Shown one piece after another: positions 1-27,822 of a DNA stretch of 27,822 nt. The notes below the pieces were generated by a model, which made no database searches, was not told the DNA's origin, and saw only the letters and a list, made by a program, of their open reading frames with translations. Source of the DNA: a virus; the IMG/VR virus record IMGVR_UViG_3300033439_001090, positions 1-27,822 of that record. One strand, given 5' to 3'. Position 1 is the stretch's first letter; each line of letters starts with the position of its first letter. Made by a program: the position numbers and the translations under genes.

Positions 1-570
1 TTAACCGGCGATTTTTGCCGTCAATTGCTGAAATAAGCCGGCGGCGGGGGCATGGCCAGCGGCTAACGCCTTGTCGTTGGAACGCTGTTTCATGTAGATC
101 CCGCACATCGTGCCGGCAACGCTTTGCGGGATCGCCATGGCCTCGCACAGGCTGACAAAATCGACCATGGCGGCAGGATCAATAACAATGACGGCACCGC
201 CGACAATGATCTCCAGAACCACGGATCCGCCAACCGCCCAAATCAGAAAGGGCCGGGCGCGGCGAACGAAAGGATCCTCGCTTTTTGAATCCTGGCGCGC
301 CGTCTTATTGACTTGGGAAATACTCATGGTTTCCAATTGAATAAGTTGCGCCTGCAGGGCCGCCTTATTGGTTTCCTGCAGTTCTTTCAATTTTTGATAG
401 GCATTGGGATCGGCGGCCAGCGCCGCGCCGATCGCTTGCGGCGTGTTCTGTGTGCCAAATTCAGCCGCTATCAATGCGCCGGCAATGCCGGCACCTGGTA
501 TAGGCAAAATTTTTCCCAATAAAGGAGCGGCATCGGCAACCATCGCTAAAACGCTATCCCAATCCATCAT
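1..570 (-). CDS. Three-TM holin of the gene-transfer-agent type
   Basis: Likely small inner-membrane protein acting in lysis, of the family called holin of three TMs (GTA_holin_3TM). About 189 residues. Hydrophobic stretches lie at roughly residues 14-40, 108-131 and 147-160, with a soluble Q/K-rich helical segment (about 55-95) between the first two. The short basic motif RRARPF just before the second TM is what I associate with this family. I chose ATG at 570 because it overlaps the endolysin stop as TGATG; a TTG at 573 and a second ATG at 567 are alternatives, and the GGGGGA upstream suits 567 best by spacing. It is last in the lysis cassette, after a second holin and the endolysin. The family assignment is by motif recall; role as the actual pore is inference. 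Confidence 0.72.
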   Translation of the reverse strand: MMDWDSVLAMVADAAPLLGKILPIPGAGIAGALIAAEFGTQNTPQAIGAALAADPNAYQKLKELQETNKAALQAQLIQLETMSISQVNKTARQDSKSEDPFVRRARPFLIWAVGGSVVLEIIVGGAVIVIDPAAMVDFVSLCEAMAIPQSVAGTMCGIYMKQRSNDKALAAGHAPAAGLFQQLTAKIAG

Positions 571-1112
571 CAATCCCCCAAGCCCGCCGACGTGCCGCCG
601 GCCCCGATTGTCAAAATTTCCCGGCGGTTACCCTCTTTCCGGAAAGAACAATGCACCCAACCGGCGTGCGGATCATCCGGCGACCAAAATTCGAGAATCA
701 ATTGATCGAAACCCAAATTATTTGCGATCCAAACCGCCAGATCCATATTTGAAATACCCGGAACTTCAAAATCCGCCGCCTGGCCGGTTGGATGCGATTT
801 TCGTAAAAAATACTGCATCCATGAATCTTGATTAACGGCCAGGTTCCGTTTTGGGTTTTTACACCATCTGGCGAAAGAGGATTTATCGTCATTGCCGCCC
901 CAACAAATTTGCTTTTCCAGGGTTTCACACCGAAGCCCTGAGTTTGGCACAAACGGCACGCCGAAATGATCCCGAACCGGCTGCAAAATATGTTCGGCCA
1001 GGTTCTTTAGCGCCAACATTTGATCACTGTTCGGCGTGTTATCAATACCGAATCGCAAGGCCGTTCCAGATTTGCAAAGTTCCGCAAGTGTAAAATTCTT
1101 TGATAACTTCAT
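570..1112 (-). CDS. Peptidase M15-type endolysin
   Basis: Predicted zinc peptidase of the M15 (D-Ala-D-Ala carboxypeptidase / L-Ala-D-Glu endopeptidase) group that would cut peptidoglycan cross-links. 180 residues. The N-terminus (LSKNFTLAEL) matches the usual M15_3 opening. The HxxGxAxD zinc motif is at about 107-114 (HPTGQAAD) and the last zinc histidine is in GWVH at about 151-154. Between SGLRCETLEKQI and the zinc motif lies an unusually long loop of about 35 residues with two Cys and two Trp, longer than in typical members. No signal peptide is visible, so export probably depends on the holins either side. The start at 1112 has AAGGGA seven bases upstream and follows the holin stop by two bases. 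Confidence 0.85.
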   Translation of the reverse strand: MKLSKNFTLAELCKSGTALRFGIDNTPNSDQMLALKNLAEHILQPVRDHFGVPFVPNSGLRCETLEKQICWGGNDDKSSFARWCKNPKRNLAVNQDSWMQYFLRKSHPTGQAADFEVPGISNMDLAVWIANNLGFDQLILEFWSPDDPHAGWVHCSFRKEGNRREILTIGAGGTSAGLGD

Positions 1113-1114
1113 GC

Positions 1115-1438
1115 CTATTTCCCTTTTCGTGTTGTGAATTTATCGGCATAGGCCAGCAATATCTGTTCGACTCCGCGCGGCCCCAGGTATGAAACAAAGA
1201 TAATTGCCGCCGTCGCCGGCTTGCCGACCAGGCCCACCCATTCGGCAACCCCATCGGCCAGGAACCCGATGCATATGGCCGTCATTAATTCCCAGATCAG
1301 GTGCATGGAAAAAAACCGCCGCCGATGGCCCTGGACCTCGCGAACGTGCCACATCATCCGGCCCATCCAGGCGAGAACAATAGTTAGGAGCCCTGAATAA
1401 AAGGGCTGATCAAATTCCGGCGGGATTAGACTTTGCAT
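1115..1438 (-). CDS. LydA-type phage holin
   Basis: Small predicted inner-membrane protein, 107 residues, with three hydrophobic segments (roughly 15-30, 46-64 and 74-86) and a basic cytoplasmic-looking loop (HRRRF) between the first two; the tail ends in a charged cluster (KFTTRKGK). Length, the WGL/GPRG region and position directly before the endolysin fit the LydA / phage holin 3_3 family of P1-type holins. The ATG at 1438 overlaps the preceding stop as TGATG and has GGGGAG eight bases upstream; an in-frame TTG at 1441 is less attractive. With the second holin at 1-570 the phage has two candidate pore formers, one of which may be an antiholin; which is which cannot be told from sequence. 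Confidence 0.75.
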   Translation of the reverse strand: MQSLIPPEFDQPFYSGLLTIVLAWMGRMMWHVREVQGHRRRFFSMHLIWELMTAICIGFLADGVAEWVGLVGKPATAAIIFVSYLGPRGVEQILLAYADKFTTRKGK

Positions 1439-1740
1439 CAACTTGGCTCCCCTCTTTTCTTTTTCTCCGGCCTCACCGTTTCCCAGTTTTCACCCGCCGC
1501 CATCAGGCACGTGATACCCGACGGATTGGTTAGAAGGATTGTCCAGGTTCCGGAATCTGATCGGGTAATCTCCAAAACCGATCCGTTACTGGCCAGCCCC
1601 ATAGAAACCGGTGTTTCCCTGTAATTTCCCTGCAGTTGTTTAAGCATGGCGGCGCGCAGGCCACAGACGGCCTGGCCATGGCTTGCATGGGCGATGAGCA
1701 TTAAAAAACCGCCCAAAAGGGCGGCGGAAACCTTACGCAT
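1438..1740 (-). CDS. Exported small protein of the lysis cassette
   Basis: 100-residue protein with a clear Sec signal peptide: MRK, then a hydrophobic core to about residue 18, then a likely cleavage after HGQA (residues 21-24). The mature part has two cysteines (about 26 and 78) that could form a disulphide, and ends in a very basic, proline-rich tail (RPEKKKRGEPS). The pattern CGLRxAMxKQLxGxYxET followed by a short beta-rich stretch (GTWTILLTNPSG) is one I recognise from uncharacterised phage and alphaproteobacterial proteins, without a known activity. It starts after a good AGGAG site and its stop overlaps the holin start. A periplasmic lysis accessory role is a guess from position only. 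Confidence 0.65.
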   Translation of the reverse strand: MRKVSAALLGGFLMLIAHASHGQAVCGLRAAMLKQLQGNYRETPVSMGLASNGSVLEITRSDSGTWTILLTNPSGITCLMAAGENWETVRPEKKKRGEPS

Positions 1741-1773
1741 GGGCGTATCTCCTGTGAACGATCACAAAATCAT

Positions 1774-1887
1774 TTATTTGCTTTTCTTTACTTTTATTTT
1801 TTTACCGGGCTTCACGGGCTCGATTTTCTCCCCGCCGGCGGTCTTGAACGGGCTCCCCCGCCCCGGCTTTACATATCGTGCGGCCAT
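1774..1887 (-). CDS. Small lysine-rich protein (37 aa)
   Basis: Very short open frame of 37 residues, MAARYVKPGR at the start and KKIKVKKSK at the end; about a third of residues are basic, with many Gly and Pro and no hydrophobic core. It looks real because a GGAG site sits eight bases before the ATG, because it fits exactly between the tail-fibre stop (four-base gap) and the exported lysis protein, and because its composition is unlike random translation. No function recognised; small basic proteins in this position may bind nucleic acid or cell-surface polyanions, but that is speculation. Confidence 0.5.
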   Translation of the reverse strand: MAARYVKPGRGSPFKTAGGEKIEPVKPGKKIKVKKSK

Positions 1888-1891
1888 TGTT

Positions 1892-3490
1892 TTAACTCCA
1901 CTGTAAATAAGTTGCGTGAACAATCTGGACAATTTCATTTAAGGTTTTCAGCCGATAGCGCATATCGCTGCCGGATGGCTGGCCGGTCAAATCTATCGGA
2001 TCCGTTGACAGGATATTGATCCCCGCCGCATATTCGCCCTCATCATTGATCGTTGCCACCGTCCAGGTAGTCCCGCCATCCCTGGAAACCTCGATCGTAA
2101 AATCTGTGTTGTAAGTCACCGCCGCAACCGGTTCATGCAGGCAAACCACGCGCCCCGTTGCCGGCACCGCGACCGCCGTGAATCCAACCGAAACCAGAAC
2201 CATATTTGCCGACGCCGGATTATGTAAATAATCGCCGGCCTCGTCATATGTAACGTCTGTTGAAATCCCGTTAAAACTACGCGGCGGATAGAAGGCCGCG
2301 CTATAGGCCGAAGCGCCCTTAAGAACACGATAATCCTCGATCCACCCGTCAATATCGCGGGACACTGCCGTCCAGCCTGAAATAGCACCAATCTGCCATG
2401 CAGCCGCAATACTCAAATCCGTCCCCACCGACGCCGAAGCAACCTCGACACCATCCACATAGATTTTCATGACCCCGGACACCCGCGCCAGGGCAACATG
2501 ATACCAGTTGCCGACAACAAAACCCGACGTGCCGACCAAAACCTGGACGTTGGCAATATTCACGAAAATCTGAGTGCCGCCATGACCAAAGAGCCATCCG
2601 GTAGTTGACGGATCTCCCTTTGATGCAAAGGCTCCGGCGAACGCTACCCCGGCGGGCAAAACATTTGGCCGATACCAGCATTCAATGGAAAAATCGCCGG
2701 TGCCGAGTGCATTATTCGCATGGTTGGCAATGCTGATATAATCGCCGTTGCCATCAAGCAGCAAACTTGAGCCGCCTTCCCGAAACTGTGCTGTATCAAG
2801 CTGTGCGTTGCCGACAAAGGTTAAAGGCTGTGCCGCTGTGCTTGAGTCAGTTGCAGAAGTCGCCGCATCTGCACCATCAAAGTTAACGTTTAACACCTCG
2901 CTTGCCGGCGCTGTATAAAAATCAACGCCGCTCATATTTTCATATTCATCGGCAATCCCGTTTACAGCCTGGATGATCGGCAAACCCAAATCAATAACAT
3001 GGCGCAGATTCAGTAATGCAATTTGCGTTTGCAAAGCCGTATCGTCATAATCCGGTGCCGGCGGATTACTTAAACGCTCAATAAGCCACACCCCCGCCGC
3101 CGTCGCCCCATCGATCAGCATGATCATATAGGTTTCCCCGACGGCCACGGCGGCGACAAGTTGCACCGCCGCCGCGTCATTGACTGCAAAGGCACTGGTT
3201 CCACCATTGGATATGGTCCAGGGCCGGCCCTCGATATCGGTTGTTGCATCCGGCAAGGTTACCGCCTGCCCTGTGGCGGTTTGGGTTACCACCTGGATCC
3301 GGCTGTCGGTGCTGGTCAGAAGCACGCCCGTCGCGCTTGAGATCTCCCGCGCCCCGTAACTGAGCGCATCGGACAAAAGGCCGGCGTTAAAACCAGCCAC
3401 ATCGGATTTTACTTGCGCGGCCATGGCCTGAAATTTGGCCAGCCATAAATCGCCTTTTGCCATGGCGACAACTTCATCATATGCAGTCAC
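1892..3490 (-). CDS. Tail fibre / receptor-binding protein with LamG-like domain
   Basis: 532 residues. The N-terminal 150 residues are helical then beta-rich, the usual particle-attachment part. Residues about 200-400 form a concanavalin/LamG-like jelly roll: FREGGSSLLLDGNGDYI, then FSIECWYRP, then GNWYHVALARVSGVMKIYVDGV, the standard LamG_3 landmarks for a carbohydrate- or protein-binding sandwich. The C-terminal 120 residues are another beta-rich domain with SRDGGTTWT, a sequence common in phage tail-tip and neuraminidase-like repeats. The GTG start overlaps the upstream stop as GTGA and has AAGGAG eight bases upstream. Host recognition is inferred from domain type and from its position last among tail genes, next to lysis. 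Confidence 0.75.
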   Translation of the reverse strand: MTAYDEVVAMAKGDLWLAKFQAMAAQVKSDVAGFNAGLLSDALSYGAREISSATGVLLTSTDSRIQVVTQTATGQAVTLPDATTDIEGRPWTISNGGTSAFAVNDAAAVQLVAAVAVGETYMIMLIDGATAAGVWLIERLSNPPAPDYDDTALQTQIALLNLRHVIDLGLPIIQAVNGIADEYENMSGVDFYTAPASEVLNVNFDGADAATSATDSSTAAQPLTFVGNAQLDTAQFREGGSSLLLDGNGDYISIANHANNALGTGDFSIECWYRPNVLPAGVAFAGAFASKGDPSTTGWLFGHGGTQIFVNIANVQVLVGTSGFVVGNWYHVALARVSGVMKIYVDGVEVASASVGTDLSIAAAWQIGAISGWTAVSRDIDGWIEDYRVLKGASAYSAAFYPPRSFNGISTDVTYDEAGDYLHNPASANMVLVSVGFTAVAVPATGRVVCLHEPVAAVTYNTDFTIEVSRDGGTTWTVATINDEGEYAAGINILSTDPIDLTGQPSGSDMRYRLKTLNEIVQIVHATYLQWS

Positions 3491-4347
3491 GCTATTAACT
3501 CCTTAAATTGGGTTGAAAATTGAAACAGATCCACGCCCTCTTGTTTTGGCGCTTTCAATCCGCCGAGCGTTGGCATTCCATAAATGGTATTTTTATACTG
3601 CTGAATTCCAACAGAATCCGGAAACGGGATAACCAGGACATCTTTGGAATGGCCAACGATCCGTTTAAATTCATTGTATCCGCCATCCGCATCCGCCGCC
3701 GTTGCGAACTTAAAAGGAAGGGTTAGAACACGGAATTTTTCACGCTCATCAACCCAAACCGCGCCGCCTTCCATTGGCACTTGTTCGGATTGATCCACCC
3801 AATCCAGCGACCAACCCATCGAGAAATTTTTCTCAGGTTGCCAGCCAACGCCGGCGATCAATCGCCCGGCCTGCAGATATCCAGCCGTATTGCCCGCATC
3901 AACGATATCAAGCCTTAAATATCTGGCGTCATATGTGGTTGAAAGCCGCTCAACCCAATAATATTTGTAATCATTAAAGCTGGTTAAAAAAGGATATCCC
4001 CCATATCCGCATAGATCCGCGCCAATATCATCGGCCCCATATAGCGGCGGCCAGGCTTCGAATGTCTCATCCAAAACAGGTGCCGACATATCAGAATTGG
4101 CGGAAAGGCGCGCGCGGATCGTTGCGTCAATAGTGAAATTATGGTTCCACAAACCAAGGCAGGAAATCGACACCGTTTCGCCGAAGTCGGCTTGCCAGTA
4201 TTCCGCCGAAACGCCCGTGGTTCGCGCAAGCTTTTTAATTTGCCGGTTTACCAGGTTCGACGCCGCCAAGGTGCCGGCAACGCTCGATGCGCTCATCGTC
4301 GCATCATCGACCTTATTGTCATACAAAATGAAAACTTTTTGCGCCAT
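3487..4347 (-). CDS. Tail tip protein with discoidin-like N-terminus
   Basis: 286 residues from the ATG that overlaps the previous stop as TAATG; an ATG three codons earlier is possible but lacks the overlap. Residues about 25-155 look like a galactose-binding/F5-8C-type sandwich: SAEYWQADFGE, LGLWNHNF, then a strand ending YDARYLRLDIVDA. The second half (about 160-286) is beta-rich with VWVDEREKFRVLTLPF and resembles the C-terminal part of uncharacterised siphovirus tail proteins that follow the hub gene. Function is structural or adsorption-related by position between hub and fibre. I do not recognise a named family with certainty. Confidence 0.6.
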   Translation of the reverse strand: MAQKVFILYDNKVDDATMSASSVAGTLAASNLVNRQIKKLARTTGVSAEYWQADFGETVSISCLGLWNHNFTIDATIRARLSANSDMSAPVLDETFEAWPPLYGADDIGADLCGYGGYPFLTSFNDYKYYWVERLSTTYDARYLRLDIVDAGNTAGYLQAGRLIAGVGWQPEKNFSMGWSLDWVDQSEQVPMEGGAVWVDEREKFRVLTLPFKFATAADADGGYNEFKRIVGHSKDVLVIPFPDSVGIQQYKNTIYGMPTLGGLKAPKQEGVDLFQFSTQFKELIA

Positions 4348-5858
4348 TAGCCCCATAACTCCAAATCGATTTGATTTTCCGCCGCCCGCTCATCCATGCC
4401 GACAACCGTGAATTTTTTTGATCCAGACAAGCCGAACCGGGAATGCGTGATTTCAACCACATCACCCAATTCGGTATCAAAAGCGGATGTTTTAACCGGC
4501 GCCAGGAAACGATCGCGCCGGGTGCGGTACAAGGTAAGTAAACGCGCCGCTTCCGTCGCCGCGTCGGCTTCCTCAACCAGCAACGTTTGCAAGGGCTCAA
4601 GGTCAACGGCATTGATAAATCCGGATTTACCGACGCCATCTTCCTTGATATCGGTATCCTCAACCGATGCGACCCGGTACGGTTCGGCAATAAAACTTTT
4701 ATGCGCATCGGTCGCCGCCGGATCCAGGTTATCCGCATATTGAACCGTCCAGGCTATGCCGTATTGAACCCGCTGTCGCCAGGTTATGGCACCGCCAGAA
4801 TCCCGCACCATCTGGTTTAAAATCAAATCCGTTTCTTCAAAACTCTTATCCGCCGCGCCGGCCGGCGCTTCAAACCGCGCCACCCGGAATTTTCCGGTTC
4901 GGGTAACCGTATAAAAGGCCCCGATCGATAAACAAACTTCATCCAGAACATCCAGGATATTGCGTTCGGTTGTCGCCGTATAAAACCCGATCTTGGCGCT
5001 ATTTGCCGTATTCAAATCGGCGAAACTAACCGTATCCAGTTCACCAGAAACAAAACCGCCGTAATCCTTAACGATCCGCTCAACAATATCGGCAACGCTC
5101 GATACATAGGCCGCCCCGGTCGCCGATCCTTTTACGTCGGCGGTTACAACGCCAGCCGGCGCGGCTGTAAGTGTAAATCGGCCATTTGACAGATCGACCG
5201 TATAGTCGGTTGTCAGGGTTAATAGTTTGCCCTGATCGTAAACCGCATCAATGGCATTGATTGCGCCATCGTGAACCTGGAAAACGTATGAAGTCCGATC
5301 CACATAGATTGCGGTCACGTTGAGGCATTCACCCATCAATACAGGTTTGGGCTTGCCTTCTAAATCTTCATCCCCTTCATTACCGCCGGTGCCGGCGTAA
5401 TGGTTTTCCTGGATCAGCTTATCTAGCCGATCCTGTTTATCGAATATGGGAATTCTGATTAAGTTACGCTGATATTCGATTTCACCACAAACACCAGTAA
5501 ACAGAGTTTCGAAGTCTGTATAATCGTCCCCATCGTAGCCGACTTTTACCGTTGCCGCCCGGCCATCATAGATGTAACCCAACCACTCATCAAAACCGCC
5601 AACGTTTATAATTTCGATAACACCCGGATCCGGCATTGACCGCCCACCGATTTTATTAGGCTCAAACATCGATCGCGAATAGGTCAACGCATTGTTAATA
5701 ACCGGTTCAAAAAAGGTATGCGCCGGCGTATCGGTTGCCGACGTGGTGAACCCCGACGTTGCCCCGTAAAGGGTAACTGTGGCATCGGTCGCCGGATCAT
5801 AGGGCATTAGTTCGACCGCATAGACCCGCCGGGCGGTAATGTCAGTTAAAACGCTCAT
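4347..5858 (-). CDS. Tail tip / baseplate hub-like protein
   Basis: 503 residues, directly after the tape measure (two-base gap) and before two further tail genes. It opens with MSVLTDITARRVYAVELMPY, followed by beta-rich sequence; residues about 130-160 contain the RIPIFDKQDRLDKLIQ stretch that I associate with siphovirus tail-tip proteins in this slot. The middle (about 260-330) has an alternating alpha/beta pattern ending in TRTGKFRVARFEAP, like the hub-fold repeats of gp27/gpJ-type proteins, and the C-terminus has GDVVEITHSRFGLSG, again typical of hub proteins. A good AGGG site precedes the ATG. Placement at the tail tip is from synteny; exact family uncertain. Confidence 0.6.
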   Translation of the reverse strand: MSVLTDITARRVYAVELMPYDPATDATVTLYGATSGFTTSATDTPAHTFFEPVINNALTYSRSMFEPNKIGGRSMPDPGVIEIINVGGFDEWLGYIYDGRAATVKVGYDGDDYTDFETLFTGVCGEIEYQRNLIRIPIFDKQDRLDKLIQENHYAGTGGNEGDEDLEGKPKPVLMGECLNVTAIYVDRTSYVFQVHDGAINAIDAVYDQGKLLTLTTDYTVDLSNGRFTLTAAPAGVVTADVKGSATGAAYVSSVADIVERIVKDYGGFVSGELDTVSFADLNTANSAKIGFYTATTERNILDVLDEVCLSIGAFYTVTRTGKFRVARFEAPAGAADKSFEETDLILNQMVRDSGGAITWRQRVQYGIAWTVQYADNLDPAATDAHKSFIAEPYRVASVEDTDIKEDGVGKSGFINAVDLEPLQTLLVEEADAATEAARLLTLYRTRRDRFLAPVKTSAFDTELGDVVEITHSRFGLSGSKKFTVVGMDERAAENQIDLELWG

Positions 5859-5860
5859 CG

Positions 5861-8800
5861 TTACGCCCTGGCCGTTTTTCGAAGCCTGGCCGACTGGCCA
5901 TAAGCGGAAACCAGAGCCGAAATCTGGCGTTGCTGATTCGCCATAATATTCATCATTTGCGCCTGGTTGTCGTTGCTTTCCCGTTGCAGATCGACAAGTT
6001 CCGAAAGATCCGGGCTTTGCGATCTTTCCAGGGCTTTCGCATTACTAAGAATGGTGCCCGGTAAATCAGCGACAAACGGTTCCGGGCCGCTTTCACCGAC
6101 TAAAACTTCCTGGCCGATAGCAGGCCGCCCGCCGCGCCGGTAGCCCCGAAGGATTTGCGCACCGGTCAATTCAACATTGCGATACTGGCCGGCCAGATCT
6201 CCCCGGAACTTGTCAAACGCTCCCCCACCAAATCCAGCGAAACTTGCATAAACCTGATTTTGTGACGGTAACCCGTCCAATCCCGCAAAGCCGTTGTTTC
6301 CGCCACCGAACCCGGCATCACGATCGGAAAACAGGGATTGCGATCCCCCGCCAAAACTGCCGGCAAATGAATTAAATTTGTTTAGGGTATTATCGACCAA
6401 CTGGTCAAAAGATTGCCGGCCCGAAATCAGATCGTAAACCAGCCCCATAGCGCCGGTTCCGCCGCCGCCATAGCCATTTCTGGCTAACCCGCCCGTTCCA
6501 ATTTCACGGCCCAGATCGATGGATGATCCCAACAGCAAACCAGGCAAACCACCCAACAGCGCCGAAACAAGCGTTCCACCAATTCCCGCCGCGCGGGATC
6601 CCAAAAACCCGCTATCCTGGCCAGACCCGAAAAAAGTTGCAATCCGATCCAGAAAGCCACCACCAAACCGATCAACAATATTCCCGTATTGATCAAAAAC
6701 ATTATAAATATGGTCGGTATCCGGTGTATATAATCCGTCGAAATCACCAGGGCCGCCGCTCAGATCCCCGCCGCCGAAGGCTCCATAACCCGCATTGCCG
6801 GCACCGCGTTGCGAAGCCGTGCCCCGCGCATCATCGCCCGAATTGATACCGCCAAATGCAAAGCCCAAAAGCCCATCGGCACCAACCCGGCCACCCTTTG
6901 CAAATCCTGGAACCCGATTATCATTGATCGCTTCGAGTAAAGGCAAATGCCTTGCGGTTGCGCCGGCATTAACAACATACTCACCATTGGAAACCCGCGC
7001 GATAATGGAGTCAGATGTACCGGTTCCAGGACCTTCCACCCTTCCACCATCGGCAAAAAACAAATCTTTAATAAACCCGACGCCCTCTTTTAGAACCGTC
7101 CCTATGATCGATCCCGAACCGGAACTGGATCCACCCAGGCCCAAAGCGCCACCAATCCCCGAAATGACATCCTGAGCCGCCAGCCGGGCAAGGCCGGATT
7201 TCATACTATCCAGGAAATCCGCTCCGGATACCTTGGCACCCGAAAAAAACTGCGTTAAGGAACCCTCAACATCACCAAATGCCCCGGTTATGAATTTCCC
7301 GGTGCGCGATCCCGCGCTATCGATTGCACCGAAATAATCATAAATCTGGTTTTGCGCCGCGCCGCCGAACGTTTGTTCGCGCTGGTCATACTGTAATTTC
7401 ACGAATTCCTTTTCCGCCGCCTTACGCTTTTCCAGCCAGGTTTCCTGAATTGCGAACTCTGCACGGCCAAACTGGTTGGCGGTAATCAATTTTTTCTGTT
7501 CAAGATCCCGGTAATGGTCTAGCGATTTTGTGCGTTCTCGATCAACAAAGGCAATCGGATCCAGGCTTGCTTTTGCCGCCTGGTCCTCTAGGCGCTCAAT
7601 TTCCGATAAGGCTTTTTCCGTTGCACTAATCCGCGCCTTTGCCTCTTTCTTGATTGCCGTTTCCATTTCTTTGGTATGTTTATCGCGGGCTTTTATCTCC
7701 CTCAATAAATTGGCTTCTAGGGCGGCTTCATATTGACGATCCGCCGCCGCCTTTTCAGCAAGTCTTTTTTGTGCCTGTTGTGATTCCTGTTCCGCGATCA
7801 GTTTGGCCAATTGCTCCCGACGTTGTAATAGATCGGCGTTTTTGTCCTCTACCGTCGTTTCGAAATGTAGAATTCCGGTTGCCTCGATATCGGTAAGCCG
7901 GCCTGGTTGTTCAATTTCAATCTGCAGATCAGTTATTTCGGCTTTCAGATTGGCAATTCTTTGATTAAGCGGCGGAAATACGGAATCATTCAAATCGGAA
8001 AGAATATTGCTCATCCCCGACAAGGCCGCGGTCATAATTTGAATCGGGCCACTATTCCCGACACCCTCTAGGAATAGTCCGACATTTTCGGTCAATGTAT
8101 CATAAGCGCCGGCCAGGCCGCCGGCCTGAGCGGATCCAGCGCCGGCGACCTGGCCTTCGACGACTGCCAAAATTATCGCTTGAGCGCCGGCAACGTCGCC
8201 GGCTTCCTGCATGGCCTTGATCATATCTTGCTGGCTTTGTGTGAAACTCACACCAACCCGGCGCAACATGGTTAGACCCGTTGCCGGATCTTCAAGGGCT
8301 TTTGCCAACTGAACCGCCGATGATCCGACCGTACCAAACCCGAGCGCCGCCAAATCCTGCGCCGCGATCAGGGTACGATCAAAGGCATCACCCGAAATAT
8401 TTTTAAATGTCAACAACTGCGCCGCCGCTTCTCTCACCCCGCCGACACTGGCCAGGGTGCCTTTACCGATGGCGATTGACAGTTCGTTGATTTCCGCCGC
8501 TGTTTTTCCCGATGCAAAACCGGTTGTATTTAAAACCGCCTCGATCTTGAACATGGATTTTTCATATTCATTCGCAGCGGCGATACTTTTACCAAGCCCG
8601 GCAACCGCCGCCGCGCCGGCCAGGGCAAAACCGGCCATCGCAATTCCCGCGCCCGATATCAAAGTCGAAAGTCCACTAAACCGGGATGCAATGCCACCCA
8701 ACGGCCCGTCAAGAATAGATGCCGTTTGCCCCATCCGCTGCAAACTTACCCGCGTTCCCTTAACATGCGAATCAAGGCGTAAAAGGCTTTTGCTCGGCTT

Positions 8801-8923
8801 TCTGGTTGCCCGTTCCAGGTTATTCAATGCCTTTTGGCCATCCGTCCCAAACGAACGCAAGGCGGCTTTGGCCTGTTCGGCATCCTTTACCCCGATGCGG
8901 ATATAAAGATCATTTTGAGGCAT
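5861..8923 (-). CDS. Tape measure protein
   Basis: 1020 residues, the longest gene here, in the standard place after the tail chaperones. It sets tail length and may enter the host envelope during DNA injection. The N-terminus (YIRIGVKDAEQAKAALRSFG) is typical of lambda gpH-type tape measures. A hydrophobic Ala/Gly stretch at roughly 84-116 is the usual membrane-active segment; a charged, Glu/Lys/Gln-rich coiled coil spans about 320-500. The C-terminal third is Gly/Phe/Asp-rich with FADGGRVEGPGTGTSDS and the motif SNGEYVVNAGA, the lambda_tail end signature. By the common rule of about 1.5 angstrom per residue the tail would be near 150 nm (inference). SD spacing is long (AAGG about 12 bases from ATG), so translation may be weak or coupled. 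Confidence 0.88.
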   Translation of the reverse strand: MPQNDLYIRIGVKDAEQAKAALRSFGTDGQKALNNLERATRKPSKSLLRLDSHVKGTRVSLQRMGQTASILDGPLGGIASRFSGLSTLISGAGIAMAGFALAGAAAVAGLGKSIAAANEYEKSMFKIEAVLNTTGFASGKTAAEINELSIAIGKGTLASVGGVREAAAQLLTFKNISGDAFDRTLIAAQDLAALGFGTVGSSAVQLAKALEDPATGLTMLRRVGVSFTQSQQDMIKAMQEAGDVAGAQAIILAVVEGQVAGAGSAQAGGLAGAYDTLTENVGLFLEGVGNSGPIQIMTAALSGMSNILSDLNDSVFPPLNQRIANLKAEITDLQIEIEQPGRLTDIEATGILHFETTVEDKNADLLQRREQLAKLIAEQESQQAQKRLAEKAAADRQYEAALEANLLREIKARDKHTKEMETAIKKEAKARISATEKALSEIERLEDQAAKASLDPIAFVDRERTKSLDHYRDLEQKKLITANQFGRAEFAIQETWLEKRKAAEKEFVKLQYDQREQTFGGAAQNQIYDYFGAIDSAGSRTGKFITGAFGDVEGSLTQFFSGAKVSGADFLDSMKSGLARLAAQDVISGIGGALGLGGSSSGSGSIIGTVLKEGVGFIKDLFFADGGRVEGPGTGTSDSIIARVSNGEYVVNAGATARHLPLLEAINDNRVPGFAKGGRVGADGLLGFAFGGINSGDDARGTASQRGAGNAGYGAFGGGDLSGGPGDFDGLYTPDTDHIYNVFDQYGNIVDRFGGGFLDRIATFFGSGQDSGFLGSRAAGIGGTLVSALLGGLPGLLLGSSIDLGREIGTGGLARNGYGGGGTGAMGLVYDLISGRQSFDQLVDNTLNKFNSFAGSFGGGSQSLFSDRDAGFGGGNNGFAGLDGLPSQNQVYASFAGFGGGAFDKFRGDLAGQYRNVELTGAQILRGYRRGGRPAIGQEVLVGESGPEPFVADLPGTILSNAKALERSQSPDLSELVDLQRESNDNQAQMMNIMANQQRQISALVSAYGQSARLRKTARA

Positions 8924-8942
8924 TGAAAAAAATTACCTTCAC

Positions 8943-8996
8943 AAAAAAAATCCAGTGCCGGCACCTGATCAGCTATCGCCGATTTAGGGTGCCGGC
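8943..8996 (-). terminator. Hairpin plus T-run before the tape measure gene
   Basis: Read on the minus strand, GCCGGCACC (8996-8988) pairs perfectly with GGTGCCGGC (8965-8957), and a run of eight T follows (8950-8943) after six bases. The loop is 22 bases, long for a terminator, and the second arm can also form the self-complementary GTGCCGGCAC. It overlaps the last codons of the tail-chaperone extension. It may be an attenuator, or may control tape measure translation; the tape-measure SD lies just downstream. Confidence 0.4.
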
Positions 8997-9307
8997 CTGG
9001 CCGTTTTATACATGGATTGAATTACGGATTGCGCCCGATCCAGAATTGCAAAGATTTCCAGTGTCTTTGCAGCCTGGTCTAACCAACCACCCGCTTCCGG
9101 CAAGATTCCGGATTTATTAAACACCTGCCAAAGGCCGAAATAATCATAACTTTCATCATCGACAATATATCGCGGATGAACGTGCAAAGCCGGCCAGCCA
9201 ATTTCCGGAAAACTAAACCCCTCTCCCTGTAACGGATTATCCGGCGTTAGATCTTCAAAATCGGCAAAATCCGCCGACCTTGCCCGCCACAAAAAGAGGA
9301 GACTCAG
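8984..9307 (-). CDS. Tail assembly chaperone T-type extension, made by -1 frameshift
   Basis: Open frame of 107 codons that begins at the slippery site and has no convincing start of its own: the first candidate is a TTG at 9292 without a Shine-Dalgarno site. Read as the -1 continuation of the upstream chaperone it gives ...EKQEKK-LSLLFLWRARSADF..., a fusion of about 331 residues. The extension is acidic and aromatic (EIGWPALHVHPRYIVDD, YDYFGLWQVF) and ends shortly before the tape measure, as in lambda G/GT, where the extended form binds the tape measure and recruits tail tube subunits. The coordinates given are the shifted-frame part only. Frameshift geometry is seen directly; expression is inference. 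Confidence 0.75.
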   Translation of the reverse strand: MSLLFLWRARSADFADFEDLTPDNPLQGEGFSFPEIGWPALHVHPRYIVDDESYDYFGLWQVFNKSGILPEAGGWLDQAAKTLEIFAILDRAQSVIQSMYKTARPAP

Positions 9308-9978
9308 TTTTTTTCCTGTTTCTCCGATGGAGACATCAAGGAACCCAACTTTAGATCAAGCTCCAATAGATGATTTTCGGGAATATGGGGAAAACTGGAT
9401 TCTTTCAATCCGTCCCGGTTCCGATCGCATTTGGCCTCGATGCCCTTCCATTCGAGAATAAACATCGACAAAGCCACATAGTTCGAGATCGGAAAATAAG
9501 CGGCATTGTCGGCCAACATATCCCGATAGGTTTGATCCCCCCGATATAAACAGCCAGAAATATAATCAAACTTTTCAGCCAGGCCCTGGATCGCCGATAT
9601 CACGCCTTTAATATCATCCGATTGCGACCCTGGATCGATGCCCGAAGTTCCTTCCGACAAAATGAATTGCCGGTGTTTCTGATCGAAACCGGCAAATTCA
9701 TCCGCCAATTGCCAATAGCCATTCAGGAAAGCCAACCATTCATCACGTTCGGCCTGTTCGCTTTCTTCATCGAACAGGCGGCCAATGGCAACCCGCATTG
9801 CCGCGCGCAATTCTTCCGGCCCCCATAACCGACCACCCAGGGAACGAATCATTTTCTTGAACTGGATTTTTTCAAGATGGCTCGGAACCTTAAGCCGGTA
9901 TGAAATTTGATCCGTTTCCGGCTGGTCGGCCTGGTCCGCTGGCGTAAACCAGACTTCCGATTTTGCTGCATCAACCAT
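9304..9978 (-). CDS. Tail assembly chaperone (G-type)
   Basis: 224 residues from the ATG that overlaps the tail-tube stop as TAATG; an in-frame TTG at 9996 would add six residues and neither has a strong SD. It is a largely helical acidic protein with no catalytic motif; residues about 1-45 (EVWFTPADQADQ, ISYRLKVPSHLEKIQFKK) form the beta-strand opening seen in tail chaperones of this slot. It lies between the tail tube gene and the tape measure, and its last codons carry the slippery heptamer, which together identify it as the G-type chaperone that coats the tape measure during tail assembly. Sequence family not recognised by name; assignment rests on synteny and frameshift. Confidence 0.75.
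   Translation of the reverse strand: MVDAAKSEVWFTPADQADQPETDQISYRLKVPSHLEKIQFKKMIRSLGGRLWGPEELRAAMRVAIGRLFDEESEQAERDEWLAFLNGYWQLADEFAGFDQKHRQFILSEGTSGIDPGSQSDDIKGVISAIQGLAEKFDYISGCLYRGDQTYRDMLADNAAYFPISNYVALSMFILEWKGIEAKCDRNRDGLKESSFPHIPENHLLELDLKLGSLMSPSEKQEKN
9307..9313 (-). other. -1 programmed ribosomal frameshift site A AAA AAC
   Basis: On the minus strand the zero-frame codons are GAA AAA AAC TGA (9315-9304). The heptamer A AAA AAC is a canonical X XXY YYZ slippery sequence in the correct phase, immediately before the zero-frame stop. Slipping back one base leads into an open frame of 107 codons. Stop-adjacent slippery heptamers joining two tail chaperone frames ahead of a tape measure are the classic arrangement. 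I did not establish a downstream stimulatory pseudoknot. Confidence 0.8.
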
Positions 9979-11156
9979 TAATGCACGCAAATCCAAAGGC
10001 CATTGTTTTCACCATCGCATTGGAACGGGATTTCCTGGTGCGCAAACCCATTGATATCGGCACCACTCAGGCCGGTATATGTAACCGTTGGCATCAGGAT
10101 CGAAACCCGTTTCCCGGCAACACTTCCCCACCGCATCACAATCGTTTTTGTGTTGGAGTTGAGGAAATCGGTCATGTTGTCGCGGGTTGCCACATCAATC
10201 AGGTTCGGGTTAATGGTGCCGGTAATTTTGCGCGCCGTGATGCCGGCAACATCATAGCCATAGGTCGCCGCCGGATCATCGGCCTGCGCAACGTTGGCCC
10301 CCAGGTCACTGGTAAAGCGATTAAACTTAACCACCTCACCACCTAACAGAGATTGCGCATTCTTGAAGGCTTCCGGCCTCACATCGTCATAAGTCGCCGC
10401 CCCTGGATGCGAAACGCTTGAAGGCACTTCCGGCAAGATACCCGTAAAGGTAAAATTCAGCTTTGCCAATTCCCGGTTGGTGATTTCAAGCTGCATGGAT
10501 CCAGCCGCGCCAAGGATCTTTTTCAGAATGGAATTACCACCCGACGCCGCGGCGTGCTGGTATTCGTAAAAAGCGAGATTTTCAAGCCCGCTTGATGCCG
10601 GTCGATAAAGCGCATTGGCAACAATTGCATAGGTCGAAGTCGCATCCGGCGGCGTTGTCCAGTTTGCGGCCACCGTTGCAATCTTTGTTGTCCCGTCGTA
10701 AGCCGTGATAATATTGGATTGCCCGGATCCGGTGCCACCATCCAATTCGATCACCATGCCCTTATATGCATCATCGACCGCCGACGCGCCCGCCGCCAGG
10801 GTAATTGTTCCCGTCGCGCCGGCTTGCGCCGTCCCGGTAACATCCGCCGCCGTCAAAGTTTCTGAAAATCCGCACCCACGCAAGGCCGCGCCATATTCCG
10901 GTGCCGCGCCTGCAGTTCCCGCACCTTTCAGGTTCACCCCGAAGGATATGCCGACAGAACCGCCGCCGATGATTGGATCGCCACTATCCAGCGATCCGGT
11001 ATGTTCATCATCGGTGTTTTGCGCATCAAAGTTATTTGATGATTGGATGCCGAAACATTTGATCGCATTGCTGCCAACTGTAGGCGTTGGGTCGGTTCCT
11101 GGCGTTGATTCCACTTTCGCCAGCAAGGTTTTATTTAATGTGCGATAAACGCTCAT
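9978..11156 (-). CDS. Major tail (tube) protein
   Basis: 392 residues, the expected tail tube subunit directly before the chaperones. It starts MSVYRTLNKTLLAKVESTPGTDPTPT, a typical opening of large siphovirus tube proteins, and contains SVGISFGVNLKG, YGAALRGCGF and the tube-like strand MQLEITNRELAKLNFTFTG. Residues about 110-170 (GTITLAAGASAVDDAYKGM, GTGSGQSNIITAYDGTTK) are a small beta domain found as an insertion in many unrelated phage structural proteins, so this tube probably carries an external decoration. The ATG has AGGAG eight bases upstream and overlaps the stop of the 43-residue gene as ATGA. Confidence 0.82.
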   Translation of the reverse strand: MSVYRTLNKTLLAKVESTPGTDPTPTVGSNAIKCFGIQSSNNFDAQNTDDEHTGSLDSGDPIIGGGSVGISFGVNLKGAGTAGAAPEYGAALRGCGFSETLTAADVTGTAQAGATGTITLAAGASAVDDAYKGMVIELDGGTGSGQSNIITAYDGTTKIATVAANWTTPPDATSTYAIVANALYRPASSGLENLAFYEYQHAAASGGNSILKKILGAAGSMQLEITNRELAKLNFTFTGILPEVPSSVSHPGAATYDDVRPEAFKNAQSLLGGEVVKFNRFTSDLGANVAQADDPAATYGYDVAGITARKITGTINPNLIDVATRDNMTDFLNSNTKTIVMRWGSVAGKRVSILMPTVTYTGLSGADINGFAHQEIPFQCDGENNGLWICVH

Positions 11157-11284
11157 TTGTCAGACTCCTGATTTTTCGGTTTGCCGGCACGATCGCCGCT
11201 CGATTTGCTTTGTTTGGGCTCAACCGGATCCGGTTTTGCCACGGTACGACCACCAGGCACCGGCCCGGATTCTTGTTTACGCAT
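11153..11284 (-). CDS. Small charged, proline-rich protein (43 aa)
   Basis: A 43-residue frame beginning MRKQESGPVPGGRTVAKP and ending KNQESDK, rich in Lys, Pro, Gly and Ser, with no hydrophobic segment; likely disordered. It looks genuine: AGGAG lies eight bases before the ATG, the stop overlaps the tail tube ATG as ATGA, and it fills the gap after the tail terminator gene. Similar short disordered frames sit before tail tube genes in some phages, but I recognise no family. It could mainly serve translational coupling to the highly expressed tube gene. Confidence 0.55.
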   Translation of the reverse strand: MRKQESGPVPGGRTVAKPDPVEPKQSKSSGDRAGKPKNQESDK

Positions 11285-11299
11285 CTTTTTTTCTCCTGA

Positions 11300-11749
11300 T
11301 TAACCGGCGACCGTTGGGTCGCCTTCCGCCGTTTCAAAATCAATTTCGAAACCAACACGAAAAGCCGCCGCAACATTGCTTTGGCCTTCATTCAATATAT
11401 CTGGATCGCCCATATCCATTTCCCGAACATCCCGAACAGATCCGACCGATAGAAGCGGATCCGCCGGATCAATGATCGCCGTCAAAATATTTTCATATTG
11501 CGCATCGATCGCGGTGGCCAGGCCATCCGCATCCGCCGACGTTACATAGCCCTCAACGTCGAAGCGCACCCTATAGACCGTACTGCCTGCATTCTGTGGC
11601 AATACAACGTGACCGCCGTCATACATGGCAATATGCGGATATTCCGAAGGATCGACTTCGGTATCCCGGTTGCGCGACTTACCAGGGCCAGAAATTGCAT
11701 TCAACTTTGTTTCGACTGCATTCAGCACCAAAGCGCGTTGCGTTGTCAT
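11300..11749 (-). CDS. Tail terminator-like / neck protein
   Basis: 149 residues. Alternating pattern with an N-terminal helix (RALVLNAVETKLNAI), a strand YPHIAMYDGG, a strand YRVRFDVEGYV, a helix (DGLATAIDAQYENIL) and a final strand VAAAFRVGFEIDFE. That order of helix, strands and long helix followed by strands is the fold of tail terminator (gpU-like) proteins, and the slot just before the tail tube is where the terminator gene normally lies. It overlaps the upstream DUF6441 gene by four bases (ATGA). Assignment is from fold pattern and position, not from a named motif. Confidence 0.6.
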   Translation of the reverse strand: MTTQRALVLNAVETKLNAISGPGKSRNRDTEVDPSEYPHIAMYDGGHVVLPQNAGSTVYRVRFDVEGYVTSADADGLATAIDAQYENILTAIIDPADPLLSVGSVRDVREMDMGDPDILNEGQSNVAAAFRVGFEIDFETAEGDPTVAG

Positions 11750-12348
11750 GCCGCCGCCTCCATATTCTCAAGTAAGCGCCGGCCCAGGGCCGCCTGTTCC
11801 CGGCGAACGATCGCTTCAAAATTCAACCCCTTTGGAATTCGGATAAACCGAAGTAAAAGAGCTATTGGCGTCGATCGCGTTCTGGTCTTGCGCACCAGCA
11901 AAGCCCGGCCACCCGATAACGGAATGAATGCCAGGTTTTTTGTGTTCTGTTCACTAAACCGGGTTGTCTTTGCCCGCCGGCCTTTCTGCAGGGGTATATA
12001 AATCCACCGGCCATTTTTAGGCCGAATGGTTGCCCCGGTTACATGCGGTAACAAATAGTCAACAAATTTCCCGCTTGCATCCTTGCGGCCAAATTTCGAA
12101 TAAACGATGGCCCCCGCGCCGGCGTTATCGTTCTCATAGACCCGCATCCGGATTGCGTTTGCCATCCGACGATTTCCGCCGCGTACCCGGCCAGATCCGG
12201 AAAACCGCTGATTGATGGCACCCCGCCACCCCAATTGCAGGGCTTTCGCCGTATCGGCAACCCCTGTTTTAATTCCCGTTTGTACGCCCCGGAATTTTCG
12301 TTCCATGAACTCATCCAGGCGACCATGCAAGGCGGCGCTAATTTCCAT
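11746..12348 (-). CDS. DUF6441-family neck/tail protein
   Basis: 200 residues, very basic. The N-terminal half is an amphipathic helix with Lys/Arg (ISAALHGRLDEFMERKFRGVQTGIKTGVADTAKALQ is its span, residues 3-38), then WRGAINQRF, RMANAIRMRVYEN, GAIVYSKF, then a strand pair around GRWIYIPLQKG. This order (helix, then AN..R..VY, then VYSKF, then a short strand with IP) matches what I recall of DUF6441 proteins, which occur between head completion and tail terminator genes of alphaproteobacterial siphoviruses and are likely tail-completion (gpZ/HK97 gp10-like) proteins. It overlaps the preceding gene as TGATG. Confidence 0.65.
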   Translation of the reverse strand: MEISAALHGRLDEFMERKFRGVQTGIKTGVADTAKALQLGWRGAINQRFSGSGRVRGGNRRMANAIRMRVYENDNAGAGAIVYSKFGRKDASGKFVDYLLPHVTGATIRPKNGRWIYIPLQKGRRAKTTRFSEQNTKNLAFIPLSGGRALLVRKTRTRSTPIALLLRFIRIPKGLNFEAIVRREQAALGRRLLENMEAAA

Positions 12349-12668
12349 CAGGCCGGCCCCTTCAGTTTCAGATCATAAATAAACCCGCTTGCATCCAGGG
12401 TTGCTTTGGTAACCGTAAAAGTTCCCCGACCGGCAACAAAAATATCATTCACGCCAGGCGCGCCGCTCGCAATATTGGCCGCCGGAACGCTGGCAATCCA
12501 TTCGCCGGCATCCGCACGCGCCGACAACAGATTGTGTTCACCCGCTTTATAATCCAGGATCAATTCGACATTTTCCGGGCTTTGCCCCGATCGCGTATAA
12601 ACCACCGCTTCCGCAAAATCATCGGCATCGAACATGCCATCAATATCGGTTTGATCTTCAAAATTCAT
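12348..12668 (-). CDS. Head-tail attachment protein (gpFII-like)
   Basis: 106 residues, mostly beta: MNFEDQTDIDGMFDADDFAEAVVYTRSG, then VELILDYKAGE and VNDIFVAGRGTFTVTKATLD. The FDADDFAEAVVYT opening is characteristic of small head-tail joining proteins of the FII type found in this slot in lambda-like alphaproteobacterial phages. It is separated from the upstream gene by a strong terminator hairpin, yet has its own GGGA site eight bases from the ATG, so it must be reached by read-through or antitermination, or be transcribed from a promoter I could not identify. Confidence 0.65.
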   Translation of the reverse strand: MNFEDQTDIDGMFDADDFAEAVVYTRSGQSPENVELILDYKAGEHNLLSARADAGEWIASVPAANIASGAPGVNDIFVAGRGTFTVTKATLDASGFIYDLKLKGPA

Positions 12669-12677
12669 TAAAATTAT

Positions 12678-12712
12678 CCCAAAAGAAAACGCCGGGGATT
12701 GCCCCGGCGTTT
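12678..12712 (-). terminator. Strong intrinsic terminator inside the head operon
   Basis: On the minus strand an 11-bp perfect stem, AAACGCCGGGG (12712-12702) with CCCCGGCGTTT (12697-12687), and a four-base loop, followed by a T-rich tail TTTCTTTTGGG-like stretch down to 12678. Nearly textbook. It lies between the 73-residue gene and the head-tail attachment gene. Its tail, read on plus as CCCAAAAGAAAA (12678-12689), is identical to that of the terminator at 19949-19988. Confidence 0.85.
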
Positions 12713-12736
12713 CTGTTCAATCTCAACCCCGCCAGA

Positions 12737-12958
12737 TTAATTACTGGCGGCGGCCTTCTTTTCGGCGGCCAGTTGCTTTCGAACCGCCTCGATTTTGGCT
12801 TCATGTTCCTTGTTGGCCGGATCAAAAGCCTTGCCCAAACCGATCAAATAAAGTGCGTCACTGACCGGACAGGAAACCGTTGCTCCCCGTTCCGCCGCGT
12901 TTGATCCAATGCGGGTATTCCGCGCAATGAAAATGCGCATCTTTTTTTCGTCTGCCAT
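12737..12958 (-). CDS. Small head-associated protein (73 aa)
   Basis: 73 residues from the ATG at 12958, which has AGGGGA eight to nine bases upstream; the longer open frame upstream crosses a terminator hairpin and is not credible. The sequence begins MADEKKMRIFIARNTRIGSN, has a central VSCPVSDALYLIGLGKAF segment and an Ala/Lys-rich helical tail. The RIFIARNTRI...DALYLIGLGKA pattern recalls small proteins that follow the capsid gene in many siphoviruses (phage_Gp53-like or head completion accessory), function unknown. It is bracketed by two terminator hairpins, so it may form its own short transcript segment with the capsid gene. Confidence 0.6.
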   Translation of the reverse strand: MADEKKMRIFIARNTRIGSNAAERGATVSCPVSDALYLIGLGKAFDPANKEHEAKIEAVRKQLAAEKKAAASN

Positions 12959-12993
12959 GTTGATTTCCCCTTTCGAAAATCTTTGTGTTTTGA

Positions 12994-13029
12994 GATTAAA
13001 AGACCGGCCCGCGATTAAACCCGGGCCGG
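12994..13029 (-). terminator. Terminator-like hairpin after the capsid gene
   Basis: Minus-strand stem CCGGCCCG (13029-13022) with CGGGCCGG (13011-13004), about ten-base loop, followed by TCTTTTAATCTC. The stem is GC-rich and the T-tract moderate, so termination is likely partial. It would reduce transcription downstream of the capsid gene. Confidence 0.65.
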
Positions 13030-13058
13030 CCTTGTTTGTGGTTAAAGTCAACCCGGCT

Positions 13059-14996
13059 TTAGGCCGTTAATGCGTCCTGCATTGCGGAGAACGATTGAGC
13101 CCGGCGAACTCCGGTATCTACATCCTGGAAGGCGCGAACCACCAGGCCACCGGAATCGCCCAGGGTTATTTCATCCAGTTTAATATCGAACACATCCCAT
13201 TCGCCGATCAGCAGCTCCGACCAGTTACCAAAGATAATGCCCGAACAAACCCCGCTTGACGTTCCCTTATCAAGATCACTCGGAACCTGGTTCGTTACGC
13301 CGGCGCGGTAGCTGTTCAATTCACCAAAGCCGGATGCATAATCGCCGCCTTTTTCCCAAAGGAAGCCGGCACCGGCATCGCCTGAAACTTTGGTTGTTTT
13401 CTTCATCACACCACGGACCTGTGAATTTGTCAGATACCCCAACGATCCAACGTCGGCGTTATCGACAGAAACTTCGGTTTCCAGATCGACAATATGCGCC
13501 CAGGTAGGCGCAAGGCCGTTGGTGCCGCCCGCAACATCGCCAATACCGCTGGTATTGAGAATGCCGGTCGGCTGGCCGCTGGATCCCGAACCGGCAATGG
13601 CACCCAAATCGATGGCCAGGGCAAGCGCCGCCGCCAGATCATCCATAACCAGCATATCTGCCGACGGCGACGATTGGAGCAACAGTTTCCGGGTTAAATC
13701 GGTACGCCCCGAAACGGTTTTGGGCGATAATGCAACGGTTCCAAAAGTCTGATTCGATTCCGTTGTATTACCGCCTTCCGTTACCCAATAGGCCGTACCG
13801 GATCCGGTTTGGCGCGGAAAGGAAACATCGCCGACCAGGCCCGCAAGAACACGGGCTCCCATTGTGCGAATCATCATCCGATTGCGCAATACGGTAATGA
13901 AATCCATATCCATGTGATCGGTTCCGACCAGGTTGCCGCCGCCGGTCGGTGAACCCACCGTCAAATCCCGTTGTTGTGCCAAAACCGACAAATCACGTTT
14001 AACTGACATTACATCACTTGGCAGAAAGAACCCGCGCGCCGCACGTCCTGTCCGATCGGCAACCGCCTTCGAGCATTCCAGTTCGAACCCGGCTTTCGAC
14101 CAGTCTTTCGAATGCGCGGCCCGAATGGCATTCAAAATCGAATAGCGTTGTGCATCGCCACGATTCAAACCGATTTCACCGGTTGGCGTTTCCAAAGGCG
14201 TTTCATCTCCAATAACATCAAGCAAAATTCCCCGGAATTCCGCCAGGGTCTTGTTTTCAGCCAATGCTTTTTCAGCCAGGTCGCGTTTGTTGTGCTTTGC
14301 GCCAAGCGCCAACATGGCGTTGGCTTCCTTGACCGCCTGCGCACGGGCATCGGCCTGAATTTTGGCGGTATCAACCACCGGTGCCGGTTGCGCGGGCGTT
14401 CCCGCCCGATCAGCCGTGTTCGTGTTGTCTTCATTTTCCATAACAATTTCCCTTTTAAAGATTGTTTCATATGCACGTGTTTCGCTCCGGCCAACCCCGA
14501 CGCTAATGTCAGCCGGAACCGGAACAATCGAAATCTCCAAAGGCTCCCAACGCTTTACGCGGTAGGTATCAACCCCGTCGATTTCTGATTCCAAAACAGC
14601 TTCAAAAATCCGATAACCAACGCTGATTGATCGGCGGATTCCATCGGTAATGTCTTGGAATATCTCTTTCGCGCGAACAGATTGCCCGAACTTGACAACG
14701 GCCCTGCCTACGCGGTCGGCGCTATCAATAACCACACTTTCCACAACACCGACTTGATCATCGGTATCGTGATTGACTAGGAACGCGCCGCCGTTGTTCA
14801 TCCGGTCCAGAATGACCGAACCGGCGCTATGATCGAGAATTTCAATTCCGAAATACCGTTCGACCGGCGCTTCACTTGAAAACGAAATTTCGACCGTTCG
14901 CGCATCCTCATCGATCGCGCGATCGGCAACGGTAAATGTCCGGTATTGAACACCGGTTTTGCGGATTTCGGTTTTCTGTTCGACTTTCTTTTTCAT
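13059..14996 (-). CDS. Fused prohead protease and HK97-fold major capsid protein
   Basis: 645 residues in one frame. Residues about 15-175 are an HK97-type prohead protease (S78 group): catalytic His in LVNHDTDD (about 76), Ser in RRSISVGY (about 123-125), then WEPLEISIVPVPAD (about 150-163). Residues about 186-260 are charged, helical and Ala/Gln-rich, the scaffold/delta-like part. From about 270 on comes the HK97 capsid fold: GRAARGFFLPSDV, LRNRMMIRTMGARVL, FPRQTGSGTAYWVTEGG, ALAIDLGAIAGSGSSGQPTGIL. I chose ATG at 14996 (GGAG eight bases upstream) over a TTG at 15002 inside the portal stop. A strong second start inside the frame at 14441 would give capsid without protease. Confidence 0.9.
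   Translation of the reverse strand: MKKKVEQKTEIRKTGVQYRTFTVADRAIDEDARTVEISFSSEAPVERYFGIEILDHSAGSVILDRMNNGGAFLVNHDTDDQVGVVESVVIDSADRVGRAVVKFGQSVRAKEIFQDITDGIRRSISVGYRIFEAVLESEIDGVDTYRVKRWEPLEISIVPVPADISVGVGRSETRAYETIFKREIVMENEDNTNTADRAGTPAQPAPVVDTAKIQADARAQAVKEANAMLALGAKHNKRDLAEKALAENKTLAEFRGILLDVIGDETPLETPTGEIGLNRGDAQRYSILNAIRAAHSKDWSKAGFELECSKAVADRTGRAARGFFLPSDVMSVKRDLSVLAQQRDLTVGSPTGGGNLVGTDHMDMDFITVLRNRMMIRTMGARVLAGLVGDVSFPRQTGSGTAYWVTEGGNTTESNQTFGTVALSPKTVSGRTDLTRKLLLQSSPSADMLVMDDLAAALALAIDLGAIAGSGSSGQPTGILNTSGIGDVAGGTNGLAPTWAHIVDLETEVSVDNADVGSLGYLTNSQVRGVMKKTTKVSGDAGAGFLWEKGGDYASGFGELNSYRAGVTNQVPSDLDKGTSSGVCSGIIFGNWSELLIGEWDVFDIKLDEITLGDSGGLVVRAFQDVDTGVRRAQSFSAMQDALTA
14441..14454 (-). 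promoter_or_regulatory. Internal ribosome binding site and nested start in the protease-capsid gene
   Basis: AAGGGA (14454-14449) lies seven bases before an in-frame ATG (14441-14439, residue 186, MENEDN...). It is at the junction between the protease and scaffold/capsid parts and is at least as good a site as that of the full-length start. Initiation here would yield a 460-residue scaffold-capsid polypeptide. Confidence 0.6.
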
Positions 14997-14998
14997 CG

Positions 14999-16585
14999 TC
15001 AATTCTCCACTAAAAAACCCCGCTTCGGCGGGGTTGGTTTGTTTTCATCATCGTCCTGATCTTCATCCGCCGGCGGCGGTAAAGGCGGGTTAGGTCCATC
15101 ATCAAGCGGCATTCCCGCCGCTTTCATCATTTCGATTTCGCGCGCCTGTTCATCAACGATATCGGCGAAATCGACACCGCGTTCCCGACAAATTTGATGG
15201 CGCGACTTAAAGCCCAATTTTACCGCTTTTTCATCGGCGGTAACCTCTTTAACCGGATCCATATAGGGCCACACTCTTTCCGGCCATCCGATCCCCGCAT
15301 CGATGCGCGCCCGATCCATAACATCAACCCGGCCCGTAAGTTCCTGCATATCCAGCCAGGCCGATACAACCTGATCGTGAAAGGCACCCTCCATATACGT
15401 CTTTATCTCCCCGGCGTGATCTCTTTCCGCCTGGATACCCAGGCGCATCGTGGATAAGTTCACATCTGACAAATCGCCGGATAGCGTCGGTTTTGACAAG
15501 CCGACACCCGCCGACGCCCCCAACATCATGGCTTTTAAAAATTCCGGAAAAACCTGGTGCGGATACTGGGGATCAAACGCATCCAACGTATAGCCGGCGG
15601 GTGCGATCAGGAATTCGCCGGCCTGGCCGTCCTCATGGAATTCGCCGGGATCATCATCATAATCACCCTGGCCGCCTTCATCCGCATCACCATTGGGGTT
15701 GTAACCACCGGGAAGCGTGCCGGCCTGCGGATCCGTTTGCCGCCAGATACCCACCTTTTGAGCCGCCGCCCTTGCGCCTACGACTTGCGCTTCTTCATAG
15801 CCAGCTAACATTTTAAGCCGGCGCATTGCTGTATGCGCCCAGGGAATGCCCCGGATCTGATCGCTATCATCAAGATCAAAGATATGCAAAATCTGATCGG
15901 CGGGGATCCGCTGATAATGCCGCCCGCGCGCCGCATAACTCCCGGCGCGGCCTGGCTTTGTCATAAAGTGATAGGCGACCGCCTTACCCCATTGATCAAC
16001 CTCAACCCCCAAGCGGATCTGGTTGCGGCCCGCCTCGTTAATGTTCAATTGTTCATCGCAGGCCGATGCCCGGATCACCTGCAAGGCAAACCGATAAGGA
16101 TTGTTAAAGTTCTTGACCAGGCGAACAAAAACTTCGCCATCGCGGGCCGTCTGTCGTACAACCCGCTTTTGTATCCCGGCCCAATTTCCACGGCCATTGA
16201 CAGAACAATATTTTTTGCCCCAATCCCTGAAATCCGCCTCAATCCTGTCGTTTAGATCCTTATCGATTTCGCCCTGATCATCCTTGGCCTTCATCACCAG
16301 GGAAAGACCTTTGGCGCCTAGAACGTTGGTAGGCAAAATCCGCAAGAACTGTTTAATGTAATCGTTGTTATGGCTTAGATCGATCGACCGCCCCCGGATC
16401 GCTTTCAATGATCGCCGGATTTCTTCATCGGTTGATAGTTCCATCGTTGGCCAGTCAGCAACCAGCCGGCCCATTTTGGCCGCGTCATATCCGCGCGCAT
16501 GGATAGGCCGCCGCTTTGGTGCAGGCGGATCCTTACGATCCACCGCATTGACTTGCCGCCCGCCGCCAAAAATTTTCCAAACCAT
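14999..16585 (-). CDS. Portal protein, lambda gpB family
   Basis: 528 residues, typical length for the phage_portal_2 family, forming the twelve-subunit ring at the capsid vertex through which DNA enters and leaves. Recognisable parts: the N-terminal region with SIDLSHNNDYIKQFLRILPTNVLG, the RQTARDGEVFVRL segment, RIPADQILHIFDLDDSDQIRGIPW (a near-signature of the family), and LSGDLSDVNLSTMRLG before the C-terminal crown. The C-terminal tail is Asp/Pro-rich. It starts one base after the connector stop and overlaps no capsid residues if the capsid starts at 14996. Confidence 0.92.
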   Translation of the reverse strand: MVWKIFGGGRQVNAVDRKDPPAPKRRPIHARGYDAAKMGRLVADWPTMELSTDEEIRRSLKAIRGRSIDLSHNNDYIKQFLRILPTNVLGAKGLSLVMKAKDDQGEIDKDLNDRIEADFRDWGKKYCSVNGRGNWAGIQKRVVRQTARDGEVFVRLVKNFNNPYRFALQVIRASACDEQLNINEAGRNQIRLGVEVDQWGKAVAYHFMTKPGRAGSYAARGRHYQRIPADQILHIFDLDDSDQIRGIPWAHTAMRRLKMLAGYEEAQVVGARAAAQKVGIWRQTDPQAGTLPGGYNPNGDADEGGQGDYDDDPGEFHEDGQAGEFLIAPAGYTLDAFDPQYPHQVFPEFLKAMMLGASAGVGLSKPTLSGDLSDVNLSTMRLGIQAERDHAGEIKTYMEGAFHDQVVSAWLDMQELTGRVDVMDRARIDAGIGWPERVWPYMDPVKEVTADEKAVKLGFKSRHQICRERGVDFADIVDEQAREIEMMKAAGMPLDDGPNPPLPPPADEDQDDDENKPTPPKRGFLVEN

Positions 16586-16586
16586 T

Positions 16587-17147
16587 TTAGGTAAACCTTG
16601 TCAGTATAACGCCGCCGATACGATTACCGCGCTTGAGTCGCCGGGCGTTGCGTTCGTTCGCGACTTCGCGTTCATAATAATCTTTGAACTTCAACAGATC
16701 CGGAACCGAAATTCGCTCTAGCGACTGGCCGTTCGGGAGGGTGAAACTTTGTTGATCGCGGGTTGCCTTTTTCTCCAATACCGCTTTGATATTGGCCAGT
16801 GTGATTTCGGCGTGCGACCGTTCATCAAAAATTGCCAGTTCGGCAAAATCAGCCGCAACAACGATCCGGCCTTCATCCACTTCATAACGGCTGGAATCTT
16901 TTGAAACGAAAGCCTTGAACCGATAGCGTTCCGCCGTCCAGTTTGCCGACGTTGCCGCCGAAACTGAAACCAGGTAACTGCCATCGGCCTGGCCGGCGGC
17001 GGTTATATCAATCGAACTCGATGGCCCTCGCAAATTGTAAGTGAGTGTCCAGCCATCACCCGCCGGAAAATCATCAACCGTCTTTGTCCATGAAATTGTA
17101 TCACCGGCGGTTACCTGCGCCGGCTCATTGTTGGGGGTTTCGACCAT
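16587..17147 (-). CDS. Head-tail connector-like protein between TerL and portal
   Basis: 186 residues from the ATG overlapping the TerL stop as TGATG (GGGGGA seven bases upstream); a GTG at 17150 is an alternative. Two parts: an N-terminal beta-rich half (about 1-100: TAGDTISWTKTVDDFPAG, WTLTYNLRGPSSSI, YRFKAFVSKDSSRYEVDEGRI), an Ig-like look, and a C-terminal helical half (about 110-186: HAEITLANIKAVLEKKATRDQ, then SLERISVPDLLKFKDYYEREV). The second half resembles gpW/connector-type helices that occupy this slot in lambda-like phages; the first half is extra. Role in head completion is inferred from position. Confidence 0.5.
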   Translation of the reverse strand: MVETPNNEPAQVTAGDTISWTKTVDDFPAGDGWTLTYNLRGPSSSIDITAAGQADGSYLVSVSAATSANWTAERYRFKAFVSKDSSRYEVDEGRIVVAADFAELAIFDERSHAEITLANIKAVLEKKATRDQQSFTLPNGQSLERISVPDLLKFKDYYEREVANERNARRLKRGNRIGGVILTRFT

Positions 17148-19186
17148 CACGAATTCCCCCAGTTCTGAGCGAATGATTTACCGCGCCGGCGCGCCTTTTT
17201 GCGGCGCGGGATTTTTTTGATCGATTGCGGAATATCACCATCGATCAGCTTGGGAACTTCGCGGTTATCGTTAAGGGTAATCGAAGCCGAACGCGCCCAC
17301 GTAGGCACCCAACGTAAATCCGGCCTTTGCTGGCCGCCCCGCATCAAAGCAAAAATATTCATGCCTTCAAGATCGAACGTTTCATTTGGCGGATTGCCTT
17401 TTTTCCGCACCCAATCGCCAGAATTGTTTTTTTCTTCGGCGGCCAGTTCTTCAAGCCGTTCACGCGGAAAATCAATCGGCATATGAATGAACCCTGGCCC
17501 AGGTTCGTTGCGCCGCAATCTGGCATCGGTAATATTTTTCAAACGGTGCACGGGAACAACCCACATCCGCGCCCCGCGCCGCATCGGCTTTCCGTTTTGT
17601 GTTTTTTCCAACCAGGTACAATTCGGCATCAAAGGCGCATTTTTATTATTGCCACCCTTGAACAAAGTTATCGACATTTCCCGAACGCCCGCTTTTCGGG
17701 CCAAGTACCAGAATTGTTTTGCGTTCTCGGTTACCCCGTCCAGGCCACCGGTATCGATCGCAACGTTATAAATTGGCATCGTCAATTCACCATCGCCCTG
17801 GACGGAATAGCGTTTCCAGAAAACACGGCTTAACAAAATCGCCCATTGTTCCGGATAGGTATGCGGGCGGATCTCGGTTCGCCCGTCCTCCAATTGAGAA
17901 ATTGAAAAGCGATCGATAATGCAGCTTTCGAAATTATCTTTCCAACCCTTGACCTCGACTTCAAAGGATCTGGCCTGGATATCGATTGCCGCCGTCAAGA
18001 CTTTTACGCCTTCCGGAACCTGGCCCATCGTATAACCGGCACCCTCAATCCGGGCCGCCAGATCATCAGATTCCAAAGGCCGTTTATTTGCAAATCGCGA
18101 TCGGTAATTGAGCCCCAGGCCAGTATTGTAAAAAGTTCTTAGGTGATCTTCATCCTGTGTTCGCTCGAACGCGATTTCCGCCGATCGCCAGCGCCGCGCC
18201 AATTCACCCCAGGGCGCAAAACCCATTGCCGCATCGATCCGGAAGCTGGCCACGCGGGTTTCGATATCCGGGCCGATAACCGCGCCGTTCTCATCAACCG
18301 TTTGATTCGGGCCAACCCAAACCAGACTTTCGCGCAATTTTGCCTTATCATCGCTTTCGAAAATTCCGCCGCATTCCGGGCAAAACATAACCGCCGAACG
18401 TTCGGCATCGGCGGCGGTCCCGCTTTTATCAAATTGAGCATTCTTTTCGAAATTCACCTCATGGTGTTCGCCGCAATGCAGGCATTTCCAAAAAGGCTGT
18501 TCGTTGGTGCCATCCTTGCGCATTGCCTCGATGCCGGCATCCGGGCCAAGTTCTGGTGAACTGGCAAAAACGCCGCGTTCGCGACCGATAAAGGTTGTTT
18601 GCCGGGCTTCCAGCATTCCAAGCCAATGGCCGGCATTTGAAATATTTGTGCGGATCCGATCGATATCATCACCGAATGCATTTTGCGCCGGGCGGGATTG
18701 TAATTGGCCTTTTGTTGGCCAGACAAACCAAAGGTTCATGCCGCCTTTAAATTGCCGCAACGTTGGCCCACCATCATTTCCAAGCGCCTGGCGTTTCCGG
18801 ATTGTCGGATTTTCCTTTATCAGCGGATTGAAACGGGTTTTTAAATAGTCCTTGGCTTGCGCTTCATCGGTCTGCAACCAGATCGAATTTGATGGATCAA
18901 TGGCAATCACCCAGGCCGCGCAATTGTTCATCAATTCTGATTTGGCCGCCTGCGCTGGCCCCTGGACAACAACCCGCGAAAACTGATCGGAACTGAAACA
19001 ATCCATAGGCCGGCGCAAATAGGGAACCTCGGCAAATGACCAGGGAACGCCATCAATGATCCGGTGTTTTTCGGCCCACTCGCTAACCGGCATTTTCTCA
19101 ACCGGTGTTAATGCATCCGCCGCATTCGCGATAAGTGTGGCCGCCAGGGCATAGGCGGGGAGTGTCCAACCATTAGGAAGTTTCAT
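17147..19186 (-). CDS. Terminase large subunit, GpA family
   Basis: 679 residues from the ATG at 19186 (SD GGAAA); a longer frame to 19240 would overlap TerS by 68 bases and is less likely. DNA-packaging motor and nuclease. Walker A is the variant GPAQAAKS (about 76-83), keeping the Lys-Ser but with Ala for Gly; Walker B is probably FGDDID (about 171-176). Two CxxC pairs (KCLHCGE and FCPECGG) form the zinc-ribbon-like insert common in GpA terminases. The nuclease half carries TAAIDIQ and YNVAIDTGG, the likely metal-binding Asp strands. Overlap with TerS is 14 bases. Confidence 0.9.
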   Translation of the reverse strand: MKLPNGWTLPAYALAATLIANAADALTPVEKMPVSEWAEKHRIIDGVPWSFAEVPYLRRPMDCFSSDQFSRVVVQGPAQAAKSELMNNCAAWVIAIDPSNSIWLQTDEAQAKDYLKTRFNPLIKENPTIRKRQALGNDGGPTLRQFKGGMNLWFVWPTKGQLQSRPAQNAFGDDIDRIRTNISNAGHWLGMLEARQTTFIGRERGVFASSPELGPDAGIEAMRKDGTNEQPFWKCLHCGEHHEVNFEKNAQFDKSGTAADAERSAVMFCPECGGIFESDDKAKLRESLVWVGPNQTVDENGAVIGPDIETRVASFRIDAAMGFAPWGELARRWRSAEIAFERTQDEDHLRTFYNTGLGLNYRSRFANKRPLESDDLAARIEGAGYTMGQVPEGVKVLTAAIDIQARSFEVEVKGWKDNFESCIIDRFSISQLEDGRTEIRPHTYPEQWAILLSRVFWKRYSVQGDGELTMPIYNVAIDTGGLDGVTENAKQFWYLARKAGVREMSITLFKGGNNKNAPLMPNCTWLEKTQNGKPMRRGARMWVVPVHRLKNITDARLRRNEPGPGFIHMPIDFPRERLEELAAEEKNNSGDWVRKKGNPPNETFDLEGMNIFALMRGGQQRPDLRWVPTWARSASITLNDNREVPKLIDGDIPQSIKKIPRRKKARRRGKSFAQNWGNS

Positions 19187-19763
19187 AGGTTTCCGGATCC
19201 TGTAGTTTTTGAATAACGCGTTTAAGGCCGTCCGCGACATGCTGTTCTAATTTGGCGCGCGTCGGTTTATCAAATCCCAATTCACGGGAAATCATATCGA
19301 CCATTTTTTCCTGCAGTTCTTTGCGCAACGCGCCGAACGCTTGTTCCAGTGCGATCGTCAATTCGGCGGCATCGACCAGATTACCCCGCCCCGCCTGAAG
19401 TAAATCAAGCCGGCGTTGGGCTTCCAAAATTTCATTGACTTCGCGGGTTGTACTTGGCCCGCCGTTGGTCGGTATTTCCGACCGGAAAACATCGTCGGGG
19501 AAAAGCTGCAGGATTTGCGCTTGCCGTTGTTCTTCGGCGGCGCGTTCCTTCTCTTTTTCTCGCGACAGATAATCGGCCAGGCCCTGGCCGCAAATGCGAT
19601 AAGGCACCCCCTGGTGACCGCCTTCAACCTCAACATCGAAGCCCGGCGACTTCATAAGTTTTTTAAACGGGTCCGCTGTCAGGCCCGCCAGTTCGCACGC
19701 CTCAGATAAATTCAGCCAAAGCCGTTCCGGTTCGATGGATTTTTGTGCCTTTGATCCTGCCAT
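19173..19763 (-). CDS. Terminase small subunit (Nu1-like)
   Basis: 196 residues from ATG at 19763, preceded by GGTGA; a GTG two codons earlier is possible. The N-terminus has a winged-helix-like pattern (LNLSEACELAGLTADPFKKLM, then YRICGQGLADYLSREKEKE), the DNA-recognition part of Nu1-type small terminases, and a long helical C-terminal half (about 85-190, with EILEAQRRLDLLQAG and LRKELQEKMVDMISRELGF) for oligomerisation and TerL contact. It immediately precedes TerL, as expected, and follows a 279-base gap that probably holds the packaging site. Pac/cos specificity cannot be read from sequence. Confidence 0.78.
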   Translation of the reverse strand: MAGSKAQKSIEPERLWLNLSEACELAGLTADPFKKLMKSPGFDVEVEGGHQGVPYRICGQGLADYLSREKEKERAAEEQRQAQILQLFPDDVFRSEIPTNGGPSTTREVNEILEAQRRLDLLQAGRGNLVDAAELTIALEQAFGALRKELQEKMVDMISRELGFDKPTRAKLEQHVADGLKRVIQKLQDPETYETS

Positions 19764-19893
19764 AATCACCGTTCAATCAACAACCCGATTCACAACCTCG
19801 CAAATATATTTTGCCCCCTCAAAACACGAATTCCGCGCTTTCGCCCCGCATCACTTTTGGAAACGCCAGGAAGGACCCGCGTTATTCAAAAGG
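19764..19893 (-). promoter_or_regulatory. Leader of the late operon, possible promoter and packaging site
   Basis: Gene-free stretch between the terminator hairpins and TerS. It contains the near-palindrome GCAAAATATATTTGC (minus strand, 19814-19800, five-base arms GCAAA/TTTGC) whose TATATT could be a -10 element; a -35 is poor (TTCGTG, 16-base spacing). Operator or late-activator site is possible, and packaging recognition sequences often lie just before terS. Nothing here is decisive. Confidence 0.3.
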
Positions 19894-19920
19894 AAGCGCC
19901 GGCCACAAGGGCCGGCGCTT
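19888..19920 (-). terminator. Second hairpin of tandem terminators before terS
   Basis: Perfect 11-bp stem AAGCGCCGGCC (19894-19904) with GGCCGGCGCTT (19910-19920) and five-base loop. On the minus strand it is followed by CCTTTTG, a short T-tract; on plus by AAGG, so a minus-strand terminator is more likely. It lies 28 bases downstream of a first terminator. Confidence 0.55.
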
Positions 19921-19948
19921 AAGGCGTGTTGACAGGAACAACGTGTTA

Positions 19949-19988
19949 CCCAAAAGAAAATGCGCCGCGAAACCTAGTTTCGGGCGCA
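19949..19988 (-). terminator. Intrinsic terminator of the early/replication operon
   Basis: Minus-strand stem TGCGCC-CGAAAC (19988-19977) pairs with GTTTCG-GGCGCA (19973-19961) with a single bulged C (opposite G19967) and three-base loop, followed by TTTTCTTTTGGG (19960-19949). Strong rho-independent signature, 55 bases after the stop of the 249-residue gene. Confidence 0.8.
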
Positions 19989-20042
19989 CCTCTATGAATG
20001 GATAGACATTGGCTAATTCAGCCCGCCGCCGTCAACCCTGAT

Positions 20043-20792
20043 CTATAACCATTTGTTTTTCTTAAGTATTCTGGCCAGATCACCCAGGCTTCCCCGAATA
20101 ATTTCTGCGAATCGCTTTTCATCAATCGGCAAATCATACAAATCGATCACTTCATTCGCCGATCGGTTATCAACGACCAATGCCGATACCAGTTCGCGCA
20201 CGGTCACCCGCCGCCCCTCAATGACAGGCACCAGGGCTTTTTTAGACCAGGGAATATAAGCCGTTGTGAACAGTTCCACACCCTCAACGCCGATGCGTTC
20301 CAATGGCGTGACAACATCGGAACGGCCACCCTGGACCCGCCCGGTTTCGATCCCTTCCGATCGTTGCGCATACATGGCGCGTTGAAACCCGTCCATAATT
20401 TCGCACAATCTTTCCGCCGCCGCCCAATGGGTGCGGCTGATCGCGCCCGCTTTCAACATCTTGATAACCTGATCGGGCTTCACCTTGGCGCAGGTTTCCG
20501 GCGTTCCGCCTAACTTGCCGACCCGTTCATTCTGAATATCCCGATCATCCGCAAATCTGGATTGCTTGAGCCTATCCAGAATTGCCCGGAAAGTTATTTG
20601 ATTGGAACCTGGCAGTTCATCCAAACGATCTTGAACGATCCTTGCCAGTTCGGCTTTGCATTCGCTTTGCCTGTATCCCAGGGCTTTTGCAACCCGCGCC
20701 CATCCTGCAGGCCGCCCCTTACCACGCCGCATTTTTACCAACTGTCGCCGGGCTTCATCGGTCCACGTTGGGTTATCGGATGATCCGCCCAT
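20043..20792 (-). CDS. Putative DNA-binding regulator (unknown)
   Basis: 249 residues from the ATG overlapping the initiator stop as TGATG (an in-frame TTG lies one codon earlier). The N-terminus (residues about 8-50: NPTWTDEARRQLVKMRRGKGRPAG, WARVAKALGYRQSECKAEL) looks like a Myb/SANT-type or GcrA-like helix-turn-helix. The C-terminal half (about 125-240) has AAERLCEIMDGFQRAMYAQ and a following pattern of VTVRELVSALVVDNRSANEVIDLYDLP that recalls the DUF6456 group of alphaproteobacterial phage proteins. It is the last gene of the early module, before tandem terminators and the packaging genes, a common place for a late-transcription regulator. Function is inference. Confidence 0.55.
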   Translation of the reverse strand: MGGSSDNPTWTDEARRQLVKMRRGKGRPAGWARVAKALGYRQSECKAELARIVQDRLDELPGSNQITFRAILDRLKQSRFADDRDIQNERVGKLGGTPETCAKVKPDQVIKMLKAGAISRTHWAAAERLCEIMDGFQRAMYAQRSEGIETGRVQGGRSDVVTPLERIGVEGVELFTTAYIPWSKKALVPVIEGRRVTVRELVSALVVDNRSANEVIDLYDLPIDEKRFAEIIRGSLGDLARILKKNKWL

Positions 20793-21664
20793 CAATGCGC
20801 CCGCCGGCCTTCCCGCCGGCTTTCAACCCGTTCGGTGGCCCGCTTGCTCATAGCCAGGCTTTGCCAGGTGCCGATTACAAATTCAATCTTGCGGTTGAGA
20901 ACATCGGCCATAATGGCCAGATAGTTTTGCTCGATCCAGTTTTTGTAAAACGCCGTCGCCACCATCAACTTGATCACCGCTCCATCGTCTGCCAACACTT
21001 CCAGCTTGCAGACATAGACATTCCAAGCCTCATCCCCAAGCCGATCGATCAGGTGTTGTTCGCATCGTTTCCAATGGCTGTTCGCCGGTAGTGGTTTAGG
21101 TTCATCCGCCGCCGCCAGATCATCGCCGCTATCGCGCGTGTCTTTTCTATTAATGGTTAATGATGGATTCAGTGCCAAGCTATGGCACTCTGAAACGTTT
21201 GTTTTGGCACTCTGAAATGCGGTTTTGGCACCCTCAGGTGTTCGGTCTGGCACCCTCAGATGTTCATTTTGGCACTCTGAGATGTTCGTTTTGGCACCCT
21301 CGGGGGGTGCCGCTGTGGCACCCTCAGACAGGTTATCCACATTATCCGGGGGTGCCGCTGTGGCACCCTCAACATCATCTTTCAGAGCCCGAAGTTTTGA
21401 AATCACAAACCTGTAGACAGGGATTTTGCCGCCGTGCTGGGTCGGTTTGTATTCGTAACAAACCAGCGCCCCGGCCTCGCGAAGTTCCTTTAAAATTCGC
21501 ATTACAGTGCGCCGGGCAACCCCGGTCCGGTTGACCAGGCTATCGATCGTCGGATACATTGACGCCCCTTCGTCGTTGGCATAGTCGGCCAGGGCCAGCA
21601 AAACCAGCTTGCGGTTCGACTTCACCTGCAACCCCCAAACCTCGCTACTCATTCGCACACTCAT
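20792..21664 (-). CDS. Phage replication initiator: winged helix plus DnaA N-terminal domain
   Basis: 290 residues in three parts. Residues about 1-92 are a winged helix of the O-protein/HTH_36 type (NRKLVLLALADYANDEG, MYPTIDSLVNRTGVARRTVMRILKELREAG). Residues about 95-195 are a low-complexity linker in which EGATAAPP occurs twice and EGAK/SAK/SEC motifs repeat, because the DNA underneath is an iteron array. Residues about 198-265 match the DnaA N-terminal domain (WKRCEQHLIDRLGDEAWNVYV, then TAFYKNWIEQNYLAIM), which in DnaA contacts DnaB. So the protein probably binds iterons with its N-terminus and loads host helicase with its C-terminus, as lambda O does. It overlaps the MT-A70 gene as ATGA with GGAG eight bases upstream. 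Confidence 0.82.
   Translation of the reverse strand: MSVRMSSEVWGLQVKSNRKLVLLALADYANDEGASMYPTIDSLVNRTGVARRTVMRILKELREAGALVCYEYKPTQHGGKIPVYRFVISKLRALKDDVEGATAAPPDNVDNLSEGATAAPPEGAKTNISECQNEHLRVPDRTPEGAKTAFQSAKTNVSECHSLALNPSLTINRKDTRDSGDDLAAADEPKPLPANSHWKRCEQHLIDRLGDEAWNVYVCKLEVLADDGAVIKLMVATAFYKNWIEQNYLAIMADVLNRKIEFVIGTWQSLAMSKRATERVESRREGRRAH
21183..21325 (+). repeat. Iteron array, core TGGCACyCT
   Basis: The core TGGCAC(T/C)CT begins at 21183, 21205, 21226, 21248, 21270, 21292 and 21316 (steps 22, 21, 22, 22, 22, 24), with an eighth copy at 21361. Units 2-6 share a longer consensus GTTTTGGCACyCTGArATGTTC with variations. Two units are embedded in longer palindromes. Spacing near two helical turns places sites on one face of DNA. 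Confidence 0.85.
21333..21341 (+). promoter_or_regulatory. Consensus DnaA box TTATCCACA
   Basis: Exact match to the 9-base DnaA box consensus TTATNCACA, between the two GGGTGCC...GGCACCC palindromes. Its position inside an iteron array argues against chance. It suggests host DnaA takes part in origin activation. Confidence 0.7.
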
Positions 21665-22659
21665 AGACCCAACTCCATATCCTTGCGCGGTATCTCATTG
21701 CCCCAACTGACAAACCCCGGCCTGACCTGGCGTTCAAACAAGGCCAGATATGGCCCGCCGACCAGCCGGCGCACGCTCTCATAAAATTCATCGGGTTTTT
21801 CTGAATGGTCGCCGCGTTTGTCCCAGATGATTTGCCGTTCGGTGGCGCTGAATCGCTCTGGTGATCCTTTTGTTAACAACCAGACGCACTCCGATTGGTT
21901 GTGTGTCCATTTGCCATTGCCGAACGCCAGATCGTCATTATTCTTGTTTTGCTTGTACCAGTCATAGGGCCGCGTCGACCAGGTGAAGCCCCAGGCATTG
22001 GCGACGGCTTCCATTTGCGATGGCGACAACCAGTCAACGACCCACAGAAACAGCGCACAATCATCCGCCGCCAGTTCGGCCACCGGCAATGCCTTGATTT
22101 CGTCCAGGGTCATGGTGCCGTAATGCATATCCGGCGCACGCCCGCCGCCCTTTTGCGACCAGGTTTCATACCGCCAGGCCGGATCGGCGCTGATCGCCCC
22201 GAACTTTTTGCCGCTGGCCACCAGGGCGTGCAGATCATCGACGCTGCAACCATCCGCCGCCGCCGTGTTGACCGCCTGATACATATTTTTCCGAAACCGG
22301 GTAACATCGGCCTTATTCATATCCGGCTTGAAATGCCGCGCCTCAACCGCTTCGGAAAATTCATCATCACTTAAACGGGTAATTTCATATAGAGCCGTAA
22401 CGTCGGTAGGTAAAAGCGTCACCGTAGACGCATTTCGCAACCGCGCATCGCCGGCGATCCGCATCAGGCGTTGCGCGGTGCGCTTTTGAAATGCCAGATC
22501 CGCATCCACCATCATCAAAAATTCACCGTGCGGTAGCGCCGCTTTGGCCGCGATCAGGTTGTCGCCCGCCGAAAAATAGCGCTCGCGGGCTTCATCCCAA
22601 TCGTCATTGATGCGCTTCGCCCAAACATCACGGCTCACCGGTTCGGCTATCGCGTCCAT
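21661..22659 (-). CDS. MT-A70-type adenine DNA methyltransferase with DUF3102-like N-terminus
   Basis: 332 residues. Residues about 10-130 are helical with EARERYFSAGDNLIAAKAALPHGEF and FQKRTAQRLMRIA, a DUF3102-like pattern found fused or next to phage and plasmid DNA-binding proteins. Residues about 153-325 are an MT-A70 methyltransferase: ISADPAWRYETW with the catalytic DPAW (159-162, in place of DPPW), HYGTMTLDEIKALPV (179-193), CALFLWVV, and SEKPDEFYESVRRLVGGPYLALFER before SWGNE. It would methylate adenine N6 using S-adenosylmethionine, probably to protect phage DNA or affect replication. It begins within the 3' end of a 54-residue gene and overlaps the initiator gene by four bases. Confidence 0.85.
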   Translation of the reverse strand: MDAIAEPVSRDVWAKRINDDWDEARERYFSAGDNLIAAKAALPHGEFLMMVDADLAFQKRTAQRLMRIAGDARLRNASTVTLLPTDVTALYEITRLSDDEFSEAVEARHFKPDMNKADVTRFRKNMYQAVNTAAADGCSVDDLHALVASGKKFGAISADPAWRYETWSQKGGGRAPDMHYGTMTLDEIKALPVAELAADDCALFLWVVDWLSPSQMEAVANAWGFTWSTRPYDWYKQNKNNDDLAFGNGKWTHNQSECVWLLTKGSPERFSATERQIIWDKRGDHSEKPDEFYESVRRLVGGPYLALFERQVRPGFVSWGNEIPRKDMELGL

Positions 22660-22811
22660 TCATGCCCCCAACCGATGAACCTTCCGCCTAATTTCATCAC
22701 CAGGCAGGCGATTTCGGCACCCCAGGCCATTATCCGGCATCCAAGCTTAATCAGGGCCGCGCCGGCGGATTGGCGAACAGGGCGCAAAATACGGGCATGA
22801 TCAGGCCACAT
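22647..22811 (-). CDS. Small hydrophobic protein (54 aa)
   Basis: 54-residue frame, MWPDHARILRPVRQSAGAALIKLG then a hydrophobic amphipathic stretch (MAWGAEIACLVMKLGGRFIGWG) and the end HEWTR. It overlaps the ASCH gene by 11 bases and the methyltransferase gene by 13, so it is a tightly packed coupled gene if real. A longer frame starting at 22970 is mostly antisense-like overlap with the ASCH gene and is rejected. No family recognised; a membrane-associated or membrane-peripheral peptide is possible. Confidence is limited by the short length and absence of homologues to compare. Confidence 0.45.
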   Translation of the reverse strand: MWPDHARILRPVRQSAGAALIKLGCRIMAWGAEIACLVMKLGGRFIGWGHEWTR

Positions 22812-23160
22812 ATTCAAACTCGATGCGGTTAAATGCTGTTGTCGGATCACATTTATAATGCTGGCATAGCATCGCCACGAAATCAGCCGGATCGCGGCCT
22901 GGAAATCCTTCTCTTTCCATTTCCCGGCGGCCATAGTCGCGATCGGAAACCAGCATCGCCAACGGTTCAAACCGGGCGCTGATAACTCTGATCATTGCCA
23001 GGCGTTCGATCTTTTCCCCTGGCTTAAGACCCTGGCACTTTCTAACAGCGCATATCAGATCCCCGGCCTTAACAAACCGCCATCTTTCGCGCCGGGTAAC
23101 ATCTTTTTTTCTGTCTATGACCTGTTGAGTTGTCATAAAAAAGGACATATTTCTAGGCAT
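22801..23160 (-). CDS. ASCH-like domain protein
   Basis: 119 residues. MSFFMTTQQVIDRKKDVTRRERWRFVKAGDLICAVRKCQGLKPGEKIERLAMIRVISAR is the pattern (residues about 5-63) of phage ASCH-type proteins: a PUA-like beta barrel with a T-R-R near the N-terminus and a KPGE/KxGD loop, followed by EGFPG and FVAMLCQHYKC. ASCH domains probably bind RNA or nucleosides; the phage versions are uncharacterised. The ATG at 23160 has GGGGGA seven bases upstream; the later MSFF start lacks an SD. Overlaps the upstream stop by eight bases. Confidence 0.75.
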   Translation of the reverse strand: MPRNMSFFMTTQQVIDRKKDVTRRERWRFVKAGDLICAVRKCQGLKPGEKIERLAMIRVISARFEPLAMLVSDRDYGRREMEREGFPGRDPADFVAMLCQHYKCDPTTAFNRIEFEYVA

Positions 23161-23371
23161 CGGGTTTTCCCCCGATCACATAAACATGCGAGCCCCATTC
23201 AAGCCCCTGATTGCTGATTTCGGGATCGTCGCCGTGCCGGATCGGATCGAAATCCTCAACCCGCAAACAATCCGCACTCATGCCGATTTCGAGAAAATCC
23301 GAATGCGAAAGCCCGCGCCCCTGCAGGCAGATCTCGGCTACACGCCGGAAAAAGGTTTCATAGTCTGCCAT
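23153..23371 (-). CDS. Hypothetical protein (72 aa)
   Basis: 72 residues, acidic, with MADYETFFRRVAEICLQGRG, then LSHSDFLEIGMSADCLRVEDFDP and an ending GSHVYVIGGKPDA. No family recognised. It is coupled to the ASCH gene (eight-base overlap). A weak GGCGGGG site precedes the ATG. Just upstream the operon is broken by an inverted low-GC gene, so this gene may have lost its original upstream partner. Confidence 0.55.
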   Translation of the reverse strand: MADYETFFRRVAEICLQGRGLSHSDFLEIGMSADCLRVEDFDPIRHGDDPEISNQGLEWGSHVYVIGGKPDA

Positions 23372-23415
23372 TATTTGCCCCGCCGTCTCTGGTATCTTCC
23401 CGTTATTGCAATTTT

Positions 23416-23461
23416 CCCGAAAACGAGATTCGTTGTACCTTTTCTGTTTTTCGGGTAATTT
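23416..23461 (+). promoter_or_regulatory. Candidate promoter/operator for the inverted membrane-protein gene
   Basis: A possible -35 TTGTAC (23433-23438) is 17 bases from TAATTT (23456-23461), only six bases before the ATG at 23468, so the transcript could be leaderless; there is no good Shine-Dalgarno. The inverted repeat CCCGAAAA (23416-23423) / TTTTCGGG (23448-23455) flanks the -35 and could be an operator. Weak elements; inference. Confidence 0.35.
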
Positions 23462-23467
23462 GATAAA

Positions 23468-23959
23468 ATGATAACACCGTCAATTGCAGAACTTTGGACA
23501 CTTTTAATAGGTTCCACCGTAACGCTTACAGCGTGCTGGATCATACAAAGAGACACGCCCATACATAAAAACACCCTGTTTGCACTTATATTATCAATCC
23601 CGTTTTTTGCTATTGGGACCGGAAGCAAAGTTAAAATTGACGCAGGGAAGGTGAAAATTGACCTGACCGAACTGGAATCAAAAATTACAAGCAGTATGGC
23701 CAGCCTGGAAAAGCAAAAATCCGATAGAATAAAGGAAGTACTGGCTTCCGCTGGCCTATCTAATAAAGGCGAAATGGTGTGGAAATCTGATAGTGACAAA
23801 GGAATCGTACAGATGACCGTCCCGCCAGTTACAGATAAAAATGGGGTTAAATTCGAAGCGCAACTTATACCGACTTTTGATTGCATCACATATCCAGACA
23901 CAAACGGTAACGAAAATTTATGGTGCAAGGTCGTCACGTTCTCAGAATCGGAAAAATAG
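23468..23959 (+). CDS. Two-TM membrane protein, moron-like
   Basis: 163 residues, on the strand opposite to all neighbours. Two hydrophobic segments (about 8-25 and 35-50) with a short loop, then a charged helical stretch (about 58-95, IDAGKVKIDLTELESKITSS, LEKQKSDRIKEVL) and a C-terminal globular part with two Cys (about 139 and 152). Base composition is clearly lower in GC than the surroundings: two hand-counted 60-base lines (23581, 23641) have 21 and 27 G+C, versus 32 in a control line (20341). Own strand, low GC and membrane topology fit a moron such as a superinfection-exclusion protein, but no family is recognised. The antisense frame over it is Ser/Phe-rich and judged spurious. Confidence 0.7.
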   Translation: MITPSIAELWTLLIGSTVTLTACWIIQRDTPIHKNTLFALILSIPFFAIGTGSKVKIDAGKVKIDLTELESKITSSMASLEKQKSDRIKEVLASAGLSNKGEMVWKSDSDKGIVQMTVPPVTDKNGVKFEAQLIPTFDCITYPDTNGNENLWCKVVTFSESEK

Positions 23960-24021
23960 GCGGTATAGCCTTCCGTCCATTCTGTGAGGCCTGCCGACCA
24001 TTTTCCCATGGTGTATTCCAT
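23960..24021 (-). pseudogene. Possible 5' stump of an interrupted gene
   Basis: An ATG at 24021, with AAAGGA about ten bases upstream and six bases after the preceding stop, opens a frame MEYTMGKWSAGLTEWTEGYTA that looks coding (Trp, Glu, Gly balanced) for about 20 codons, then runs antisense through the inverted membrane-protein gene. Its reading would be the start of the next operon gene before the inverted gene was inserted. Alternatively it is a chance open frame. Confidence 0.3.
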
Positions 24022-24026
24022 CAAAG

Positions 24027-24260
24027 CTAAATCCTTTGTTGTTGGTACGGCACCGGTTCGCCCTTGCGGGCCATTGCCAATTTGCACAACCCATCGACAA
24101 AGTTGTCGCCGTATTCTGATCGGCCAATATCCGCCGCCACTGTCACCAGGCCGGATGCCACTTCATCAGCCGGCAATTGACTGGCAACCGCCAAAGCGGC
24201 CACCTTGTTCATAAAGTCAACAAAGCCTCGCGGATTTTCGCTGGTTTCTAATTTACTCAT
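24027..24260 (-). CDS. Hypothetical helical protein (77 aa)
   Basis: 77 residues, mainly helical: PRGFVDFMNKVAALAVASQLPADEVASGLVTVAADIG, then GDNFVDGLCKLAMARKGEP. No hydrophobic TM, no motif recognised. AGGGG five to six bases before the ATG; seven-base gap to the upstream gene. Small acidic/helical proteins of this sort are common in early regions of siphoviruses. Confidence 0.55.
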   Translation of the reverse strand: MSKLETSENPRGFVDFMNKVAALAVASQLPADEVASGLVTVAADIGRSEYGDNFVDGLCKLAMARKGEPVPYQQQRI

Positions 24261-24267
24261 AATGCCC

Positions 24268-24492
24268 CTATCCTTTAGGTGTTGGCCGTGGAGTCGCCGG
24301 GCGCGTTCCTTCGCCGGGCCGCTGATTATTTCCGGTTCCCGACCCGGCTTCTAACCCAGGGCCGCTTATGGTGTATTCACCGGCACCCCATCGCGTATGA
24401 TACGGTACGGCAAATATCACTGTGACCATGCCGTCTGGGGCGGGTTTGTTCGGGTCTAAATCCAAAGTCAAAAGCTTGGCGCGCGTTTCCAT
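24268..24492 (-). CDS. Hypothetical protein with disordered tail (74 aa)
   Basis: 74 residues. The first half has beta character (AKLLTLDLDPNKPAPDGMVTVIFAVPYH), the second is Gly/Pro/Thr-rich and probably disordered (GSGTGNNQRPGEG, TPRPTPKG). No family recognised. GGGA about ten bases upstream of the ATG. It lies between the HNH gene and another small unknown. Confidence 0.45.
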   Translation of the reverse strand: METRAKLLTLDLDPNKPAPDGMVTVIFAVPYHTRWGAGEYTISGPGLEAGSGTGNNQRPGEGTRPATPRPTPKG

Positions 24493-24510
24493 GATTGCTA
24501 ATCCCGGTTA

Positions 24511-24822
24511 TCAAAACATCTCTAAATTATTTAGATTATCGCGCCGCGTTCTTTCCGCGTTCTGCCGATGATGAACGGCGTCATAGATCAGATGGCATCT
24601 TTGACACATCGCGGCTAAATTATGATCGGCGCAATTCTCTGGCCTGTGATCCAGATGCGCGGTCGTTAAAACCACTGTTGATCCGGTCACCGGATGCGGC
24701 TTGCCGTGTTCGGCCTCCCGGCAAAATTCACAGATACCCTTTGCGCGTTCAAACCGGATCCGCGCCGAAATTTCATCCCAGTTATCCGGGTATCGGGCTT
24801 TGTTTTCTGGCTTAATTGGCAT
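24511..24822 (-). CDS. HNH endonuclease
   Basis: 103 residues. Zinc ligands CEFC (31-34) and CQRCH (73-77); the active-site core is LTTAHLDHRPENCADHNLAAMCQRC, in which Asp58-His59, Asn68 and His77 give the HNH pattern (AHLDH...N...CxxCH). The upstream helix SARIRFERAKGICEFC is typical. In phages such small HNH proteins nick DNA during packaging or act as homing-type nucleases; here it lies in the early module beside the D12 methylase, so a packaging role is less obvious. SD AAGGA seven bases upstream. Confidence 0.82.
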   Translation of the reverse strand: MPIKPENKARYPDNWDEISARIRFERAKGICEFCREAEHGKPHPVTGSTVVLTTAHLDHRPENCADHNLAAMCQRCHLIYDAVHHRQNAERTRRDNLNNLEMF

Positions 24823-24834
24823 CGCCGTTTCCTT

Positions 24835-25632
24835 TTATTCCGCCGCCGAAAATAGCGTTCGCGGTTCAAAGTTTGTAAAAATGACTTCTTCGGCATGGTT
24901 GCCGGCGTTATTGACCAGCCGCGATGCGTGCCGGCACCAGTCCTTAAAATAATCATCGTAAATTGTGCCAAGCGACATTGTGACAATGACCTTTGCGCGG
25001 GCTTCACATAGCCGCCGCGCCAGATCTTCATGTTGAGCGTTTGACATTTTAATGCGATATCGCCGGCCTACGGCACCCGGATAAGGCGGATCCGCGAACA
25101 GCAAGCATTCTTCGGAATCGTAATCATCAACAATTTTGAGTGCATCAGTACTGCGAATGCATATTCCGCGAAGCCGTTCCGCAACATCAATCAACCGGTC
25201 AGGCAATCGCGCCCAGGCTAATTCCGGCGCGACTGTCTGGCCCTTTGACCAACGAAGGCCGGTTTTATGGATATCGCCGCCACGGCCAAACCAGCTACAA
25301 ATCAAAAACCGCCGCGCCTTCTCTATTGGATCACCCGATTCCGGCGTATGGTAAACCCGCCTTAATTCGGCATCCGAAAATGGCGTCAACTCGATCGCCT
25401 CATAAAGGGCGCTGGCCTGGCCACTTCGCAACACATCAAACAGATTGATAATATCATCGTTCAAATCGTTTATTACTTCGCGGCGATGCCGTGGCTTGCG
25501 AAGCGTCACAATTGCCGACCCGCAAAACATATCTACCCACGTCGAAACACCATCGGGAATCAATGCATGGATTTGCGAACACATCCGATCTTTAGATCCG
25601 TAATAATTCACTGGCCGTTTAACCTGGTTCAT
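24835..25632 (-). CDS. D12-class (Dam-type) adenine-N6 DNA methyltransferase
   Basis: 265 residues, the usual length. Motif X is NYYGSK (9-14); the SAM-binding motif I is DMFCGSA (34-40) followed by INDLNDDIINLF (54-65); the catalytic motif is DPPY (181-184) in CLLFADPPYPG. This order marks the D12/alpha class, typified by Dam (GATC) and DpnM; the target here is not known from sequence. It may protect phage DNA from host restriction or time replication. GATC looks frequent in this window, in line with, but not proof of, that target. It precedes the HNH nuclease by 12 bases. Confidence 0.88.
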   Translation of the reverse strand: MNQVKRPVNYYGSKDRMCSQIHALIPDGVSTWVDMFCGSAIVTLRKPRHRREVINDLNDDIINLFDVLRSGQASALYEAIELTPFSDAELRRVYHTPESGDPIEKARRFLICSWFGRGGDIHKTGLRWSKGQTVAPELAWARLPDRLIDVAERLRGICIRSTDALKIVDDYDSEECLLFADPPYPGAVGRRYRIKMSNAQHEDLARRLCEARAKVIVTMSLGTIYDDYFKDWCRHASRLVNNAGNHAEEVIFTNFEPRTLFSAAE

Positions 25633-25644
25633 CTGGTAAAATCT

Positions 25645-25797
25645 CTATTTGACGGGCGGGTCATAAACCGACCAGCTTACGCGCCCGATATCCGGTTGGA
25701 ACTCGCGATAGGTACGGCCATCGATATACCAAAGACACGCAACGCCGTTGGCCACGTGAATTTCGTCGTCGTGTTCCCGCCCGCCGGTCGCTGTCAA
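25645..25797 (-). CDS. Small acidic/aromatic protein with TTG start (50 aa)
   Basis: A 50-residue frame, MTATGGREHDDEIHVANG, then CLWYIDGRTYREF and an ending SWSVYDPPVK, fills the gap between the zinc-finger and D12 genes. The only plausible start is TTG at 25797, with AGGGA seven bases before it; the frame is closed upstream by a stop. Composition (Trp, Tyr, Asp-rich, no repeats) looks coding. No function recognised. Confidence 0.45.
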   Translation of the reverse strand: MTATGGREHDDEIHVANGVACLWYIDGRTYREFQPDIGRVSWSVYDPPVK

Positions 25798-25820
25798 TAA
25801 TTCATCCCTGGTAATATTTT

Positions 25821-26339
25821 TTATGACTTATCTCCCCCAGGTTTTTGATCGGGTAAAGCAGAGGGCGCCGGATCCAGCCATTTTGCATTGCGGTCGGCTT
25901 GCGGGTCGTAGGCAAAATCCGGGTTGCTGGCGGGCGCGGCTGGATCGTCGATGCCCAAGCCGCCCCGCCCTTGCGATGAATGGCCCACGCATCCGGGAGC
26001 CTCGGAATTCGCTTCACAATCGGTATTTTGCTGGCACTTCGGGGTTTCATGCGGGTTGCGCCCGAAATGCTGTTCGGCCTCAACGGGATCGGTAAAAATC
26101 GCGTTGCAATGAAAACAGCGCCACACATCCGCCGCGCTGATCGCCCGCCGTGCCATGACCAAAGGGTTATGGTGACATTGATTTGATATATGCCCGCCGT
26201 CATGGCAAACGCCGCAACTTATAGAGGGGTTTTCATCCCGCGCATCGATTAGCGCCTGGATGGCTTCATCATAATCGGATTTTTCAAGGCCGCCGCGATA
26301 CAAAACACCCGGTATGATACGCCAGTCTGAATAGAGCAT
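25821..26339 (-). CDS. Zinc-finger phage protein (172 aa)
   Basis: 172 residues. Residues about 42-57 hold a Cys/His cluster (CGVCHDGGH, QCHH). Residues 75-97 have CxxC-x12-H-x5-H in WRCFHCNAIFTDPVEAEQHFG, a pattern I recognise from many small phage proteins of unknown function, likely a structural zinc finger. The C-terminal 60 residues are Pro/Ala/Asp-rich and disordered. It is coupled to the gene upstream by TAATG. Nucleic-acid binding is a reasonable guess. Confidence 0.6.
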   Translation of the reverse strand: MLYSDWRIIPGVLYRGGLEKSDYDEAIQALIDARDENPSISCGVCHDGGHISNQCHHNPLVMARRAISAADVWRCFHCNAIFTDPVEAEQHFGRNPHETPKCQQNTDCEANSEAPGCVGHSSQGRGGLGIDDPAAPASNPDFAYDPQADRNAKWLDPAPSALPDQKPGGDKS

Positions 26340-26839
26340 TATTTATCCCCTGCAGGAATTTGAGTTGAGGAAAATGCGCCCGCGATCTCTAAGATTTTCA
26401 GTTTGTTCCACTTGGTTTCGCCGCAGCTGGCCCAGCCTGCCATCTTGAAGCAATATCCGGGATTACGACTTCCGATCATTCGGGGGTTTACGTAGGTATA
26501 GAGCCGTTCGCCGGGCCAACGCTTCCACGCCAAATCCATTGCCTTCAGGATTAAACTTGATGATAAAAAGCGGCTTTCGTTTCGGAACGCGGCGCAGTTT
26601 ACGCCGTCCTGTTTGTCGCCGCTTATGAACTTCCGCCAGATGAATAAGGCGTCCGCATTTGGCGTCAACAGAACCATTTTTGATCCTGGACCAACAAATA
26701 GTTTTGGTTTTCTACCGTCCTTATATGGGCGGAATGAATAGTGCCGCTGGAAAAGTGCGCGGGCAGACGGGTTGCCGTCCTTGACCTTGATCCAGGTGGC
26801 GTTATCAAGATTCAAAAATAGTTGCACGATTGCATTCAT
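26339..26839 (-). CDS. GNAT-like phage protein, Mom-type hypothesis
   Basis: 166 residues. RALFQRHYSFRPYKDGRKPKLFVGPG (about 27-52), LLTPNADALFIWRKF, GVNCAAFRNES and the C-terminal ERLYTYVNPRMIGSRNPGYCFKMAGW are its conserved-looking parts. The NPGYCFKMAGW ending is the kind seen in acetyltransferase-fold proteins (strand, helix, GxxFxxxGF). Similar proteins occur in phages and the Mu DNA-modifying protein Mom is a GNAT-fold relative by description, so a DNA-modification role beside two adenine methylases is an attractive but unproven idea. No Shine-Dalgarno is visible before the ATG at 26839. It is the first minus-strand gene of the operon in this window. Confidence 0.5.
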   Translation of the reverse strand: MNAIVQLFLNLDNATWIKVKDGNPSARALFQRHYSFRPYKDGRKPKLFVGPGSKMVLLTPNADALFIWRKFISGDKQDGVNCAAFRNESRFLSSSLILKAMDLAWKRWPGERLYTYVNPRMIGSRNPGYCFKMAGWASCGETKWNKLKILEIAGAFSSTQIPAGDK

Positions 26840-26937
26840 TTGTTTTGATCGCCGAAAATGGACAGATAATTAATTGCACTTTTACGTTGATATGCTGATC
26901 CGGTATGGTGTTCTCCAAACCGAATACGGAGGGGGCT
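26840..26937. promoter_or_regulatory. Divergent intergenic region
   Basis: 98 bases between two divergent genes. On plus, GGAGG lies six bases before the ATG at 26938, and TTTACG (26881-26886) is 17 bases from TATGGT (26904-26909), a weak -35/-10 pair. On minus, the AT-rich stretch AATTAATTATCTG precedes the 26839 start but I see no clear promoter. No operator palindrome was found. Confidence 0.3.
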
Positions 26938-27822
26938 ATGTGGCATGACGTGAAAGCGGTTTTGATCGAAATGTTGGTAGGCATTCTGTATCCAATTAAC
27001 GCGCCGCTCGAATGGTGCGGCGAGCGGATTTCGAGTTGGGGACCGTCGCAATGGATCAAAGCCATTCAAATTGTCGGCATGTTTGCTGCAATCTCGGTTA
27101 TTCTCGCCACATTTGCTGACCGTGTTGGCCCAGAATGGTTTTCGTTTAGATTTTGGCAGGAAGGTGGCGTCAATACGTCGCGTAGTGAAGTTCTGCGTAA
27201 CGTGGGTCTTTTGACCGTTGGTATTATCGGTCTTGGTTTTGGAATATGGCGTTCCTACGCGACCTATCAGCAAATTGTTGAAACGCGTCGGCAAACTGGG
27301 GTTTCTGAACAAGGGCTTTTCACGGACCGTTTCTCGTCGGCGATTGATCATTTGGGCAGCGCCGATCTTCCGGTTCGACTTGGCGGTATTTATGCCCTTT
27401 GGCGATTGGCTGAGGATTCGGCTGCCCGGGATAAAAAGTCCGTCTGGGATATTTTGTGCGCCTTTGTGCGCAACCCGCCCCATAAGACCATTCCCGAACC
27501 ATCGGATCAAAAGCCGGATGAAGATATTGATGCCGTCGGACCCGCCCCGTTCCGTCCGGATATCCAGGCTGTTCTGAACCTTTTTGGGGGGGAGGAAGCG
27601 GTCCGTCAAAGGACAGAAACCGGTTATGTGTTGGACTTTCACAACTCGGACTTGCGCGAGGGGGTGTTTCGCTGGGCGTACCTGAATGGGGCGGACCTGA
27701 CCGGGGCGGACCTGACCGGGGCGGACCTGACCGGGGCGCACCTGACCGAGGCGAACCTGACCGGGGCTGACCTGACCGGGGCGGACCTGACCAGGGCGGA
27801 CCTGACCGGGGCGCACCTGACC
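26938..27822 (+). CDS. Pentapeptide-repeat membrane protein (3' end outside window)
   Basis: Frame of 295 codons open at the window edge. GGAGG sits six bases before the ATG. Two TM segments (about 43-60 and 87-104) precede a soluble part with QGLFTDRFSSAIDHLGSADLPVRLGGIYALWRLAEDS (about 125-161), the conserved pre-repeat region of membrane pentapeptide proteins, then SVWDILCAFVRNPP. From codon 247 (27676) the A(D/N/H)LTG repeats begin, a right-handed quadrilateral beta-helix: nine complete pentapeptides and part of a tenth. Function in this family is mostly unknown. It lies divergent to the phage operon, so it may be a moron or host DNA. The antisense frame over it (GQVRPGQV repeats) is spurious. 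Confidence 0.85.
   Translation, partial: MWHDVKAVLIEMLVGILYPINAPLEWCGERISSWGPSQWIKAIQIVGMFAAISVILATFADRVGPEWFSFRFWQEGGVNTSRSEVLRNVGLLTVGIIGLGFGIWRSYATYQQIVETRRQTGVSEQGLFTDRFSSAIDHLGSADLPVRLGGIYALWRLAEDSAARDKKSVWDILCAFVRNPPHKTIPEPSDQKPDEDIDAVGPAPFRPDIQAVLNLFGGEEAVRQRTETGYVLDFHNSDLREGVFRWAYLNGADLTGADLTGADLTGAHLTEANLTGADLTGADLTRADLTGAHLT
27676..27822 (+). repeat. 15-base tandem repeat, unit GCGGACCTGACCGGG
   Basis: Nine full 15-base units and 12 bases of a tenth; most differ from GCGGACCTGACCGGG at no more than one or two positions (variants: TAC and AAT in the first, CAC, GAG, AAC, GCT, AGG). Each encodes one pentapeptide. It continues past the window edge. Confidence 0.95.

Follow-up and report, generated by a model that had tools for sequence, protein, structure and literature searches.

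A probable iteron origin inside a phage initiator gene whose product ends in a predicted DnaA domain I

Genes at the locus

We analyzed a window of 27,822 bases, which is IMG/VR virus record IMGVR_UViG_3300033439_001090. The window encodes a lambda-type large terminase (Pfam GpA domains), and its tail genes lie on the minus strand. A gene for a replication initiator overlaps both of its neighbors (Table 1). The MT-A70 methylase gene and the initiator are probably co-translated, because the four-base overlap is at the start of the initiator. The 250-aa protein encoded immediately downstream takes the position of lambda P; it matched no Pfam or PHROG family and gave no hint of a helicase loader. 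No P-like partner was recognized in either neighboring gene of this incomplete contig. Likewise, no helicase, primase or loader family was recognized in Pfam and PHROG searches of the tested genes around the initiator, on a contig that is a linear fragment, so that a helicase loader could sit beyond its ends. This absence is consistent with a phage that relies on the host helicase. At the right end of the contig, a tandem 15-bp repeat, GGGCGGACCTGACCG, is present in about 10 copies (27674-27822). The repeat reaches the contig end and is probably the point where assembly stopped.

Table 1. Coordinates of the genes, protein domains and DNA elements at the initiator locus
Feature	Position	Strand	Remarks
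250-aa protein gene	20043-20795	-	Immediately downstream of initiator, 4-base overlap
Initiator gene	20792-21664	-	ORF, 290 aa: HTH_36 winged helix, disordered linker holding the putative origin, predicted DnaA domain I
DnaA_N (DnaA domain I), presumed replisome-docking module	20897-21079	-	aa 196-256; Pfam E 7.1e-11, 42.1 bits, cut-off 24.6
AT-rich stretch, candidate unwinding element	21141-21168		21/28 A/T (75%); coding-3' side of array; short
Dyad AGTGCCA-AGCTA-TGGCACT	21171-21189		Left end of array; absent from the initial annotation
Eight TGGCACYCT cores	21183, 21205, 21226, 21248, 21270, 21292, 21316, 21361 (span 21183-21369)	+	Steps 22, 21, 22, 22, 22, 24, 45
Dyad GGGTGCC-GCTGT-GGCACCC, first copy	21305-21323		Exact palindrome, in sequence
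Perfect DnaA box TTATCCACA	21333-21341	+	Between cores 7 and 8; TTATCCGGG next, at 21342
Dyad GGGTGCC-GCTGT-GGCACCC, second copy	21350-21368		Exact palindrome, in sequence
HTH_36 (PF13730) winged helix, presumed iteron-binding domain	21470-21616	-	aa 17-65; Pfam E 6.5e-12, 45.5 bits, cut-off 25
MT-A70 DNA adenine methylase gene	21661-22659	-	4-base overlap with initiator start
D12-class DNA adenine methylase gene	24835-25632	-	Second methylase gene of the window

The initiator matches PHROG replication initiation families (best phrog_391, 7.6e-17). Its first 90 residues, which include the HTH_36 winged helix, are predicted by AlphaFold with pLDDT above 85. Weak structure matches of the winged helix (best E 1.3e-3) include 4pql, 4pt7 and 5kbj, whose titles name a DNA binding protein, an initiator and a Rep-DNA complex. 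Residues 103-189 form a linker that is mostly below pLDDT 50 and hence predicted to be disordered. The initial annotation had assigned a DnaA domain to the initiator, and this was borne out for the C-terminal part. Pfam detected DnaA_N also when the C-terminal 103 aa alone were the query, and a Foldseek search with a model of aa 188-290 matched DnaA domain I (4tps, E 4e-4, rmsd 1.8; 2e0g ranks third), although this model is of moderate confidence and the domain I models have a mean pLDDT of 68. HMM and fold together support that the C-terminus is a DnaA domain I. The AAA+ domain III and the DNA-binding domain IV of DnaA are absent, as Pfam finds no domains besides HTH_36 and DnaA_N in the protein. 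At E 0.1 the initiator matched neither RepA_N (PF06970) nor Phage_rep_O (PF04492), whereas lambda O, which has Phage_rep_O where the window protein has HTH_36, matches the latter at 5.7e-36. The window initiator and lambda O both touch phrog_391, at opposite ends; this family combines a window-like N-terminus with a lambda-O-like C-terminus.

An iteron array in the linker-coding part

The initial annotation described an array of seven TGGCACYCT cores plus an outlying eighth, two palindromes, a DnaA box and an AT-rich left end. We found all of them as described, and all array elements fall within the linker-coding part of the initiator ORF, as it had stated. The core does not occur elsewhere in the window, and all eight copies have the same orientation. 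A first-order Markov model predicts 0.22 cores per window (maximum 3 in 300). A period-22 tandem array was detected over 21183-21297. The last step is about two steps long, as though one core were missing. The DnaA box is the only perfect one in the window, with 0.17 expected per window and 0.0014 per 228 nt. The AT-rich stretch is real, though short. Thus, phased direct repeats, an AT-rich element and a DnaA box, which are features of iteron origins, are present together. TGGCAC is also the -24 element of sigma-54 sites. This identity was ruled out for the cores, as TTGC does not follow any of them at the distance of a -12 element.

The cores occupy all three frames of the initiator gene, so that the same nine bases are translated as EGAT, SECQ or RVPD. 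Because of this, it is the DNA rather than the protein that is selected in the linker repeats. Disorder of the linker is as expected, because its peptide follows from the DNA. The initial annotation had suggested that the DNA repeats shape the linker, in which EGATAAPP occurs twice, and the three frames and the predicted disorder agree with it; at other cores the translation is SECQ or RVPD.

Linker repeats in other HTH_36 initiators

Exact-peptide searches found no close relative of the whole initiator or of the terminase in IMG/VR, and none of the initiator in GTDB. We therefore compared distant HTH_36 initiators, from phages of Bordetella, Aeromonas, Vibrio and Bifidobacterium and from plasmids of Arsenophonus and Azospirillum, together with 80 loci from IMG/VR and 27 from GTDB genomes. 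HTH_36 is present in 62 of 62 scanned members. The initiators were grouped into 71 clusters at about 50% shared 4-mers. In a frame-breaking test, we counted pairs of identical 7-mers lying out of frame or in inverted orientation, and set the counts against shuffles preserving protein and codon use. Fifty-three of the 71 clusters exceeded all 100 synonymous shuffles, against 8 of 110 control genes, taken from elsewhere in these loci and in the window. The median z was 4.6 in initiators and 0.7 in control genes, and the window initiator reached 10.3. About a quarter of the clusters gave no clear signal. The median position of the frame-breaking repeats is usually at codons 98-150, directly after the winged helix (135 in the window). 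The distances between them have a peak at 22 and 23 bp, seen in 33 and 32 of the 71 genes where 4.5 and 4.0 would be expected, and harmonics appear at 45 and 66-67. For independence, one random member was taken per group at 40% identity, since single linkage at 30% merges nearly all relatives; 40 of 56 still exceeded the shuffles, and the 22/23 bp pair was found in 41 of 56 (9.7 expected).

The iteron cores themselves differ between family members. GGTGC, GTGCA and GTGAC are over-represented in linkers, with no or only slight excess in the C-terminal part. Immediately 3' of the arrays, a stretch of 40 nt exceeds the mean AT content of the gene by 8%. The lambda O gene is proven to carry an origin, and its annotation places the ori iterons within the coding sequence; it gave 71 pairs against 20.6 in the same test, with a median at codon 127. 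From the shuffles, the spacing, the AT-rich flank and lambda O, it follows that the repeats-in-linker layout is a property of the HTH_36 initiator family, as judged by comparing sequences. Recurrence of iterons at the same place in homologous initiators had been proposed as a check of the initial annotation, and it held in the 53 clusters with their 22-23 bp period. Its idea that the initiator gene holds an iteron origin is thus strengthened by comparison, but the arrangement is less exceptional than was thought, as linker iterons are the rule in these initiators.

These results also bear on the view that the repeats are a protein feature of a low-complexity linker, or that they arose by recent tandem duplication and do nothing as DNA. 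EGATAAPP is indeed present twice, and linkers are commonly repetitive. However, steps of 22 are not a multiple of three, the repeats surpass synonymous shuffles, and the same period recurs in unrelated sequences across the family. We rejected the protein-repeat reading on the three frames and the shuffles, and either form of this view is very hard to credit.

Two TGGCACYCT copies at iteron spacing were found at 34 loci in viral contigs. Only L040/L041 and L044 have them in an HTH_36 linker, and L029 has two cores ahead of its HTH_36 domain. At another locus (L018:10785-11015), an initiator gene of the plasmid RPA type (PF10134) has ten 22-bp repeats, TGGCACCCTCAGRTATCCAGTA, next to it. Over its first 14 bases this repeat is identical to the window iteron TGGCACCCTCAGAT, despite the different initiator family. 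For the remaining loci of the 34, no link was recognized. Six viral contigs (L016, L017, L021, L032, L036 and L043) share an arrangement of TGGCACYCT in both orientations, outside ORFs of at least 80 aa, and are possibly one family of iteron replicons. The AT-rich motif CCATCATTAACCATTAA was considered as a shared element, but with 14 matches in viral contigs and none in HTH_36 genes it was attributed to chance. A 502-aa HTH_36 protein on the minus strand of an alphaproteobacterial genome (L193) has a very long linker array of PPKMSRAPSKSEQGT, with 200 frame-breaking pairs against 60 expected.

The C-terminal DnaA domain and host DnaA

HTH_36, linker repeats and DnaA_N are combined in two relatives. 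One, L148, from a Kordiimonas MAG, has GGGGGTGCAAAATATGCAC repeats, and its DnaA_N scores 20.0 bits, under the cut-off. The other, L205, from an alphaproteobacterial genome, has AAGCGCGCAAAACGCGCGGTAGG repeats; its frame test is not significant because these are spaced 36 bp apart. Other family members end in Phg_2220_C or DnaT. Because relatives and phrog_391 differ at the C-terminus, sequence comparison indicates that the N-terminal half with the iterons is common among HTH_36 initiators and the C-terminal half is exchanged. The DnaA_N part gave no match among annotated phages.

We aligned the domain with chromosomal DnaAs. F239 corresponds to E. coli DnaA F46, and this residue is kept in 8 of 8 aligned domains. 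F46 is part of the surface that binds DnaB and DiaA (PMC5448010). W198 corresponds to W6, which mediates dimerization of domain I (PMC5448010); its equivalent is kept in the window and L148 and missing in L205. The equivalent of E21 is not kept.

In the linkers of 86 initiators, four genes have TTATNCACA boxes, where 0.28 would be expected and 200 shuffles gave 2 at most. The three boxes other than that of the window are in relatives with other C-termini, and L148 and L205 have none. This suggests that a DnaA box is uncommon in the family and probably accessory, and we take host DnaA as an accessory factor in some members. The initial annotation had host DnaA recruited to the origin as well. 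The enrichment of boxes speaks for it and their absence from the two other DnaA-domain initiators against it, which leaves this part of the annotation tenuous.

Host DnaA could have a larger role at the same origin. In that case, domain I of the initiator would bind domain I of host DnaA through W6-face oligomerization instead of docking a helicase, and host DnaA bound to the box would open the DNA and load DnaB. The perfect box within the array fits this, as does the W6 equivalent, the dimerization residue (PMC5448010), in the window and L148. However, L148 and L205 have no box in their linkers, boxes occur where the C-terminus is of another kind, and L205 lacks the W6 equivalent yet keeps that of F46. 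We regard this route as unlikely, though not negligible.

Proposed origin and its function

We consider it likely that the array is the theta-type replication origin of the phage, lying within its own initiator gene and used through winged-helix binding, DNA opening and helicase docking by domain I. DNA-level selection, the place and period of the repeats, the AT-rich flank and the identity of the domains are observed; the steps that follow are a model. The N-terminal winged helix would bind the iterons; these recur every two turns of the DNA, and the sites would therefore lie on one face of the double helix. The resulting nucleoprotein complex, possibly joined by host DnaA bound to the box, would open the AT-rich stretch. 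DnaA domain I, on its long flexible linker, would then present a surface for docking DnaB (or DnaA, DiaA or a loader), and would thereby recruit the host helicase with no need for a P-like loader from the phage. As protein, the linker would be dispensable, a spacer written by the DNA repeats.

Binding of the iterons by the winged helix is well supported by sequence comparison and by analogy with lambda O and pSK41 Rep, because HTH_36 is the common part of the family while the C-terminal domains differ. By analogy with E. coli DnaA, we infer that the DnaA-like domain recruits or loads DnaB. Lambda O and pSK41 Rep likewise suggest that the C-terminal module docks to the host replication machinery.

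Iteron-binding initiators often control their own genes. The array might therefore be an operator for autoregulation, at which the initiator or a repressor binds the gene body and blocks transcription, with the origin elsewhere; the three dyads could be dimer sites. However, eight phased sites in mid-gene, 300 bases downstream of the start, with an AT-rich flank and a DnaA box and at the same place across the family, fit an origin better, and the same layout is an origin in lambda and pSK41 (PMC5703833). We think it improbable that the array is an operator only. The operator and origin roles may coexist.

More tentatively, and with rather less than even confidence, we propose that HTH_36 initiators are modular. 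The origin-binding half and the iterons would travel as one cassette, and the C-terminus would be swapped to fit the local host replisome. It could be a lambda-O-type tail, Phg_2220_C, a DnaT-like domain, a DnaG-binding domain or, as in the window, a DnaA domain I taken from the host initiator. This last tail would call the host helicase without host DnaA or a loader of the phage's own. If the proposed origin is true, a piece of the host initiator became the helicase-docking part of a phage initiator. It would also be a small testable system in which DnaA domain I can be studied by itself, away from the AAA+ motor. Origins in many uncharacterized phages can be sought with a simple rule from the survey: in the linker of an HTH_36 initiator gene, look for repeats that break the frame and are spaced 22-23 bp apart.

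Comparison with known systems

The closest layout is that of phage lambda O and ori-lambda. As in the window, the origin lies in the initiator gene, the iterons are about 20-24 bp apart in the linker-coding part, the AT-rich stretch is on the coding-3' side, the DNA-binding domain is N-terminal and the replisome-contact domain is C-terminal. Lambda O passes the frame-breaking test at the same codons. Lambda O hands over DnaB through P, whereas the window has DnaA domain I in that place and no recognized P-like gene.

In the staphylococcal plasmid pSK41, whose Rep is of the RepA_N type, experiments showed that the N-terminal winged helix binds the sites, which are central in the rep gene, that the linker peptide is dispensable, and that the C-terminal domain is host-specific and binds the replisome (DnaG) (PMC5703833). 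The hybrid pPR9/pUSA03 Rep has a phage-type HTH_36 (pfam13730) N-terminus, and pPR9 Rep supports autonomous replication (PMC5703833). The window initiator is like pSK41 and pPR9 Rep in its mid-gene sites and shares the HTH_36 N-terminus with pPR9 Rep. However, RepA_N proper is a winged-helix family other than HTH_36, and the C-terminal module of these Reps is a DnaG-binding, DnaD-like domain instead of DnaA domain I.

Three alphaproteobacterial or plasmid systems share other parts. The run-off-replication origin of Bartonella (ROR gene 4) is phage-derived and alphaproteobacterial, and its O-like gene contains palindromes and a dip in GC content (PMC3610622), but the origin sits upstream of a phage helicase gene, unlike the window. 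In repABC plasmids, oriV lies inside the initiator gene repC with an AT-rich region, but repC has no iterons or DnaA boxes (PMC3155836). The DnaA-like protein (DALP) of Rickettsia plasmids is an alphaproteobacterial plasmid replication protein with a C-terminal DnaA_N on a variable N-terminal part, so that a C-terminal DnaA_N as such is already known (PMC4316617). DALP has about 500 aa against 290 in the window initiator, and two Megaera proteins that we scanned (L185 and L186) are DALP-type with no HTH_36 match. In the literature searched, we found no description of DnaA domain I as the C-terminal module of an HTH_36 phage initiator. Origins within the initiator gene are a known kind, with examples in phage lambda and in plasmids of staphylococci; what is unusual here is the DnaA ending.
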